This document shows positions 1 to 64,000 of a DNA stretch of 64,000 bases, one piece after another; the first letter of the stretch is position 1, and each line of letters opens with the position of its first letter. The stretch is taken from positions 62,001 through 126,000 of the forward strand of contig NZ_RDSK01000012.1 in NCBI RefSeq assembly GCF_003722075.1. The letters are read 5' to 3'. The notes beneath the pieces were generated by a model that saw only the letters and a program-made list of their open reading frames with translations, made no database searches and was not told the origin of the DNA. Source of the stretch: Methanohalophilus sp. RSK (GTDB taxonomy: Archaea > Halobacteriota > Methanosarcinia > Methanosarcinales > Methanosarcinaceae). A program made the position numbers and the translations under genes.

Positions 1-988
1 TGAAGAAGCAAGGAAAAAGATAAGTGACTTCATCGGTGCTCGCAACCCCGGTGAAGTGACATTTACTGCCGGGACTACCGATTCCATTAATCAGGTCGCA
101 CGTTCGCTTGAACCTTCCTTAAAGGGAAATGAAGTCCTGGTAACCGGTGTGGAACACCACTCAAATATCGTTCCCTGGCAGATGGCAGGAGCGAAACCAA
201 GGGCAATTGAGATGGATGAGGATTGTAATTTGCTGTTGGACTCTATAGATATCACAAAGAAGACAAAATTGATTGCTATAAGTCATGTCTCAAATGTTCT
301 TGGTTCTGTAAACGATATCAAGAAGATAACTGAAATTGCAAAGGATCATGATGTCCCGGTCCTGGTGGATGCAGCCCAGTCGATACAGCATCTACCCCTT
401 GACGTAAAAGATATCGGTTGTGACTTTTTGGCTGCTTCGGGCCACAAGATGTATGCATCAACTGGAGTAGGGGTGCTTTATACAAGCGATCGCTTCAGTG
501 ACCTCATGCCGGCAAAAGGCGGAGGAGGGATGGTTGATAAAGTAAGTCTTGAAAAAACAACATATCAAGAGCCTCCTTTAAGATATGAAGCAGGCACACC
601 GCACATTGCAGGAGCAATAAGCATGGGTGCAGCAATTGATTACATGCAAAAAATTGGTCTGGATAAAATAGAAAAGCATGAGAGTGACGTTTATTCTTAC
701 GCAAGAGACAGACTGCTGGAAATGGATAATGTGACTGTTTACGGAAATACTGACCGGATGTGCGGATCAATCTCCTTTAATATGGACCAGATCCACCATT
801 ATGATGCAGGCCTGATAATGGATAAGATGGGAGTAGCTGTGAGGACAGGGCATCATTGTGCCCAACCATTGATGAAATCCTTCGCAATAGAAGGTACAGT
901 ACGAGCAAGTTTTGCATTGTATAATACAAAAGAAGATGTGGACAGGCTTATTGAAGGGATTGAAAAAGTAGAGATGATGTACACGTGA
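1..988 (+). CDS. sufS: Cysteine desulfurase, SufS type (5' end outside window)
   Basis: PLP-dependent group II cysteine desulfurase, which takes sulfur from cysteine for Fe-S cluster assembly. The reading frame is open from base 2, so the gene begins upstream of the window; an internal GTG at 56 is not the start. Visible marks are the PLP-lysine segment ASGHKMYASTGVGVLY, the aspartate segment VLVDAAQS, and near the end RTGHHCAQPLM, which holds the catalytic cysteine in the position usual for SufS rather than IscS enzymes. The stop overlaps the GTG start of a SufE-like gene, so the two are translationally coupled and probably work as a SufS-SufE pair. The family call is firm; only the missing N-terminus is unknown. 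Confidence 0.93.
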   Translation, partial: EEARKKISDFIGARNPGEVTFTAGTTDSINQVARSLEPSLKGNEVLVTGVEHHSNIVPWQMAGAKPRAIEMDEDCNLLLDSIDITKKTKLIAISHVSNVLGSVNDIKKITEIAKDHDVPVLVDAAQSIQHLPLDVKDIGCDFLAASGHKMYASTGVGVLYTSDRFSDLMPAKGGGGMVDKVSLEKTTYQEPPLRYEAGTPHIAGAISMGAAIDYMQKIGLDKIEKHESDVYSYARDRLLEMDNVTVYGNTDRMCGSISFNMDQIHHYDAGLIMDKMGVAVRTGHHCAQPLMKSFAIEGTVRASFALYNTKEDVDRLIEGIEKVEMMYT

Positions 989-1404
989 CAGATGCTATCC
1001 AGGATGAAATAATAAGGGAATTTGATGGTCTTGAATGGCTTGACAAGTATGGCCTACTTATCGCTTCGGCCAAAAAACTTGAACCCATGGATGAAGATTC
1101 CAGAACCGACGAAAATTCAATCAGCGGATGCCAATCCAAGGTCTGGATTCAAAGTTATAAGAGAGATGGCAAACTGAACTTTAATCTCGATAGTGATGCC
1201 ATGATAACCAAAGGGATTATGGCCCTTTTACTCAGGGTCGTAAACAATCGGTATCCTCAGGAGATTGCAAATATTAATCTTTACTTTATTGAAGAAATCG
1301 GATTGAAATCAAATCTCTCACCCGCCAGATCGAATGGACTGGAGTCGATCATCAAGAGGATAAAAGAAATCGCTAAGAATGAGGCTCTGAAGGATAATGT
1401 TTGA
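985..1404 (+). CDS. sufE: SufE-like sulfur acceptor protein
   Basis: 139-residue SufE family protein, the usual length. SufE accepts persulfide sulfur from SufS and passes it to the Fe-S scaffold. The active-site cysteine lies in ISGCQSKVW (about residue 49), preceded by the acidic SRTDEN stretch typical of the family. The start is GTG at 985, inside the last codons of sufS (overlap of four bases). It is the last gene of this plus-strand unit; the next genes converge on it from the right. SufE is common in bacteria and less so in archaea, so the pair may have been acquired, but base use is not visibly different from the neighbours. Confidence 0.9.
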   Translation: MTDAIQDEIIREFDGLEWLDKYGLLIASAKKLEPMDEDSRTDENSISGCQSKVWIQSYKRDGKLNFNLDSDAMITKGIMALLLRVVNNRYPQEIANINLYFIEEIGLKSNLSPARSNGLESIIKRIKEIAKNEALKDNV

Positions 1405-1480
1405 TAAGATAAATAATCCGGACAGTATTCCCAAACTTAGAAACCGGATTCGAATCCCAGCAGGTATATCTTATTTTTTC
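1404..1480. terminator. Structured convergent intergenic region, probable terminator
   Basis: Between the convergent sufE and ABC-transporter genes lies a nested fold: ATAAGATA (1404-1411) pairs with TATCTTAT (1467-1474), and AATCCGG (1415-1421) pairs with CCGGATT (1444-1450). A T-run follows at 1473-1478, as expected for a plus-strand terminator. Inside is the perfect palindrome GGATTCGAATCC (1446-1457), which resembles a tRNA T-arm, but no complete tRNA can be folded. Confidence 0.4.
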
Positions 1481-2165
1481 AGGCATTCTCAACGCCAGAT
1501 ATTCTCCCGTTTTTCAGAAAGACAATCCTATGACACACTTTTCTCAAGACGTCGATGTCATGTGATATCAATAGGTATGAAACGCCTTTTTCTTGCTGAA
1601 TTTTCTCCATAATTCTTAATACCTGAGCCTGTACAGAAACATCCAACATTGATGTCGGTTCATCAGCTACAATGAATTCTGGATTTATAGAAAGAATACG
1701 TGCAAGTACTACCCTTTGTATCTCCCCTCCACTAAGGTGGGCAGGATAGCGAGCAAGATGTTCCCGTCTCAAACCTACAAGATTTATTAATTCTTCAACT
1801 TTATTTTCAAGAGAACACTTGTCATCCCAACCATGTATTTTCAAAGGCTCTACAAGACTATCAAATGCTTTCATTCTCGGATTAAGAGATATCTCAGGAT
1901 GCTGAAAAATCATCTGGATTTGAGGACGTACTTTTTTCTTTTCCCGACGACTCATTGCCTGTAAATCCTTCCCTTTGAAAAAAATACTTCCTGAATCAGA
2001 TCTTTCCAAACCTGCTATGCATCTGCCCACCGTAGTTTTGCCAGAACCACTGCTCCCAAAAAGTCCAAGAGTTTCTCCTTTTTTTACATCAATATCAATA
2101 CCATTAAGCACCTTGTTGTCTTCGAAGGTTTTGACAAGATTTTTTATTCTCAGTAAAGGTGGCAT
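1479..2165 (-). CDS. Peptide/nickel-type ABC transporter ATP-binding protein (DppF/NikE-like)
   Basis: 228-residue ABC ATPase. It shows Walker A GSSGSGKTT (about residues 37-45), the signature LSGGEIQR, Walker B FIVADEPTS and the H-loop LLISHD. It is the second of two ATPases of an Opp/Dpp/Nik importer and the last gene of the operon. It starts within the last 16 bases of the preceding ATPase gene, so translation is coupled. It lacks the C-terminal oligopeptide/HPY extension found in its partner, which is normal for NikE-like subunits. The substrate cannot be read from the ATPase; peptides, nickel or a metal chelate are all possible. Confidence 0.88.
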   Translation of the reverse strand: MPPLLRIKNLVKTFEDNKVLNGIDIDVKKGETLGLFGSSGSGKTTVGRCIAGLERSDSGSIFFKGKDLQAMSRREKKKVRPQIQMIFQHPEISLNPRMKAFDSLVEPLKIHGWDDKCSLENKVEELINLVGLRREHLARYPAHLSGGEIQRVVLARILSINPEFIVADEPTSMLDVSVQAQVLRIMEKIQQEKGVSYLLISHDIDVLRKVCHRIVFLKNGRISGVENA

Positions 2166-3082
2166 CGGACAACTCCTCCCTTAATACTTTTTGTAGCGGG
2201 CCTCTCGGTACCACATTTATCAGAGCGCAAATTACATCTCGTATAAAAAAGACACCCATCTGGCAGATCAATCCTGCTGGGAGTATGTCCGTGTAGGGGG
2301 ATAAGACCATTACGTGGAAGGGCATTCAAGAGGGCTTTTGTATAAGGATGAGAAGGAATTTGCAATATATCTGTTACCGGCCCGACCTCTACGATTTGCC
2401 CTGCATACATTACTGCAACCCTATCACATATTTCCAGTGCAAAATCAAGGTCATGAGTTATTACAAGTATAGAGTTGCCATGCTCCCCCTTCATATGTCT
2501 GAATAAATCTAAAGTGCCCTTTTTTGAAAAAGAATCAAGACCTTTTGTTGGCTCATCTGCTATAAGAAGACTGGGTTTATAGGAAAGGCACATTGCTGCA
2601 AGAAACCTCTGTTTCATTCCTCCTGAAAGTTCATGAGGATGATTTTCAAGAATGCGGGCTGGTTCTTTCATCAAAAGGTTTTTCAGCATCCCCAATACAC
2701 TCTTTATACCTTCTTTTTTATTAACCCCCATAACTTCAAAGACCTCAGCGACCTGTATTTTATTTTTGAGCAAGGGATTCAGGGAACCGGCAGGATTCTG
2801 GGGAATTAAAGATATTTCTCTGCCCCTTATTTGCCTCATATTCTTATTATCGAGTGATAATAGATCTTCGGCTCCAAAAGATATGCTGCCATTCACAACA
2901 GCATTCGAAGGAAGTAACCGAAGAATAGCCTGTCCTATTACAGATTTTCCTGAGCCGCTTTCCCCGATTATACCAAATGTTTCTCCTTTTTTCATTTCAA
3001 AAGAAATATCATTGACAGCTTTTACAGAGCCATTTTCAGTTAAAAAATCAACACAAAGAGAACTGACATTTAAGTAACTCAC
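2150..3082 (-). CDS. Peptide/nickel-type ABC transporter ATP-binding protein (DppD/NikD-like)
   Basis: 310-residue ABC ATPase with Walker A GESGSGKS, signature LSGGMKQR and Walker B LLIADEPT. A C-terminal oligopeptide-transporter extension contains PYTKALLNALPR and the cysteine-containing DGCLFYTRC. This extension is known in DppD/OppD-type subunits. The start is GTG at 3082, overlapping the stop of the upstream permease gene by four bases. It pairs with the shorter ATPase downstream to power the importer encoded in the same operon. Confidence 0.88.
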   Translation of the reverse strand: MSYLNVSSLCVDFLTENGSVKAVNDISFEMKKGETFGIIGESGSGKSVIGQAILRLLPSNAVVNGSISFGAEDLLSLDNKNMRQIRGREISLIPQNPAGSLNPLLKNKIQVAEVFEVMGVNKKEGIKSVLGMLKNLLMKEPARILENHPHELSGGMKQRFLAAMCLSYKPSLLIADEPTKGLDSFSKKGTLDLFRHMKGEHGNSILVITHDLDFALEICDRVAVMYAGQIVEVGPVTDILQIPSHPYTKALLNALPRNGLIPLHGHTPSRIDLPDGCLFYTRCNLRSDKCGTERPATKSIKGGVVRCHLY

Positions 3083-3912
3083 AAATATTCACCACCTGTA
3101 TCATTAGGATCAAAAATATCCCTTAAACCCTCACCAATTATACTGAAGATTATAACGACCATTGTAATTGCCATACCCGGAAAAATTGTCTGATAAGGGG
3201 AAGTGCGCATGAATTCCTTTCCTGCACTCAACATTGCGCCCCATTCAGGTATATCCGCAGGTAAGCCAATCCCTAAGAAATTAAGAGCAGCAATCGAAAG
3301 AAGAACATGACCGATATCTATGGTCGCCAGAATAATTACAGTAGCAACAGAATTGGGAATAAGATGCTTTCGCATTATATGGAAATCACCGGCACCAATT
3401 ATTTTTGCCGATAGGACGTATTCATTTTCCTTTATAGATAATACCTGTCCACGCATCAGACGGGCATATTTGGCCCAGTGAACTACGGATAATGCAAGAA
3501 TTAAATTTATAACACCACCTCCCAGGAAACCCATTATGGCTAATGCAAAAACAATACCCGGGAAAGATAGAAATATATCTATAATTCGGGAAAGTGTTTC
3601 ATCAATAATACCACCATAATAACCGGAAATACAGCCAATTAATACGCCTACAAAGAGTGATATTGCTGAAACTCCGGCTGCAATGGAAAGAGATGTGGTA
3701 GTTCCTGCAGCCAGTCTGTTGAGAATATCTCTACCTAAATAATCAGTACCCAAAGGATGCTCTGCAGAGGGAGCAAGATTTTTGTTTGTTAGGTCAATAG
3801 CGTTCGGATCAGAAAGAGCCAGTAGCGGATAAGAAATTGCAACCACAACTAGTAAAGCAAGTAACAAAATTGATATGGTCATATCTTTCCGTCTAAATAT
3901 TTTTCCGGTCAT
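3079..3912 (-). CDS. Peptide/nickel-type ABC transporter permease (DppC-like)
   Basis: 277-residue inner-membrane permease of the Dpp/Opp/Nik type. An N-terminal helix (ISILLLALLVVVAISYPLL) is followed by the domain start HPLGTDYLGRDILNRL, diagnostic for DppC/OppC subunits, and about five more helices. The permease-ATPase coupling loop is seen around HWAKYARLMRGQVLSIKENEYV. I chose ATG 3912 because GGAGAG lies a few bases upstream. An in-frame GTG at 3978 would overlap the previous stop and add 22 residues without known homology. It pairs with the DppB-like permease encoded just upstream. Confidence 0.88.
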   Translation of the reverse strand: MTGKIFRRKDMTISILLLALLVVVAISYPLLALSDPNAIDLTNKNLAPSAEHPLGTDYLGRDILNRLAAGTTTSLSIAAGVSAISLFVGVLIGCISGYYGGIIDETLSRIIDIFLSFPGIVFALAIMGFLGGGVINLILALSVVHWAKYARLMRGQVLSIKENEYVLSAKIIGAGDFHIMRKHLIPNSVATVIILATIDIGHVLLSIAALNFLGIGLPADIPEWGAMLSAGKEFMRTSPYQTIFPGMAITMVVIIFSIIGEGLRDIFDPNDTGGEYL

Positions 3913-3974
3913 ACTCTCCTTTTTTAATGATAAGACATAACTTTTATTTTGCAAACATGTAATTTCCAATATGA

Positions 3975-4931
3975 TCACCCATACCTGATTCTTGGATCCA
4001 AATAGATATACACAAGGTCGACTATGAAATTGACAATCAAGAATAGAAAAACAATGACAATAATGCAGGCCTGTACAACATAAAGGTCACGAGCGAATAT
4101 GGAATTCACGAGTAAACTCCCGATACCTGGCCATGCAAATACCGTTTCTATTATTACCGATCCTCCAAGCATGGCTCCCATCTGAAAACCGAGCACTGTA
4201 ACTACAGGTAGCATAGCATTTTTAAGAGCATGTCTGCTTATGATTTTGTTGACTGACAGTCCTTTTGAGGTTGCAAACTTTATGTAATCCTGTCCAAGAG
4301 TTTCAAGCATACTGGTTCTTGTAATTCTCATTATAGAAGCCAGTGAATGGATTGAGAGAGCAAATGCAGGTAAAATCAGATTCTCGAGACTCCCGTACCC
4401 TGCGACAGGTACCATTTTCAAATATACAGAAAATATAAGAATTAAGATAAGGCCTACCCAGAATCCGGGCATTGAAACACCAAAAAGAGTAAGAAAACGC
4501 AGTAGATGGTCTGCTGTTTTGTTTTCCTTGAGTGCAGCATATATACCAAGGGAAACCCCACCTACAACTGCAATAGCCATACTAGATAATGCAAGAATAA
4601 TGGTTGCAGGAAGCCGTAGTAACAAGAGGTCCAGAACAGGTTTATGATAAACAAATGACATTCCCAGATCACCTTCAAAAATTCCTCCCTTTAGCCAATC
4701 GATAAACTGGATATATAGAGGATCATTAAGATTGTATATTTCCGAAAACTGTGCCAGTTGTTCCTGGGTGGCGGATTCCTCAAGACCGATGAAAGTATGC
4801 TTTAAAATCATCTCAGATGTTCCACCGGGAACCACATTCATCAAGAAGAATGTCAATGCAAAGACTGCAAAAAGAGTGATTGCCATAAAGACCATTCTTT
4901 TAAAAATATACCTGTACATTTTTTTAAACAT
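3975..4931 (-). CDS. Peptide/nickel-type ABC transporter permease (DppB-like)
   Basis: 318-residue permease with six predicted helices. The N-terminal YIFKRMVFMAITLFAVFALT is the usual DppB/NikB start, and the coupling loop reads ALSIHSLASIMRITRTSMLE, followed by DYIKFATSKGLS and a conserved ETVFAWPGIGSLLV. The start is taken as ATG 4931; ATG 4919 is the alternative. No strong ribosome-binding site is visible for either. A longer frame reaching back to 4988 would run through the hairpin at 4951-4973 and is not favoured. It forms the channel with the DppC-like subunit. Confidence 0.86.
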   Translation of the reverse strand: MFKKMYRYIFKRMVFMAITLFAVFALTFFLMNVVPGGTSEMILKHTFIGLEESATQEQLAQFSEIYNLNDPLYIQFIDWLKGGIFEGDLGMSFVYHKPVLDLLLLRLPATIILALSSMAIAVVGGVSLGIYAALKENKTADHLLRFLTLFGVSMPGFWVGLILILIFSVYLKMVPVAGYGSLENLILPAFALSIHSLASIMRITRTSMLETLGQDYIKFATSKGLSVNKIISRHALKNAMLPVVTVLGFQMGAMLGGSVIIETVFAWPGIGSLLVNSIFARDLYVVQACIIVIVFLFLIVNFIVDLVYIYLDPRIRYG

Positions 4932-4939
4932 CCAGTATG

Positions 4940-4973
4940 TATAAAAAGAAGGGAGAAGCTTTAAACTTCTCCC
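4940..4973 (-). terminator. Intercistronic terminator/attenuator hairpin after the binding-protein gene
   Basis: Read on the minus strand, an 8-bp perfect stem (GGGAGAAG 4973-4966 with CTTCTCCC 4958-4951, 7-base loop) is followed by TTCTTTTTAT. It sits between the solute-binding-protein gene and the first permease gene of one operon. Partial termination or 3'-end protection here would give more binding protein than permease, as is common for ABC importers. Confidence 0.6.
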
Positions 4974-4984
4974 GGGGAGGACTT

Positions 4985-6574
4985 TCACTGTGCTATGTAC
5001 ATGCCGGCATTGATCCTGTAATCATGAGCAGTAGGATCGAAGACATAATTTTTGACAGAGTCCTTTTTGACTATAGCACAACCATAGTAGGCAATCAGGA
5101 TTTTTGGCTGCTCTTCGTACACGATTTCCTCAACTTGATTGAATTTCTCATATCTTTTGTCAAGGTCTCGTATGTATTTTGCTTCCTCTACAAGAGCATC
5201 AACTTCTGCGTTTGAATATCCAGGAGTATTGTCAGGACCATTGGATGTATACCAGTTATTCAAAACATAGAAAGGGTCTGGCACCATCGCAATATTATAT
5301 GCAGCCAGAACAAGATCCCAGTTGCCACTTTCCCTCTTATCAGATATTGCACCCCATTCGAGTACTTTAGGCGAAACAGATATTCCAACATCCTTAAGCT
5401 GGGCAGCGATTGTTTCGGACATTGGAGGAAGACCGGGCCTTGCTGCATAGGTTAGAAGTTCGAGTTCAAGAGGTGTCCCGTCTTTATCACGGATGCCATC
5501 CCCATCAGTATCAGTCCATCCAGCCTGAGAGAGTAATTCATCGGCCTTGTCAAGATCCTGTTCGTAGGGCTTTAAATCTTTGTTAGCCCAGGTCATCGAA
5601 GGAAGGAACGGACCGGCTGCAGGTGAACCTACATTATAAAGCACATGTTCTACGATGTCGTCTCTGTTTATCGCATAGGATATGGCTTTTCTAACCCTAA
5701 CATCAGACAGAGCTTCATCTTCAAGATTTGTATCCATCTTATAAACACGGGGAGTGGAATATTTTTCCACATTTATACCCTCAATAGCATCAATGCGATC
5801 AGTTTCACTATAGGGTACATCAACTGTGAAATCAAGTTCCCCATTTTCGATTGCCATAGCCCTAGTATTTGGATCGGGCATACCTTTTAGCACCATTTTA
5901 TCAAGACCCACGGAGCCCCCCCACCAATTTTCATTCTTTACCACTGTAAGTACACGTGTCTGCTCATTGAAAGATTCAAAAGAATAAGGACCGGTTCCTA
6001 TAGGTTTGACAAAATTACCATCCTCATCCAGGGAATTCTCACTGATTATGGAAGTATCAGGATAGTGCATAACACCAGCAAGGATTGGATTTGTCTCTGT
6101 TGTTTTGATTTCAAGAGTATGATCATCGATTACCCTTATTGAATCAATTGCTGACATGGATTTCACCCTGGGATTCTCATTCATTGTCCTTTCCAGAGAA
6201 AATTTCACATCCTCAGCAGTCATCATTGATCCATCGTGGAAACTGACATCTTGTCTGAGGTCAAATCTCCATGTCAAATTGTCTACCTGCTCCCATGTAA
6301 TAGCAAGTCCCGGCTCCAATGAAAAATCAGGATTTGCTGCTACGAGGGTTTCAGTTACAGCCGCTTTTTCGCAGATTACAGTACCTGCAGATGCAGGATC
6401 AATATTTTCAATGTCCCACATCTCACCCAATGTAAGAGTCTGTTCTGAAGAAGATTCTTCTGTAGGATTGTTATCACTATTTGTAGTCTGACTACTGTCC
6501 GTACATCCTGACATCAGGACTGGAACAGCAAGTATAGACATTACTAACAAAACTGAAAGAATTTTATTTTTCAT
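4985..6574 (-). CDS. ABC transporter solute-binding lipoprotein (SBP_bac_5; peptide/nickel family)
   Basis: 529-residue extracellular binding protein. An N-terminal signal (ILSVLLVMSILAVPVLMSGC) ends in a lipobox-like cysteine at about residue 24, followed by a Ser/Thr/Asn/Glu-rich linker. Family 5 marks include DVSFHDGSMMTAEDVKFSLER, PIGTGPYSF and DVRVRKAISYAINRDDIV. The C-terminal half (RPGLPPMSETIAAQLKDVGI) resembles NikA/CntA-like members that bind metal-chelate or nickel-histidine complexes more than classic DppA, but that is judgement, not proof. It is second in the operon, after the methyltransferase gene and before the permeases. Confidence 0.85.
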   Translation of the reverse strand: MKNKILSVLLVMSILAVPVLMSGCTDSSQTTNSDNNPTEESSSEQTLTLGEMWDIENIDPASAGTVICEKAAVTETLVAANPDFSLEPGLAITWEQVDNLTWRFDLRQDVSFHDGSMMTAEDVKFSLERTMNENPRVKSMSAIDSIRVIDDHTLEIKTTETNPILAGVMHYPDTSIISENSLDEDGNFVKPIGTGPYSFESFNEQTRVLTVVKNENWWGGSVGLDKMVLKGMPDPNTRAMAIENGELDFTVDVPYSETDRIDAIEGINVEKYSTPRVYKMDTNLEDEALSDVRVRKAISYAINRDDIVEHVLYNVGSPAAGPFLPSMTWANKDLKPYEQDLDKADELLSQAGWTDTDGDGIRDKDGTPLELELLTYAARPGLPPMSETIAAQLKDVGISVSPKVLEWGAISDKRESGNWDLVLAAYNIAMVPDPFYVLNNWYTSNGPDNTPGYSNAEVDALVEEAKYIRDLDKRYEKFNQVEEIVYEEQPKILIAYYGCAIVKKDSVKNYVFDPTAHDYRINAGMYIAQ

Positions 6575-6586
6575 ATTCTCACCTGT

Positions 6587-7345
6587 TCATTTTTTGCCGT
6601 AAAGTAAATAATATGCATAATTGTAGCGAAGTCGTTTCCTGAAAGGCATGTATTTTTTCTGGATCTGTCTGATATATCCCAGATCCAGATGATCTATGTC
6701 TTTAAAACCAGTCTTTTCCATGTAACCATGTGCCCTTTTGAGAGGAGTACCCCCCATATTTGGCAATTGAGATTGTAATCTACCGGAATAGAAACCAGCC
6801 CAAGGATTTCTTTTTTCCACCAAAAGGGTAAGTATGTCACTTGTGAAATTGCGCATTTTAGTATTGAAAGAACCGTCATTCCAGATTCCGTCGATTACGA
6901 ATACTTTCCCCTCCTTGCCTAGAACACGTTTCCAATTTGAAAGGGCGGTATCCGGGTTAGGAAGAGTCCACAGGAGATGCCGGTTAAAAACAAGATCAAA
7001 TGTATCATCATTAAAAGGAGGATTTTCCGCATCTCCTATTTCAAATGATATTTCAAAATCTTTCTCTTTGGCCTTTGAACGAGCTCTTTCTAACATTTTC
7101 TGCGAGAGGTCGATACCAGTTACATTATGTCCCATTTCAGCAAGCAAAAAGCAAAGGTCCCCAGTACCACAACCGACATCCAGTACTTCCAGCGGTTCTT
7201 TTTCTGATAATACTTTTATGAATGCCTGTTTCCATGCCTCACGTTCTTCCTCTGTTTTTATGAAGTGACCATGCTGGTTATCATAAGTAGATGCAGACAC
7301 ATCCCACTTGGATGTAATTTCTGTTTTTAGATCATTGCTAGTCAT
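6587..7345 (-). CDS. Class I SAM-dependent methyltransferase (Methyltransf_11 type)
   Basis: 252-residue methyltransferase with the SAM-binding motif I VLDVGCGTGDLCFLLAEMG (about residues 56-74), an acidic motif II (GIDLSQKM) and motif GDAENPPFNDDTFDLVF. It is first in the operon, 12 bases before the binding-protein gene, and the only non-transport gene there. Its substrate is unknown. Methylation of an imported or exported small ligand, such as a metal chelator, is a context guess; a cofactor or tRNA substrate is equally possible. The start ATG at 7345 has no strong ribosome-binding site, and an AT-rich box near 7411-7420 would give a short leader. Confidence 0.8.
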   Translation of the reverse strand: MTSNDLKTEITSKWDVSASTYDNQHGHFIKTEEEREAWKQAFIKVLSEKEPLEVLDVGCGTGDLCFLLAEMGHNVTGIDLSQKMLERARSKAKEKDFEISFEIGDAENPPFNDDTFDLVFNRHLLWTLPNPDTALSNWKRVLGKEGKVFVIDGIWNDGSFNTKMRNFTSDILTLLVEKRNPWAGFYSGRLQSQLPNMGGTPLKRAHGYMEKTGFKDIDHLDLGYIRQIQKKYMPFRKRLRYNYAYYLLYGKK

Positions 7346-7425
7346 ACTATTTGGAATAAATGATCAATTTATTATTAATAATTAACTGATTTGTAACACT
7401 TAAATATAAATTAATATATTTTTGT

Positions 7426-7442
7426 ATTACTAAACACGTAAT
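7426..7442. promoter_or_regulatory. Inverted repeat ATTAC-N7-GTAAT, candidate operator
   Basis: A perfect 5-bp inverted repeat with a 7-base spacer lies in the divergent intergenic region, just upstream of the AT-rich box (7411-7420) expected to be the TATA element of the methyltransferase/ABC operon. A near-identical 17-mer (ATTACTAACACGGTAAG) occurs at 39653-39669 in front of glnA. The binding protein is unknown; the divergent winged-helix gene at 7562 is one candidate. Confidence 0.4.
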
Positions 7443-7561
7443 TTAATCTTATACATATTATGAGATGTTATAGTTAATAAAACAAATAGCAATAACACAG
7501 CCAACAAGAATATAAATTATTAATCGTTATAAACATCTGCAGATAACTAGAGGTTGAAACA

Positions 7562-7888
7562 ATGGAAGACGACTACGATGAACTCGACGATGTAATTATG
7601 CAGAAACCATCAAAAGGTGAATCTGTCAAAAAAGAGCATGACATGTTGAATAAGGCTGCATCCCATCCACTAAGAAGGGAAATAGTCAAAACTATAGGTG
7701 CTTTTGGGATCAACACAGATGAATTGTCCGCAAACCTTGATGAAGAGCCTTCTGTACTGAAATACCACATCGATTTTTTGCTCAACGGGGAACTGGTCAG
7801 GATTGAAAATGATGAATACAGGCTGACAGACAAGGGCATTGAGTTACTTTCCGACTGCCAGTCCGGTAAATCAAATCCTAAATGTTAA
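7562..7888 (+). CDS. Small winged-helix (ArsR-like) DNA-binding protein
   Basis: 108-residue protein with an acidic N-terminus (MEDDYDELDD) followed by a winged-helix domain at about residues 28-95. The recognisable elements are HPLRREIVKTIGAFG, the helix pair ELSANLDEEPSVLKYHIDFL and the wing LVRIENDEYRLTDKGIELL. This is the archaeal ArsR/MarR-like fold, without visible metal-binding cysteines in the helix. It is divergent from the methyltransferase/ABC operon across a 216-base AT-rich region with an inverted repeat, so it may regulate that operon. A start at ATG 7562 is supported by GAGG nine bases upstream. Confidence 0.7.
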   Translation: MEDDYDELDDVIMQKPSKGESVKKEHDMLNKAASHPLRREIVKTIGAFGINTDELSANLDEEPSVLKYHIDFLLNGELVRIENDEYRLTDKGIELLSDCQSGKSNPKC

Positions 7889-7969
7889 CATTGGTTTGTA
7901 AACTTTCCAGATATAAATTTCCACAAACCTCTTTAACTTAAAAACCAATAAGAATTATGGAGGAGTATC

Positions 7970-8176
7970 ATGAGTTGTGCAATTTGCGGAGCAGAAACAG
8001 ACAGTGAATACTGCAAGAAGTGTGAAAAAATTCTGGATGAGATCATTCACCGTGTAGGGGAAGAACGCTGGGGTGCAATGGATGATTGCAGTTACATTTA
8101 CCCTATGGTCAAAAGGGCTGCAAAAGGGGAACTATCGATCAACGATATAATTAATGCAATGGAAGTAGAAGACTAA
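7970..8176 (+). CDS. Small zinc-ribbon-like protein of unknown function
   Basis: 68-residue protein beginning with CAICGAETDSEYCKKCEK, two CxxC pairs that look like a zinc ribbon. A helical tail follows (ILDEIIHRVGEERW and an acidic end). GGAGG lies just upstream of ATG 7970. It is followed 25 bases later by the cytochrome b5-like gene and may be co-transcribed with it. I do not recognise a named family; similar short zinc-binding proteins are common in Methanosarcinales. Confidence 0.65.
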   Translation: MSCAICGAETDSEYCKKCEKILDEIIHRVGEERWGAMDDCSYIYPMVKRAAKGELSINDIINAMEVED

Positions 8177-8201
8177 GTTCAATACAGGGGAGTGAGATAT
8201 C

Positions 8202-8441
8202 ATGAGAGAATTTACACCGGATGGCCTGGGCAAATACAACGGTAAGGACAGGGATGAGATATATGTTGCCTATAAAGGCAATGTCTATGATGTGACAAAC
8301 AGTGAATTATGGATGGACGGAGATCATCAGGGCATGCATGAGGGGGGTATCGACCTTACAGAAGAAATGGACGAGGCGCCTCATGAAGATGACGTGTTCA
8401 ACGAATTCGAAGTGATCGGCATACTTGTAAATAACCATTGA
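8202..8441 (+). CDS. Cytochrome b5-like heme/steroid-binding domain protein
   Basis: 79-residue single-domain protein. The opening REFTPDGLGKYNGKDRDEIYVAYKGNVYDVT follows the pattern of the cytochrome b5-like heme/steroid-binding family, and a histidine pair in GDHQGMHEGGIDLT stands where the HPGG heme ligand of b5 lies. This suggests heme or hydrophobic-ligand binding; methanogens with cytochromes such as Methanosarcinales do make heme. No signal peptide or membrane helix is seen, so it is probably cytoplasmic. GGGGAG precedes the ATG at 8202. Confidence 0.75.
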   Translation: MREFTPDGLGKYNGKDRDEIYVAYKGNVYDVTNSELWMDGDHQGMHEGGIDLTEEMDEAPHEDDVFNEFEVIGILVNNH

Positions 8442-8522
8442 GAAGACATGAGGGAAGTTTTCTGTGGAATAATCCCCTCTTTTTTTCCTTAAACGGAATT
8501 TCTGCTGGCTGAAAGGACAAGA

Positions 8523-8530
8523 TATATAAG
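8523..8530 (+). promoter_or_regulatory. TATA box of the cysteate synthase gene (leaderless transcript)
   Basis: TATATAAG is centred 25-26 bases before ATG 8552, the usual archaeal TATA-to-start-site distance. No ribosome-binding site lies before the ATG. Transcription probably begins at or next to the ATG, giving a leaderless mRNA. Confidence 0.55.
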
Positions 8531-8551
8531 ACCATCAGCAGACTCCAGAGT

Positions 8552-9793
8552 ATGGACAAATACAGGCTAATCTGCCCAAAATGCGGCAAAACTTATGGCA
8601 AATATGACATGCTATGCCCCCTTGATGGCTCCTTTTTAAGAACTGAATATTCAAAAAGGCAGTTTGAGCCCTGTGACCTTCCCGGAATATGGAAATTCTA
8701 CAATTGGTTGCCTGTGGAAGGCATAATCAAAAAAGGCAGCAGCAAAACGATAACCTACAAAAGTGAGGGGTTTGCCGACAAACTCGGCCTTGAGAACCTT
8801 TTCATAAGCTTTAACGGTTACTGGCCTGAAAAAGAAGCCTATATGAGAACCTGCAGTTTCAAAGACCTGGAAGCATATCCCACTATGCAGAGGGTAACCG
8901 AGCAGAAAAAAGAAAGGATACTGGTAGTTGCCTCCGCTGGCAACACTGCCCGGGCCTTTGCACATGTATCCTCTATAACCGGTCTTCCTTTGCTTCTGGT
9001 AGTTCCTGAAAATGCTATTGAAAAACTCTGGATACCCGCAGGATCGACATCATCAATCTGTGTTGCAGCGGTAAAAGGGGATTACTATGCCGCTATCTCC
9101 ATTGCCGCACAAATAACCGATAGGGAAAAATTCATGCCGGAAGGAGGTGCCAAGAATGTGGGACGCAGGGATGGGATGGGAACGGTAATGCTGGATGCAA
9201 CACTTACCATGAAGCGTCTGCCGGACCACTATTTCCAGGCGGTGGGTAGTGGAACCGGCGGGATTGCTGCCTGGGAAGCAGCTATGCGCCTGAAAATGGA
9301 CGGCAGATATGGAGATGAATTACCACAGTTACATCTTGCCCAGAACCTCCCCTGTGCTCCATTGATCCACTTACATAAGGGAGTTCCTGTGGACCCGAAA
9401 TGTCCTGAAGGAATGTATGACCCCGTGTTGTTTAACCGCAAACCTCCGTATGCAGTTGGTGGGGGAGTAAGAGATGCCCTTGAAACTACAGAAGGGGACC
9501 TGTACGGGATTACCAATAAAGAGGCAGAGGAAGCCAGGTTGCTATTTGAAGAACTTGAAGGCATTGATATAATGAATTCCGCAGCTGTGGCCACAGCCGC
9601 CCTGATTAAAGCTGTCAGGGATACAAAGGTGTCAAAATCAGATCTCATAATGCTCAATATCACCGGCGGAGGAGTAAAAAAGGCTTTAAAGGAACTTGCC
9701 ACCATCAGACTTGAACCTGATCTCGTAGTATCCCCTGAAGACAGTGACGCGCCTGCTAAGATCATACAAAGAACTGAAGATAAATTCGAATAA
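8552..9793 (+). CDS. Cysteate synthase (coenzyme M biosynthesis)
   Basis: 413-residue PLP enzyme of the threonine-synthase fold. In Methanosarcinales and Methanomicrobiales, cysteate synthase converts phosphoserine and sulfite to L-cysteate, the entry into their coenzyme M route. An N-terminal zinc-type motif CPKCGKTYGKYDMLCP is followed by the PLP-lysine segment TCSFKDLEA and the phosphate/substrate loop SAGNTARAF; a glycine-rich LNITGGGVKKAL is near the end. The neighbours confirm the role: comD starts 14 bases downstream and comE overlaps comD. A threonine synthase is the alternative, but the context and the N-terminus favour cysteate synthase. Confidence 0.88.
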   Translation: MDKYRLICPKCGKTYGKYDMLCPLDGSFLRTEYSKRQFEPCDLPGIWKFYNWLPVEGIIKKGSSKTITYKSEGFADKLGLENLFISFNGYWPEKEAYMRTCSFKDLEAYPTMQRVTEQKKERILVVASAGNTARAFAHVSSITGLPLLLVVPENAIEKLWIPAGSTSSICVAAVKGDYYAAISIAAQITDREKFMPEGGAKNVGRRDGMGTVMLDATLTMKRLPDHYFQAVGSGTGGIAAWEAAMRLKMDGRYGDELPQLHLAQNLPCAPLIHLHKGVPVDPKCPEGMYDPVLFNRKPPYAVGGGVRDALETTEGDLYGITNKEAEEARLLFEELEGIDIMNSAAVATAALIKAVRDTKVSKSDLIMLNITGGGVKKALKELATIRLEPDLVVSPEDSDAPAKIIQRTEDKFE

Positions 9794-9807
9794 AGGAATG
9801 AGGCTAC

Positions 9808-10305
9808 ATGGACCCATCCCAGGAAGTGTTCAAGGCTATAAAGGAATCAGGCATTGATTTTATTGTCAGTGTACCGTGTGCCAATCTCCAGAAACTCATT
9901 CCCGTGGTCGACAGTGACCCGGAAATCATCCACGTTCCCGCCACCAGGGAGGAGGAAGGTATAGGAATCTGCGCCGGGGCCTATATGGGAGGGAAAAGAC
10001 CGGCCATAATGATGCAAAACTCCGGTATGGGTAATTCCATCAATGCCCTGGCATCTCTCAATCGTCTATACAACATTCCATTACTGATAATTATAAGCCA
10101 CAGGGGAGTTGAAGGAGAGCCCATCTGCGCCCAGGTACCAATGGGTGAAAAAACACCTCTCTTGCTCGAAGTACTGGATATCCCTGCATACAAACCAAAT
10201 CTTGCACAGGCCAGGGAAACCATCGAGAAAGCCACTCAAAGAGCCTTTGAAGAAGGAAAGCAAGCAGCTATCCTGTTGAGCATAGGTTTCTGGAGGGAAT
10301 CATGA
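9808..10305 (+). CDS. comD: Sulfopyruvate decarboxylase alpha subunit
   Basis: 165 residues, the standard ComD length. It is the pyrimidine-binding half of the two-subunit thiamine-diphosphate enzyme that decarboxylates sulfopyruvate to sulfoacetaldehyde in coenzyme M synthesis. Visible elements are FIVSVPCANLQKL, the glutamate region ATREEEGIGICAGAYMGGK that activates thiamine diphosphate, and the MMQNSGMGNSINALASL motif. The stop overlaps the ATG of comE (ATGA), so the two subunits are made together. Confidence 0.93.
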   Translation: MDPSQEVFKAIKESGIDFIVSVPCANLQKLIPVVDSDPEIIHVPATREEEGIGICAGAYMGGKRPAIMMQNSGMGNSINALASLNRLYNIPLLIIISHRGVEGEPICAQVPMGEKTPLLLEVLDIPAYKPNLAQARETIEKATQRAFEEGKQAAILLSIGFWRES

Positions 10306-10871
10306 TACGCTACGGTGCACTTGAGATTCTTGCTGAAAAAGAGGGAGATAAAGATACTCTGATCATTGCAAACATCGGATTCCCCTCAAAAGAATTATAC
10401 AAAATATGTGACAGAAAGGCAAATTTCTACATGCTTGGTTCAATGGGCCTTTCTTCTTCCATCGGCCTCGGGCTTGCCCTGGCAAGACCGGACAGGAAAG
10501 TTATCGCAATCGACGGGGATGGTTCGGTCCTGATGAATATGGGAAGCCTGGCAACAATAGCCAACCAGCATCCGGATAATTATCTCCTTGTAATCATCGA
10601 TAACGGTGCATATGGTTCAACGGGCAATCAAATAACCGCAACCGCAGGATTGACCGACCTCAAAGAAGTTGCTTAGGGAGCCGGTGTACAAAATGTTGCC
10701 ATGGTGTCCGATGAGTCAGACCTTAAAAAGAAACTGGATACAATGGATAACGGTGTCCTGGTAGTAAAGACCGAACCCGGCAACAAGAAAGTGCCTGTAA
10801 TAAAACTATGTCCTGCAGATATAATTAAGCGGTTTATGGAGATATCCTCTCCACCATCCCATTCAGGATGA
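10302..10871 (+). CDS. comE: Sulfopyruvate decarboxylase beta subunit with in-frame TAG (possible pyrrolysine)
   Basis: ComE is the diphosphate-binding half of sulfopyruvate decarboxylase. The frame shows the thiamine-diphosphate motif IAIDGDGSVLMNMGS through LLVIIDNGAYG. A TAG stands at codon 125 (10674-10676), just after GLTDLKEVA. Beyond it the same frame runs on for 64 codons to TGA at 10869-10871 (GAGVQNVAMVSDESDLKKKL, then VLVVKTEPGNKKVPVIKL), which matches the expected C-terminal part of ComE. Read through, the protein has 189 residues, normal for the family; stopped, it has 124. With no TAG stops among the neighbours, insertion of pyrrolysine or suppression is the better reading; a nonsense mutation or base error is the alternative. 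The 3' end overlaps the converging gene by 38 bases. Confidence 0.82.
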
Positions 10872-12114
10872 AATTTCCATTCTTTATACTGTCCCTTAAT
10901 TTTTCAGCCATTATGAGTGCACGTTTACGATCGGACTGGCGCACCACGATTGGCACATCCATATTTTTCCCTTCATAATCGAATTTAAGACTGCCCAGGT
11001 CTGCCTTGAAAACATCGCTACATAGAGTGGAGCAGAGACCGCAGTTAAAGCAAGTATGCCTGTTCAGTACTACTTTGTCCCCGTTGAAATAGATTGATTC
11101 CATAGGACATTTTTCCATGGGTTCACAGACATCACATCCACGACATTTGCCGGGATTGAAAGCTACCTCAAGATCTACATCTTTCCAGGCATCTGCATAA
11201 CTTGTCATTGCAACCTTTACCCTGCGATCAGCATCCATCACAGGAAGCGGGATTTCACTATCTGTTTGCCTTATAGCATCGTATACTGAATCATCAACCA
11301 CAGGCACTGCAACTGCCCAGGAAACAATGCATTCCGGCCCTGCAGACGTAGCAAAACCCCCCATATAATCAGCCACCATGGAATGCATATCCGCAGTTGC
11401 TATCAAATTGGGTTTTTCCGGACTGCTGCGCGTCCCTGAACCCAGTATGAACCCTTCAGCACCATTGAAAAGAATGCGACTTCCCACACCGATACCATGG
11501 AGCTGCGGGTCATTCTTCACAGGATTTATTTGCCCACATCCCGACAGGGTGGCTTCAGTGGCATCAGGTGCAAAGGTGGTTGCATGAAAAATCGTGGAAA
11601 CAGGAGACGAGGAGAAGTTCACAAAAGCACTGTAATTCTTAAATGCATGACGTGTTGCAAACAACTGGGCATAAGGCATATCCTCAAGGGACACTGTATC
11701 TGAATATTTCTTCCCTTCATCGGTAACTACATCGACATCCACAGGATTGCCTTCCACAATATCCCGGAAAAGGTGGCCTCCTCCGTAATTTTCCCGGTCA
11801 TCGCTGTGTGCAGTACCAAAAACCATCAAATCCAGTATACCCAACCTTTCATTGGGACAGGGGCCCACATGGGCATCCACACCATTCATTGTTACTGAAG
11901 ATGCACGGGTGAATTTTTCAGGAGTCTCCACCGGGAATGAGAGAACTGCATAAGTTCCACTCATAATTGCCCTGGTCGCAGCAGTCACCACATCAACATC
12001 CTCAAAACCGACACTATCTCCTGAATCGATCATATCACAAAGTTCCTGAGAGGTGAGAACTGTTGCATCTTTACGGTTAATTTTCTCAAGAATGTGCCCT
12101 ACTTCACGGTCCAT
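10834..12114 (-). CDS. DUF39/COG1900 iron-sulfur protein (methanogenesis marker 16 type)
   Basis: 426 residues: a long N-terminal DUF39 (COG1900) domain, then two ferredoxin-type 4Fe-4S motifs, CRGCDVCEPMEKCP and CFNCGLCSTLC, near residues 335-375. This arrangement is the methanogenesis-marker-16 metalloprotein. Relatives of COG1900 act in sulfur insertion to make homocysteine from aspartate semialdehyde. By analogy, and because it sits against comDE, it may insert sulfur into sulfoacetaldehyde to finish coenzyme M; this is inference. I chose ATG 12114 because GAGG lies six bases upstream; a longer in-frame start at 12147 would overlap the preceding gene. Confidence 0.82.
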   Translation of the reverse strand: MDREVGHILEKINRKDATVLTSQELCDMIDSGDSVGFEDVDVVTAATRAIMSGTYAVLSFPVETPEKFTRASSVTMNGVDAHVGPCPNERLGILDLMVFGTAHSDDRENYGGGHLFRDIVEGNPVDVDVVTDEGKKYSDTVSLEDMPYAQLFATRHAFKNYSAFVNFSSSPVSTIFHATTFAPDATEATLSGCGQINPVKNDPQLHGIGVGSRILFNGAEGFILGSGTRSSPEKPNLIATADMHSMVADYMGGFATSAGPECIVSWAVAVPVVDDSVYDAIRQTDSEIPLPVMDADRRVKVAMTSYADAWKDVDLEVAFNPGKCRGCDVCEPMEKCPMESIYFNGDKVVLNRHTCFNCGLCSTLCSDVFKADLGSLKFDYEGKNMDVPIVVRQSDRKRALIMAEKLRDSIKNGNFILNGMVERISP

Positions 12115-12115
12115 A

Positions 12116-14140
12116 TTATTCCTCAGTATCTTTTGTGTTTTTTTCACTTAGATCCGTGAAAAAGTCCCCTATTTCTTTCATATCTTCATGACTTCCCAGT
12201 AACACAAGAATATCCCCTTCCAGAATACGTACATCTCCTCCGGGATTTGTGATAATTTCCAGCCCTCTTCTGATTGCCAAGACTGTAATCCCGAATCGTT
12301 GCCTGAGGGAAAGATCTTCAAGGGTCATCCCTACCACATCAGCCCTCAGAGGCACACGGAGTGAAACTATGTTCACATCCGGGATATCAAACTGCATTTT
12401 CTCATAATTTAAAGGGTTATGTGAAATACTACGAAACATGTCATATCCATCAGCTCTGGCATCTTCTATAAATTTTTTTATTTGATCCTCCGGAACAAGG
12501 TAACGTCTGAGCAGGCGGACAAATATTTCCACAGAAGTTTCAAATTCTTCCGGAATAACCTCATTAGCCCCCTGTTCATAGAGTGGACCCATCTCCTGCA
12601 AATAACGTGTTCGTGCAATGATATGAATATTGGGATTTATTTCCCTTGCAAGCCAGATTACTCTGCGGGTTGCCGTTGCATCGGAAATACCAACAATCAT
12701 TATTTTTGCCGAATCAATATCCGCCTGTTCAAGTACACCTTCCTGGGTTGCATCTCCATAAAAAATAGTTTCTCCTTTTGAAATACCTTCTCTTACACTC
12801 TCTGGATTGGTTTCAATAACCAGATACGGAATACCCGCTGCCTTTGCAGCTTTTGCCACTGTTTTACCATTGAAACCAAAACCTACGATGATAAGATGGG
12901 AAGACATTTTTTCCTTTTTATCGTACATCTTTGTGACATCTTTACGGGCAAAGCCGCACTTGAGCTTATGTGGTAGAGGAAGTTTGAGAATATTGGCAGC
13001 CACAGTGGGAGAATAGGAGATGGAAAAGGAAGTAACTGCCATTGTGAGAATGGAAATATCCAGAAACATTTGGTATAGGTAGTTGTCCAGGAGACCATAC
13101 TCAACCCCGAATTTTGAAAGGACGAAAGAGAATTCACCCACCTGGGCAAGTGCCATACCGGTGAGAATGGAACTGCGAAGGGGATACCCCAGAACCATAG
13201 AAACAAAACCACTGACAAAACCTTTGAATATCATGACACTTACAGTGAGAAGCAATATCAATAATGGATTATCCAGGAAAAATTGTACATTAAGCAACAT
13301 ACCTATTGATACGAAAAAAATACTCAAAAAAACATCCTTAAAGGGCAGAATATTGTTCAGTGCCTGATGACTGTATTCAGATTCAGATATTACAAGGCCT
13401 GCAAGGAAGGCTCCCAATGCCAGGGACAGTCCCGCACTGTAAGTAAGCATAGCAATAGACAGGCATATGACAATCACAGACAGCAGGAACAGTTCAGGAT
13501 TACGGGTTTTGGCAATGTGATATAGAATATGGGGAATAAGCCATCTGGCAAAAAACATTATGAATATAATAATTGCCAGAGATTTCAGAAGAATCATAAA
13601 AATTGAGTTTGCATCATTTCCACCAACCCCTGCCAAAAACGGAGTTGCCACAATCATTGCCACTACAATGACGTCCTGAAACAATAATATAGAAAGGATT
13701 GTGCGACCGTGCAAGCTATGCAATTCGGCTCTTTTTTGGAGTGTTTTGAGCACAATTGCTGTACTACTTAGAGAGATCAAAAACCCCAGGAAAAGGGATT
13801 CACTGAAACCAAAACCAAGATATGTAGCTGCAAAAAGAGTTCCAAGGGTTGTAAAAAGAACCTGAAGTCCTCCTCCAAGTACCACAGAACGCTTCATATT
13901 CCAGAGTTCTTTTAAAGATAATTCAACTCCAATGGTAAACAGCAAAAGAATAATGCCTATCTCAGCAAGGATATTGATATTATCTGGATTATTTATGAAT
14001 CCCAATCCATAAGGACCCACTAAGATACCAGTTATTAAAAAACCGACTATAACAGAAATATGAAGTTTGTTACATATATAAAGCACAAAAATAGATATAC
14101 CAAAAATAATAATGATATCATTGAGTATTGCCGACTCCAT
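12116..14140 (-). CDS. KefB-type cation:proton antiporter with RCK (TrkA-N/TrkA-C) domains
   Basis: 674-residue membrane protein. Residues 1 to about 390 form the CPA2 exchanger domain with about 12 helices, including LLFTIGVELSLKELW and ALGAFLAGLVISES. A TrkA-N/RCK nucleotide-binding domain follows, with the Rossmann motif HLIIVGFGFNGKTVAKAA (about residue 420) and the acidic turn VIETN. The C-terminal TrkA-C domain ends in DILVLLGSHEDMKEIGDFF. Such proteins exchange K+ or Na+ for protons under control of NAD(H) or nucleotides, which suits a salt-adapted methanogen. It is followed one base later by the marker-16 gene, which has its own ribosome-binding site. Confidence 0.9.
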   Translation of the reverse strand: MESAILNDIIIIFGISIFVLYICNKLHISVIVGFLITGILVGPYGLGFINNPDNINILAEIGIILLLFTIGVELSLKELWNMKRSVVLGGGLQVLFTTLGTLFAATYLGFGFSESLFLGFLISLSSTAIVLKTLQKRAELHSLHGRTILSILLFQDVIVVAMIVATPFLAGVGGNDANSIFMILLKSLAIIIFIMFFARWLIPHILYHIAKTRNPELFLLSVIVICLSIAMLTYSAGLSLALGAFLAGLVISESEYSHQALNNILPFKDVFLSIFFVSIGMLLNVQFFLDNPLLILLLTVSVMIFKGFVSGFVSMVLGYPLRSSILTGMALAQVGEFSFVLSKFGVEYGLLDNYLYQMFLDISILTMAVTSFSISYSPTVAANILKLPLPHKLKCGFARKDVTKMYDKKEKMSSHLIIVGFGFNGKTVAKAAKAAGIPYLVIETNPESVREGISKGETIFYGDATQEGVLEQADIDSAKIMIVGISDATATRRVIWLAREINPNIHIIARTRYLQEMGPLYEQGANEVIPEEFETSVEIFVRLLRRYLVPEDQIKKFIEDARADGYDMFRSISHNPLNYEKMQFDIPDVNIVSLRVPLRADVVGMTLEDLSLRQRFGITVLAIRRGLEIITNPGGDVRILEGDILVLLGSHEDMKEIGDFFTDLSEKNTKDTEE

Positions 14141-14322
14141 AAATATGAATTATGTGAAGATATCTAATAAATATATTCATTTCATGGTGGTTTTGAACCT
14201 AAAACCAAAAGCGACCTGATTCTTTCAAAATTCAGTGCTTTTTAAAAAAACAAAAATCTCATATTATTTGGCACCATAGATTTGATAGAAGTGTTTTTTA
14301 TTAATATATCCATGGAGGTCGG

Positions 14323-15015
14323 ATGATAGAAGACATCAAAGAAACTACAAAGGAAGTAATACAGGCAGTGCTTCCTTTAACTGTAGCAGTATTTTTTCTC
14401 ATGGTCATAATTGGAATGAATCATGATATGTTCCTGTCTTTTTTCATGGGTTCATTATTGGTCATATTGGGTATGATCCTTTTTCTTCTAGGTGTCAAAA
14501 TCGGTATGCTTCCCATTGGGGAATCAATTGGTTCTGAATTATCAAAACATAATTCTTTATTGTTCATCCTTGGTTCTGCATTCATATTATCATTTATGGC
14601 AACTGTTGCAGAACCCGATGTGAGGGTACTAAGTTCAATGATTGATTCGGTATCAGAAGATAGTATCTCTCGCAATGTACTGATTCTCTCAATTGCCTCA
14701 GGGGTTGGATTTTTTGTGGCCGTATCTATGTTGAGAATCACTTATGGTGTCCCGATTAAATATCTATTTACCGTTGGGTATCTGATAATTCTGATATTAT
14801 CCTTTTTTACAAATCCCGACTATCTGGCCATAGCTTATGATGCAGGTGGGGTAACTACAGGTCCCATGACAGTACCTATAATCCTTGCACTTGGAATAGG
14901 TACAGTGTCTGTACTCGGAGATAAATCTGCACTTACCGAAGGCTTTGGACTGATAGGACTTGCTTCTATTGGACCCATTATCTCAGTAATGCTTCTGGGG
15001 GTACTTGTGCCTTGA
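14323..15015 (+). CDS. DUF1538 membrane protein, first of a pair
   Basis: 230-residue integral membrane protein with about seven hydrophobic helices, in the DUF1538 family. Conserved marks shared with the next gene are ATVAEPDVRVLSSMI, YGVPIKY and the loop AYDAGGVTTGPMTVP. Function is not established; the family looks like a transporter and is often found beside PII-like genes. GGAGG stands just before ATG 14323. The stop overlaps the TTG start of the second DUF1538 gene, so the two are probably subunits of one complex. Confidence 0.8.
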   Translation: MIEDIKETTKEVIQAVLPLTVAVFFLMVIIGMNHDMFLSFFMGSLLVILGMILFLLGVKIGMLPIGESIGSELSKHNSLLFILGSAFILSFMATVAEPDVRVLSSMIDSVSEDSISRNVLILSIASGVGFFVAVSMLRITYGVPIKYLFTVGYLIILILSFFTNPDYLAIAYDAGGVTTGPMTVPIILALGIGTVSVLGDKSALTEGFGLIGLASIGPIISVMLLGVLVP

Positions 15016-15746
15016 CTGCCATTGAACACAGCCAGGACCTATTAGCCGTGGTTCTTGAAGTTCTTGAAGCACTGCTGCCACTTGTTATCTTTTTCCTTGT
15101 ATTCCAGTTATTGTATCTGAAATTTCCCTCATCATATTTCCTAAAACTTATGGCAGGTCTTTCAATAACTGCGATGGGAATGATCCTGTTTCTCTATGGA
15201 GTTTACAACGGATTTTTCCCGGTTGGTTTGGAGATTGGGAGTTATTTTGGACAAATAAAATCCAAGTGGATTTTGATACCAGTTGGTTTTGTGCTGGGAT
15301 TTCTGGCAACTTTTGCAGAACCCGCTGTTAGAGTATTATGCTACCAGGTAGAGGAGTCATCAAGTGGATACATTAAATCAAATTTAATGCTTTATACCTT
15401 ATCTGTAAGTGTTGCTGCATTTGTTGCCATCGCAATGACCAAGCTAGTTTATGGAATACCTTTCCTTTACATAATAGTTCCAGGTTATCTGCTTGTCCTT
15501 GTACTATTATGGTTTTGTGATAAAGATTTTATAGCAATTGCTTTTGACTCGGGAGGTGTGGCAACCGGACCAATGGCTGTGACCTTCCTTATGTCAATGG
15601 CTGTAGGTGTGGCCACATCCCAACCTGATAGCAATCCCATAGTGGATGGATTTGGGATGATTGCATTGATAGCGCTGGCACCTATTATATTTGTCATGAT
15701 GTTAGGTGTATATATGAGATACATAGGAGGAACTGACAGTGAATAA
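15012..15746 (+). CDS. DUF1538 membrane protein, second of a pair
   Basis: 244-residue paralogue of the preceding gene, with the same topology and motifs (ATFAEPAVRVLCYQVEE, YGIPFLY, AFDSGGVATGPMAVTFLM). The start is TTG at 15012, overlapping the previous TGA by four bases, and GGGGG stands upstream. In bacteria one long DUF1538 protein often carries two such halves; here they are separate genes, suggesting a heterodimer. A PII-like gene overlaps its 3' end. Confidence 0.8.
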   Translation: MTAIEHSQDLLAVVLEVLEALLPLVIFFLVFQLLYLKFPSSYFLKLMAGLSITAMGMILFLYGVYNGFFPVGLEIGSYFGQIKSKWILIPVGFVLGFLATFAEPAVRVLCYQVEESSSGYIKSNLMLYTLSVSVAAFVAIAMTKLVYGIPFLYIIVPGYLLVLVLLWFCDKDFIAIAFDSGGVATGPMAVTFLMSMAVGVATSQPDSNPIVDGFGMIALIALAPIIFVMMLGVYMRYIGGTDSE

Positions 15747-16113
15747 TGATGTGGATGATCTTGTCCTTATAGTGACAATCGTGAAAAAAGGATGGGGAGA
15801 TACTGTTATAAATGCATCCCGTAAAGCAGGTTCAAAAGGCGGAACAATTATTTTCGGACGGGGTACAGGTGTACATGAAAAGAAACATTTTCTTGGTAAT
15901 TTAATTGAACCTGAAAAGGAAATAGTATTAACAATTGCCGAATCTGCAAATGCCGATAACATATTGGAATTTATCAAAAAAGACGTGGGTCTTGACAAAC
16001 CTGGCTGTGGGATGGGATTTGTAGTACCGGTTGACAAAGTATTTGGAACCGCTCACATATTATGCGAACTGGATCCAGAATGTGAACACCAATACACAGA
16101 TACAAAAGATTGA
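15739..16113 (+). CDS. PII-like (GlnB-fold) signalling protein
   Basis: 124-residue protein of the PII superfamily. The core shows LVLIVTIVKKGWGDTVINASRKAG, the nucleotide-binding loop GGTIIFGRGTG and the late strand CGMGFVVPVDKVFGTAHIL. The T-loop tyrosine region of classical GlnB/GlnK is absent, so it is probably a transporter-specific PII-like regulator and not a glutamine synthetase regulator. The GTG start at 15739 has AGGAGG eight bases before it and lies within the end of the DUF1538 gene. It most likely binds and gates the DUF1538 pair in response to a nucleotide ligand (inference). Confidence 0.8.
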   Translation: MNNDVDDLVLIVTIVKKGWGDTVINASRKAGSKGGTIIFGRGTGVHEKKHFLGNLIEPEKEIVLTIAESANADNILEFIKKDVGLDKPGCGMGFVVPVDKVFGTAHILCELDPECEHQYTDTKD

Positions 16114-16190
16114 AAACCATTTAATTAAAACAGATGACTCTATGATTTATTTTACAACCGCAAAAATATTATGCATTGCTCAAGGGAAAA

Positions 16191-17345
16191 TTAATGGGAA
16201 TCGCTTTTGTAAGATTCAACCCCCAGAATACCAGCAATCTCCAATCCTTCACTGCCAAGTTCAGAAAGACGGTTGAAAATTTCACTGCGATCCACGTATT
16301 TTTCTGTGCGTGTTCCATCTTCTTGCTCGATCTTTATGGTAATTTCACCTTTCACATATCCTCTTTCACGACATTGGGTTATAATGTCTGAATACTGTTC
16401 TGCAACGGCCTTTAAGCAGTCAAATATCTCGTTACTGAAAATGGCATTCTCATCCCCGGCCATCAAATTGACAAGTTTGCGGGAAGCAATGTTGTACCGG
16501 GCAAATTCCACAAGGTTATTGACAAGTGAATCTATCTCTTCGAGGGTTATTGATTTAAAAAGCGCAGGATCGGCAGTAATATCAGTATCATCAAAAATCA
16601 CGGAATACTCATCGCCGTCTGAAATGATCATCAGAGAATGGTCTGCCTTTTTATTGCTGAAAGAGACTTCCACGTACTCATTGCCATCATATTCAAACGA
16701 TTTCAGTAAATACTCGGACAGGTCTTCCATTTTGATCTTTTTTTCCTTGGATATTAATCCGGCACGTGCCCAAGTAGGGATAAAAAGGGTATCAATCAAA
16801 TCTTTTATCGCAACAGAAGACCTGTTATAGCTTAATTCAAAGAAAGATTGCATAGACCCCAGGGTTGTGATCTTCTTGCCGGTTAAATGGCCATTTTCAG
16901 CTTCCATGGAATAGCTTTCATGAGAACCATAAATTCCGCCTTCAAAAAGAGGATTCAACATAGAAAGGACCTGACTGCCAATAGAATTCATGAATTTGTT
17001 ATAGTCATTTCTTTCCTTTTCTATAGAGATGTTTACCTGTTCCAAACCTTCATGTGCAGCTCTGTCACAGGCTTCCAGGACTGATTTTTTATATTCATCC
17101 AGGTATTGGCCGGCAAAATCAGAATTAAGGGATTTGACACATTCCATAGTTTTATCATTGGAACTGTTCAGTTCCTCCAGTGCCTTCTCCAGAGAATCGA
17201 TATTTTTGCGATAGTTTTCATTTTTTTCAATCGCTTCCTTTTCTACAGGAAGAACTTTGGAACAGGCATCTACAAAGTTCTTTAAATCCTCAATGAAATC
17301 CCGCTGTACAGGCAGATCAGTAGAATCCTGAAATGTATATTTCAT
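16191..17345 (-). CDS. Hypothetical protein with coiled-coil N-terminal half
   Basis: 384-residue soluble protein that I do not recognise. The first 150 residues are rich in Glu, Lys and Asn and predicted helical/coiled-coil (KNIDSLEKALEELNSSNDKT, QVNISIEKERNDYNKFM). The second half has alternating strands and helices (YVEVSFSNKKADHSLMIISD, EITIKIEQEDGTRTEKYVD). No signal peptide or membrane helix is seen. GGGGG stands before ATG 17345. It lies alone between the convergent PII-like gene and tyrS. Comparison with other Methanosarcinaceae would show whether it is lineage-specific. Confidence 0.6.
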   Translation of the reverse strand: MKYTFQDSTDLPVQRDFIEDLKNFVDACSKVLPVEKEAIEKNENYRKNIDSLEKALEELNSSNDKTMECVKSLNSDFAGQYLDEYKKSVLEACDRAAHEGLEQVNISIEKERNDYNKFMNSIGSQVLSMLNPLFEGGIYGSHESYSMEAENGHLTGKKITTLGSMQSFFELSYNRSSVAIKDLIDTLFIPTWARAGLISKEKKIKMEDLSEYLLKSFEYDGNEYVEVSFSNKKADHSLMIISDGDEYSVIFDDTDITADPALFKSITLEEIDSLVNNLVEFARYNIASRKLVNLMAGDENAIFSNEIFDCLKAVAEQYSDIITQCRERGYVKGEITIKIEQEDGTRTEKYVDRSEIFNRLSELGSEGLEIAGILGVESYKSDSH

Positions 17346-17404
17346 GTTTCCCCCAGTTTAATGCTAAATATCTGCCTGCAAACATTATATATGTTATTGT
17401 GGGA

Positions 17405-18358
17405 TTACAGGAGAACTTCCCTGACAGGTGCAAGTAACAGGCCCATGTATTTTACAGCACCATTTTTAAGATCCATTGGGTGCAGGGTTCCGTCTTCAAA
17501 GATCTTTTCAAGTTCCTCGTAACCATTGCATGTAAGATTGCCGCCAAATTTTTCAGGCCTTTCGAACACTATTTCTTCATAACGGGGTAATATATGGTAG
17601 CGGAAGAGCTGTAATACAGGATTATCGACTATCTCCCCAGCAGGACAGAAAGCTTTTTTCATCTTTTTCTTGATGGCTGCTTCATCATCATCCACTGAAA
17701 TGTAATTGCCCTTGGAAGAAGCCATTTTATCGCCGTCAAGTCCCAGCAGGATTGGAGTATGGAGACATGTCGGTGCCTTGTAGCCCATTCCAGGCAGTCC
17801 TTCACGGGCAAGCATGTGAATCTTACGCTGGTCGATACCACCCACAGCTACATCAACATCAAGCATAGCAATATCAATGGCCTGCATTATCGGATAGACC
17901 ATCTGGGAAACCCGCGGATCATCCATTGTTCTTCCGACCTCATCCATACTGCGGCGAGCCCTGTTCAGGGAAGTGGTACAGGTGAGTTTGAGTACATTGA
18001 GCATATATTCCTCACCCAGCTGGAAATCCGATCCATAAACAAAATTGGTTTTATCGGGATCAAGTCCCAGTGCAAGGAAGCATCTTCTGTTGTAATCAGC
18101 AATTTGTTTTACTTCTTCCATAGTACCTTTTTGATTCAGGAAAGCGTGTACATCTGCAAGGAGTACCGTGATATTGAAGCCGGCCTTCTGAAGGTCGATC
18201 AATTTGTTTACGGTAAGCACATGGCCCATATGTATCTTACCGCTTGGTTCGTAACCGGTGTAGGCAGAAGGCTCTGCTTTTGCTTCCATCAGTTCATCCA
18301 GTTCCTTCTCTGTAACAATTTCCTGAGCATTCCTTTTAACAAGATCTATTCTGTCCAT
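17405..18358 (-). CDS. tyrS: Tyrosyl-tRNA synthetase
   Basis: 317-residue class I synthetase of the short archaeal/eukaryotic type, which charges tRNA-Tyr. The HIGH-type motif is HMGH within GYEPSGKIHMGHVL (about residue 42), and the KMSKS-type motif is KMASSKGNYIS (about residue 211). Tyrosine-binding marks are YTGYEPSG and PIMQAIDIAMLDVDVAVGG with QRK. Length is normal for the archaeal form, which lacks the bacterial S4 domain. GGTGA lies before ATG 18358. Confidence 0.95.
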   Translation of the reverse strand: MDRIDLVKRNAQEIVTEKELDELMEAKAEPSAYTGYEPSGKIHMGHVLTVNKLIDLQKAGFNITVLLADVHAFLNQKGTMEEVKQIADYNRRCFLALGLDPDKTNFVYGSDFQLGEEYMLNVLKLTCTTSLNRARRSMDEVGRTMDDPRVSQMVYPIMQAIDIAMLDVDVAVGGIDQRKIHMLAREGLPGMGYKAPTCLHTPILLGLDGDKMASSKGNYISVDDDEAAIKKKMKKAFCPAGEIVDNPVLQLFRYHILPRYEEIVFERPEKFGGNLTCNGYEELEKIFEDGTLHPMDLKNGAVKYMGLLLAPVREVLL

Positions 18359-18417
18359 GGAGTCACCGCATAAGATAATTTAACTGATAATAAGGTCAAT
18401 AATTGTGCAATCTCTAT

Positions 18418-19149
18418 TCAATCCAGAGATATATGTCTTTTGAGGAAATTATCTCCCTCTGCTGTACTGAAAAGAGGCAAATCCCAATCCTGGGAGATAC
18501 GTGAACGTGTGGAACGTGTCTTTTCCTCCAGAAGAGGATTATATCCTTCTATTGGATATTTTTCCCTGTATACAGCCACACCTCGCCTTTGCCATGCAGG
18601 TTTCTTTGCCAGATTTGTGCCTCTTTCAAACATCATCTCATGTATGTCCTGTGATTTTTTGCCATGCATGACTGAAGCTGCACTCTTTCTGTCCATACCT
18701 TCCTCGACAAGAGTGTAATAACCATAAGAACTAACAAAATTGCGCCAGGCTTCCTGTTGTCGCCACTGCATATATTCATTAAAATGGTCATTGCATACAG
18801 GAATCACGCGACAGTCAAAAGCCACAGGTTCCGCAATTCCTGAAAAAAGGGTAAAAGCGCTGCTCAAAAATGAAGGCACAACCGAATCCAGTTTCTCCAC
18901 TCTTCTGTCAAAGGGCAAATCAGTGAATACAATGCTTGCCTCATCAGAAAAAGTGTATGCAAAAACCGGGTTCATGTTGCTTTTTTTGAAAAACAACTCT
19001 ATTGAATCGGCCATACAGGTGGCAAAGAAAAGATCATAGGGTTTTTCAAACCCTTCTTTTTTCAGGGTACGCTGGAAGTTCCTGCCATCTACGCGAAGAA
19101 TTACCGGAGATACACAACGCAAATCTGCATAGATCTCTCGCTCTTTCAT
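18418..19149 (-). CDS. thg1: tRNA(His) guanylyltransferase (Thg1-like)
   Basis: 243-residue Thg1 family protein, which adds nucleotides 3'-5' to tRNA 5' ends. The metal-binding palm motif is LRVDGRNFQR near residue 20, the second acidic strand is AYTFSDEASIVF, and HFNEYMQWRQQEAWRNF follows; the C-terminal half is the usual archaeal length. The homologue in Methanosarcina acetivorans is known to contain pyrrolysine, but here the frame has no TAG. It lies between tyrS and a PRC-barrel gene, all on the minus strand. Confidence 0.9.
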   Translation of the reverse strand: MKEREIYADLRCVSPVILRVDGRNFQRTLKKEGFEKPYDLFFATCMADSIELFFKKSNMNPVFAYTFSDEASIVFTDLPFDRRVEKLDSVVPSFLSSAFTLFSGIAEPVAFDCRVIPVCNDHFNEYMQWRQQEAWRNFVSSYGYYTLVEEGMDRKSAASVMHGKKSQDIHEMMFERGTNLAKKPAWQRRGVAVYREKYPIEGYNPLLEEKTRSTRSRISQDWDLPLFSTAEGDNFLKRHISLD

Positions 19150-19156
19150 GAGATGA

Positions 19157-19420
19157 TCAGTCTTCTACTTGCTCTTTTTTCCTGAATTTGCTGACAACAT
19201 CCCTGATAAGAACAATGTCCCCGCTTGTGACTACCCATCGATAGGGAATTATGACACCCCTTGTAGGCACATCGAAAAAATCACGACTGATGCCGGAAAG
19301 AGCAAGACCACTTATTACTCCCTCGTCCACGTTCATTACAAGATCGTCAACTTTACCCACATAAGTACCGAGGTTGGTATATACGTTTAACCCAAAGAGT
19401 GATGTAATATCTGCGCGCAT
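19157..19420 (-). CDS. PRC-barrel domain protein
   Basis: 87-residue protein made of one PRC-barrel domain (ITSLFGLNVYTNLGTYVGKV, then DVPTRGVIIPYRWVVTSGDIVLI). Archaeal stand-alone PRC-barrels are related to RimM and photosynthetic reaction centre H domains; some act in cell division (CdpB-like) or RNA processing. Which role applies here cannot be told. GGGG stands before ATG 19420. The thg1 gene follows seven bases downstream and is probably co-transcribed. Confidence 0.8.
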   Translation of the reverse strand: MRADITSLFGLNVYTNLGTYVGKVDDLVMNVDEGVISGLALSGISRDFFDVPTRGVIIPYRWVVTSGDIVLIRDVVSKFRKKEQVED

Positions 19421-19558
19421 GTTATCCCCTGTTATAGTTGTATATTGTATAAGAATTTACGTTGGTCATATATATAAATACATTTTCTTAAATGATATAT
19501 ATTCTGGCAAATTTAATTACATGAGCTGAATCCATCATATAAAATATTGGTGACATTA

Positions 19559-20323
19559 ATGCTTACAAGTACTTATATTCATATCCCGGGCATCGGGAAA
19601 GGAACCGAGAGGAAGATATGGTCCGGTGGAATTACCACATGGAATGATTTCCTGCAGAATAAAAGCGCAATAAGCCTCCCGGGTTCCAAAAAAGATAAAA
19701 TTGCAATGGAAATTGAAAACTCCATCGAAAAACTTGAGATACGCGATATTCCTTATTTTGCAAAATCGATACCTACAGCCGAACACTGGAGAGGATTCCG
19801 TAATTTTTCGGACTCTGTAGCCTACGTAGATATTGAAACCACAGGGCTTTCACCTTCATCCTCTAAAATAACTGTCATCGGGGTTTATGATGGAAAAGAT
19901 GTGAAAAGTTTCGTGCGGGGCATAAATCTGGAAGAAATAGTACAGGAGATGGAACAATACGATTTCCTGGTGACTTTCAATGGTGCGCGTTTTGACCTGC
20001 CTTTCATACAGCGAGAGTTTCCACAGATCACAATGGAACAAATGCATACCGATCTTATGTACCCTTTAAGGAGAATAGGGTTGAAAGGCGGACTCAAAAA
20101 TATAGAGCATATGCTGGGAATCAACCGCTCCGAAGAAACTGAAGGTATGGACGGTTTTGAAGCCGTGCGCCTGTGGAAGGAATATGAAAAGGGAAATGAG
20201 GAAGCCCTGGATTTGCTTCTTGAATACAACCGAGAAGATATAGTGAATCTGGAAACTATCCTGGAGATTACATATGACAGGTTCGTTGAACACTGCTTTC
20301 AGGGGTGTACACCACAGAAATGA
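19559..20323 (+). CDS. RNase H-like DEDD 3'-5' exonuclease (YprB type)
   Basis: 254-residue nuclease. It opens with a helix-hairpin-helix-like segment (HIPGIGKGTERKIW), followed by a DEDD exonuclease domain: ExoI motif YVDIETTGLSP (about residue 85), ExoII FLVTFNGARFDLPFIQ and ExoIII EYNREDIVNLETI. This corresponds to the RNase_H_2/YprB family, thought to trim DNA or RNA. I chose ATG 19559, with GGTGA five bases upstream; in-frame TTG/GTG codons just before are weaker. The stop overlaps the ATG of uvrC, linking the two in one repair operon. Confidence 0.8.
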   Translation: MLTSTYIHIPGIGKGTERKIWSGGITTWNDFLQNKSAISLPGSKKDKIAMEIENSIEKLEIRDIPYFAKSIPTAEHWRGFRNFSDSVAYVDIETTGLSPSSSKITVIGVYDGKDVKSFVRGINLEEIVQEMEQYDFLVTFNGARFDLPFIQREFPQITMEQMHTDLMYPLRRIGLKGGLKNIEHMLGINRSEETEGMDGFEAVRLWKEYEKGNEEALDLLLEYNREDIVNLETILEITYDRFVEHCFQGCTPQK

Positions 20324-22134
20324 GTGAAAATGTTGTGCCGGGACATCCGGACATATCGGATTTTCCCCACATGCCCGGCGTATACCTGATGAAGGACGCA
20401 AATGATACCATTATCTACATCGGTAAAGCCAGGGACCTGAAGAAAAGGGTCAGCCAGTACTTCCAGGCTGACAAAAACAAGAGTCCAAAAACAAAGGTCC
20501 TTGTTAGCAAGATCAGGGATATCGAATACATAGTTACATCCACAGAAGTTGAAGCCCTTATCCTGGAAGCCAACCTGATCAAAAAGAACAGGCCCCGGTA
20601 CAATATCAGTCTGAAAGACGATAAACGGTATCCCTATGTGAAGGTAACCATCAATTCCAGATACCCGCGCATATACCTGGTCAGACGCAGGTTAATGGAT
20701 GATGCTGTCTATTTTGGACCATACACCAGTGTAAAGCCGGTGCGCACTACCCTTGACCTGATATCCCAGATATTCAAAATCCGCAGGTGTCACGGCAATC
20801 CCACACAGAAGAAAAGGCCCTGCCTGAACTATCATATAAATCGTTGCATGGGACCCTGTACAGGAGATGTTGATGCGGAAGAATACAGGGATAATGTGAA
20901 AGCGGCAGTAAAGTACCTCAGGGGGGACACCGGTGACCTGCTGGGCAAACTCAGACAGCAAATGCAGGAATACGCAGAAAAGCAGCGATATGAGGCAGCT
21001 TCGGTTATCCGGGACCAGATTGAAGGTTTAAAAGAACTTGCAAAACAGCAAAGGACAACCGCAGGGGTCGATGACAGGGATGTTATCGGGTTGCATGTGG
21101 ATGAGAAGGACATTTATGTGCAGCTCTTCTACGTGAGAAACGGCAGCATGGTGGGACGGGCGGATTTTGAACTGAACCGGGGGAAAAGTACGTCCTCTGA
21201 AATTATTGCCGAATTCATTAAGCAATACTATCAGGATTCCCCTGTACCTCCCGAAATTGTTGTACCGGAAATGCCTCCGGAGGAAGAAGTAATCCTGAAA
21301 TGGCTGTCTGAAAAGGCTGGCAGGAAAGTTACCCTGAACATTCCCAAAATAGGAGAAAAGAAAAAACTCTTTGATATGGCGATGAAAAATGCCACAATGG
21401 CCGGGGAGCGGGCAAACACGGAGAAAGCAAAAAAGGAAGGGACATTGAAAGGGCTCGGGACGCTGCAGGAAAAACTGGGAATTGGTACCCTGCCCCGACA
21501 TATAGAAGGTTTTGACATATCCAATATATCAGGAACCGATCCGGTAGCTTCGATGGTGGTTTTCAAAAATGGTACACCTTCAAAAGCGGATTACAGGCAT
21601 TACAATATCAAAAGTGTTGAAGGAATTGATGATTTTGCCATGATGGCCGAAGCTGTCGACAGGCGATACTCCCGCATGAAAGAAAATAAACAAGCCATGC
21701 CGGACCTCATACTTATAGACGGAGGAGAAGGCCAGATCAACGCCGCAAGCCGGGAATTACAAAAACTGCAGATGAATATACCGATAATCGGCCTTGCCAA
21801 AAAATTTGAGCATATAATTTTTCCAGACACACATCCCCGTAAACTGCTGATTCTGCCAAAAAAATCCCCTGCACTAAAAATACTCATGCAGGTAAGGGAC
21901 GAAGCACACAGGTTTGCAGTGGCTTCCCACAGGAAAAGAAGGTCAGCAAGACTTTCCCATTCCGAACTGGATGGGATTGAAGGAATCGGGGAAAAGAAAA
22001 AGAAAGAACTTCTGCAATATTTCGGTTCTGTGGAAAAGGTCAGGCAGGCTGATGAAAAAGAGATCGCAGGAGTTGAGGGAATCGGAAAAGCACTTGCAAG
22101 GCGTATTGCCGAAAAACTCAGGGAACAAAAGTGA
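20320..22134 (+). CDS. uvrC: Excinuclease ABC subunit C
   Basis: 604-residue UvrC, the double-incision nuclease of bacterial-type nucleotide excision repair. It has the GIY-YIG domain (PGVYLMKD...IIYIGKARDLKKRV, residues about 20-45), the cysteine cluster region CHGNPTQKKRPCLNYHINRCMG, a UVR segment binding UvrB, an RNase H-like endonuclease domain (HIEGFDISNISGTDPVASMV, LILIDGGEGQINAA) and a C-terminal double helix-hairpin-helix (IEGIGEKKKKELL, VEGIGKALARRI). Length and domains are complete. UvrABC is of bacterial origin and known in methanogens; uvrA and uvrB are not in this window. Confidence 0.95.
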   Translation: MSENVVPGHPDISDFPHMPGVYLMKDANDTIIYIGKARDLKKRVSQYFQADKNKSPKTKVLVSKIRDIEYIVTSTEVEALILEANLIKKNRPRYNISLKDDKRYPYVKVTINSRYPRIYLVRRRLMDDAVYFGPYTSVKPVRTTLDLISQIFKIRRCHGNPTQKKRPCLNYHINRCMGPCTGDVDAEEYRDNVKAAVKYLRGDTGDLLGKLRQQMQEYAEKQRYEAASVIRDQIEGLKELAKQQRTTAGVDDRDVIGLHVDEKDIYVQLFYVRNGSMVGRADFELNRGKSTSSEIIAEFIKQYYQDSPVPPEIVVPEMPPEEEVILKWLSEKAGRKVTLNIPKIGEKKKLFDMAMKNATMAGERANTEKAKKEGTLKGLGTLQEKLGIGTLPRHIEGFDISNISGTDPVASMVVFKNGTPSKADYRHYNIKSVEGIDDFAMMAEAVDRRYSRMKENKQAMPDLILIDGGEGQINAASRELQKLQMNIPIIGLAKKFEHIIFPDTHPRKLLILPKKSPALKILMQVRDEAHRFAVASHRKRRSARLSHSELDGIEGIGEKKKKELLQYFGSVEKVRQADEKEIAGVEGIGKALARRIAEKLREQK

Positions 22135-22189
22135 GCACGACAGCTATATAAAAAATACTGTAGTAGTTTACTGTAAGGGGGATTAGATA

Positions 22190-22615
22190 ATGAGTTACAA
22201 CAAGATGCTTATTTCCATTGACGGTTCCGGTTATTCGGAACAGGTGCTTGAAGCAGGGATGGAAATTGCAAAGGGTTTGGATAGTCGTGTTTACATTGTT
22301 TATGTGGTACATCCCGGTTCATCCCTTCTGCCAAATCCTGATTCCTGGAGTCCTTCTCGCCGGGTGCTGGAGGAGATGGGCAAAGATGCATTCAGGAAGG
22401 CAATGGCTATTGCGAAAGATAAGGGTTTGTCCTGCGAGACAAAAATGCTGGAAGGATACCCGTCAGATAAGATTATGGATTTTGCTGAACGAAAGAATGT
22501 CGATATGATCGTCATTGGTTCCAAAGGTCGGCAGAGTACCAAAAAATTCCTGCTTGGCGGCGTTGCGGAGAAAGTCATACGCAATTCCAAAAAACCTGTA
22601 TACGTGGTCCGTTGA
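22190..22615 (+). CDS. Universal stress protein (UspA family)
   Basis: 141-residue single-domain USP. It starts MLISIDGSGYSEQVLEAGMEIAKGLD and ends with the ATP-binding signature MIVIGSKGRQSTKKFLLGGVAEKVIRNSKKPVYVVR, whose G-2x-G-9x-G(S/T) pattern is intact. The protein probably binds ATP and takes part in stress adaptation; its exact role is unknown. A TATA-like CTATATAA lies about 42 bases before ATG 22190, and AAGGGGG is the ribosome-binding site. Confidence 0.9.
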   Translation: MSYNKMLISIDGSGYSEQVLEAGMEIAKGLDSRVYIVYVVHPGSSLLPNPDSWSPSRRVLEEMGKDAFRKAMAIAKDKGLSCETKMLEGYPSDKIMDFAERKNVDMIVIGSKGRQSTKKFLLGGVAEKVIRNSKKPVYVVR

Positions 22616-22657
22616 AAATATTCTTAAATACTATGCCTGCGCGGTTAGTTTCAGGTG

Positions 22658-23362
22658 ATGCAGATAGCATTGATAAGTAAAGAGCTCGCACAGGCCAGAT
22701 CGGACCTTTCTGCTGTAGAGGCATATCCTTTTGAAGAACTGGTTGATATAATCAAAGATGTGGGTTTTGAATGCAGCAGGTGCACACGCTGTTGCACCCG
22801 CGACTACAATGATCATGTTTTCCTGCTGGAGAAGGATGTTGAGAGAATCGAGAGGGTCGATCCTTCAAAAATTACACCTGCGCCTTATTTCGATTACTGT
22901 GATAACAAGGGCAATTTCTATGTACAGGGATATGCCCTGACCTACAAGGATGACGGGACCTGTGCTTTCCTGGGAGAAGATGGGCTGTGTACCATATACA
23001 AACAGAGGCCCTCAATATGCAGCATATATCCGTATATGCTCAATCGCGAACCCGACAGGAGGGGCAAGCTCCTGTGGAGACATGTGGCAGGCCTGAACGA
23101 GCACGGTTACTATCACTGTGAAATGACTGAGAAGGATGCCATGCAAATGGCAAAAGATGTGGGTGAATATGAAACCGGCTTCCTGCAGCACCGAATAGAT
23201 TTCCTTACTACCTTGCTCTCCTACTTCAGGGAAAACAAGCTTAAACCTTCCCAGAGACAGTACGAAAGACAGATGAAAAAATACAATTCAGGGAAAGAAA
23301 TTGTCGTTAACGTGTACCACTGCGGACAATTTCATACTCATCATCTTGCAGATAAAAGTTAA
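22658..23362 (+). CDS. YkgJ-type cysteine-cluster protein (Fe-S or zinc binding)
   Basis: 234-residue protein of the CxxCxxCC (YkgJ) family. The cysteine cluster is CSRCTRCC at about residue 47, and the second set is CAFLGEDGLCTIYKQRPSICSIYPY, which is diagnostic. The family is thought to bind an iron-sulfur cluster or zinc; its reaction is unknown. An adjacent GTG at 22655 could also serve as start. The stop codon overlaps that of the converging radical SAM gene, so both genes are packed end to end. Confidence 0.82.
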   Translation: MQIALISKELAQARSDLSAVEAYPFEELVDIIKDVGFECSRCTRCCTRDYNDHVFLLEKDVERIERVDPSKITPAPYFDYCDNKGNFYVQGYALTYKDDGTCAFLGEDGLCTIYKQRPSICSIYPYMLNREPDRRGKLLWRHVAGLNEHGYYHCEMTEKDAMQMAKDVGEYETGFLQHRIDFLTTLLSYFRENKLKPSQRQYERQMKKYNSGKEIVVNVYHCGQFHTHHLADKS

Positions 23363-24462
23363 GCCCACTTTCCTGTCAATTTCCCATCCAGTGCCAGTTT
23401 ACCCAGAAGTTTATTTACATCCGGTTCAATCGGTGCAGGAACTATATTTTCATAAGGTGTCGAAGGCAGTGGGGTCAGGTAATGAGCTCGCACCTTGCCC
23501 CCTTTACTGATTATCCAGTTGATCATATCCAGGGTGATTCGCTGGTCCTCTTCGTTTTCACCGGGAAAACCGAATATGAAATCCACCATCGGCACTATGT
23601 TTTTGTCCACACAAAGCTCAACGGCATTAAAAATATCTTCACTGTTATGTCCCCTGCGAATTTGCCTGAGGATGCTATCACTGCCTGATTGGCCACCCAG
23701 ACTTATACTTTTGTTTGTGCAGTATTTATCCACCAGTTCCAGCGCATCCTCTGTAACGAATTCAGGACGCACTTCCGAGGGGAAAGTGCCAAAATAAATA
23801 GTCTTTCCCTCAAGTTCTGCAAGGGAGGCAAGTAATTTCTCAACTTTATCCAGCCTTGGATGAATCCCGTCACCTCCGTAGGCAAAAGCATTTGAAGAGG
23901 TGAATCTCAGGTCATTGTAACAGCATGCATAACGAACAATGGAATCAATACTTCGATGACGCATCTTGTGACCGAAAAGCCTGGGAGTCTGGCAATATTT
24001 ACAATTCCAGGGACATCCCCTGCTGATTTCTATTGGTGACCGGGGGCCATCACAGTCAAAACAGGGATAATCATCAAGATTTACCGGTTGCCGGGAGGGC
24101 GTGTACACAATACTACCGCCTTTTTTGTAGGCAATCCCGGCTACTTTTGAAACATCTCCCCCCATCTGCAGGGTATCCACAAGTTGTGGCAGGGTTTCTT
24201 CTCCTTCCCCGATTACCACATAATCAAAAAACCCAAGAGTTTCTTCCACTGAGCCTGACGGGTGCGGCCCTCCTGCTATATAGACAGAATCGGTTTTTGA
24301 AGAAGATACTTCCGTAAATATGCTTCTTTTTTGTGCGGTAGAAAAACTGTACACCATTATGCCGTCAACCGGATGCCGGGCAAAACCAGCATTTTCAAGC
24401 AAGGGATAAAGGGTCGCCAGACTGTATGAGTTCTTTCGATGCCATCGGAGATTTATATCCAC
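23359..24462 (-). CDS. B12-binding-like/radical SAM protein (MJ1487 family)
   Basis: 367-residue radical SAM enzyme. The cluster-binding motif is CPWNCKYCQ at about residue 148. Before it is a cobalamin-binding-like Rossmann region with the gate SVYIAGGPHPSGSVEETL and VIGEGEETLPQL. The C-terminal half includes FSLGGQ-type loops and DFIFGFPGENEEDQ. This fits the family typified by MJ_1487, of unknown reaction. The start is GTG 24462, with GGAAGTGA upstream. It is the last gene of a five-gene minus-strand cluster headed by the mevalonate-pathway decarboxylase. Confidence 0.8.
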   Translation of the reverse strand: MDINLRWHRKNSYSLATLYPLLENAGFARHPVDGIMVYSFSTAQKRSIFTEVSSSKTDSVYIAGGPHPSGSVEETLGFFDYVVIGEGEETLPQLVDTLQMGGDVSKVAGIAYKKGGSIVYTPSRQPVNLDDYPCFDCDGPRSPIEISRGCPWNCKYCQTPRLFGHKMRHRSIDSIVRYACCYNDLRFTSSNAFAYGGDGIHPRLDKVEKLLASLAELEGKTIYFGTFPSEVRPEFVTEDALELVDKYCTNKSISLGGQSGSDSILRQIRRGHNSEDIFNAVELCVDKNIVPMVDFIFGFPGENEEDQRITLDMINWIISKGGKVRAHYLTPLPSTPYENIVPAPIEPDVNKLLGKLALDGKLTGKWA

Positions 24463-24475
24463 TCAATTCACTTCC

Positions 24476-25585
24476 TTATACAGTAACTATAGTAAAAGGA
24501 ACCGGTGTGAAACACAACAGGCCCAGCACGAAAGTAACTATTCCCAGCAGCATCCTTTTGCCGCCAAGTTCGTGCCTGTCTTCCATTGGCCGGGGATGGC
24601 CTGCGGCAGCAAAAAGGAAGAGTAAAATCGCCCAGAAAAACCAGATTCCGGCATTTTGACCCATTACAGTACCTATATAAATGGCTATCAATCCGAGTAG
24701 AACCGGCATTGCTGAAGAAATGTATTTCGCTTTTTCACCAAGCATTGCACGCATGGCATGCCCCCCGTCCAGCTGACCCGAAGGTAGGAGGTTGAGCAAG
24801 GTGACAAACATTCCCACCCAGCCGGCAAAAGCCACAGGGTGAATGGTTTGGCCACTGGAACCCATTAACCATTGCAGGAAGGCAAATAGGGGAGGCATCT
24901 GCAAGTCTATCATAAGGGTGCCGGGTGCCTGAGAGAACTCCACAGGAGGTTGCATCAAACCTATGATCGTAACAATTACTGAGGCCACAAGCCCTACAAG
25001 GGGGCCTGAAACTGCCACATCAAACAAGGATATCCTGTCCGGTATCATTCCCTTGTGCTTGATAACCGCCCCCATTGTTCCGATTATGGAGGGAAAAGGA
25101 ATGAAATAGGGCAGGGAAGTTTGCATGCCGTGCCTGCGAGCTGCGAGGTAGTGTCCCATCTCATGTGAGCCCAACACACCCATTATAGCGATAGTAAAAG
25201 GCAAACCTTCAAAAGCAGAGAGCGGATCTGCAATTACATCCGCCCCAAACATGCTTGCACCTGCAAACATGGTTGTGAAAAAAGTGGCTATTGCCAGCAC
25301 AGCGTTTATCCATACTCTGTCTTTTCCTTGTTTGAAAGGAACCGCTGCAATTACCTCTTCACCTAACTTAGATTCAATAGCAAGGTTGTAACCTCTGGAG
25401 GCAAACTGAACTGTGAGGGATTCCTGTATAATCTTGCGGCTAACCCGTGGCATTCCATAGAAATAGACCGATCCAGCATGGTAGTTCACCTCATATACCC
25501 TGAAAAAAGGACTTACCTGAAGATACATCCAGTCAATAAGCTGTTTGACCTGAGGGTCTACTGAAGGTTTCCGTTTTAAGCCCAT
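24476..25585 (-). CDS. Site-2-protease-like M50 membrane metalloprotease
   Basis: 369-residue intramembrane protease. The zinc motif HEMGH is in LGSHEMGHYLAARRHG (about residue 145), and the third ligand region is NLLPSGQLDGGHAMRAML. Six or more helices surround these. An N-terminal soluble part (about 90 residues) precedes the membrane core. The start ATG 25585 has AAAGGA six bases before it and lies one base after the stop of the aconitase-X small-subunit gene; a start at 25615 would overlap that gene. It may regulate membrane or lipid functions; its link to isoprenoid synthesis is only by position. Confidence 0.85.
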   Translation of the reverse strand: MGLKRKPSVDPQVKQLIDWMYLQVSPFFRVYEVNYHAGSVYFYGMPRVSRKIIQESLTVQFASRGYNLAIESKLGEEVIAAVPFKQGKDRVWINAVLAIATFFTTMFAGASMFGADVIADPLSAFEGLPFTIAIMGVLGSHEMGHYLAARRHGMQTSLPYFIPFPSIIGTMGAVIKHKGMIPDRISLFDVAVSGPLVGLVASVIVTIIGLMQPPVEFSQAPGTLMIDLQMPPLFAFLQWLMGSSGQTIHPVAFAGWVGMFVTLLNLLPSGQLDGGHAMRAMLGEKAKYISSAMPVLLGLIAIYIGTVMGQNAGIWFFWAILLFLFAAAGHPRPMEDRHELGGKRMLLGIVTFVLGLLCFTPVPFTIVTV

Positions 25586-25586
25586 C

Positions 25587-25997
25587 TTAATCCTTTGTTT
25601 CCAGCCAGCCTTCATTTCCGTTTATGCTAACTTTCATACCATCCTTCAGCATCTCAAATGGATTACTTTCCAGGCTGTCAACCAGAGGGATTTCGGATAT
25701 GATCGCTCCCACAGCTACTATTGGTTCACATTCCAGGTTTACCATTGCAACCGGAGCAACACCATTTTTGAAAAGCTGGTATATTACATAGGAACCCACT
25801 GTCGAACCTTTCCCATGAGGAAATATCAATACCTTGCCAGCTATATTTTTCCCGAAAAGACAATGCTCTGGATCAACGATCTTACCTGTTTGCGGGTCTA
25901 CGTTGCCCAGAAATGATATGGGGTCTTCTGAAAGCAATACTTCACCGCCAGTACTTCCTTTTGAGATACCCCTGCCTTTAATCCGAATGGGCTCCAC
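25587..25997 (-). CDS. Aconitase X small subunit / phosphomevalonate dehydratase small subunit (DUF126)
   Basis: 136-residue swivelling domain (DUF126). In archaea this is the small subunit of phosphomevalonate 5-phosphate dehydratase, an aconitase-X enzyme that makes trans-anhydromevalonate 5-phosphate in the archaeal mevalonate pathway. Typical marks are IKGRGISKGSTGGEVLL, DPEHCLFGKNIAGKVLIFPHGKGSTVGSYV and NLECEPIVAVGAIIS. The start is uncertain: GTG 25997 gives the family length and overlaps the large-subunit gene by 20 bases; a longer start at 26069 adds unmatched residues. Confidence 0.88.
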   Translation of the reverse strand: MEPIRIKGRGISKGSTGGEVLLSEDPISFLGNVDPQTGKIVDPEHCLFGKNIAGKVLIFPHGKGSTVGSYVIYQLFKNGVAPVAMVNLECEPIVAVGAIISEIPLVDSLESNPFEMLKDGMKVSINGNEGWLETKD

Positions 25998-27168
25998 CCC
26001 CTTTTTCCATGCATTTTTCAATATTGGCGATTGTTGCGGCCACCTTGCACATTCCCGGCAGGTATGCATAGGCTTTTCCGGAATTTACTGCCATGTGAGA
26101 GAACTTATCGGTTGCAGGGGAGACTACCATACATGTGTCACAGAGAACCTTTGCACCACTTTTCTCGATACTTTCTACAAGCTTGGGATTGGACGCAGCA
26201 ACTTCCCTGGAAGTAAATATCCAGACATTGTTGTCCACGACCTTACCTTCAAGCTTTGCAGCAACATCTTCCAGTTCTTCCGGTGAACAGTGAGGACAAC
26301 CCACAGCAGCGCTGTCACATTCTGTAATTCCATCACCTGATACTGTTTCATAAACTTCATCTATCTGGCTTCTTTCAATCGTCAATTGCTCCTCAGGCAA
26401 CTCGAAATCTTTCCTGCAGCTTTCAGGAGTGACGCCTTCCACATGATAGAGGGCTACCGCACCTGATGCAGCCATTGCAGCACCCAGTGCTTTGAGCTGG
26501 TCCCTGTGGGGTGTAGATTGCATCCTGAACAGGGGCACACGTTTACCTGCTGCTTTGCCTGCGATATAGCCCAGGACTGCATAATCTGAAGGCTCCAGTT
26601 CACAGTCCACGGATATCATAAGTTCAGGTACCCTGTTTTCATCCAGATGATAGCCATAGTTTGCAGTTTTACCCAAAAGAGCTGCACAAAGAGCAGAAGG
26701 ACCACCTTCACGGTTGGTACGGGCCCCGATAACGGAGTTGGCGTAGGATACAGCCGAGGATTCACTCCAGGCAAGATGATCACCGTAAGTTGCCGAGAAA
26801 CTTTGCAGGTAATACGGTGTGCATGTACACTGGACCTCTATACCCAGATTCCTGTATGCTTCGATGATCTCCTGCTGCTTTTCGGCGAATTCGGCGGATA
26901 CTCCCATCTCCTGCCATCTTTCAAGATCCATGCCGGCAGGGTTGAGGATGGAAGGTACCTGCACCCTGCCTTCAAGATCGGAGATCCATTCCAGACCGGC
27001 ATCACCCATCGTTTTATAGGAGACACCTGCAATCTGGGCACTTTTAATGGGAATCAGGCGGTCTGCCTCATAGATATCACCCAGTGCGACCAGGATTTCC
27101 ATGGCCTTTTGCAGGGTAGGGCCGCTTTCTCCAGCCATTATTCTTTCTTCTTCAGGTGTGAGATACAT
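25978..27168 (-). CDS. Aconitase X large subunit / phosphomevalonate dehydratase large subunit (DUF521)
   Basis: 396-residue catalytic subunit of the aconitase-X type. It binds a 4Fe-4S cluster; conserved marks are MYLTPEEERIMAGESG, IEVQCTCTPYYLQS, VIGARTNREGGPSALCAAL, VGCPHCSPEELEDVA and KVLCDTCMVVSP. With the DUF126 subunit it dehydrates mevalonate 5-phosphate. ATG 27168 has GAAGG about seven bases before it; a TTG at 27183 is possible but weaker. The UbiD-type decarboxylase gene directly upstream supplies the next step of the pathway, which makes this assignment strong. Confidence 0.9.
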   Translation of the reverse strand: MYLTPEEERIMAGESGPTLQKAMEILVALGDIYEADRLIPIKSAQIAGVSYKTMGDAGLEWISDLEGRVQVPSILNPAGMDLERWQEMGVSAEFAEKQQEIIEAYRNLGIEVQCTCTPYYLQSFSATYGDHLAWSESSAVSYANSVIGARTNREGGPSALCAALLGKTANYGYHLDENRVPELMISVDCELEPSDYAVLGYIAGKAAGKRVPLFRMQSTPHRDQLKALGAAMAASGAVALYHVEGVTPESCRKDFELPEEQLTIERSQIDEVYETVSGDGITECDSAAVGCPHCSPEELEDVAAKLEGKVVDNNVWIFTSREVAASNPKLVESIEKSGAKVLCDTCMVVSPATDKFSHMAVNSGKAYAYLPGMCKVAATIANIEKCMEKGGGAHSD

Positions 27169-27189
27169 ATAATAAACCTTCAAATATGA

Positions 27190-28464
27190 TCAGTAAATGT
27201 TTTTTGGCATCGTTGCTCTTTCAAATTTCTCATTCTCTGCCAGCACCTTTGTGGCATCAATACCCATTTTAGTAGTGGTACCGTCCAGAGCACCCCGCGG
27301 ATCAAGAGAGCTTCCCCGGACTCCGGGGATTATCATAACATCTGAATCCGCCTTCACACGTGTTGCCATTGCAAATTCGATGTCGTCGCTGTCAAATATA
27401 TCTATATCCTCATCCACAACAATCACATGTTTGAGACTGGTATGGGCGGCAAACGCTGCCATAATGGCGTTTTTTGCATCCCCCTCTGTCTGCTTTTCAA
27501 TCTGGACAATAGCATGAAGGTAGCAACATCCCCCTTCGGTCAGAATTACATTTTTTACTTTTGTAACTTCTCCGACAGCCCCGTAGATACGGGGTTCATA
27601 AGGCACACCCATCATCAACAGGTGTTCGGGACCTGCGGGCAGTATTCCGTGATATATGGGGTCTTTACGATGCCATATTTTTGTAACCGTTATGACAGGC
27701 TCCTGGCGTACAAGGTCATAGGTACCCGTGATATCCACAAATGGGCCTTCATCTGTCCTTTCTTCGGGATAGATGTAACCTTCCATGACAATTTCAGAAT
27801 GTGGGGTCTTTATACCATTGTCACATTCAAAAAGTTCCACGGGATTACCCATCAAGGCAGCCGCATAATTAAACTCCTTACCTTCCCCAACCCGTGTGGC
27901 GGATGCAAAAGCAACCGCAGGATGCGGGCCCAGTACTATGGAAACAGGCAATGGATCACCATTGTTTTCAGCCTCCTTTTGCAGAAGATATGTATGTCTT
28001 GGAGGTACCAGACGCGCAGCCAGTTTATTTTTCCCTACAACCATCAGGCGATGGATCGAGGCATTTGTCACACCATCATATTCGGAAACAACTATTCCTG
28101 CCGTTATATAAGGGCCACCATCTTTCTCAAAATGTGTCATTATAGGAAGAGAATTGAGGTCCACTTCCTCTACACAAACTTCTTGTGTAGGAGAAGAATC
28201 CACAATCCTTATTTCGCCATCCGGCTGTATCCCGGAAAGACTCTGGATAATATCACTTCTATTGACATTAAGCATTGCTCCCAGCTCATCCCTGCTTCCC
28301 AATACGTTCATGATCGCCCGGTGACCATTAATATTTTCGAAAAGGACCGGTCCGGAGGTGTTTTTCGCAATCATTGGTGCCTCGTACTCGGCATTCACCT
28401 TTTCTTTGATTACGGTAAGCCTGCCGGAAGTACGGATCCTGTCAAGAAAATCTCTGAGGGTCAT
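27190..28464 (-). CDS. UbiD-family decarboxylase, probable anhydromevalonate phosphate decarboxylase
   Basis: 424-residue UbiD family enzyme, which uses prenylated FMN. Family marks are NVNRSDIIQSLSG, ITAGIVVSEYDGVTNASIHRL, the PrFMN/metal region VSIVLGPHPAVAFASATRVGEG and the catalytic E-x-R-x-E style segment YIYPEERTDEGPFVDITG. In the archaeal mevalonate pathway this enzyme decarboxylates trans-anhydromevalonate 5-phosphate to isopentenyl phosphate. Its place next to both aconitase-X subunits supports that substrate over ubiquinone-like ones. TATTTATC at 28494-28487 lies about 26 bases from ATG 28464, so the mRNA may be leaderless. Confidence 0.88.
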   Translation of the reverse strand: MTLRDFLDRIRTSGRLTVIKEKVNAEYEAPMIAKNTSGPVLFENINGHRAIMNVLGSRDELGAMLNVNRSDIIQSLSGIQPDGEIRIVDSSPTQEVCVEEVDLNSLPIMTHFEKDGGPYITAGIVVSEYDGVTNASIHRLMVVGKNKLAARLVPPRHTYLLQKEAENNGDPLPVSIVLGPHPAVAFASATRVGEGKEFNYAAALMGNPVELFECDNGIKTPHSEIVMEGYIYPEERTDEGPFVDITGTYDLVRQEPVITVTKIWHRKDPIYHGILPAGPEHLLMMGVPYEPRIYGAVGEVTKVKNVILTEGGCCYLHAIVQIEKQTEGDAKNAIMAAFAAHTSLKHVIVVDEDIDIFDSDDIEFAMATRVKADSDVMIIPGVRGSSLDPRGALDGTTTKMGIDATKVLAENEKFERATMPKNIY

Positions 28465-28662
28465 TGGTTATACTATAAAAAGGGATGATAAATACATATT
28501 GCCATTAAAAGGTTTAAGCTCCCATCAAATAACTGCGGGAAACAGGATAATGGAAAGGAGGTTGACAGGAGCCCACCGATATTCGGCAATTGAGGGAATG
28601 GTACCGGTATTATAAATACCATCTATTTTGCATCACGTGTGTAATCCAGATAGCTAACAATA

Positions 28663-29130
28663 TCAGTACTCAAATCCATCTGCTTCATTGATATTTTTGA
28701 GTACTTGTGCAATCAATAGCTGCACTTCCTCAGAATGAGATTCGGATAATTTCCCCCCTTCAATCTTGAGCAGTTCTCCTATATCATCTATCATACTATG
28801 GATCATGGTAAGCATTTCTTCCTGGCCTATCAGGCCTGCATAATATGCATAAAAAAAAGTTGTGCCACTCCGCCTGACTTTTTTCTTGAAGGCTGAATGG
28901 GCATTGGATACTTCCTGCCTGGAATACGGACTCTCTGCAAAGGGCACAATATCCGGCAGGTTTTCCCCTATCCAGGTCATTTCCGAGTGGTCGGATACAT
29001 TTTTGAAATCCGCACAGAGACGAGCAATCATCCATTCACGCGCGGTCAAATGAGTTGTAGATTTAAGGTACCTGTTAACTTCAGAGTATGTCTTGTTTTC
29101 CATTTTCTTGAATTTCTCATACCTATTCAT
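28663..29130 (-). CDS. DUF5806 family protein
   Basis: 155-residue soluble helical protein matching, from memory, a family found in haloarchaea and methanogens (DUF5806): MNRYEKFKKMENKTYSEVNRYL, LTAREWMIARLCADF, and FAESPYSRQEVSNAHSAFKKKVRRSG. Function is unknown. The region LTAREWMIARLC resembles a helix-turn-helix, which suggests a nucleic-acid role, but this is uncertain. ATG 29130 is preceded by GAAGG at good spacing; an in-frame start at 29154 is less likely. Confidence 0.65.
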   Translation of the reverse strand: MNRYEKFKKMENKTYSEVNRYLKSTTHLTAREWMIARLCADFKNVSDHSEMTWIGENLPDIVPFAESPYSRQEVSNAHSAFKKKVRRSGTTFFYAYYAGLIGQEEMLTMIHSMIDDIGELLKIEGGKLSESHSEEVQLLIAQVLKNINEADGFEY

Positions 29131-29305
29131 GCTGATACCTTCTTTGTATTGCAACCACTATAATACTCATTGCTGTAATGTTTTAATAGTTTTTTCATAA
29201 GAAAATGAAACAAGGTAAAAACATCCCACTCTGCACACAGGTATCCACGCATGAGATCAAAAAATAAGAGGAAACGTCTACAGGGAAGGCCTGTATCCCG
29301 TGAAT

Positions 29306-30109
29306 TCAGGGAAATATTTCATCCAGTTTATTCCTTCCCGCAATGACATCATCCAGAGAAAAGACCTCAAGATTGAATATTCCGCCAAATCCTGACAATT
29401 CTTCAAGTACGGTATAATCGATGCAACCCGAACCCGGCCCAAGGTGTGCATCTCCGAAATAATCACCTTTACACTCCCCGTAATTATCGTGCACGTGCAC
29501 ATGGACGACATTTTCTGCAAAATGTCTTGCAAAATGCCTGAGCAGACCACAGTCTCCCCTGCAGGTCAGATTGGCATGTCCCACATCAAAAGTGATACCA
29601 AGTGAAGGAGAATCAACTTCAAGAACTGCCCTTACGACTTCCTCTGCACCGCAGCAGAGATTATCAGGAGCTGTATTCTCCTTATTTTCAAGTCCCAGTA
29701 CCACACCCCTATCCGAAGCAAAGGCGGCCAGTTCTTTCAGGTTTGCAATCATTTTGTTGAAAGATTTTTCATACTCTGCTCCGTAAGTTCCTGGATGGAT
29801 GACAACCGCATGGGACCCAATCTCTGTGGCAAGATCAATGGACTCTTCCATGAGCCTGAAATCCTGTTTATCCATGGCTGCCGTATCAACCACAAGATCA
29901 GAGGGATAGGTTGGTACATCGGCAAAATAAGGAGCATGGATCGATGTTTCCAGATCACAAGTGGACAATTCATCAAGGATTGAAGAGAGCCGCTCCCTGT
30001 CCAGTGTTATCCCATTATATACACCAAGCCTGGGAATATAGAGTTCAACAGAATCAACATGTTCATCGAGTTCGGGCAGCGGGGCTGCAAAGGAAGATGC
30101 ACCAATCAT
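29306..30109 (-). CDS. Sugar phosphate isomerase/epimerase-like TIM-barrel protein
   Basis: 267-residue protein of the xylose-isomerase-like/AP endonuclease 2 fold. Metal-binding positions typical of the family are seen in SIHAPYFADVP, HAVVIHPGTYG, LGLENKENTAP, ITFDVGHANLTC and VVHVHVHDNYGECKGDYFGD. The substrate cannot be inferred: sugar epimerase/isomerase and endonuclease IV relatives share this fold, but the DNA-binding loops of Nfo are not recognisable. A TATA-like ATTATTAAT lies about 26 bases upstream of ATG 30109, suggesting a leaderless mRNA. Confidence 0.75.
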   Translation of the reverse strand: MIGASSFAAPLPELDEHVDSVELYIPRLGVYNGITLDRERLSSILDELSTCDLETSIHAPYFADVPTYPSDLVVDTAAMDKQDFRLMEESIDLATEIGSHAVVIHPGTYGAEYEKSFNKMIANLKELAAFASDRGVVLGLENKENTAPDNLCCGAEEVVRAVLEVDSPSLGITFDVGHANLTCRGDCGLLRHFARHFAENVVHVHVHDNYGECKGDYFGDAHLGPGSGCIDYTVLEELSGFGGIFNLEVFSLDDVIAGRNKLDEIFP

Positions 30110-30190
30110 ACAGATTACTGTTCTGCAAGCGATTAATAATCCTTTTGGTAAGGCAAAGATAGCAAAATACTTATTGTAAATATCGGATAA

Positions 30191-30692
30191 ATGCTAGCGA
30201 TGAAACTCTACGTGCCGCATGTGGGACATATGGAAGGCTTGCAGGAATTGCTTGCAGATCCATCCAAAATATATTCTGTCTACATGGCGGGCTCACCTGA
30301 TTATATTGGTACCGGCAGGACAAACCTGAGTGCACCCACTCTGGAATCCATAGCAGAACAAACCGAATACGCCCATGAGAAGGGAGTTAAGATCGATATG
30401 GTCCTCAACAATTCCTGCATGGGAGGCCAGCAGCTTACACCTGAGGGAATATCAGAGGCTTTACGGTCGATGACATCGAAGTATTCGAAGAACATATCCT
30501 TAAGTTCCTGGAAGATGCTACCCTGAAGCTTGGGATCGAACCCACATTCCTTTTTGCCAGGCCGGCACAGCAGAAGTAGCTTCACTCAATGCAAGAATGC
30601 TCTGCGGCCGCTGCTACAGGGATTTTGCAAGAGGCGAGGGGAAACAGCCCCGTCCTGACATATATATTCTCAAACTCGAAAAGAACAAATAA
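30191..30692 (+). pseudogene. Broken U32-peptidase-like gene
   Basis: The start (MKLYVPHVGHMEGLQELL, then VLNNSCMGGQQLTPEG) resembles the N-terminus of archaeal U32 peptidase-like proteins, normally 300-400 residues. The frame then breaks: DDIEVFEEHILKFLEDATLK continues in another frame from about 30470, and LCGRCYRDFARGEGKQPRPD followed by IYILKLEKNK, the family-like C-terminus, is in a third frame ending at TAA 30690-30692. The middle of the gene is missing. At least two frame changes and a deletion make it a pseudogene; no full-length copy is in this window. Confidence 0.72.
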
Positions 30693-30718
30693 ATCGATTC
30701 CGGGAGACAAATCCGAAA

Positions 30719-30862
30719 GGTTTATGAATTATATTAAATAATCCAAACCCACCTTAGATGAGTCTATGTTATAATTCATAACATACGGAACAAACTCCGA
30801 TAAGTTGTTCTACAATAATACATGGATTTATTACAATTAACTAAAAAAGGAGGATAAAAGAT
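30719..30862 (+). promoter_or_regulatory. mtr operon promoter and structured leader
   Basis: An AT-rich TATA-type region (30719-30740) is followed by a leader of about 100 bases before mtrE. It holds two hairpins in tandem: TATGTTAT/ATAACATA (30765-30772 with 30778-30785, 5-base loop) and GAACAAACT/AGTTGTTC (30788-30796 with 30803-30810, one bulged A, loop CCGATA). The first is a perfect inverted repeat and could also be an operator. AAGGAGG at about 30847-30853 is a strong ribosome-binding site for mtrE. Confidence 0.5.
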
Positions 30863-31771
30863 ATGGAACCACTCATAGGAATGGGTGTGTTGGCACTGAT
30901 GGGTGCAGCGGCAACTATCGCCGGTGCATCGGAAGATCTGGAATCTGATGTAGGATCCCAGAGTAACCCGAACTCCCAGGTACAGCTGGCACCCCAGATG
31001 ATGTATCCACACAGGATTTTTAACAAAGCCATTTCAGGTGAACCACCCTCCAATGCCTTAATGGCAGCGGTTGGAGGTGCATCTGCATCGGTGCTTATGG
31101 GCGCCTACAGTATGTCAGTGGTCTTTGCCATCGCAGTTGGAGCCCTCATTGCAGCCGGTATACACGGCACTTACGCAACAACTGCATATTTGGGAAGGAG
31201 CGCAAGCCAGAAAAGATTCAGACAACCCATATATCTTGATATGGTCCGTTCACACGTACCTGTTATGATGGGATTTGCCTATATTACCACATTTTGTATC
31301 CTTGTAGTGTCATATCTCATGACATCTGTTCTCGGACATCCTTTCCCGCTTACCCTGCTTGCATTCATATGGGGTATCACAGTAGGAGCAATCGGTTCTT
31401 CTACAGGGGATGTGCACTATGGTGCTGAGCGTGAATTTCAGAATGTAGAATTCGGGTCCGGGCTCAATGCTGCAAACTCCGGTAACATCGTAAGGAAAGC
31501 AGAATGCGGACTGAGAAACGGTATCGATAATTCCTGGTTCTGTGCCAAATTCGGTGGCCCTGCAACCGGACTCGCTTTTGGTATGACCGTATTTCTCAGC
31601 GGCTGGATTACTACAATATTTGACCCTTCACTGGGTGCCAATATCGGCTGGCTATCAATAGTCGTCGGACTGGCAATCATACTTATCCTGATATTATGGA
31701 ACCGCAGACTGGAAGTTTTCGCACGTAACCAGTATGGTCCGTACAAAGAAGATGAAGAGGTGACTGCATGA
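30863..31771 (+). CDS. mtrE: Tetrahydromethanopterin S-methyltransferase subunit E
   Basis: 302-residue integral membrane subunit of the Na+-translocating methyl-tetrahydro(sarcina)pterin:coenzyme M methyltransferase. It starts with [30 protein letters not shown] and has about six helices; [20 protein letters not shown] is a conserved loop. With MtrD and MtrC it forms the membrane part, where Na+ is thought to pass. It is the first gene of the operon, behind a structured leader and a strong AAGGAGG site. The stop overlaps mtrD by four bases. Confidence 0.96.
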
Positions 31772-32487
31772 TAGATATTGCAGGAGTACTGGCAGCCAAT
31801 TTCCTATACGTGATCCTCATCACACTTGGAGGAGTGCTCGTATCCGGAAGTGTCCACTTCGTACCTGTGGGTGGTGCACCCGCAGCAATGGCCCAGGCTA
31901 CAGGTATCGGAACAGGTACAGTACAGCTCGCTGCCGGTGCAGGTCTTACAGGACTTGTAACAGCAGGCGCAATGCTTAATCTGACGGACAGTATGGCCCT
32001 GATCCTTGCAGCCGGCATGGTCGGTGCAATGATTATGATTGGCGTAACTATGATAATCGGAAACCTTGTATACGTCTACGGTGTGGGAGTACCTCCCGCT
32101 TCAGCAAAGGTAGATTATGACCCAATCACAAAGGACAGACAGGATATCTATGTATCACAGGGTACCGAAGGACACGGTATTCCAACTGTATCATTTGTAA
32201 GTGGTATCATCGGAGGAGGTCTGGGTGGTATCGGCGGTGCACTTGTTTATTATTCCCTGATGAGTATTGCAAATGGCATGGCTTCAGCAGACTTTGTAGG
32301 TCTTGCAGCTATTTTCGCTGTGGGAATTTTCTTCGTAAACGCTGTAATACCGTCCTACAACATAGGAGGTACTATCGAAGGATTCCATGATCCTAAGTTC
32401 AAGAAGTGGCCAAAAGCAGTAGTAACATCTTTAATTGTCACATTTATGTGTGCAATTGTAAGTGTAATTACAATAGGAGGTCTGTAA
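31768..32487 (+). CDS. mtrD: Tetrahydromethanopterin S-methyltransferase subunit D
   Basis: 239-residue membrane subunit of the Mtr complex with about six helices; [27 protein letters not shown] and [26 protein letters not shown] are characteristic. Acidic and small residues in the helices fit a role in the Na+ path. ATG 31768 overlaps the mtrE stop (ATGA), giving translational coupling; mtrC follows after one base. Confidence 0.95.
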
Positions 32488-32488
32488 A

Positions 32489-33304
32489 ATGTCTGCAGGA
32501 GGAAGTGGCGGAGGTGCCGCACAGGCAATTCCCCAGAATAAACTTATCGCTTTCGGAGCAGCAGGCGGACTTATTGCAATTTACCTGAGCTATTTCATGG
32601 TACAGTTTGCAGGACCGGCCTTCTCATTCATAGGCGCCCTTGGTGCAATTTGTGCCATCGTATGGGGCGCAGCTGCAGTACGCAGAGTTGCCAGTTATGG
32701 ACTTGGTACAGGCGTACCTTCCATCGGTATGCTCGCTCTGGGTATGGGAGTTGTGGCAACAATGTTTGGCCTCGCAGTCGGAGGTATTGCCGGACCCATA
32801 GTTGCTTTCGTAACCGCAATGGTTATCGGCCTGGTCATCGGTGCCCTTGCCAACAGAATAATCGGAATGGGCATTCCCATAATGGAACAGTCCATGACCG
32901 AGATCGCAGGTGCAGGTACTCTGGCTATTGTCGGGCTCAGTACAGCCATGACAGGCACTTTCATGTTTGATGTTGTTCTGACAGAGGTAATATCTACAGG
33001 CTACATCGCATTGATTTTCATCGCTGGAGGTATTGCAATTCTTCATCCGTTCAATGCAAATCTGGGACCCGATGAAAAACAGGACAGGACCCTTTCCACT
33101 GCATTCGAGAAAGGTGCTATAGCAATGATAATGGCCGGTATCGTCTCTGCAGTTTCAGCCGGTGCATCCGCTGCCCCCACAATCGTTATCGGACTGGCCA
33201 TATGGTATGTTTCTTTCAGCCAGTACAACAAGTATGTTGTCAGGGACGCATATGATGTGGTTGGAACAGGTCTCCTGCCAAAGGAAGAGGAGGAATCGGA
33301 ATGA
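32489..33304 (+). CDS. mtrC: Tetrahydromethanopterin S-methyltransferase subunit C
   Basis: 271-residue membrane subunit of Mtr. The N-terminus [19 protein letters not shown] is short and soluble, followed by about seven helices rich in Gly and Ala. The final [20 protein letters not shown] with an acidic tail is conserved. It is the third membrane subunit of the coupling module. GGAGG precedes its ATG, and the stop overlaps the start of mtrB. Confidence 0.94.
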
Positions 33305-33624
33305 GCATGGTACATGTTGCACCTGAAGTACATTTAGTACTGGATCCAATGTCATCCCTGCTTGCAGCAGAACGGGATGATGTGATTCAATATTCCATGG
33401 ATCCAGTAATGGAAAGAATAGATAATCTTGATAATATTGCAGATGACCTTGTGAATTCCCTCGCCCCGGACAGGCCACTTCTGAATTCCTTCCCGGGAAG
33501 AGAAAATACATCATACAGTGCAGGTATCTACAGCAACCTGTTCTATGGCGTCGTTGTAGGACTGGTATTCTCAGGAATTCTGGCAATTGTGATCTACATG
33601 CTTAGCATGACCGGAGGATTGTAA
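33301..33624 (+). CDS. mtrB: Tetrahydromethanopterin S-methyltransferase subunit B
   Basis: 107-residue subunit with one C-terminal membrane helix ([22 protein letters not shown]). The N-terminal part [21 protein letters not shown] is conserved and soluble. It anchors peripheral parts of the Mtr complex. GAGGAGG stands upstream; the mtrC stop overlaps its start (ATGA). Confidence 0.93.
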
Positions 33625-33625
33625 A

Positions 33626-34348
33626 ATGGCAGAAAAGAGAGAACCGGCACCCGGATGGCCAATCCTCAAAGGAGAATACGAGGTAGGAGATCCGGAAAAC
33701 TGTGTTGCAGTAATTACCCTGGGTTCACACCTGGAGGGAGGACCCATGCTGGATGCAGGAGCTTCTATTGCAGGCCCCTGTAAAACAGAAAATCTGGGCC
33801 TGGAAAAAGTTGTATCCCATATCATTGCAAACCCCAATATCAGATATCTGGTCGTAACCGGGTCTGAAGTAAAGGGACACATAACAGGTGAAGCATTCAT
33901 AATGCTGCACAAGAACGGTGTCAGTGATAACAGGATCGTGAATGCCAGTGGTGCTATACCCTATGTAGAGAACCTGACTGAAGAAGCTGTACAGAGGTAT
34001 CAGGAACAGGTCGAATGTATCGATCTTATTGGTACTGAAGACATGGGAGTTATCACCGGTAAGATAAAGGAACTTGCAGCCAAGGACCCAGATGCTTTTG
34101 ATGCAGATCCCCTTGTGATAGAAGTCGGCGGTGAAGCAGAAGAGGAAGAAGAAGTCGGTGGTCTTAAACCAATGGCATCCGAGATCTCTGTAATTCGTGG
34201 CAGGATCCTTGATGTCGAAAGGGAAATGGCCAGGATCGGAGAGTTCAATAAATTCCATGCCGGTGTCCACGCAGGCAAGATTGAAGGAATAATGATCGGA
34301 CTTACCATTACATTGTCCCTGCTTGGCCTGATATTATTCGGGAGGTGA
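33626..34348 (+). CDS. mtrA: Tetrahydromethanopterin S-methyltransferase subunit A (corrinoid-binding)
   Basis: 240-residue subunit that carries the corrinoid prosthetic group and shuttles the methyl group. N-terminal [33 protein letters not shown] and the cobalt-ligand histidine region [20 protein letters not shown] identify it. A helical stretch and a C-terminal membrane anchor ([18 protein letters not shown]) complete the protein. It lies at the usual place between mtrB and mtrF. Confidence 0.96.
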
Positions 34349-34353
34349 ATGAT

Positions 34354-34581
34354 ATGGCGGAAGAAGAATATGGAAAAGGCGTACCAATGGTCATTGAACC
34401 AAAGATGGGCGCCATTGATCGAGTGGTCGAAGATATCCGTTACAGGGCCCAGCTGATTTCCAGAAGTCAAAAACTTGATTCCGGTGTATCAGCCGCAGGA
34501 ATCGTCGGTTTTACAATCGGATTTCTTTTTGCACTGATAATGGTAATCATACTACCACTATTGGTATGGCAGGTGATTTAA
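34354..34581 (+). CDS. mtrF: Tetrahydromethanopterin S-methyltransferase subunit F
   Basis: 75-residue small subunit with a C-terminal membrane helix ([20 protein letters not shown]). The soluble part [28 protein letters not shown] resembles the segment before the anchor of MtrA, as known for MtrF. I use ATG 34354, preceded by GGAGGTG; an in-frame GTG at 34345 lies inside that site and is unlikely. Confidence 0.92.
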
Positions 34582-34582
34582 G

Positions 34583-34816
34583 ATGGCTGACGAACAAGCA
34601 AGCAACAATATTCCAGCCGTAGTGGTGGACTCGGACGATTTTGACGAAATACTCAAGAGACTCAATGAAATCGACGAGAAAATCGAGTTTGCCAACAGTG
34701 AAATCACACAGAAGATAGGCAAGAAAGTAGGAAGGGATATAGGAATACTCTATGGAGCAGTTGCAGGCATATTGATGTTCTTGCTCTATATCTCGATATC
34801 ACCGATACTTTTCTAA
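34583..34816 (+). CDS. mtrG: Tetrahydromethanopterin S-methyltransferase subunit G
   Basis: 77-residue subunit: an acidic coiled-coil region (DFDEILKRLNEIDEKIEFANSE) followed by IGKKVGRDIGILYGAVAGIL and one membrane helix. It binds the stalk part of the Mtr complex. It starts one base after mtrF, with AGGTGA upstream. Confidence 0.92.
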   Translation: MADEQASNNIPAVVVDSDDFDEILKRLNEIDEKIEFANSEITQKIGKKVGRDIGILYGAVAGILMFLLYISISPILF

Positions 34817-34831
34817 AATAGAGGTAATAAC

Positions 34832-35788
34832 ATGTTCAAATTTGATAAGAAACAGGAAGTATTCGAGGTCGGAAATGTCAAATTCGGCGGACAGCCTGGC
34901 CAATACCCAACCATCCTGGTCGGGTCAATGTTCTACAACAGGCACAACATTGTCACTGACGAAGATACAGGAGAATTCGACAGACCAGCAGCAGAAAAAC
35001 TCTGGGACAACATGCTGGAGATGGCAGAAACTACAGGAAACCCCTGTGTCAACCAGATAGTGGGTGAAACCCCGGAAGCCATCAAGAAGTACATAGACTG
35101 GTTTGTTGAGTACGATGAAAAGACTCCGTTCCTGATAGATTCTTCAGCAGGAGACGTTCGTGCTGTAGCAGCTGATTATGTTACAGAGATTGGTGTTGCT
35201 GACAGGGCAATCTACAACTCCGTCAACGCCAGTATCCATGAAGATGAAATTGAAGCGGTCAAGAGAAGTGACATTGAAGCATCCATCGTACTTGCATTCA
35301 ATGCAGTTGACCCCACCCTTAAGGGTAAGATCGAAGTACTCGAAAAGGGTGCATCCGGTCAGACACAGGGTATGCTTGATATCGCCAAAGACTGTGGAAT
35401 CACAAAACCTCTTGTCGATGTTGCAGCAACTCCCCTTGGTGCCGGTGCCGGTTCATCCATTCGTGCAGTAATTGCTGTAAAGGGCCACTTTGGCCTGCCT
35501 GTAGGCGGAGGTTACCACAACATGGCCTCAGCATGGGACTGGATGAAAACATACAAAAAACAGTTCGAGACCAAGGAACAGCGTAAGGCAATCTACATGC
35601 CTTCCGATATTGGTACAAATCTCGTGCCACAAATCCTCGGGTCCAACTTCCAGCTTTTCGGTCCAATCGAGAACACAAACACCGTGTTCCCGGCAACCGC
35701 AATGACCGATATCATCCTTGCAGAAAATGCCAAGGAACTCGGTCTTGAGATCGAAGACGAAAACCATCCAATCAACAAACTGGTCTGA
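34832..35788 (+). CDS. mtrH: Tetrahydromethanopterin S-methyltransferase subunit H
   Basis: 318-residue soluble subunit with a TIM-barrel pterin-binding fold, which transfers the methyl group from methyl-tetrahydrosarcinapterin to the MtrA corrinoid. Marks are NVKFGGQPGQYPTILVGSMF, FLIDSSAGDVRAVAADYV, YNSVNASIHEDEIEAV and DVAATPLGAGAGSSIRAV. It is the last gene of the operon, with GAGG before ATG 34832. Its stop lies within a hairpin followed by a T-tract, which ends the operon. Confidence 0.96.
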   Translation: MFKFDKKQEVFEVGNVKFGGQPGQYPTILVGSMFYNRHNIVTDEDTGEFDRPAAEKLWDNMLEMAETTGNPCVNQIVGETPEAIKKYIDWFVEYDEKTPFLIDSSAGDVRAVAADYVTEIGVADRAIYNSVNASIHEDEIEAVKRSDIEASIVLAFNAVDPTLKGKIEVLEKGASGQTQGMLDIAKDCGITKPLVDVAATPLGAGAGSSIRAVIAVKGHFGLPVGGGYHNMASAWDWMKTYKKQFETKEQRKAIYMPSDIGTNLVPQILGSNFQLFGPIENTNTVFPATAMTDIILAENAKELGLEIEDENHPINKLV

Positions 35789-35820
35789 TTTTACGACCAG
35801 TTTTACTTTTTCTTTTCTTT
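35777..35820 (+). terminator. Terminator of the mtr operon
   Basis: A perfect 8-bp stem, AACTGGTC (35777-35784) with GACCAGTT (35794-35801), overlaps the mtrH stop and is followed by a long T-rich tract (35800-35822). The converging nth gene ends in the same tract. Confidence 0.7.
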
Positions 35821-36423
35821 TTTAGCACACAAATCTTCTATTGCACAAACCTCACAAGCCGGAGACAGCGGTTTGCACACCGTTTTCCCAAACTGGACAA
35901 ATAGTTCGTTAACTTCTCTCCAGTAAGACAGAGGAACCTGTTTTTGTAACTCAATTTCAGTCTGTTCAGGGGTCGTGGTTTCCACAAGACCCAACCTGTT
36001 TGAGATCCTGTGTACATGAGTATCCACTGCGATTGCTTTTTCCAAAAAAGCATAAGAGAGTACACAATTTGCGGTCTTTCTTCCAACCCCGGGCAGTTTG
36101 AGTAACTCATCCATAGAAGCAGGGACCTGTGAATCATATTCATCTATAAGTATCCGAGAGATCTCTTTAATCCTGCCGGCTTTCACCCTGTAAAAACCCA
36201 CATCCCTGATAAGGGCTTCAATATTTTCTATATCTGCATCCACCATCCGGATAGGAGTAGAATAGTGCTCAAAAAGTCTCCTGGAAGCAACTTCTGTAAC
36301 TTCATCCCTGGTGCGCTGGGAAAGAACGGTTGATATCAATATGTAAAAAGGGTTCCTTTCAGTGGAAAAGTATTCATGGAGATAAAGGGGTTTCAACCTG
36401 TCGAATATTTCTTCCGTGTCCAT
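35803..36423 (-). CDS. nth: Endonuclease III (DNA glycosylase/AP lyase)
   Basis: 206-residue endonuclease III, which removes oxidised pyrimidines. The helix-hairpin-helix is LLKLPGVGRKTANCVLSYAF with the catalytic lysine region, and the catalytic aspartate lies in AIAVDTHVHRISNRLGLV. The 4Fe-4S loop near the end is CKPLSPACEVCAIEDLC with four cysteines. ATG 36423 is chosen; an in-frame TTG at 36444 would add seven residues. It converges with mtrH and is divergent from the small DUF4139 remnant. Confidence 0.93.
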   Translation of the reverse strand: MDTEEIFDRLKPLYLHEYFSTERNPFYILISTVLSQRTRDEVTEVASRRLFEHYSTPIRMVDADIENIEALIRDVGFYRVKAGRIKEISRILIDEYDSQVPASMDELLKLPGVGRKTANCVLSYAFLEKAIAVDTHVHRISNRLGLVETTTPEQTEIELQKQVPLSYWREVNELFVQFGKTVCKPLSPACEVCAIEDLCAKKEKKK

Positions 36424-36462
36424 GGACAATCCAATGTTATACAAAATAATAAGATTTGCCTG

Positions 36463-36648
36463 ATGGAAATTACACCTATGGAAAATTCAAATAGTGGCCT
36501 CCAGCTGACAATCTACTCCGGCAACTTTGCCCCTGTCAAGGAAAAAAGGCAGGCACAGCTGGAACAGGGTTATAATTACATCCGGTATTCTGATGTGCCT
36601 GCCGAGGACGATGTGGAAGTGACCTATACATCCCTCTACAGTTACTGA
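36463..36648 (+). pseudogene. DUF4139-type gene remnant (N-terminal fragment)
   Basis: About 60 codons: SGLQLTIYSGNFAPVKEKRQ and then YIRYSDVPAEDDVEVTYTSL, which resembles the N-terminal strand region of DUF4139 proteins, normally 400-600 residues. The frame stops after TYTSLYSY and a strong terminator follows, so the rest of the gene is absent. It may be a remnant of a deletion or, less likely, a functional small protein. It is divergent from nth with little intergenic space. Confidence 0.5.
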
Positions 36649-36672
36649 GTGCCCTGCACTCAGTCTTTTTTA
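36644..36672 (+). terminator. Strong intrinsic-type terminator
   Basis: A perfect 9-bp stem with a 3-base loop, ACTGAGTGC (36644-36652) and GCACTCAGT (36656-36664), followed by CTTTTTT. It ends transcription of the DUF4139 remnant toward hdrB and overlaps the stop of hdrB on the other strand. Confidence 0.7.
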
Positions 36673-37548
36673 TTTACCAAGTAAATTACAGAAATCCGAA
36701 CAATCCATTTCATTGAGATTTATGCCGACATCCTCTGCAGAATAGCCCAGTGAGAGCGCCAGCAACTGGGAATAGTGAATTACCGGGATGCCAAATTCCC
36801 TGCCTTTGCCTGCAAGGGACACCTGCCCCGCATCAAACTGCATGTGACAGAAAGGACACGCTTCCACGATGCAATCTACATCTGCATCTTCAATCTTGCC
36901 CAGTTTGTGTTCGGTGATTGCAAGAGCCGTTTCACCCAGAGCTGACCTGACACCTCCACCGGCACCGCAGCATTCCATCTTATCGGGATAATCCACACTT
37001 GTGCAGCCCAGCGCTTCCACCAGTTCATCAAAAACAGAAGGATGCTCCACGCTGGCAGTAGCCCTGCTTGATGAAGGTTTAAGCATATGGCAACCGTAAT
37101 GGACGGCCACTTTCAGATCTAGGGGCCTGACAATTTTTTCTTTTATTTTTTGCACACCGATTTCAGAATACAGGAATTCGATGATATGGCGTACATCAAT
37201 GGTACCGTCAAAATGGCGACCTATTTGTGACAGGTGGCTGTTGGTCTGCTCTTTCAGAAGAGAGTTGTTCTTCAGTTTGAGATTGGCATCCGCCAGGGAC
37301 CCATAACAACCGTTACAGATTGTCAGGACATCCCTGTCATCCGTTTCCGACAAAGTGATGTTCCTGGAAGCCAGGGCCAGCCAGGTGGGCTCATCGAACG
37401 AGCGGAATACACCGGGTGCCGGACAGCAGGATGCCCCATCCAGCTCTTTCCAGTCAATGCCCAGGGTTTCAAGGCAAATACCTGTGGCTTTTTCGATTCC
37501 GGGATAGCGGTTGGGCACAAGACAGCCCAGGAACAGGGATATTCTCAT
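36670..37548 (-). CDS. hdrB: Heterodisulfide reductase subunit B-like protein (CCG domains)
   Basis: 292 residues with two CCG cysteine-rich domains: ISLFLGCLVPNRYPGIE and DGASCCPAPGVF with TICNGCYGSL in the first, VHYGCHMLKPSS, MECCGAGGGVRSA and EACPFCHMQFD in the second. In HdrB these bind the non-cubane 4Fe-4S clusters that reduce the CoM-S-S-CoB disulfide. Its ATG overlaps the hdrC stop (ATGA). No hdrA is nearby, so it may work with an HdrA encoded elsewhere or act on another disulfide or electron carrier. The paralogue type cannot be fixed without a tree. Confidence 0.88.
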   Translation of the reverse strand: MRISLFLGCLVPNRYPGIEKATGICLETLGIDWKELDGASCCPAPGVFRSFDEPTWLALASRNITLSETDDRDVLTICNGCYGSLADANLKLKNNSLLKEQTNSHLSQIGRHFDGTIDVRHIIEFLYSEIGVQKIKEKIVRPLDLKVAVHYGCHMLKPSSSRATASVEHPSVFDELVEALGCTSVDYPDKMECCGAGGGVRSALGETALAITEHKLGKIEDADVDCIVEACPFCHMQFDAGQVSLAGKGREFGIPVIHYSQLLALSLGYSAEDVGINLNEMDCSDFCNLLGK

Positions 37549-38033
37549 CATTCTTTCCTCCCTGTAATTTCCCCGAAACCACAACTTGCAAGCAGGTGCT
37601 TTACATCTTTCAGGTCATCGGGATGGCTGTGGACCGTGGAAGGCAGGGAGTTCAGGCCCAATTGCATGCGTTTTTCTTTGTGAGTGTCATCAATAGGGAC
37701 AGCATGGCCATGTTCCTGAAGCAGATAGGCCACATGCCTGTGTCGCTCCAGAATCAGCCCCTCATGGGCAGCAATACTTCGCACAGCGAGTATGACATCC
37801 ACAATTGCAATACCCCTGGGACACCTCTCCTGACAGTTGTAGCAGGTCGTGCACATCCAGAGAGATTCATCGCAGATGGCCGCATGATCCCTTCCGATCT
37901 TACGTACAAGCCGCCTGACGTTCAGACTGGCCTGCCTGCCGGAAGGACAGCTACCACTGCATACGCCACACTGCATGCATTTCAGGACATTGAAATCCTC
38001 TATAACCTCCTCAATTGAAGGGGCACCTGCCAT
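37548..38033 (-). CDS. hdrC: Heterodisulfide reductase subunit C-like protein
   Basis: 161-residue ferredoxin-like subunit with two 4Fe-4S motifs, CMQCGVCSGSCPSGR (about residue 19) and CTTCYNCQERCPRGI (about residue 62). It passes electrons to HdrB, whose gene overlaps its stop. ATG 38033 has AGGTGA about nine bases upstream; a GTG at 38045 is also possible. It follows the radical SAM gene after about 70 bases on the same strand. Confidence 0.87.
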   Translation of the reverse strand: MAGAPSIEEVIEDFNVLKCMQCGVCSGSCPSGRQASLNVRRLVRKIGRDHAAICDESLWMCTTCYNCQERCPRGIAIVDVILAVRSIAAHEGLILERHRHVAYLLQEHGHAVPIDDTHKEKRMQLGLNSLPSTVHSHPDDLKDVKHLLASCGFGEITGRKE

Positions 38034-38103
38034 GATTATGTTCACCTACCTGCAAGTAGATTTTCATTTGTTATAAAGATGAGGCAAACGACAACAATTG
38101 TTT

Positions 38104-39567
38104 TCAGAGGAGATGTACAGAATCTTTCTCAACTTTCTTTTCCAGCTCGTCCCAGCTAGTGGCATTCCGTACACAGCCGGGGTCAGGTCCCTGTACATCA
38201 TTGAAATAACCGAATGCACGTGCTCGGCATCCCCCGCAAACCTTCACATAGTCACATTGAGAACACTGCCCTTTAAAGGCATCCCTCCGGCGCATTTTTG
38301 CAAGAAAATCACTGTTTTGCCACACATCCACAAGGCTGTTGTACCTGATGTTTCCCAGTACTTCAGGCAGGAACACACAGGGAATAATATCCCCGTTTGG
38401 CTGGAGGCCGCAGTACAGGCGGCCACCTCCGCAGCCCCCCACAAACTCCGCAAGAAATTCAACTTCGTCTGCCCATTGTTGATCCTGTCCGATCGAATCA
38501 AAATGGGTCAATGACGATATTGAATGTTTCCCACCCATGCAGACCCGTGAAAACTGGGGAGCCGTGGAAAGGACATTGATATTTCTTTTTTCCCCTTCTG
38601 TGGCCAGTTTCTCAAGAAGGGATTCACGCTGCTGAGGGGACAGGTCCTTATTCATGATCTCCTTTCCTCTTCCCGCGGGGATGAAATTGTAGTGCATAAA
38701 GGTGCCGGCACCCAGTGATTCAGTGATATCAATCACTTCCATCACCTCATCAAGGTTCTGGGAGGTAACAGTCATCGCTACTTCAGTGCTCAGGCCTGCA
38801 TCCACTGCATTTTTGATGCCCTTCAGGGTCTTATCGAAGGTTCCATCCAGTCCACGGAATTTATCATGGGTTTGCCCAGTGCCGTCCAGAGAGACCTGGA
38901 CAAAGGAACAACCAAGCTCTGCCAGTCGCTTTGCCCCTGCAGCCGTTAGCATTGTACCGTTGGTCGCAAGAGCCAGTCCCATATTCCTCTGACGTATCCT
39001 TTCAGCCACTTCAAAAAAATCATGCCGCATAAGAGGCTCTCCTCCTGACAGGGAGATATAGGCAACCCCTTCATCTGCCAACCTGTCCACAACTTTGAGC
39101 CTTTCAGCTGTGGTCAATTCGTCCGGTGTGGGCCTGCTAATGGCACTCTGGTAACAGTGTCTGCAATGAAGGTTGCATGCATTGGTAGAGTTCCAGACGA
39201 CCAGGAAGGGTGCATAAGAAGTGAAGGGCTTCTGTGGGCCCCACAAACCTATACCTGCCAGAGTAGAGACAAGTCCTTTACGCCAGTAACCCACCTTCAT
39301 ATTGGACTTTATATTATCCTCTGTGATGCCCGTTTTATTGACAACCTGTCCAATTACACCCCTCACCATTTTGCCGACAATTCGCTCCTTCAGACCAAGG
39401 GCATTCCCTGTATCCCACCCGTACAATTTCAGGATTCTTTCCATTCGCCGCATGTTATACGGCCCGACAGCGACCTTACTGAGAATTTTACGCGTAGCAG
39501 GATTACCCAACCATGTTTCCACAAGAGAGGCCATTTCTTCGGTCTGTGTTTTGGATGAATGATCCAT
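38104..39567 (-). CDS. Radical SAM/SPASM domain protein of unknown substrate
   Basis: 487-residue radical SAM enzyme. An N-terminal segment of about 125 residues without obvious motif precedes the radical SAM core with CNLHCRHCY (about residue 133) and SLSGGEPLMRHDF. The C-terminal SPASM region has cysteines for further Fe-S clusters: CGGGRLYCGLQPNGDIIPC, then CSQCDYVKVCGGCRARAFG. SPASM enzymes modify peptides, cofactors or tetrapyrroles; AhbC/AhbD-like heme enzymes are one alternative. It heads a minus-strand group with hdrC and hdrB, which suggests electron delivery or a redox cofactor, but this is inference. Confidence 0.82.
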   Translation of the reverse strand: MDHSSKTQTEEMASLVETWLGNPATRKILSKVAVGPYNMRRMERILKLYGWDTGNALGLKERIVGKMVRGVIGQVVNKTGITEDNIKSNMKVGYWRKGLVSTLAGIGLWGPQKPFTSYAPFLVVWNSTNACNLHCRHCYQSAISRPTPDELTTAERLKVVDRLADEGVAYISLSGGEPLMRHDFFEVAERIRQRNMGLALATNGTMLTAAGAKRLAELGCSFVQVSLDGTGQTHDKFRGLDGTFDKTLKGIKNAVDAGLSTEVAMTVTSQNLDEVMEVIDITESLGAGTFMHYNFIPAGRGKEIMNKDLSPQQRESLLEKLATEGEKRNINVLSTAPQFSRVCMGGKHSISSLTHFDSIGQDQQWADEVEFLAEFVGGCGGGRLYCGLQPNGDIIPCVFLPEVLGNIRYNSLVDVWQNSDFLAKMRRRDAFKGQCSQCDYVKVCGGCRARAFGYFNDVQGPDPGCVRNATSWDELEKKVEKDSVHLL

Positions 39568-39645
39568 AATTTTCTACTACCCCTTTCTATGTGAAATGAG
39601 ATGATTTAATTGTTTTTTCATATCTGCCTGTATACAGTAGTTATA

Positions 39646-39677
39646 TTTATATATTACTAACACGGTAAGTGGTTACT
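39646..39677 (+). promoter_or_regulatory. glnA promoter with probable NrpR operator
   Basis: TATA element TTTATATATT (39646-39655) lies about 25 bases before the likely start site near 39675. Overlapping the start site is GGTAAGTGGTTACT (39664-39677), one mismatch from GGTA-N6-TACC, the NrpR operator known in Methanosarcina mazei. Nitrogen repression of glnA by NrpR would follow. An NrpRII gene lies at 55100-55858. The overlapping 17-mer at 39653-39669 resembles the inverted repeat at 7426. Confidence 0.6.
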
Positions 39678-39701
39678 GCCTTCCTGTGAAAGGTGAGAGA
39701 A

Positions 39702-41048
39702 ATGAAACATAAGCCAGAGATACAGACCAAAGAAGATGTACTTGAAGCGGTCGTCGAAAATGATGTAAAGTTTATACGTACCCAGTTCACCGACACTATG
39801 GGAATGATCAAGAGCTGGGCAATTCCTTCTGAGGACCTGGATGAGGCATTCGATGAAGGAGTGATGTTCGATGGTTCTTCGATCGAAGGTTTCACCCGCA
39901 TTGAGGAATCGGACATGATGCTCATGCCCGACCCTTCAACATTCCGTATCCTGCCCTGGAGACCAACCGAAGGAGCTGTTGCACGTATCATCGGGGATGT
40001 AAAATTGCCGGATGGCAAACCCTTCGAAGGAGATCCACGTTACATTCTCAAAAAGACCCTTAAGGAAGCCCAGGACATGGGATATTCCATGAACGTGGGA
40101 CCGGAACTTGAATTCTTCCTGTTCAAACAGGACAGTGAAGGCAATCCCACAACCGAACTTACCGATAAAGGCGGTTACTTCGACTTTGCACCCCTGGATA
40201 TGGCCCAGGATGTGCGCAGGGAAATTGACTATGCCCTGGAACACATGGGATTCAAGCTCGAGGCATCACACCACGAAGTTGCCCCCTCACAGCACGAGAT
40301 CGATTTCCGGTTCTCGGATGCCCTTACTACAGCTGATAATGTAATCACATTCAGGTATGTGGTCAAATCCATAGCAAACCACCACGGTTATTATGCAACC
40401 TTCATGCCGAAACCACTCTACGGTGTAAACGGCTCAGGAATGCATGCCAATCAATCCCTGATGTCACAGGATGGCGAAAACGTGTTCTTTGACCCGGATA
40501 CTCCAAACCAGCTCTCAGACATAGCCAGGTATTACACTGGCGGACTGCTGGAACATATCAGGGAATTCGCGGCAATAACCAACCCAACTGTCAACTCTTA
40601 CAAAAGACTCGTGCCAGGATATGAAGCGCCCATCTACATAACCTGGTCGGACAGTAACCGCAGTTCCCTGATACGTGTCCCGTCAACCAGGGGCAAGGGT
40701 ACAAGGGTAGAGCTCAGATGTCCTGATCCGGCATGTAATCCATATCTTGCCTTTGCAACCATGCTTTCTGCTGGCCTGGATGGGATCAAGAACAAAACCG
40801 ACCCTGGAGAAGCAGTAACCCACAATATCTTCAACCTTTCCGGACAGGAGAGAGAGGACATGGGAATCAATTCCCTTCCAGGAAGCCTCAAGGAAGCGAT
40901 AGACGAGATGGCAGGCAGTGAATTTGTTAAAAAGACCGTGGGAGACCACCTTTTCAACAACTACCTCTGTGCCAAGAATAAGGAATGGGATGATTATAAG
41001 GCGCGGGTACACCAGTGGGAACTGGATACCTACCTTGGCGTACTTTAA
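39702..41048 (+). CDS. glnA: Glutamine synthetase, type I
   Basis: 448-residue GSI-alpha type enzyme that makes glutamine from glutamate and ammonia with ATP. Marks are FDGSSIEGF, the metal/glutamate strand GPELEFFLF, AGKLT-like substrate residues replaced by FRYVVKSIANHHG, MPKPLYGVNGSGMHANQSL and the ATP site SNRSSLIRVPSTRGKGTRVELRCPD. The adenylylation tyrosine region of GSI-beta is absent. ATG 39702 is preceded by AAGGTGA; the earlier in-frame GTG at 39693 lies in that site. A terminator follows, then the glutamate synthase genes. Confidence 0.96.
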   Translation: MKHKPEIQTKEDVLEAVVENDVKFIRTQFTDTMGMIKSWAIPSEDLDEAFDEGVMFDGSSIEGFTRIEESDMMLMPDPSTFRILPWRPTEGAVARIIGDVKLPDGKPFEGDPRYILKKTLKEAQDMGYSMNVGPELEFFLFKQDSEGNPTTELTDKGGYFDFAPLDMAQDVRREIDYALEHMGFKLEASHHEVAPSQHEIDFRFSDALTTADNVITFRYVVKSIANHHGYYATFMPKPLYGVNGSGMHANQSLMSQDGENVFFDPDTPNQLSDIARYYTGGLLEHIREFAAITNPTVNSYKRLVPGYEAPIYITWSDSNRSSLIRVPSTRGKGTRVELRCPDPACNPYLAFATMLSAGLDGIKNKTDPGEAVTHNIFNLSGQEREDMGINSLPGSLKEAIDEMAGSEFVKKTVGDHLFNNYLCAKNKEWDDYKARVHQWELDTYLGVL

Positions 41049-41051
41049 GCA

Positions 41052-41085
41052 GGGATTTCACAGGAAATCCCGCCCAAATTTTTTC
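41052..41085 (+). terminator. Terminator of glnA
   Basis: An 8-bp perfect stem GGGATTTC (41052-41059) with GAAATCCC (41064-41071), four-base loop, followed by TTTTTT at 41079-41084. It lies directly behind glnA. A new TATA-type element CTTTATAC (about 41095-41102) suggests separate transcription of the glutamate synthase genes. Confidence 0.6.
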
Positions 41086-41136
41086 CGATACATACACTTT
41101 ATACACACTTTTACATATCATAACAAGGTGATGCCG

Positions 41137-42192
41137 ATGTGCGGGATAATAGGAGTTATTGACAGACAGAAACAAAAAATGAATGGTTCGGGAATCAAGG
41201 AAGCCCTCAGCCTTATGAATGAACGTGGCAGCGGCGAAGGCGCAGGTTATGCCGCATATGGCATATACCCCGACTTTGAGGACTGCTATGCCCTGCACAT
41301 ATTCTTTGATAACCTTGTGGAACCAAAATCAAAAGTTGATGATATCATCCAGAAGTGGGGACGCGTCGTCCACCAGGAAGAAATTCCTACAAAGGAACAA
41401 ACCAACCTGAAAAGGAGTCATGTTCCCTGGAGATACTTCTTCAAACCCTATACTGATCTTATGACCGGAAGTCTCACACCAGGCGAAGATATCGTCAAAC
41501 GTCTGGTCATGGAAATTAATTCATCCACAATCGAGGGAGCCCTGGTTTTTTCCTCCGGGAAAAATATGGGAGTATTTAAGGCCGCCGGGTGGCCCGAGGA
41601 TGTGGCAAATTTTTACAAAATTGAAGAATATGAAGGCTATATATGGCTGGCCCATAATCGTTATCCCACCAACACCCCGGGATGGTGGGGTGGTGCACAT
41701 CCCTTTAACCTGCTGGACTGGTCAGTGGTGCACAACGGGGAAATCACTTCCTATGGGACAAACCAGAGATATGTGGAAAGCAATGGTTACCAGTGTACAA
41801 TGTATACAGATACCGAAGTGGTTGCCTACCTATTCGATCTGCTCGGCAGACATCACAAGTTACCATCAGAGATCATTGTAAAAGCAATGGCTCCACCCTT
41901 CTGGGATGAGATTGATGAAATGGAAGAGAAAGAGCGTGAACTCAACAAAGCAATCCGCCTGACCTACGGTCCGGCTCTCATGAACGGCCCCTTCGCAATA
42001 GTTGTGGCCACCCATGACGGTATAGTGGGGTTCACTGACAGGATAAAACTCAGGCCACTGGTAGTTGGAGAACACGGTTCGAGATTATACATCTCCAGTG
42101 AGGAAGCCGCAATCCGGACCATGGACCCCCAGGTGGAGGACATCCACATGCCGGGTGCTGGTGAACCGGTGATCGGGAGGGTTGTAACATGA
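41137..42192 (+). CDS. Class II glutamine amidotransferase, glutamate synthase amidotransferase subunit
   Basis: 351-residue Ntn-type amidotransferase. The start ATG 41137 places cysteine as second residue (MCGIIGVIDR), as required for the N-terminal nucleophile after methionine removal; GGTGA lies five bases before. Further marks are WLAHNRYPTNTPGWWGGAHPFNLLDWSVVHNGEI and TDTEVVAYLFDLL. It releases ammonia from glutamine for the synthase domain encoded by the overlapping next gene. A longer in-frame start upstream would pass into glnA and destroy the N-terminal cysteine arrangement. Confidence 0.88.
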   Translation: MCGIIGVIDRQKQKMNGSGIKEALSLMNERGSGEGAGYAAYGIYPDFEDCYALHIFFDNLVEPKSKVDDIIQKWGRVVHQEEIPTKEQTNLKRSHVPWRYFFKPYTDLMTGSLTPGEDIVKRLVMEINSSTIEGALVFSSGKNMGVFKAAGWPEDVANFYKIEEYEGYIWLAHNRYPTNTPGWWGGAHPFNLLDWSVVHNGEITSYGTNQRYVESNGYQCTMYTDTEVVAYLFDLLGRHHKLPSEIIVKAMAPPFWDEIDEMEEKERELNKAIRLTYGPALMNGPFAIVVATHDGIVGFTDRIKLRPLVVGEHGSRLYISSEEAAIRTMDPQVEDIHMPGAGEPVIGRVVT

Positions 42193-43703
42193 GCCTGGGC
42201 AGCGTACCCCTGAAATACCGCATACAGATCGACAGGCAGCAATGTATGCAATGTATGAGATGTGTGGATAATTGCTCCTATGGTGTATTCCGGGAAGAGG
42301 ATGACGGTAATATCCTGATCGATTCACGCAAGTGTACAGCATGCCACCGTTGCATTTCAATGTGCCCGCGGGATGCCATCAACCTAAGTGAACGGCCTGT
42401 TGATTACCGCAGCCATCCCCTGTGGACTCCGGAAGCCAGAGAGGATGTCATAAACCAGTCACGAAGTGGCAGGATCGTCCTGGCAGGAATGGGAAATGCC
42501 AAGGATTACCCTATAATCTACGACAGGTTGGTGCTGGATGCCTGTCAGGTTACCAATCCGAGTATAGACCCCCTGCGCGAACCTATGGAATTACGTACAT
42601 ATTTGGGGCAAAAACCCTCAAAACTTGATATACGGAAGCAGGAAAATGGGGAGATTGAACTCAATACAAAACTATCCCCAAACCTGGAATTGCAGACCCC
42701 GATAATGATCGGACATATGAGTTATGGTGCTATCAGCCTCAATGCCCAGTTAAGTCTTGCAAAGGCAGCAGCCAAAACCGACACATACATGGGAACCGGG
42801 GAAGGTGGCCTGCATAAGGACATTTATCCGTATCAGGATAATATGATCGTGCAGGTGGCCTCCGGACGGTTCGGTGTGGATATCAATTATCTTGAGAGAG
42901 GAGCCGCTATCGAAATCAAGATTGGCCAGGGAGCAAAACCTGGCATCGGCGGACACCTGCCTGGTGAGAAAGTGTGCACGGATGTTTCCTGTACACGAAT
43001 GATACCCGCAGGCAGCGATGCAATAAGCCCCGCCCCCCACCATGATATCTACAGCATAGAGGATCTGGCACAGCTGGTAAGAGGCCTCAAGGAAGCAACC
43101 GAATGGAAGAAACCGGTTTTCGTAAAAATTGCAGCTGTGCATAATGTCGCAGCTGTGGCGGCTGGTATTGCAAGATCCTCGGCAGATGCTGTGGTTATAG
43201 ACGGTTTCCGTGGAGGCACCGGCGCATCTCCGAAGGTGTTCAGGGACAATGTGGGCATACCTATCGAGGCAGCGATTGCCAGTGTCGATCAGAAACTCAA
43301 TGATCAGGGTATCCGTAACAAGGTATCGGTAATTGCCAGCGGAGGAATACGCAACAGTGCAGATGTTGCCAAATCTATAGCCCTTGGTGCAGACGCAGTT
43401 TATATCGGAACCGCAGCCCTGATTTCAATGGGATGCCGGGTTTGTGGAAATTGTTACCGTGGTTTGTGTCCCTGGGGGATTGCCACCCAGCGGGAAGATC
43501 TTGTCAGCCGGCTTGACCCGGAAGTTGAGTCCGAACATGTTGCAAATCTAATTAACTCCTGGACCCTAGAGCTCAGTGAACTCATGGGTGCAGCCGGAAT
43601 CAACAGTATAGAAAGCCTGAGAGGTAACCGTAGCAGGCTGCGTGGCTATATGCTGGATGAAGGCACCCTGGATGTGCTGCAGGTAAAGCCTGTGGGGGCC
43701 TGA
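42189..43703 (+). CDS. Glutamate synthase central (FMN-binding) subunit, archaeal type with ferredoxin domain
   Basis: 504-residue protein. An N-terminal pair of 4Fe-4S motifs, CMQCMRCVDNCSYG and CTACHRCISMCPRD, precedes the FMN-binding synthase domain: IMIGHMSYGAISLNAQLSLAKAA, GTGEGGLHKDIYP, GAKPGIGGHLPG, FVKIAAVHNVAAVAAGIA, DGFRGGTGASPK and VSVIASGGIRNSADVAKSIAL. The C-terminal cysteine set is CRVCGNCYRGLCPWG. It makes glutamate from 2-oxoglutarate and ammonia. It overlaps the amidotransferase gene by four bases. The split layout is the archaeal form. Confidence 0.9.
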   Translation: MSLGSVPLKYRIQIDRQQCMQCMRCVDNCSYGVFREEDDGNILIDSRKCTACHRCISMCPRDAINLSERPVDYRSHPLWTPEAREDVINQSRSGRIVLAGMGNAKDYPIIYDRLVLDACQVTNPSIDPLREPMELRTYLGQKPSKLDIRKQENGEIELNTKLSPNLELQTPIMIGHMSYGAISLNAQLSLAKAAAKTDTYMGTGEGGLHKDIYPYQDNMIVQVASGRFGVDINYLERGAAIEIKIGQGAKPGIGGHLPGEKVCTDVSCTRMIPAGSDAISPAPHHDIYSIEDLAQLVRGLKEATEWKKPVFVKIAAVHNVAAVAAGIARSSADAVVIDGFRGGTGASPKVFRDNVGIPIEAAIASVDQKLNDQGIRNKVSVIASGGIRNSADVAKSIALGADAVYIGTAALISMGCRVCGNCYRGLCPWGIATQREDLVSRLDPEVESEHVANLINSWTLELSELMGAAGINSIESLRGNRSRLRGYMLDEGTLDVLQVKPVGA

Positions 43704-43707
43704 TCAA

Positions 43708-44448
43708 ATGGAACCAGTACGCATAGATGCAAGAGGACTCCATTACACACCCCTGAATCAGCAGATACGCAGAGCTGTTTCAGAGGGTGCTACTGAGATT
43801 AGCGTGGATAATGTACTTGGCCAGCGATTCATAGCAGATGGATTGAAAGGAGAAGTTACCATCCGGATCAACGGTGTTCCAGGTGGCGACCTTGGAATGT
43901 TCATGAACGGTCCCACCTGTATCGTGAAAGGCAACTGCGACCATGCACCTGGCAATACAATGGACAATGGTAAAATCGTTATCCATGGCAGTGCAGGAGA
44001 TGCCGTGGCCCACAGCATGAGAGGCGGCAAAGTTTTCGTGAGAGATGATATAGGCTACAGAGGAGGCATCCATATGAAGGAATATGGAGAGGAACATAAA
44101 CCCATCCTGGTTGTTGGAGACAATGCCTGCTCATTCCTGGGAGAATACATGGCCGGGGGAATTATAATCGTCCTGAGCAAGAGTGGCAATACTTTTGGAG
44201 GCAGAGGTGTTGGCAGTGGAATTCACGGTGGCGAAATCATCCTTAGAGGCAAATTGAAAGAAAGACAGCTTGGCGTGGGTGCCAGGATCACAGAATTCAC
44301 AGAAGAGGATCTGGAAAAGATAAATCCTTATATTGAAGAGTTTTGCGAATATTTCGAAATTGACCCGGAAAAATATCTGGATACAAAATACACAAAAGTA
44401 GTCGCGTCAAGCAGCAGGCCTTTTGCAGGCAAATATGTCTGGGAGTGA
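43708..44448 (+). CDS. Glutamate synthase GXGXG domain subunit
   Basis: 246-residue beta-helix protein that corresponds to the C-terminal GXGXG domain of bacterial GltB. Repeated glycine-rich turns are seen in EVTIRINGVPGGDLGMFMNG, DNGKIVIHGSAGDAVAHSM and GGIIIVLSKSGNTFGGRGVG. The domain is structural in the glutamate synthase complex. It lies four bases after the central subunit gene. Confidence 0.88.
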   Translation: MEPVRIDARGLHYTPLNQQIRRAVSEGATEISVDNVLGQRFIADGLKGEVTIRINGVPGGDLGMFMNGPTCIVKGNCDHAPGNTMDNGKIVIHGSAGDAVAHSMRGGKVFVRDDIGYRGGIHMKEYGEEHKPILVVGDNACSFLGEYMAGGIIIVLSKSGNTFGGRGVGSGIHGGEIILRGKLKERQLGVGARITEFTEEDLEKINPYIEEFCEYFEIDPEKYLDTKYTKVVASSSRPFAGKYVWE

Positions 44449-44452
44449 TATA

Positions 44453-45454
44453 ATGACAAATTACCTCGATCTTAAGGAAAAAGTCTGGGATACAAATCGT
44501 TGCAGCGGATGCGGGGGTTGTGTGGCGGTATGTCCTGCAGATGCCCTGTATTTCAAGAAGGGAGAAGAATCCATAAGACCTTCCAGCAATGGCTACTGCA
44601 AGGATGCCAATGATGGCGTTCCCTGCGGTGCATGTTATGACATATGCCCTCGCATAGAAGGAGAAATGCCCGAAAGTAGCATGTCCAGGGAAGAATACAT
44701 GGCTGCAAAGGCAGGTTTTCAAAACCCGGGAAAGCAAAGTGGAGGAGCGGTTTCTGCGATTCTGTATGACAGTCTGGAGAGGGGTATTGTTGATGCTGTT
44801 GTAACTGTAACAGAAGACCCCTGGACCCTGAAACCAAAATCCACAGTCATCACATCCGGTGAGGCCTTGATAAGCAGCGCAGGGAGTCGGTACAACTGGT
44901 GGGTCCCTCTGCTTGCAGCCCTTAAGGAAGCCGTAATCGGGAAGAAGTGCAAGAATATAGCAATTGTTGCCCTGCCCTGTGCGGCCCGGGCAGTGGAGAA
45001 GTTGCGTAAAAGTGGCAATGAATTGCTTGGACCCTTTGCAAAATCAATCAAATACGTAATCGGCCTGTTCTGTACAGAGAGCTTCGATTATGAAAAACTC
45101 ATGGAAGGCAAACTCAAATCAGAACTGCAGATCAACCCACTGGACATCGAACGCATGGATGTACGGGGAAAACTTGTTGTCAAACTCAAGAATGAGGATA
45201 TCAGCATTCCCCTGAAAAATATCGAAGATACTATTCGTCCAGGTTGTCACATATGCAAGGATTTCGATGCCCTCTATGCTGATATTTCAGCAGGTTCTGT
45301 AGGAAGCCCGGCAGGGTATACAACGTTGCTTTTGCGCAGTGATGCGGGTAAACTGGCAGTTGACAGAGCTATTGAAAGTGGCAGATTAGTTGCAACAGAT
45401 GAAGCTGACCCTGCAGTTGTCACAAAATACAGGGATAAAAAGCAGCAAAAATGA
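44453..45454 (+). CDS. FrhB/FpoF-type F420-binding iron-sulfur subunit, linked to glutamate synthase
   Basis: 333-residue protein with N-terminal ferredoxin motif CSGCGGCVAVCPADAL and CGACYDICPR, followed by the FrhB domain: KSGGAVSAI-type loop (KQSGGAVSAILYDSL), VALPCAARAVEKLRKS, KYVIGLFCTESFDYEKL and PGCHICKDFDALYADISAGSVG. FrhB-family subunits bind FAD and coenzyme F420. Its place as last gene of the glutamate synthase group suggests that reduced F420 supplies electrons instead of NADPH. That is inference; ferredoxin as partner is the alternative. ATG 44453 has GGGAGTGA just before it; an upstream in-frame ATG at 44423 would overlap the previous gene. Confidence 0.85.
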   Translation: MTNYLDLKEKVWDTNRCSGCGGCVAVCPADALYFKKGEESIRPSSNGYCKDANDGVPCGACYDICPRIEGEMPESSMSREEYMAAKAGFQNPGKQSGGAVSAILYDSLERGIVDAVVTVTEDPWTLKPKSTVITSGEALISSAGSRYNWWVPLLAALKEAVIGKKCKNIAIVALPCAARAVEKLRKSGNELLGPFAKSIKYVIGLFCTESFDYEKLMEGKLKSELQINPLDIERMDVRGKLVVKLKNEDISIPLKNIEDTIRPGCHICKDFDALYADISAGSVGSPAGYTTLLLRSDAGKLAVDRAIESGRLVATDEADPAVVTKYRDKKQQK

Positions 45455-45459
45455 ATGAA

Positions 45460-45493
45460 AAAGCAGCTAATCACTGCTTTATTTTACTCTTTT
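45460..45493 (+). terminator. Terminator of the glutamate synthase operon
   Basis: A 7-bp perfect stem AAAGCAG (45460-45466) with CTGCTTT (45474-45480) is followed by ATTTTACTCTTTT. It stands six bases after the last gene of the operon. Confidence 0.6.
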
Positions 45494-45580
45494 ATGGATA
45501 TTGTAGATATCCAAATACTTTCAACCTGCCTGCACCAATTTATAATAGCATGATTTGCATATACCAGCGGGGAGAATACG

Positions 45581-46780
45581 ATGGGCGTCTATACTGTAAC
45601 CGGGCTTAACAACTATATCAAAAATGTGTTAACTTCTGAAAAGGCCCTGCAGCAAATCTGGGTAGAAGGAGAAATATCCAACCTCACAAAACACCGATCC
45701 GGGCATTACTATTTTTCCATAAAAGATGGAGCAAGCCAGGTAAGCTGTGTTAGTTTTCGCTCCACAAACCGCAAATTAAAATTTGAACCTGAAAAGGATA
45801 TGAAAGTGCTGGTTTTTGGATCGGTAAATGTTTACACCGTTCGTGGACAGTACCAGCTACAGGTGCTGGACATCCGCCCGGATGGTGTGGGCGAATTGTA
45901 TAAAGCATTCGAACAACTCAAAAAAAGACTTGAAGGAGAGGGTTTGTTTGCTCCCGAACACAAAAAGCCCCTCCCCCGTTATCCCCGCAAGATAGGAGTT
46001 GCCACATCTGCCACAGGCGCAGCTATACACGACATACTGCATGTACTACAAAGACGCTATCCTGTAGATATCCTGCTCTGCCCGACAACTGTCCAGGGAG
46101 AGGCTTCCGCAGATAGTATCATAAGATCGCTGGAATTGCTCAATCGTACAGATGCAGACCTCATTATTGCCGGCAGGGGAGGAGGTTCCCTTGAAGACAT
46201 GTGGCCATTCAATGAAGAAAAGGTAGCACGTGCCATCTACAATTCCAGACTACCCGTTATAGCGGCAGTCGGGCATGAAACTGATTTCACAATATCAGAT
46301 TTTGCAGCAGATGTGCGTGCACCCACCCCCTCAGCAGCCGCAGAAATTGCAGTGCCCGACAGGACAGAAATGGTGAAGCACATCGATGGCCTCAGGCAGA
46401 GAATGGAATCTGCACTCAAAAACCATATTCTGAACCAGAAAAAACACCTTGAATACCTTTCAGGCCGAATTAGTCCTGATAGATACAGGGAACTGCTCAA
46501 CCAGCGCACCCAACATCTGGATGAGGTGACATATCGCCTGGCATCCAGAACAGAATATATACTGCAAGCTAAAGTTGCAGAACTAGGCGGCCTTGCAGGG
46601 CGATTGAATGCCGTAAGCCCCCTTAATACCCTTGAACGTGGATACTGTGTGGCACAGTCCGATGAAGGGGGAACCATAACCGGTGTTATTGATATTAAGA
46701 AGGGTCAGAATTTACAATTGAAATTCAGGGATGGCTGTTGCAGAGTGGGACATAAAGAAAATTTGGATGAGGGATGTTAA
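45581..46780 (+). CDS. xseA: Exodeoxyribonuclease VII large subunit
   Basis: 399-residue XseA. The OB-fold starts with YTVTGLNNYIKNVLTSEKALQQIWVEGEISN; the catalytic region has IGVATSATGAAIHDILHVLQRRYP, IIAGRGGGSLEDMWPFNEEKVARAI and VIAAVGHETDFTISDFAADVRAPTPSAAAE. The C-terminal part is coiled coil, as usual. ExoVII degrades single-stranded DNA. The enzyme is bacterial in origin, but found in some methanogens. GGGGAG precedes ATG 45581, and xseB overlaps its end. Confidence 0.93.
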   Translation: MGVYTVTGLNNYIKNVLTSEKALQQIWVEGEISNLTKHRSGHYYFSIKDGASQVSCVSFRSTNRKLKFEPEKDMKVLVFGSVNVYTVRGQYQLQVLDIRPDGVGELYKAFEQLKKRLEGEGLFAPEHKKPLPRYPRKIGVATSATGAAIHDILHVLQRRYPVDILLCPTTVQGEASADSIIRSLELLNRTDADLIIAGRGGGSLEDMWPFNEEKVARAIYNSRLPVIAAVGHETDFTISDFAADVRAPTPSAAAEIAVPDRTEMVKHIDGLRQRMESALKNHILNQKKHLEYLSGRISPDRYRELLNQRTQHLDEVTYRLASRTEYILQAKVAELGGLAGRLNAVSPLNTLERGYCVAQSDEGGTITGVIDIKKGQNLQLKFRDGCCRVGHKENLDEGC

Positions 46781-47018
46781 ATTGTCATCAAACACTGAAA
46801 ACAAAAACTTTGAAGATAGCCTGCTCGAACTCGAGGATATTGTGGAAAGACTTGAAAACGGACAGATTTCCCTCCAGGAAAGCATGGAAATGTTCGAGAG
46901 AGGAATAAAACTTGCAGGTATCTGCAATCATATTCTGCAAGAATCTGAACAACGCATAGAGCAACTCATAGAAAGAAACGAAGAAATTGAGACCTGTGAT
47001 TTTGAACAGGAAAACTGA
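46767..47018 (+). CDS. xseB: Exodeoxyribonuclease VII small subunit
   Basis: 83-residue XseB, a helical hairpin that binds the XseA coiled coil. The family pattern FEDSLLELEDIVERLENGQISLQESMEMFERGIKLA is plain. The start is ATG 46767, overlapping xseA by 14 bases; TTG 46782, behind GAGGG, is an alternative that gives the usual shorter N-terminus. Confidence 0.88.
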   Translation: MRDVKLSSNTENKNFEDSLLELEDIVERLENGQISLQESMEMFERGIKLAGICNHILQESEQRIEQLIERNEEIETCDFEQEN

Positions 47019-47060
47019 AACAAGCCTGTTTAACTTCTATGCATAACGAAATCAAGAAAG

Positions 47061-47068
47061 TATAAGTA
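47061..47068 (+). promoter_or_regulatory. TATA box of the KaiC-like gene (leaderless transcript)
   Basis: TATAAGTA is centred 25-26 bases before ATG 47090, with no ribosome-binding site before the ATG, so the mRNA is probably leaderless. Confidence 0.5.
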
Positions 47069-47089
47069 ATTCTTTATTCATAAGAACTT

Positions 47090-48454
47090 ATGATGAGTGA
47101 ATTGAGGGAAATCCCCTGCCATATTGATGGCATGGACGAAATCGTGGGTGGTTTCAAGTCCCCTTCGATCATTCTTATTGCGGGGACAGCTGGTGTAGGT
47201 AAGACAACTATGGCACTGCAGATGCTGTCAAATGCAGCAAAAGCCGGCGAAAAAACCCTGTACATACCAATTACAACGGAAAATTCTGATCGGCTGAAGA
47301 TGTACCTGTCCACTTTTGAATTTCTGGAGGAATCCGTGGAAGTACATGAGATAAATAGGCCTATTGCAGAAAAAGATCCGCTAAGCACCCTTATCGAAAT
47401 GGACAATACTATATCATCCATAAAACCAGACAGACTTGTAATAGACCCTATCACACCCATAGGATTTGGATTTGTGGAACAGGAAAGAAGGCGTTTCTTC
47501 TACACCCTGGACTCAATGGTGCGTGAATCCAACTCCCTGGTGTTTTTGACAGGCGAGTTAATGAAAGATGAAATTCACAATTATGTGGTCAGCCACCTTG
47601 CAGATGGAATAATTTATCTGTCCAGAACCAACCAGGGCATGCAAACTTCCAACCAGATGGAAATTCTCAAGATGACAGGAGTTAAACCCCCCTACAGTAA
47701 TGAGTGCATGACTCAGAAATTCAATTATCAGGTGAGCACACGCGGATTCAGTGCATACCCAAATCTGAAATACGAGGAACAGGCTCCAGAAGATAAAAAA
47801 GTTGACACTGGCATAGATGAATTTGACAAAATATTAAACGGAGGCGTCCCGAAAGGAAGTTCTCTTCTTGTAGGAGGAGAACCGGGCACCGGGAAAACCA
47901 TAATGGGATGGCAATTTATCCAGCAGGGGCTCGAAAACGGGGAAAACTGTGCTATCATCACCTTTTATGAAAGTGTAGACCAGATAATAAAGGCCACAGG
48001 TGATCTTGGCTGGGATCTGCAACCCTATATTGACGAAGGAAAACTTAGTATAATCACGTATGATACCGAAAACGTCTGTTATGCAGAATATTCCAACCGT
48101 ATAAGTAATATTGTAGAGGAAAAAAAACCTGCCAGACTGCTAATAGATGGCCTTGTGAACGTGGAAATCACAATAATAGATCCTGTTAAGAGAAGAGGAT
48201 TTTTGCATTCCCTTGTAGGTTACCTGAAAAGCCATAATGTTACGACACTTTTTACCACGGAACTTTTCGGCGGGGCTGAAAAAATAAGGAGCAAGGAGTC
48301 GTCTTTTATACTGGATAATGTAATCCTGCTTAAACAGACAGATACTGAAAAAGGAATGAAAAGGCAGTTCCAGATCATTAAATCAAGGGGGACCGCCAGT
48401 GAACCCCTTATAAAAGAATATGAAATAAAGGAAGGCGGAATTGAGATAAGATAA
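47090..48454 (+). CDS. KaiC-like double RecA-domain ATPase
   Basis: 454-residue protein with two KaiC/RadA-type ATPase domains. The first P-loop is GTAGVGKTT (residues 32-40), the second GEPGTGKTI (about residue 263). Second-domain marks include VDTGIDEFDKILNGGVPKGS and ARLLIDGLVNVEITIID. The first domain keeps a divergent Walker B (PDRLVIDPITPIGFG). Archaeal KaiC-like proteins act in signalling, for example in motility and phosphotransfer circuits, and not in circadian timing. A winged-helix gene ends one base from its 3' end on the opposite strand. Confidence 0.85.
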   Translation: MMSELREIPCHIDGMDEIVGGFKSPSIILIAGTAGVGKTTMALQMLSNAAKAGEKTLYIPITTENSDRLKMYLSTFEFLEESVEVHEINRPIAEKDPLSTLIEMDNTISSIKPDRLVIDPITPIGFGFVEQERRRFFYTLDSMVRESNSLVFLTGELMKDEIHNYVVSHLADGIIYLSRTNQGMQTSNQMEILKMTGVKPPYSNECMTQKFNYQVSTRGFSAYPNLKYEEQAPEDKKVDTGIDEFDKILNGGVPKGSSLLVGGEPGTGKTIMGWQFIQQGLENGENCAIITFYESVDQIIKATGDLGWDLQPYIDEGKLSIITYDTENVCYAEYSNRISNIVEEKKPARLLIDGLVNVEITIIDPVKRRGFLHSLVGYLKSHNVTTLFTTELFGGAEKIRSKESSFILDNVILLKQTDTEKGMKRQFQIIKSRGTASEPLIKEYEIKEGGIEIR

Positions 48455-48455
48455 A

Positions 48456-48683
48456 TCAGAGATTTTGCACTTTCCTCTCAATTGTTGTACCAAGTTCTGT
48501 AAGACTGCACTTGCCTTCTTTTTCCACTACAAGTTCCTTTTCCATCAGCTCTTCCACCAGTCTATTGACAGAAGGCTGTGCAAGATGCATATTCTTTGCA
48601 ATACGGGATGTCTCGAGTTCACCTTTAGAAGCCAGCATTTCAAGAAGTTTTTGTCGATTCGTATTCCCTGTTACAAAACCCAT
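48456..48683 (-). CDS. Small winged-helix DNA-binding protein
   Basis: 75-residue winged-helix protein: TGNTNRQKLLEMLASKGELETSRIAKNMHLAQPSVNRLVEELMEKEL, then the wing VVEKEGKCSLTELG. Such one-domain proteins of Methanosarcinales are transcription factors. The start is ATG 48683, behind GGAGG; ATG 48695, behind GGTGA, would add four residues. It converges with the KaiC-like gene. It is divergent from the SRP RNA promoter, which lies about 90 bases upstream. Confidence 0.7.
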   Translation of the reverse strand: MGFVTGNTNRQKLLEMLASKGELETSRIAKNMHLAQPSVNRLVEELMEKELVVEKEGKCSLTELGTTIERKVQNL

Positions 48684-48774
48684 TATTTCCTCCATAAAAT
48701 CACCGTTTAATATTAAGTTTACAGCTATAATTAACTTTCTTCAATATTGAAGAACGCATCTGCAGGGGAATAAT

Positions 48775-48782
48775 TTTATAAG
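48775..48782 (+). promoter_or_regulatory. TATA box of the SRP RNA gene
   Basis: TTTATAAG lies about 20-25 bases before the deduced 5' end of the SRP RNA at 48798. Confidence 0.55.
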
Positions 48783-48797
48783 TATCAAACCACATTT

Positions 48798-49077
48798 AGG
48801 GGTGGCAGGCTAGTCTGGGTAGGTCGGCGTCACCTGTAACCCGAAATCGCCGATATGCGGGAGACGAAGCTGAAGGAAGTCATCAGGATTATTTTTAAGC
48901 CTGTGACCTCAACTAAGAAACTCCGTCCTGTTTGGATGATGTTGCTAGAGAGGTTGGTTGGAGAATCGGCCCTCTATCTTTACCGCGGAAACCGGTCGAG
49001 GCCCGGAAGGGAGCAGACTTACCGTGAACATACATCGCTCTCAGGGTTGCGGGGTGGAGGCGAGGTCACAGTCCCCT
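48798..49077 (+). ncRNA. ffs: Signal recognition particle RNA (7S RNA)
   Basis: About 280 nucleotides, the normal length for archaeal SRP RNA, which joins SRP19 and SRP54 to target membrane proteins. The SRP54-binding helix 8 is plain at 48996-49016 with the conserved GGCCCGGAAGGGAGCAG. The Alu-like 5' domain has GTCACCTGTAACCCGAAA and GCCGATATGC. The ends pair: AGGGG (48798-48802) with CCCCT (49073-49077). Exact ends may be off by a few bases. A TATA box stands at the right distance upstream. Confidence 0.93.
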
Positions 49078-49171
49078 GGAAAATGAGAATGATGGCAACC
49101 GGATGCATGCCTGCCACTTTATACAAGGAAAAAGTTATATACATGACTGGCTTATGGAGTGCATTACCCGG

Positions 49172-49256
49172 GACGAGATAGCCAAGCCCGGTATGGCGCA
49201 GGATTGCTAATCCTGTGGTGCTCGCCACCTCGGGGGTTCGAATCCCCCTCTCGTCG
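49172..49256 (+). tRNA. tRNA-Ser (anticodon GCT)
   Basis: Acceptor stem GACGAGA (49172-49178) pairs with TCTCGTC (49249-49255), with G as discriminator. The anticodon arm is GGATT-GCT-AATCC (loop includes GCT, for codons AGC/AGT). There is a long variable arm, as in type II tRNAs, and the T-arm GGGGGTTCGAATCCCCC. CCA is not encoded. No intron is seen. Confidence 0.95.
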
Positions 49257-49307
49257 TTAATTATTATTTCCAATCATTTTATCAATGAAAACATAGAAAG
49301 TTAATAC

Positions 49308-49532
49308 ATGTCAGATAACATGAAAAAAATCCCGGTTATCCAAAGACCTGAGCCTAAAGAAGAAGCTCCTTCCTGTGGCGGTTGTGATTCAAAAGGAAAT
49401 TGCAATCACTGGGGAATTAAGCCAGGTTCTGAAAAAGAGGAAGTATACCGCAACGTATTAATTTATCTTACAATGGGAATTGTTATCATAATTACAGCTC
49501 TGCTTATAAAGACCTTAATTTCATCATTTTAA
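49308..49532 (+). CDS. Small cysteine-containing membrane protein, unknown function
   Basis: 74 residues: a soluble N-terminal part with SCGGCDSKGNCNHWG (three cysteines, possible metal site), then one C-terminal helix (VLIYLTMGIVIIITALLIKTLI). The frame begins at ATG 49308 without a clear ribosome-binding site; a TATA-like TTTTATCA 28 bases before it suggests a leaderless mRNA. I do not recognise a named family. Confidence 0.6.
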   Translation: MSDNMKKIPVIQRPEPKEEAPSCGGCDSKGNCNHWGIKPGSEKEEVYRNVLIYLTMGIVIIITALLIKTLISSF

Positions 49533-49539
49533 AAAAGAA

Positions 49540-49851
49540 TTATTTGTAAGGAATACACATTTTCCTGCCACATGACAAACAGATTATACACACTGTTCCT
49601 TTTTTCAACCGTACCTTGGAACTGCTACCCGGTACAAGATAAGAATTACAACTACGACACACCCTTCTGCGAAGGGATGCAGGCAAACGGATCCTGTAGC
49701 GCATACCGATCCTGCGTGCAAGTGTAACATACCTGTCACTTCTGTGAGGGTGTACACTGTATGATGCTTCTGCAAGCTTGAAAAGGCGTTCAATTCTCTG
49801 TTTTGCCAGGTCTTTCATTAAATTTTTCTGCTTTTTTCGGGATTTAGACAC
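49540..49851 (-). CDS. rnp4: Ribonuclease P protein component 4 (Rpp21)
   Basis: 103-residue archaeal RNase P subunit, homologue of human Rpp21. N-terminal helices (MKDLAKQRIERLFKLAEASY) precede RYVTLARRIGMRYRIRLP, and the zinc ribbon CRSCNSYLVPG with CIICLSCGRKM holds the cysteines. It helps mature tRNA 5' ends together with Rpp29 and the RNA. The start is GTG 49851, behind GAGGT. Confidence 0.9.
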   Translation of the reverse strand: MSKSRKKQKNLMKDLAKQRIERLFKLAEASYSVHPHRSDRYVTLARRIGMRYRIRLPASLRRRVCRSCNSYLVPGSSSKVRLKKGTVCIICLSCGRKMCIPYK

Positions 49852-49869
49852 ACAAACTACCTCTAATAT

Positions 49870-50541
49870 TCAAGAATCCATATTATTTTCAAGAATAATT
49901 ACCTTTGCTTTACTTCTTTTTTCTACAAGTGTTTTAAAGAGATCCACGTCGGCGTCCGTCCCCTCAACACTTCCATAATGCATTGGTATGACATAAGATG
50001 GCTTTATACATGAAACTGCTTCTGCGGCTTGCTTTTCATCCATAGTATAATTTCCTCCTATAGGAAGCAGGACGATATCAGCTTCAATGGAAGCCATTTC
50101 ATCGATCAAATCTGTATCCCCGGCATGATATATCCGCAAGCCTTCCAGCTCAACCACATAACCCACACCTTCACCGGGCGGATGGAAGGATTTGTCTGTA
50201 TTATAAGCTGCAACTACCTCTATATTCAATCCCTTTATTGCAAGTTCGTTTTTGAGGATATCCCCAACTTCAATTCTTCTTGCATCGCCCCGAAACTGCA
50301 GACTGCAACTTGTAGGAATAAGGGTAGTAGCACTACTTTTCCTGACCTTCTGAATATCCTGAGGGGAACAGTGGTCAAAATGCTCATGAGTAATAAGCAG
50401 TACATCGGCCTGGTCTTCATAGCCGATGTAGCCGCCAATATCATAGGGATCAATATACACCACCAGATTGTCCCCTCGCAATCTGAATCCTGCATGCCCC
50501 AGCCAATCAATGTGCACTTTTCCTATATCTATAGCTTTCAA
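49870..50541 (-). CDS. Metallo-beta-lactamase-fold hydrolase (UPF0173-like)
   Basis: 223-residue protein with the zinc motif THEHFDHCSP (about residue 53), then YNTDKSFHPPGEGVGYVVEL, the aspartate in YHAGDTDLIDEM and the final histidine in VIPMHYGSVEGTDAD. These are the metal ligands of the family; the substrate is unknown. Start is TTG 50541, with AGGAG about eight bases upstream. Confidence 0.8.
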   Translation of the reverse strand: MKAIDIGKVHIDWLGHAGFRLRGDNLVVYIDPYDIGGYIGYEDQADVLLITHEHFDHCSPQDIQKVRKSSATTLIPTSCSLQFRGDARRIEVGDILKNELAIKGLNIEVVAAYNTDKSFHPPGEGVGYVVELEGLRIYHAGDTDLIDEMASIEADIVLLPIGGNYTMDEKQAAEAVSCIKPSYVIPMHYGSVEGTDADVDLFKTLVEKRSKAKVIILENNMDS

Positions 50542-50779
50542 TCTATAATCTCCTGTGGATATTTAACTCCGGCAAGTTGATTAACATTTCATTTTATCAA
50601 AGCTAATACAAAAAAATATCCTTTATATCCCATAATTCAACTTTTTCCAGTCACATTTAACTAAACAGGCGAGAAGTCCCCTTCCGTAAGGTAGGGGATG
50701 AAAGCCGTGCTATATAATATAAAAAGTTGCATAAGTTATTTGTAATTATAAATTTATACAGATAACTATAAATAACAAT

Positions 50780-51004
50780 CTGGATAAGGCCAGTCATTCT
50801 GTACATTTACTGCAATATTATTTTGTACAATGTGTAAAATATAGAAGAGACACTTTGGTGAATACTCTTGCCATAGATTGTTTGAAAAACCGTATATAAT
50901 GTAAGTGCAAAGATGCATTCTAGATAAGATCATATTTTTTGGCTACAACAGGACAGGTTACACTGGATGTTTTGAAAAGTTATGTTGATAATCAGGGTAA
51001 ATAA
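50780..51004 (+). pseudogene. tnpA: tnpA remnant (Y1 transposase)
   Basis: One reading frame keeps both ends of an IS200/IS605 TnpA. The N-terminal part reads SHSVHLLQYYFVQCVKYRRD at about 50792-50851; the C-terminal part reads SYFLATTGQVTLDVLKSYVD then NQGK, to TAA 51002-51004. Between them are in-frame TAA (50897) and TAG (50918); the middle, including the HUH motif and catalytic tyrosine region, is deleted. The total is about 75 codons against 130-150 in the family. Its stop overlaps the tnpB ATG, as in intact elements. Confidence 0.75.
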
Positions 51005-52263
51005 TGCAATTAACAAAGAAATACAAAATTCATCCAACTGAATTACAAAAGAATATGCTTTGGGAGTTATCCAATGCATGTACATCTCTTTATAATATTG
51101 CATTATCTGAAAGAAAAGAGACATGGAAAAATGATAAAAAATCCATTTCATATACAAAACAACAAAATGTTTTACCACAATTGAAAAAACAAAATCCTGA
51201 TATAGATATTCTTTACTCTAAAACATGCCAGATGGTTTTGCGGAAATTAGATGCCAATTACAAATCATTCTTTGGTCTTCAGAAAAATGGAGATAAAAAA
51301 GCAAGAACTCCACGATTTAGAAGTCGTAAATACTTTTTTACAATAACTTACAATCAGAGCGGATTCAAAGTAGTTGGAAATACCATTCAGTTTTCACATA
51401 AAATGAATGATGAAGATTTGATAATTGATATTGAACATGATATATCAAATTTGAAAATCAAACAAATCGAAATATTCAATGAAGATAAAAAGGGTAATGG
51501 AGATTTCTTTGTCACTATTACGTATGAACCTGAAATCAGTGTGCCTTATGTTCAAAATAATCATTTTCAAGCAATTGATTTAGGGATTACCAAAACGGTT
51601 ACTGCGATAAACGATAAAGGAAAATTTTTTGAAGTAAACAATCCACGATATGATTTATATTGGGATTCTAAAATCAGTGCAGTTCAATCAAGGCGTGACC
51701 ATTGCAAAAAATACAGTAAAAAATGGTTCAGATTAAACAAAACCATTCGTACTATGGTCAAAAAGAAAAACAATCAGATAAAAGATTGGCAGCATAAAAC
51801 AAGTAAATCAATGGTAGAAAATACAAAAGCCAATACAATTATTGTAGGAAAACTCAACGTTAAAAACATGAGGAAATCAAAAAGTAAAACGTTGAACCGC
51901 TCTACACAAAATAATGGTTATTTATCACGTTTCATCGAATTTCTCACCTATAAAGCAGAACTTATAGGTAAAAAAGTAGTTAAAATTGATGAAAGATATA
52001 CGTCAAAAACATGTTATGTTTGTGGAAAACAACATAATATGCCATTATATAGACGTGATATGACATGTGATTGTGGTAACGTTATTGATAGAGATAGAAA
52101 TAGTGCTATCAATATCATGATACGTTTCCTATCCAATTATGCCACTTGGACAGGCTATAAGCATTTTTCTTATAATCTACGACAAACAGGGTTATTAACA
52201 TTTGATGTATCCAAAGTACATCCAATGAATGATATAACAACTCGTAGGAATCTCCATGCGTAA
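51004..52263 (+). CDS. tnpB: TnpB (RNA-guided nuclease family) lacking the canonical RuvC-II glutamate
   Basis: 419-residue TnpB, full family length. The N-terminal part has the usual YKIHPTELQKNMLWELSNAC and FRSRKYFFTITYNQSGFKV. The RuvC aspartate is D192 (QAIDLGITKTV). The RuvC-II motif, normally V-E-D-L-N, reads IIVGKLNVKNM, so the glutamate position is G282. RuvC-III has CDCGNVIDRDRNSAINIMI with D362/D364, and the zinc finger pairs TCYVCG with TCDCG. It may be nuclease-dead, or use a relocated glutamate as some TnpBs do. The guide RNA would overlap the 3' end. The frame is intact, which suggests recent activity or selection. Confidence 0.88.
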   Translation: MQLTKKYKIHPTELQKNMLWELSNACTSLYNIALSERKETWKNDKKSISYTKQQNVLPQLKKQNPDIDILYSKTCQMVLRKLDANYKSFFGLQKNGDKKARTPRFRSRKYFFTITYNQSGFKVVGNTIQFSHKMNDEDLIIDIEHDISNLKIKQIEIFNEDKKGNGDFFVTITYEPEISVPYVQNNHFQAIDLGITKTVTAINDKGKFFEVNNPRYDLYWDSKISAVQSRRDHCKKYSKKWFRLNKTIRTMVKKKNNQIKDWQHKTSKSMVENTKANTIIVGKLNVKNMRKSKSKTLNRSTQNNGYLSRFIEFLTYKAELIGKKVVKIDERYTSKTCYVCGKQHNMPLYRRDMTCDCGNVIDRDRNSAINIMIRFLSNYATWTGYKHFSYNLRQTGLLTFDVSKVHPMNDITTRRNLHA

Positions 52264-52277
52264 GCGTGGAGTAGTTC
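52180..52277 (+). ncRNA. Probable right-end guide RNA (omega/reRNA) of TnpB
   Basis: In IS200/IS605 elements the TnpB guide RNA comes from the 3' end of tnpB and the right end. Here the terminal hairpin CTCCATGC-GTAA-GCGTGGAG spans the tnpB stop codon and is followed by TAGTTCAA, typical of right ends. The guide would start at about 52278. The 5' boundary is not visible. Confidence 0.45.
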
Positions 52278-52442
52278 AAAAATGAAACATCAGGAAATAT
52301 TAATACAATCCGCGTTGAATTTAAATTAAATCCGACCTAACAAAATTTATATAGAATAACTGATGTATATACAATTAGACGTCAGTTTTGAAAGGATTTT
52401 ATATCACTCAGAAAATTGACATCAAAGAAGAAGGGACCAAAA

Positions 52443-52844
52443 ATGAAAATAAGAGTAGTCAGTTCTAAAGAAGAAATCGAGGCCCTGGATGAAAATGAGG
52501 AGATTATTCACCTCGCATTCAGGCCATCCAATACGGATATTTTTTCCCTTGTGATGAAATGTCCCAAAGTAAAGGCCCTGCACATCCCCAGCTCCTATAA
52601 AAGAACAATATCCAGCTCTGCAAGAATGTATCTTGAAATGCAGGGTATTGACCTACTTGAAGGCGATGTATGGGGACACAGGAAAGATATAAACGAGTAT
52701 TCCGAAGTATCCAGAAGTGTGTATGACCGTATTGAAGAGTACAGGAAAGAAGGGCTTGCCGAAGAAGAAATTACCGACAAGATGGTGAAAGAAACCCGTT
52801 TAAGCCCGGATTTCATAACTTTCCTGATGAAACAGAATCCCTGA
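52443..52844 (+). CDS. DUF1699 family protein
   Basis: 133-residue soluble protein similar, from memory, to the DUF1699 family of Methanosarcinales: MKIRVVSSKEEIEALDENEEII, HLAFRPSNTDIFSLVMKCPKV, GIDLLEGDVWGHRKDINEY and LSPDFITFLMKQ. The function is unknown. ATG 52443 has AAGGGA upstream; an in-frame start at 52416 is less likely. It lies just behind the IS element and ends in a terminator. Confidence 0.75.
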   Translation: MKIRVVSSKEEIEALDENEEIIHLAFRPSNTDIFSLVMKCPKVKALHIPSSYKRTISSSARMYLEMQGIDLLEGDVWGHRKDINEYSEVSRSVYDRIEEYRKEGLAEEEITDKMVKETRLSPDFITFLMKQNP

Positions 52845-52863
52845 TCCTATAAAAAGAAGTAAG

Positions 52864-52897
52864 GATCCCTTCAAGGGATCTTCAGTTTTCTCTTTTT
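52864..52897 (+). terminator. Terminator of the DUF1699 gene
   Basis: A perfect 7-bp stem GATCCCT (52864-52870) with AGGGATC (52874-52880), three-base loop, followed by TTCAGTTTTCTCTTTTT. Confidence 0.65.
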
Positions 52898-52914
52898 AAC
52901 CTGTCTTATACTAA

Positions 52915-53094
52915 TTATCCCAGTGAAGGGAGTTTAAGCCCTACCACTGAAACTACAAGTACAAAAATCATCAGTGACACCACATAGCCGTATCCCTCGT
53001 TTGTCATTCCCAGGGAATGCACAAGAATAAGCATAACGGCGAAAAGGGTTACTGAACCCACAGCCAGCAGAATTTCAATGCTCTTTTTACCCAT
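52915..53094 (-). CDS. Small two-helix membrane protein, unknown function
   Basis: 59 residues from ATG 53094 to TAA 52915. The sequence has KKSIEILLAVGSVTLFAVML, a short polar loop (SLGMTNEGYGY) and a second helix VVSLMIFVLVVSVVGLKLP. The frame is free of stops and the two-helix pattern is clean, which favours a real gene. No clear ribosome-binding site is seen. It converges with the DUF1699 gene and is divergent from the nuclease gene at 53199. Confidence 0.5.
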   Translation of the reverse strand: MGKKSIEILLAVGSVTLFAVMLILVHSLGMTNEGYGYVVSLMIFVLVVSVVGLKLPSLG

Positions 53095-53198
53095 GAAAAC
53101 TTACATGTTCAACTTCATACATGAAATTAACGCAAATAAAGACAAGCTATAAAAATAATACCGATGGAATGTATCAGAAAAGGTGGTAAAGAACTGTT

Positions 53199-53705
53199 AT
53201 GACAGAATTCGAAAGGAAACTTGTGCAGTCTTTCAACGAGTATTTTGAAAACTGCAATATAAAAGCGATAGCCCACCGCATTAAACAACATCGTTTCACA
53301 CCCCAGTTCCTGGATGTGATGGTAGATTCTTTGAACCCGGATTTTTATTTAGGGATAGAGTGCAAGAGTATTTCAACTGAAAAAGGAGCCAATGCACTTT
53401 ATTTCAGTCAACATTTCACAATAGACAAAAATGGGGCGCATCAGGTAATACGTATATCGGAATACCTGAGAAGGTCCGGGAGGGCCGGTTTTCTGGTTGT
53501 TGAATTACGACAGGGATCCGGGAAGTCCCGGCAAGCCTATATAATCCCCTGGAAAGACATCGAGGTAAAATACGGATCCGGAGAACTGAAATACACAATT
53601 GATGAAATTAAACTTTATTCAAAGCTCGAAAGAAAGGGTGACTCATATCATATCGAACCTGAAAAATGGGCCAAGCAAAATAACTGGATGCAGACGGGGG
53701 AATGA
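53199..53705 (+). CDS. PD-(D/E)XK nuclease-like protein (Holliday-junction-resolvase fold)
   Basis: 168 residues. A helix (MTEFERKLVQSFNEYFENC) precedes the core FLDVMVDSLNPDFYLGIECKSIS, where D and the E-x-K (ECK) fit a PD-(D/E)XK active site; then GAHQVIRISEYLRRSGRAGFLVVEL. The pattern resembles archaeal Hjc-like nucleases, but it is not a clear Hjc. It lies 25 bases before the RecJ-like gene on the same strand, which points to DNA repair. AGGTGG stands before ATG 53199. Confidence 0.65.
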   Translation: MTEFERKLVQSFNEYFENCNIKAIAHRIKQHRFTPQFLDVMVDSLNPDFYLGIECKSISTEKGANALYFSQHFTIDKNGAHQVIRISEYLRRSGRAGFLVVELRQGSGKSRQAYIIPWKDIEVKYGSGELKYTIDEIKLYSKLERKGDSYHIEPEKWAKQNNWMQTGE

Positions 53706-53729
53706 CATATAGAAAAAGTACTCAGATCA

Positions 53730-55097
53730 ATGAAAGAACATGCAAGAGAATGTAATACAGAAATACAGAAACACGAATCTGTATATGTGGTATCCCACAT
53801 TGACGCAGACGGCCTGACTTCTGCCGGAATAATATGTAAAGCCCTGCAACGTGCAGGTATCAATTATGAAATGAGGTTTGTAAAACAGCTGGATGATAAT
53901 ATCATAGAAGACATCGCAAACATAAATCCGCAACTTGCAATCTTCACAGATCTGGGAAGCGGCATGCTGGACAGCATAAATGCAAATGGGATCAATGCCA
54001 TAGTTTCAGATCATCACCAGCCTCGTGGAGAAGGGAAATATCACCTCAATCCCCATCTTTTCGGTGCTAACGGATCATATCAATTAAGCGGCTCCGGAAC
54101 AACCTACATCCTTGCAAATGAGATTGGCCAGAATACAGATCTGGTTGACATAGCCATGGTTGGTGCTATCGGAGACATGCAACACCTCAAAAAGGGGCAG
54201 TTGACCGGAGTTAACCGCCTGCTACTTGAAGAAGGAGTAAAAAACGGCCATCTAAGTTACGCAAAAGACATCACCCTCTTTGGTAAACAAACCCGCCCGG
54301 TCTATAAACTGCTACAATTTTCTTCCGATCCTTTCCTGCCGGGCCTGTCAGGTGATGAGGATGCATGCATAGGCTTTCTCCATGACATGAATGTCCGTTT
54401 CGGGGGCGATGAACGATGGAGACGCTGGATTGATCTTGAATCTGCAGAAAAACAGAGAATAATATCCGGGGTCATGCAACACTGTATCAAATCCGGGCTT
54501 CAACCCTTCAAGGTTGAGAGATTGATCGGGGAAGTTTATGTCCTGCTCAATGAACGTGAAGGAACGGAAATGCGGGATGCTTCCGAATTTTCCACCCTGC
54601 TCAATGCCACAGCACGTTATGACCGAGCAGAAACCGGACTGGCCGTATGCATGGGAGAACGAGGAAAGGCTTACGAGGACGCAAAGAAACTTCTTGGAGA
54701 ACACAGGCAAAATCTTGTCAACGGCCTAAAACTTGTGAAAGAGAATGGTATTACACAACTGGACCATATACAGTATTTTAATGCAGGAAATAAGATCAAA
54801 GAAACGATTGTAGGCATTATCGCTGGCATGAGCATTACTTCTGCCGGGAGGCGGGACAAGCCCATAATTGCCTTTGCGGATTCAGATGATGGCGTAAAAG
54901 TATCCGCCCGGGGAACACAGGACCTTATCAGGAAAGGACTCAATCTATCACAGGCAATGTCAGATGCAGCCGGCTTCGTAAACGGCGCAGGAGGAGGGCA
55001 TGACATTGCAGCAGGAGCGACAATACCTGCAACGGGCAGAAACGAGTTCCTCAATAAGCTGGATGAAATAATAGGAAGCCAATTCCAGAAAAACTAA
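53730..55097 (+). CDS. RecJ-like DHH phosphoesterase (archaeal GAN type)
   Basis: 455-residue DHH-DHHA1 protein. Motif I is VVSHIDADGLTSAG, motif II FTDLGSGM, and the DHH motif AIVSDHHQPRGEG with VAMVGAIGDMQ after it; the C-terminal DHHA1 has the glycine-rich end GAGGGHDIAAGATIP. Archaeal RecJ homologues degrade single-stranded DNA or RNA; GAN binds GINS and Cdc45-like complexes. Which it is here cannot be told from sequence. No strong ribosome-binding site is seen before ATG 53730. Confidence 0.85.
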   Translation: MKEHARECNTEIQKHESVYVVSHIDADGLTSAGIICKALQRAGINYEMRFVKQLDDNIIEDIANINPQLAIFTDLGSGMLDSINANGINAIVSDHHQPRGEGKYHLNPHLFGANGSYQLSGSGTTYILANEIGQNTDLVDIAMVGAIGDMQHLKKGQLTGVNRLLLEEGVKNGHLSYAKDITLFGKQTRPVYKLLQFSSDPFLPGLSGDEDACIGFLHDMNVRFGGDERWRRWIDLESAEKQRIISGVMQHCIKSGLQPFKVERLIGEVYVLLNEREGTEMRDASEFSTLLNATARYDRAETGLAVCMGERGKAYEDAKKLLGEHRQNLVNGLKLVKENGITQLDHIQYFNAGNKIKETIVGIIAGMSITSAGRRDKPIIAFADSDDGVKVSARGTQDLIRKGLNLSQAMSDAAGFVNGAGGGHDIAAGATIPATGRNEFLNKLDEIIGSQFQKN

Positions 55098-55099
55098 AG

Positions 55100-55858
55100 T
55101 TAGAAAAAGTCCTCGATTTTGTCCATGGAATTAATATCCATCAGTGTAGACATTGCATTGGTGCGGATATTGATCCCCTGTTCTTTCATAATAGCCATCG
55201 GGTTGGTGCCGCCAATAACAACCACCCCAAGATGGTCACGTTCCACAGGGACATCAAGTACACGGCTGTTGGGATCTCCTACCTCCAGGATACCATTTAT
55301 CCCGATGTCCATCATTCCCGAAAGAACACTGTTGATCTCATCCCTTTTTGCAAGATGGACTTCCCTTAAGTTTGCAAGAATCTTACCCGAACCGGTCTGA
55401 AGCATCCGGGTTACAGAGGTAATGTCCTGCGACATGAGTACTTCAAGAGGGTCTATTGTGGTGCTGGTATAGGTCAGGACATCAGTAAACCTTACGGGCA
55501 GACCATTGCGGATCTGCACAACTCCCCCGAATTTGGGATTTGTCATAATTCCCGATTTTAACAAAACCCCGTCTATGGTCATACTACACATTGTAGCGAT
55601 GCCTACCTTCCCCTCCGGTATGGTAAGATCACCTATAACGTCTCCGCTTTCCAGGACCTTTAAGAAAGGACTCACTGAAAGGCCACTGTTGGAAGTAAGC
55701 TTTAAAAACTCCAGTACATCGACAATATCATCCGCATCAGCAATGGAGAGGTTGACAATTATATCTCCCTCCATACTTTTTAAGTCCAGTGTGGTCCTGA
55801 ACATAAGGTCTTCGATCTTTGAAGACGTGAACTGCACAACACCACGTTTATCCTGCAT
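55100..55858 (-). CDS. nrpRII: NrpR domain (DUF128) protein without HTH, NrpRII-like
   Basis: 252 residues forming one NrpR (DUF128) domain: [47 protein letters not shown] and [21 protein letters not shown]. There is no N-terminal winged helix. In Methanosarcina, NrpRII lacks DNA-binding and works with the HTH-bearing NrpRI to repress nitrogen genes, relieved by 2-oxoglutarate. It probably controls glnA in this window, which has an NrpR-like operator. NrpRI is not in the window. AAGGTG stands before ATG 55858. Confidence 0.85.
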
Positions 55859-55910
55859 TGATACACCTTTAAATCGTTTTTATGAAAAATGTGCACAATC
55901 GCTTATATGT

Positions 55911-56642
55911 TTACTCATTGATAACCTGACTGAAAATATCAGTATACTTTTCAGGCGCTGTCAGGAATTCCAGCCGGGAAATATCTTCAACCAATCCGTA
56001 CATGTCCTCTCCCCTGAAAAGGCCGAATTCGGCCACATCCATAGGTTTAACGTGACGTATTTCAGGCACCTGCGAGTATGCAGAATTCTGTATAAAGCCA
56101 TCTTCAAGTAAATAATAGGCACCACCTTTTCTATTCCTTACGGGCTCATACACCGAGGAAAAATCACGACATACCCAGTTGGCCATTATGAGGGTTGAAT
56201 CCGATGTATTGATCGTAATATGACCATATCCGGGAGGCACAACCACCACGTCCATTGCACTGGCTTCCACAACCACAACATCCTCAACCTTATCATCATT
56301 AACTTTCTGGAGAAGATAGGTAGCACTGCCTTCATGTACCTGATAAACCTCTGCATAGGATAGATTGCTGCCCGGCACCTGCGGATGATAATGACCGGCT
56401 GTTTTTACATATTCCACTCCCAACATTGCCGGAGGTATTATTGTGATATCATACCTGAGGTTATGTGATTTTATATTATCAAGATCGCCAGGGTTTTGGG
56501 ACAGGTCCCTGTACATATAATAGAGCTCTTCATTTTCCCTTCCTTCAAGCCATTTTTTGTCATAAACAACTTCAGCCATATCATAAAGCATACGTACATC
56601 TGGTACCCTTTCAACCCCACCGAAAATAATTTCATTTGACAT
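55911..56642 (-). CDS. pgi: Glucose-6-phosphate isomerase, archaeal cupin type
   Basis: 243-residue cupin-type phosphoglucose isomerase of archaea, interconverting glucose 6-phosphate and fructose 6-phosphate. The cupin metal site is TAGHYHPQVPGSNLSYAEVYQVHEG with VVVPPGYGHITINTSD, which carry the histidine and glutamate ligands. The enzyme is usually 190-200 residues; here a C-terminal extension of about 50 residues follows. ATG 56642 is chosen because AAGGAG lies at the right distance. Confidence 0.9.
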   Translation of the reverse strand: MSNEIIFGGVERVPDVRMLYDMAEVVYDKKWLEGRENEELYYMYRDLSQNPGDLDNIKSHNLRYDITIIPPAMLGVEYVKTAGHYHPQVPGSNLSYAEVYQVHEGSATYLLQKVNDDKVEDVVVVEASAMDVVVVPPGYGHITINTSDSTLIMANWVCRDFSSVYEPVRNRKGGAYYLLEDGFIQNSAYSQVPEIRHVKPMDVAEFGLFRGEDMYGLVEDISRLEFLTAPEKYTDIFSQVINE

Positions 56643-56769
56643 TATCATACTCCTTTAAGACTTATTCCCCTTTTAAGCTGCCGGCAATATTAATAAACAA
56701 AAGAATTTAAAACTTTCCTCCAGTGCCTTTTTAAATAGAGGCTGACATTATGTTGAACGGGATGCTGTA

Positions 56770-58125
56770 ATGGATAGAGAAATCAGGTTAATACATACTG
56801 CTGATACACATATTGGTTATCGGCAATATCACAGCGATGTACGCCGCCGGGATTTTCTGGAAGCCTTTGAAAAGGTAATTGATGATGCAATTGACATGAA
56901 AGTCGATGCGGTAATTCATGCAGGAGACCTGTTCGATTCCCGCAATCCCACTCTGGAAGACATTCTCGAAACAATTCAGATAATGTCTAAATTAAAAGTG
57001 GCCGAAATTCCCCTGCTGGGAATTGTGGGTAATCATGAAAGCAAACAGCAAACCCAGTGGTTAGATCTGCTGGAAAACATGCATCTGGTCAGACGTCTGG
57101 GCAACAGCCCTTTTATGGCAGGCAATATTGCGATTTATGGTATAGACAGTATCCCCCGACCGAAGATACAGTCTTTTGACTACTCCATTTTTGAAACCAC
57201 CCGAGAAGCTACACACAATATCCTTGTAATGCATCAGCTAATGAAACCGTTTCCTTTTGGGGAATGGGATGTGGCTGAAGTAATCCATTCATTCCCCTGT
57301 GCACTGGATGCAATATTGCTCGGAGATTATCACAAGTATGAAAAAACAAAGGTGGAAAATACATGGGTCACCTACTGTGGAAGCACAGAAAGGAACAGTG
57401 CTGCAGAGGAAGAACCCAGAGGATATAATGTAATCACTGTTTCCCAAAAAGGCATTGATATAGGCAGGCGACAGATAAATACGAGAGAATTTTTGCACAT
57501 AGTCGTGGACATCAAGGATGAGAATGATGCATACCGCGACATTTTCAATACGATCCGCGAATATGATGTGAAGGAGAAGGTCGTTTTTATTGAATTAAAA
57601 GGCAATTCACAGGTAGATATTGCCTATAGTGAGATAGAAGAATTTCTTGATAAGCAGGGAGTACTTGTCAGCCGCATATCCGATATGCGAAGCAATTCCC
57701 CTGATGAAACTGAAAACCAACCGGAAATAATATTCTCAGATCCCGACATTGCTGCCCGGGAAGAAATCAAGAAAATGGACCTTACAGATGCAGGCCTGTT
57801 GATTGACGAAATTATAAGGGACCTGTCCATACCTAAAACCACCATCGACCACAAAACAGAAGCTTCTATAGCAACGATGATAGAAGAAACGGATTTCAGC
57901 CAGGAAATTCCCTTAAATATTCATCGTAAAAAACAGGTTGAAACTACCCGGAAAGAGGAGCCATCCCAAAAGGAAGAGCCCGTTTTCGTTGAAAAGGGAG
58001 AAGAAAAAAAATCCCAACCTGCAAGGAAGCAGAAAAAGGAACCTGACGCATCGAAAAAGAATGTTGAGCAAAAATCACAGAAAGCCAAAGTACCAAGACA
58101 GTACAATCTGGGGGATTATCTTTGA
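56770..58125 (+). CDS. mre11: Mre11 DNA double-strand break repair nuclease
   Basis: 451-residue Mre11. Phosphoesterase motifs are in order: HTADTHIGYRQY (residue 9), IHAGDLFDSRNPT, GIVGNHES, VMHQLMKPF and LLGDYHKYE. The C-terminal third is a low-complexity Lys/Glu/Gln-rich tail ending in YNLGDYL, which may bind Rad50. With Rad50 it processes DNA ends. The rad50 TTG start overlaps its stop by four bases. Confidence 0.94.
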   Translation: MDREIRLIHTADTHIGYRQYHSDVRRRDFLEAFEKVIDDAIDMKVDAVIHAGDLFDSRNPTLEDILETIQIMSKLKVAEIPLLGIVGNHESKQQTQWLDLLENMHLVRRLGNSPFMAGNIAIYGIDSIPRPKIQSFDYSIFETTREATHNILVMHQLMKPFPFGEWDVAEVIHSFPCALDAILLGDYHKYEKTKVENTWVTYCGSTERNSAAEEEPRGYNVITVSQKGIDIGRRQINTREFLHIVVDIKDENDAYRDIFNTIREYDVKEKVVFIELKGNSQVDIAYSEIEEFLDKQGVLVSRISDMRSNSPDETENQPEIIFSDPDIAAREEIKKMDLTDAGLLIDEIIRDLSIPKTTIDHKTEASIATMIEETDFSQEIPLNIHRKKQVETTRKEEPSQKEEPVFVEKGEEKKSQPARKQKKEPDASKKNVEQKSQKAKVPRQYNLGDYL

Positions 58126-60791
58126 GATTTAAGCGGCTTAAAGTGAAGAACATACGCAGTTACAGTGATCTCGAGATTGATTTCAACGATGGGGTAACTG
58201 TGGTTTCGGGGGTCAACGGAAGTGGAAAATCCAGCCTTCTTGAAGCCTGTTTTGTGGGACTGTTCGGACACCGTGGTATACCAAAAGATTTCGTACTTGC
58301 AGACCTGGTGCGCAAGGGATGTGAAGACGCTGCAATTCACCTCGAATTTGAGCACAGGGGACAGGAGTATGCTGCCATTCAGGAATTTCGCAACAATCCC
58401 GAAACAGGCAAAGCCTCAACCACCAGATCGTATCTGGAGATTGACGGGGAAGTAGTTGTAAACCAGGCCACACAGACGTATGAGTCCATTCGCAATCTGC
58501 TGCGCATGGATGAAGAAGCCTATAAGAACTGTGTATATATCAGGCAGGGAGATATTGACGTTCTCATCAATGCCCGCAAAAAGGACAGGCAGAGGATGAT
58601 AGATGACCTTTTGCAAATAGGCAGGCTGGAAGAGTACAGGGAGAGGGCAAAAAGTGCCAGGACCGGTGTGGGGAGACATATCACTGAAACTCATGCCCGG
58701 ATAAAAGACCAGCAGGAAGAGATTGAAACAATTGACGCAACCAAACCCGTTGCCAGGAAAAATCAATTGAATACGGATTTGAGGCAATTGCAACAAGAAG
58801 TTGCGAATCTGGAGACGATGCGAGATAGAACCAGCACTCGTATCGAAAAGGATCGCCAGCACATCGAGCAATATACCAGAACCCAAAAGCAGATCGATGA
58901 ACTGGACAGGGGAATAAGCGGGCTGGAAAAAAGAAAAAAAGAAACTCTCAATTCACTGGAAAGCAAAAGGAAAGAGGCAGACAGGCTTCACAAATCCATT
59001 CTGGAAATTGAAAACAAAATACAGGAATTATATGATTATTTCGGACTTGACGAAACCACAGATGTGGACAATTTCACTGCCCGTACAGAAAAAGAAGAGC
59101 GGGATGCCTATGAAAAAATCAGTCAAATAAAAAACAAACAGGGCCTGAAACTACAGGAAAGGGAAAATTCACAGAAAGGCCTGAATGAAACAAAACAAAA
59201 TCTCAGTGCACTGGAAGAAGCAATCAAAAAAATATCCACTCAGGAAAAGGGTCGGTTAAAGGAAATAGAGGAAATCAACCAGGAGTATTCGGTGCTGGAA
59301 GGCGAGATCGGGAAACTCCTTGAAAAGGCGCAATCAATGGGTTTTGACCAGGGGAAACTGGATAATCTGGAGGAATTAGAAGACCTGCTTTTGAACAAGC
59401 AGCGTCATCTCCATGGAAAAGAAAAAGAAGCCAGAACCCGGCTAGACCAGATCTCAAAAACACTCACAGAACATAGGAACCTGCTGGAAAAAGGAGCATG
59501 TCCCACCTGTGGACAGGACCTGCAGGGCTCGAGCATTGCCAATGATACAAAGGAGGAAGAATTACAGAGAAAAGAGCTTGAGGAGCAATTGGGAAAACTC
59601 ATCCAGGACACTCAAAGGGCTGAAGAGAAAATTGCCACCTTAAAAGAGGCAGGCAAAATAAAAAAACAGGTCGATGAAAAAAGACAGAAGCAATTGCTTA
59701 TAAATCAAAAACAGGAAAACCTGGCCTCCTACAATGAGGAATTGAAGAAACAAAACCAGGAGGATGAAAAGAAAAAACAGGAGATTTCAGAAAGGATAGG
59801 GGAACTGGAAAAACACATCCAAAAAACTGGCGATGAAATCAAAGAAATACAGCAAACTACCAACGTTGCTGCCAAGCAGCATACTGAAATGAAGGAGAAA
59901 CTTGAAAGTGCAAAATTCCTGATAAAAATAAGGCAGGATCATACACAAATGCAAAGTGATCAGCAGCACCTGAAAACAGGTATTGTGGATATTCAGGAGA
60001 ATGTGCGTTTCATCGATGAACAGATAGCAGAGAAAAAAAGGAATAAAAAGCAACTTGAAAACGAACTTGGCAAGGAAAATATTGAGGAACTTAAAAGCAA
60101 ATCGCACGATTTCCAGCAAGCGTATCAAAAAATAATCGGGGATATTGAAGAAAAGAACAGCCAAAAAACGGGTCTCTTAAAGGAAATAGGGCAGATAGAA
60201 ACCAACCTCCAAAGGAAAAAAGCGTTGCAGGAAAAACTAAAAGTATTCAATAACCGGGAAAAGTACCTCAAAGCTGTAAGAAGTGATGTAGAAAACCTGG
60301 AAGATATGTATATGAGATTGCGTGCAGACCTGCGTACACGCAATATTGATGCACTGGACAGATTGCTCAATGAAATCTTTTCCTTTATGTACACCAACAA
60401 TGCCTACTCACACATCCAGCTGGATACGGATTATGAGCTTACCATCTATGAAAAGGATGGGACGCCCCTGGAACCCAAATTGTTGAGCGGAGGAGAGCGG
60501 GCGATCTTTAACCTCGTATTGAGATGTGCTATTTACAGATTGCTTTCAGAAGGACTGGCCGGAGGGGAATACCGTAATGAAATGCCCCCTCTGATTATGG
60601 ATGAACCCACTGTGTTCCTGGACAGGGGACATGTGCACCAGCTTTTAAAGTTAATAGATCTCATGAGGGACATGGGAGTCGGCCAGATACTGATAGTATC
60701 CCACGATGAAACCCTTATCGATTCGGCTGATAATGTATTTGAAGTCCAGAAAGACCCCACGACAAATATATCTTCCATTATTGCGCAATGA
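58122..60791 (+). CDS. rad50: Rad50 ATPase
   Basis: 889-residue SMC-like ATPase. The N-terminal Walker A is GVNGSGKSS, the zinc-hook CPTCGQDL lies at residues 460-467 between two long coiled coils, and the C-terminal part has the ABC signature LLSGGERAIFNL and Walker B LIMDEPTVFLD. The start is TTG 58122, overlapping the mre11 stop. It forms the Mre11-Rad50 complex. Full length and all parts present. Confidence 0.95.
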   Translation: MRFKRLKVKNIRSYSDLEIDFNDGVTVVSGVNGSGKSSLLEACFVGLFGHRGIPKDFVLADLVRKGCEDAAIHLEFEHRGQEYAAIQEFRNNPETGKASTTRSYLEIDGEVVVNQATQTYESIRNLLRMDEEAYKNCVYIRQGDIDVLINARKKDRQRMIDDLLQIGRLEEYRERAKSARTGVGRHITETHARIKDQQEEIETIDATKPVARKNQLNTDLRQLQQEVANLETMRDRTSTRIEKDRQHIEQYTRTQKQIDELDRGISGLEKRKKETLNSLESKRKEADRLHKSILEIENKIQELYDYFGLDETTDVDNFTARTEKEERDAYEKISQIKNKQGLKLQERENSQKGLNETKQNLSALEEAIKKISTQEKGRLKEIEEINQEYSVLEGEIGKLLEKAQSMGFDQGKLDNLEELEDLLLNKQRHLHGKEKEARTRLDQISKTLTEHRNLLEKGACPTCGQDLQGSSIANDTKEEELQRKELEEQLGKLIQDTQRAEEKIATLKEAGKIKKQVDEKRQKQLLINQKQENLASYNEELKKQNQEDEKKKQEISERIGELEKHIQKTGDEIKEIQQTTNVAAKQHTEMKEKLESAKFLIKIRQDHTQMQSDQQHLKTGIVDIQENVRFIDEQIAEKKRNKKQLENELGKENIEELKSKSHDFQQAYQKIIGDIEEKNSQKTGLLKEIGQIETNLQRKKALQEKLKVFNNREKYLKAVRSDVENLEDMYMRLRADLRTRNIDALDRLLNEIFSFMYTNNAYSHIQLDTDYELTIYEKDGTPLEPKLLSGGERAIFNLVLRCAIYRLLSEGLAGGEYRNEMPPLIMDEPTVFLDRGHVHQLLKLIDLMRDMGVGQILIVSHDETLIDSADNVFEVQKDPTTNISSIIAQ

Positions 60792-60880
60792 AAGCATATA
60801 AGAATAATTTAAATAGAATATTTATAAGAATAAATAAATCATATTAATATTGAGGGAATGAACGTTTTGCGAGGAATTGG

Positions 60881-61594
60881 ATGGAATCCGGGCAGAGAGA
60901 TTTAATTATTGAACGTCTTGAAAAGCAGATCAGGAACAAAGAAGAGGAAATATCCGATATCAAAACAAACCTCAAGAGTTCTATTATAACAGAACTGCGG
61001 GAAGAATTGAGAAATGATATGGATATAAATAAAAGACTGGTCGAACTTGAGCAACAGCTCAAGGAAATTTCTACAAACATAAATGGAATCCTTGAGGAAC
61101 TCCTGGACCAGAAATCACGTATCCGGGAAATTGAGATGGCAAACAAACAGCAAACAGGGGAAAAGGAGCCCGACGCATGGAGCAAATATGAAGAAGATAC
61201 AGCCAGTCCGGATGCTTATACCGAGGAAAAGGAGCCTGTACCCCAACCTGCAGAAACCGGTAACGATACCCCTGAGAAATCCCGGTCTTCACCCGAGGAA
61301 AAAAGAAAACCTCGTATGCACTTCCAGATCAGGGATGTCGACAAAATGATGCCTCCTGAGAATAATCAGGAAGATGAGGTTTCTGAAGAGGAAAAGGATG
61401 AGTACATCGTTGCCGAAAGTGAGAATCGCAAAGTGGAAAAAACCATCAAGCCAGAAGCCCAGAATGAGAACTGTGAATACATAATTGCCGGGGACAAGGG
61501 ACCTCTGGAAAATAAAAGCGAATGCGAATACGAAACTGTCGAAAACAAGGACGAGGACTCTGAAATAATCGTCAGGAAGAAGAAATCGTTCTAA
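60881..61594 (+). CDS. Coiled-coil acidic protein of unknown function, between rad50 and smc
   Basis: 237 residues. The first 90 form a clear coiled coil (LIIERLEKQIRNKEEEISDI, LVELEQQLKEISTNINGILE). The rest is acidic, Pro/Glu-rich and probably disordered, with repeated motifs EYIVAESEN, EYIIAGDKG and EYETVENKDE, and a basic end (IIVRKKKSF). GAGG stands before ATG 60881. smc begins 18 bases downstream on the same strand, so it may be an accessory of SMC or chromosome organisation. No family is recognised. Confidence 0.65.
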   Translation: MESGQRDLIIERLEKQIRNKEEEISDIKTNLKSSIITELREELRNDMDINKRLVELEQQLKEISTNINGILEELLDQKSRIREIEMANKQQTGEKEPDAWSKYEEDTASPDAYTEEKEPVPQPAETGNDTPEKSRSSPEEKRKPRMHFQIRDVDKMMPPENNQEDEVSEEEKDEYIVAESENRKVEKTIKPEAQNENCEYIIAGDKGPLENKSECEYETVENKDEDSEIIVRKKKSF

Positions 61595-61612
61595 AGCCCA
61601 AAGAGGATTGGC

Positions 61613-64000
61613 GTGTATATTAAAAAGATAGAATTTCTGAATTTCAAATCATTCGGGAAAAAAGTAAAAATCCCTTTTTTTGATGATTTCACAACTATTT
61701 CAGGTCCCAACGGAAGTGGAAAATCCAATATAATCGATGGTATACTTTTTGTCCTGGGATTATCCAGCTCCCGGACATTGAGGGCGGAAAAACTTACCGA
61801 CCTCATATATAACGGGGAAAAAAGCAAAAATCCGGACAATGCCCAGGTTACCATCTATTTTGATAACAAGGACAGGGAACTTCCCGTTGATAACGATGAA
61901 GTCGTAATCAGCCGGAAGGTACGTAGCACAGACAATGGTTACTACAGCTATTTCTACTTCAACGGCAAATCGGTAAGTCTTGGTGATGTGCACAATTATC
62001 TTGCAAAGGCACGGGTCACACCCGAAGGATACAATGTCGTAATGCAGGGAGACGTCACACGAATAATCACAATGACCGCCGGGGAGCGACGCAAGATCAT
62101 AGATGAGATTGCAGGAGTAGCAGAGTTTGACAATAAGAAGGAGAGAGCCCTCAATGAACTTGAAGTTGTAAGGGAGCGCATTGAACGGGCAGATATCCTG
62201 ATAGATGAAGTGGATAAGCAAAAGGAAAAACTCCAGGGAGAACGTGACCAGGCTGTCAAATATCAGTCCCTCAAGGAAGAAAAGATGAAGTTTGAGGGTT
62301 TCGTGCTGCTCTCTAAACTCAAGGATGCCAAAACCGAACTTGAAGGAGTCAGTCAGGAATACGACGCCCAGCAGGAAAAATTGGAAGAAATCTCCTCAGA
62401 ACTTAAACAGAAAAAAGATGTCCTGGAACAAAGGGAAGAAGAATTACGCTTGCTTAACCAGCGCATCCAGAAGATGGGCGAAGATGAGCAGATCGAGGTT
62501 AAAAGACGAATTGAAGAGATTCGTGGAGAAATCTCGGGATGCAGCGATCGTATCGAATATGCAGGCCAGGAAATCGATGAGATCGATGCCGCAAGACGCA
62601 GGTTTTTCCTGGAAATCGATGAATCAAAGGGCAAGGTAGATGGCATCGAGGAAAAGATAAAAGAACATAATTTCCAGAAGGAAACCCTGCAATCGGAAAT
62701 TTCTGAAAAACGTACCCAGAGGATGTTACTGCAGAGCAGGATCGCCGGTGTGGATGAAAAATTTGCGCGAACAAGGGACGAACTTTCTGCAAATAAGGAC
62801 GAACTGGAACAGCTAAAAACCCAGAAAAACGAGCTCATGCGTAACGAGGATAGATTGCTGGATTCCCTGCGTCGCAAATCCGCAGACGTAGCAGAAATAG
62901 AAGATGAGATCAGGCAGGCAAAGGAGAAGGCCAAGTCCTCTGAAAGTGATACCAAATCCGTCCAGTATGATATTGACAAACTCAACGAAAAAATAGAAGG
63001 GTTGACAAAAGACCTGGATGACCTGGAAAGCAATCGTTCTCAGATAAAAAAAGTTGTCAGCGACCTTGAAAGTGACATACGCAGCAAACAACAGGACTAT
63101 GCAATGCTTGAAGCCCGTGTGAGGGCAGCAGAGGATACAAGCAGGTATTCCCGGGCAGTAGACGCGGTAATCAAAGAAAAAGACAAACATGGCCTGCCCG
63201 GTATTTATGGCACCATAGCAGAGCTGGGGAAAGTAAACCAGAAATATTCAACCGCCCTGGGAATAGCTGCAGGAGGACGAATGCAGGCTGTTGTGGTGGA
63301 TACGGACGAAGATGCTTCCCGGGCTATTGCTTACCTGAAACGCCAGAGATCAGGCAGGGCGACCTTCCTGCCCCTGAATAAGATGGAAGCACGCAGACCC
63401 TACAAAAACCTCTCCGACAGGGAAGGTGTAATCGGTTATGCTATTGATCTTATAGATTTTGACCCGAAGTTCGAAGCAGCCTTCTGGTATGTATTCCGGG
63501 ATACCCTTGTTGTTGATACCCTTGAAAACGCCCGAAAACTGATGGGCGGGCTGCGCATGGTGACCCTGGAGGGCGAGATCGTTGAAAAAAGCGGGGCAAT
63601 GAGCGGTGGCTCCCAGCGCAAGTCCGGCCTGTCATTTGCAGCATCTGAAAAAGATAAACTTGTCAGGATATCCGAGGAACTTACCAAACTGGAATCACGC
63701 AGAAGCAATGCGATCAATAAACTGGATACTACCGAGGGACATATTTCAAACACCAACAAGGAAATCCAGCAGTATGAGAACGAGATCGCGCGCAAACAGA
63801 TGCAATTCGAGGAGATTGGTAATCGCGGAGAGACGCTTGAAAAATTGCTCAATAGCAAGGACGAGGAACTCAGGCAGATCGAGGAAGAACGCCAGCAGAT
63901 GCGAACGGAGATGAATGAAACCGTTGAGAAGAAAGAGCATCTGGAAGAAAGGGAACAATCCCTGCAACAGAACATAACGCAGATCGAGGAAAAACTCGCC
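61613..64000 (+). CDS. smc: Chromosome segregation protein SMC (3' end outside window)
   Basis: The frame runs without stop from GTG 61613 to the end of the window (796 codons), so about two thirds of the usual 1170 residues are present. Walker A is GPNGSGKSN (residues 31-39). GYNVVMQGDVTRIITMTAGERRKIIDEIAGVAEF is the SMC head. Coiled coil follows, and the hinge domain lies at about residues 525-650 (HGLPGIYGTIAELGKV, GGRMQAVVVDTDEDASRAI, SGAMSGGS). AGAGGA precedes the GTG. SMC compacts and separates chromosomes; scpA often follows, but lies outside. Confidence 0.94.
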   Translation, partial: MYIKKIEFLNFKSFGKKVKIPFFDDFTTISGPNGSGKSNIIDGILFVLGLSSSRTLRAEKLTDLIYNGEKSKNPDNAQVTIYFDNKDRELPVDNDEVVISRKVRSTDNGYYSYFYFNGKSVSLGDVHNYLAKARVTPEGYNVVMQGDVTRIITMTAGERRKIIDEIAGVAEFDNKKERALNELEVVRERIERADILIDEVDKQKEKLQGERDQAVKYQSLKEEKMKFEGFVLLSKLKDAKTELEGVSQEYDAQQEKLEEISSELKQKKDVLEQREEELRLLNQRIQKMGEDEQIEVKRRIEEIRGEISGCSDRIEYAGQEIDEIDAARRRFFLEIDESKGKVDGIEEKIKEHNFQKETLQSEISEKRTQRMLLQSRIAGVDEKFARTRDELSANKDELEQLKTQKNELMRNEDRLLDSLRRKSADVAEIEDEIRQAKEKAKSSESDTKSVQYDIDKLNEKIEGLTKDLDDLESNRSQIKKVVSDLESDIRSKQQDYAMLEARVRAAEDTSRYSRAVDAVIKEKDKHGLPGIYGTIAELGKVNQKYSTALGIAAGGRMQAVVVDTDEDASRAIAYLKRQRSGRATFLPLNKMEARRPYKNLSDREGVIGYAIDLIDFDPKFEAAFWYVFRDTLVVDTLENARKLMGGLRMVTLEGEIVEKSGAMSGGSQRKSGLSFAASEKDKLVRISEELTKLESRRSNAINKLDTTEGHISNTNKEIQQYENEIARKQMQFEEIGNRGETLEKLLNSKDEELRQIEEERQQMRTEMNETVEKKEHLEEREQSLQQNITQIEEKLA

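Follow-up and report, generated by a model that had tools for sequence, protein, structure and literature searches.

Coenzyme M synthesis locus and the comE frame

The window analysed here is a stretch of 64,000 nucleotides from Methanohalophilus sp. RSK. Judged by its gene content, the region at positions 8552-12114 is a coenzyme M synthesis locus, because the genes for cysteate synthase, ComD, ComE and the methanogenesis marker 16 protein stand together there. The features of the locus are as follows.

8552-9793, plus strand: cysteate synthase, intact, first gene of the coenzyme M synthesis cluster (TIGR03844, 557.7 bits)
9808-10305, plus strand: comD, sulfopyruvate decarboxylase alpha subunit, intact (TIGR03845, 220 bits; cut-off 147.95)
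10302-10871, plus strand: comE, sulfopyruvate decarboxylase beta subunit (TIGR03846), 189 residues by read-through
10674-10676, plus strand: in-frame TAG, codon 125 of comE, proposed pyrrolysine codon
10677-10868, plus strand: the 64 comE codons 3' of the TAG, C-terminal part of the TPP-binding domain fold according to the alignment and an AlphaFold2 model
10834-12114 (start provisional), minus strand: methanogenesis marker 16 metalloprotein (TIGR03287, 518.9 bits)

The comE start codon overlaps the comD stop codon (ATGA), and the marker 16 gene is convergent to comE, so that the 3' ends of both frames overlap. In M. acetivorans, the methanogenesis marker 16 protein, ComF, is reported to be the main enzyme that synthesises coenzyme M (PMC12068725). 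When the TAG was translated as a residue, the comE frame was found to consist of 124 codons, the TAG, 64 further codons and a TGA, without a frameshift. The preliminary description had reported the TAG and the 64 codons that continue the frame, and its coordinates and lengths were correct. It had also held that a protein of 189 residues suits the family and one of 124 does not, which agrees with the profile scores: the read-through protein exceeded the curated TIGR03846 cut-off of 221.5 bits with a score of 248.2 over residues 3-180, whereas the 124-residue product ending at the TAG reached only 190.5 bits. The expected C-terminal part does follow the TAG, as that description had claimed; the alignment with the sister species G002 was ungapped in this part with 60 of 63 residues identical, and R177 and F178 were invariant in 27 aligned homologues. 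With the whole-protein score above the cut-off and with comD and coenzyme M genes adjoining, the protein was assigned to the ComE family, and its sulfopyruvate decarboxylase activity together with ComD is predicted. Its nearest named matches were the proteins of M. euhalobius and M. profundi.

An AlphaFold2 model of ComE was built from the 27 aligned homologues and showed a mean pLDDT of 89. In this model, residue 125 lies at the end of a helix (residues 120-126), and the part after the TAG comprises two strands (132-135 and 151-156) and two helices (138-147 and 171-182), all of which belong to the same domain and would be missing from a 124-residue product. The conserved GDG and NGAYGSTG stretches, which by position form the TPP-binding motif, are located 5' of the TAG. 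Among transposon mutants of M. maripaludis, comE was hit at codons 112 and 131, and coenzyme M synthesis fell to less than 3% in the strain disrupted at codon 112 (PMC3787637). Deletion of comDE turns M. acetivorans into an auxotroph for coenzyme M (PMC12068725). Strain RSK, which originates from the brine-seawater interface of the Kebrit Deep in the Red Sea and grows on mono-, di- and trimethylamine and methanol, is described in its genome report as requiring no growth factors (PMC6491703). Since disruption of comE nearly abolishes coenzyme M synthesis and loss of comDE causes auxotrophy elsewhere, RSK, if it needs no growth factors as reported, should need full-length ComE.

Codon 125 among the relatives of RSK

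We searched 60 genomes (RSK and 59 relatives) with TIGR03846 and obtained a match above the cut-off in 46 of them. The comE of RSK was the only one with a stop codon inside the match, a single TAG; the 45 other genomes with a clear comE had none, and the TAG is thus private to RSK. The idea that the TAG is conserved in related species was accordingly rejected, and conservation lends the proposal no support. What the alignment did reveal is a variable site. Codon 125 was TTG in three and TTA in two of the five closest congeners, all encoding Leu, while the residue in other genera was mostly Lys, Arg, Asn, Gln or Ser, with Lys in related genera; across the homologues, the site was occupied by L, K, R, N, Q and S. 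The comparison of ComE among relatives therefore failed to show a conserved TAG and at the same time pointed to a permissive position, held by Leu in the sisters. The simplest explanation is a single-base change from TTG to TAG in the lineage of RSK.

Besides the TAG, comE of RSK carried three private silent substitutions, one of which falls 3' of the TAG, and no private amino-acid-changing substitution. These numbers are compatible with selection on the gene and too few to prove it; the branch leading to RSK is short, and a very recent loss of function would also agree with three silent changes. The part after the TAG evolves faster than the rest of comE in all species, with 82 silent and 121 changing codon differences when the sister pairs were summed.

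Decoding machinery and TAG codons across the genome

The RSK assembly comprises 1,969,036 bases in 18 contigs and is 99.6% complete with 0.21% contamination. To read UAG as pyrrolysine, the strain would have to carry pylT, pylS and pylBCD, and all of these genes are present. The pylT gene, found by ARAGORN with a CUA anticodon, adjoins pylS, and the genes for PylS (692 bits), PylB (515 bits), PylC (453 bits) and PylD (351 bits), all above their curated cut-offs, lie in one run that is followed by mtbA. The mttB gene, mtbB and two copies of mtmB, named by sequence, each carry a TAG and served as positive controls. The genome encodes a single release factor, aRF1. It contains no second comE at this completeness; the other matches were distant TPP enzymes. 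The pylB gene of RSK itself ends in TAG, and the next in-frame stop codon is 39 codons further on (C1:303902-304963, minus strand; L075:3902-4963); pylB also ends in TAG in M. mazei, M. acetivorans and M. burtonii (PMC2933860). In archaea that bear pyl genes, UAG has been described as both a sense and a stop codon, and an amber reporter in M. acetivorans showed about 20-30% read-through (PMC2933860; PMC9499178). A downstream signal is reported not to be required for pyrrolysine insertion (PMC9499178). At the comE UAG, no stimulatory RNA structure was found (folding z = -0.70), and the sequence 3' of it matched neither PYLIS (RF01982) nor any other Rfam family.

To place the comE codon in a wider context, stop codons were surveyed in about 1.60 Mb of RSK (81% of the genome) and 1.2 Mb of G002, with an incomplete gene list. 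Of the open reading frames (ORFs) with 90 or more residues, TAG ended 48 of 1562 in RSK (3.1%) and 15 of 1129 in G002; these counts include interrupted genes, and true TAG stops are thus fewer. We compared 709 G002-to-RSK ORF pairs whose substitutions followed a coding-like pattern; the comE TAG was the one stop codon that interrupted a conserved frame of RSK, more than chance would explain, and neither TAA nor TGA occurred inside such a frame. When one filter was applied to all stop codons, nine TAG-ended ORFs passed, of which six were judged to be read through, and 84 TAA- or TGA-ended ORFs passed, of which one was judged to be interrupted. Expressed per ORF, interruptions were found in 6/48 TAG-ended versus 1/1514 TAA- or TGA-ended frames (Fisher p 4e-9), or 4/48 versus 1/1514 (p 4e-6) if two surface proteins are left out; because the calls were made by eye on the listed sequences, both p-values serve as a rough guide only. 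The excess of TAG fits pyrrolysine read-through of a near-neutral change and does not fit gene decay, because decay should also yield TAA and TGA interruptions, which were nearly absent.

Other measures of read-through were tried and set aside. Codon-usage scores of the extensions were too weak to serve as a detector, and homology and domain span were used instead. The raw length of the extension after TAG, TAA and TGA gave a weak signal that was inflated by in-frame operon neighbours. Counting any stop codon inside tblastn matches was noisy owing to upstream extensions and antisense ORFs, and a filter on codon position cleaned the count. The single TAA- or TGA-interrupted gene of the control set encodes a TnpB-like transposase with an in-frame TAA (C13:146107-147033, plus strand). 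A remnant of a sodium:solute symporter gene (C14:177207-177710, minus strand), from which the middle appears to be missing and which has a TAG near its end, looks decayed.

The following RSK genes other than comE and the methylamine methyltransferase genes contain an in-frame TAG.

C15:115580-116599, minus strand: taw2 (Taw2/Trm5-like tRNA enzyme), private TAG in the domain; GAG in the five sisters
C1:71888-72940, minus strand: Trm-G10-like tRNA methyltransferase (TIGR01177), private TAG in the domain
C1:27863-29842, plus strand: copper P-ATPase, private TAG inside the domain
C13:85029-85715, plus strand: FGE-sulfatase domain protein, TAG in the domain
C13:86760-88412, minus strand: PAS/GAF sensor kinase, TAG in the domain
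C1:110210-111349, minus strand: group 1 glycosyltransferase, TAG in the domain
C15:68759-70396 (L131:8759-10396), plus strand: PAS sensor kinase, TAG inside the PAS domain

Where congeners possess taw2, the Trm-G10-like gene or the copper P-ATPase gene, their copies lacked the TAG. The Trm-G10-like gene of one congener, G005, contains one in-frame TGA (C2:123605-124642, minus strand). The TAG of the PAS sensor kinase on C15 also occurs in G002, where the gene is 92% identical, and is the only non-methylamine TAG that we saw in two species; searches of the other congeners returned no copy of the kinase gene. In the reverse direction, an acetyltransferase-like gene of G002 (C1:905015-905560, minus strand) has a TAG at a glycine of the motif SRGGGFG, for which RSK has GGG. 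It is possibly a private TAG of the sister species and is the best case in that direction. Since the comE TAG is private, its site is variable and there are at least four private TAG codons in otherwise intact RSK genes, pyrrolysine at codon 125 is probably tolerated rather than functional.

Proposed pyrrolysine in ComE and alternative explanations

With the pylTSBCD genes present, homology in the same frame on both sides of the TAG and no other copy of comE, the gene has the features of one that encodes a pyrrolysine protein, and its preliminary designation as a candidate of this kind is supported, incorporation of the residue being predicted from these genomic data. We consider it very probable that comE of RSK is a working gene in which TAG is read as pyrrolysine, tolerated at a permissive site. 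According to this model, a single base, most simply the middle one of TTG, would have changed recently, so that TAG took the place of Leu codon 125 where the helix ends. At the comE UAG, the tRNA with the CUA anticodon would compete with aRF1, the only release factor, and deliver pyrrolysine often enough for ComE of the full 189 residues to pair with ComD in the synthesis of coenzyme M. Pyrrolysine would have no special job in ComE, and the same kind of change may have taken place in several other RSK genes.

We also considered that comE is a fresh pseudogene in which the TAG stops translation, with coenzyme M obtained from outside or by a bypass. The presence of the TAG in one genome only, by a change too recent to show decay, would agree with this, but TAG is nearly the sole type of interruption, the neighbouring cysteate synthase and comD genes are intact, and RSK is described as independent of growth factors (PMC6491703), while deletion of comDE makes a relative dependent on coenzyme M (PMC12068725); we therefore regard a pseudogene as very unlikely. 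The chance that the TAG is a sequencing or assembly error and that the true codon is TTG, as in sisters, appears slimmer still. TAG and TTG differ by one base and the TAG is known from the assembly, but errors would also have produced TAA and TGA, neither of which turned up in the 709 conserved pairs, TAG occurs in several genes independently, and the assembly, with the completeness and contamination given above, was built from MiSeq reads of an isolate according to its report (PMC6491703).

A split gene, in which the 124-residue fragment associates with a second fragment translated from the ATG at codon 134 (position 10701), is scarcely credible in our judgement. Although this ATG lies in frame nine codons past the TAG and the TPP-motif residues are all encoded upstream, the insertion in the M. 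maripaludis gene nearly abolished synthesis (PMC3787637). By inspection, the GGAG located about 20 bases before the ATG is too far away for a normal ribosome site; in the AlphaFold2 model, the break would part helix 120-126 and the next strand from the rest, and the excess of TAG across the genome would be left unexplained. Suppressor tRNAs are known in other organisms, and the tRNA set of RSK was scanned in part, so that UAG might be read by a near-cognate or mutant tRNA inserting a standard amino acid. We rate this as the least probable of the alternatives, as RSK has all parts of a dedicated tRNA-Pyl(CUA) system and, in the same genome, TAG-containing genes for methylamine methyltransferases.

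When comE was compared with known systems, it was found to resemble MtmB, MtbB and MttB, whose genes occur in the same genome, in having an in-frame TAG read, by our model, as pyrrolysine. In those enzymes, pyrrolysine takes part in catalysis and different species share the TAG, whereas the comE TAG is private and at a variable position, and a conserved active-site TAG, as expected for catalytic pyrrolysine, was not found. Reportedly, all TAG codons are read as pyrrolysine in some archaea (2025); such a code would cover any pyl-bearing archaeon with TAG as an ordinary sense codon. This kind of event is already known, and comE is a new case of it, notable for affecting coenzyme M synthesis in a cultured strain. 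A close parallel is the gene for Thg1, the tRNA-His guanylyltransferase, of Methanosarcina acetivorans, whose TAG has been attributed to neutral evolution (Heinemann et al. 2009, as cited in PMC2933860 and PMC3639795). Both are non-methylamine genes of Methanosarcinaceae with an in-frame TAG attributable to a neutral single mutation; unlike Thg1, however, ComE is a core enzyme of cofactor synthesis, and the RSK case is known from sequence alone. For Ca. Methanomethylophilus alvus, Borrel et al. (2014, PMC4153887) predicted 16 extra pyrrolysine proteins, half of them with TAG-free homologues in relatives, and proposed that such a TAG, once in frame, is stably kept and that in major genes it could render the pyl cassette essential. 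RSK shares with that organism the TAG codons in conserved genes with TAG-free homologues and the low use of TAG as a stop codon, but it belongs to a different order of methanogens and the genes are different; comE was not met among the predicted proteins in the parts of that paper drawn on here (PMC4153887).

If comE is read through, then coenzyme M synthesis, and therefore all methanogenesis of RSK, would now depend on the pyl cassette, on methanol as on methylamines. We lean towards the broader view that UAG is an ordinary sense codon genome-wide in RSK and that drift in comE, taw2, the Trm-G10-like gene and the copper ATPase gene has made the pyl cassette needed on every substrate. Loss of pyl in M. 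acetivorans costs methylamine use only (PMC2933860); loss of pylT in RSK would cost coenzyme M synthesis on any substrate, and added coenzyme M would rescue the strain. Routine gene annotation would report truncated products for comE and the other TAG genes, and the predicted enzymes of pyl-bearing archaea would need to be re-read in this light. If correct, RSK represents an addiction to the 22nd amino acid that has arisen by neutral change within one species, and how a rare amino acid becomes indispensable would be directly testable in a cultured strain from whose close sister species these TAG codons are absent.
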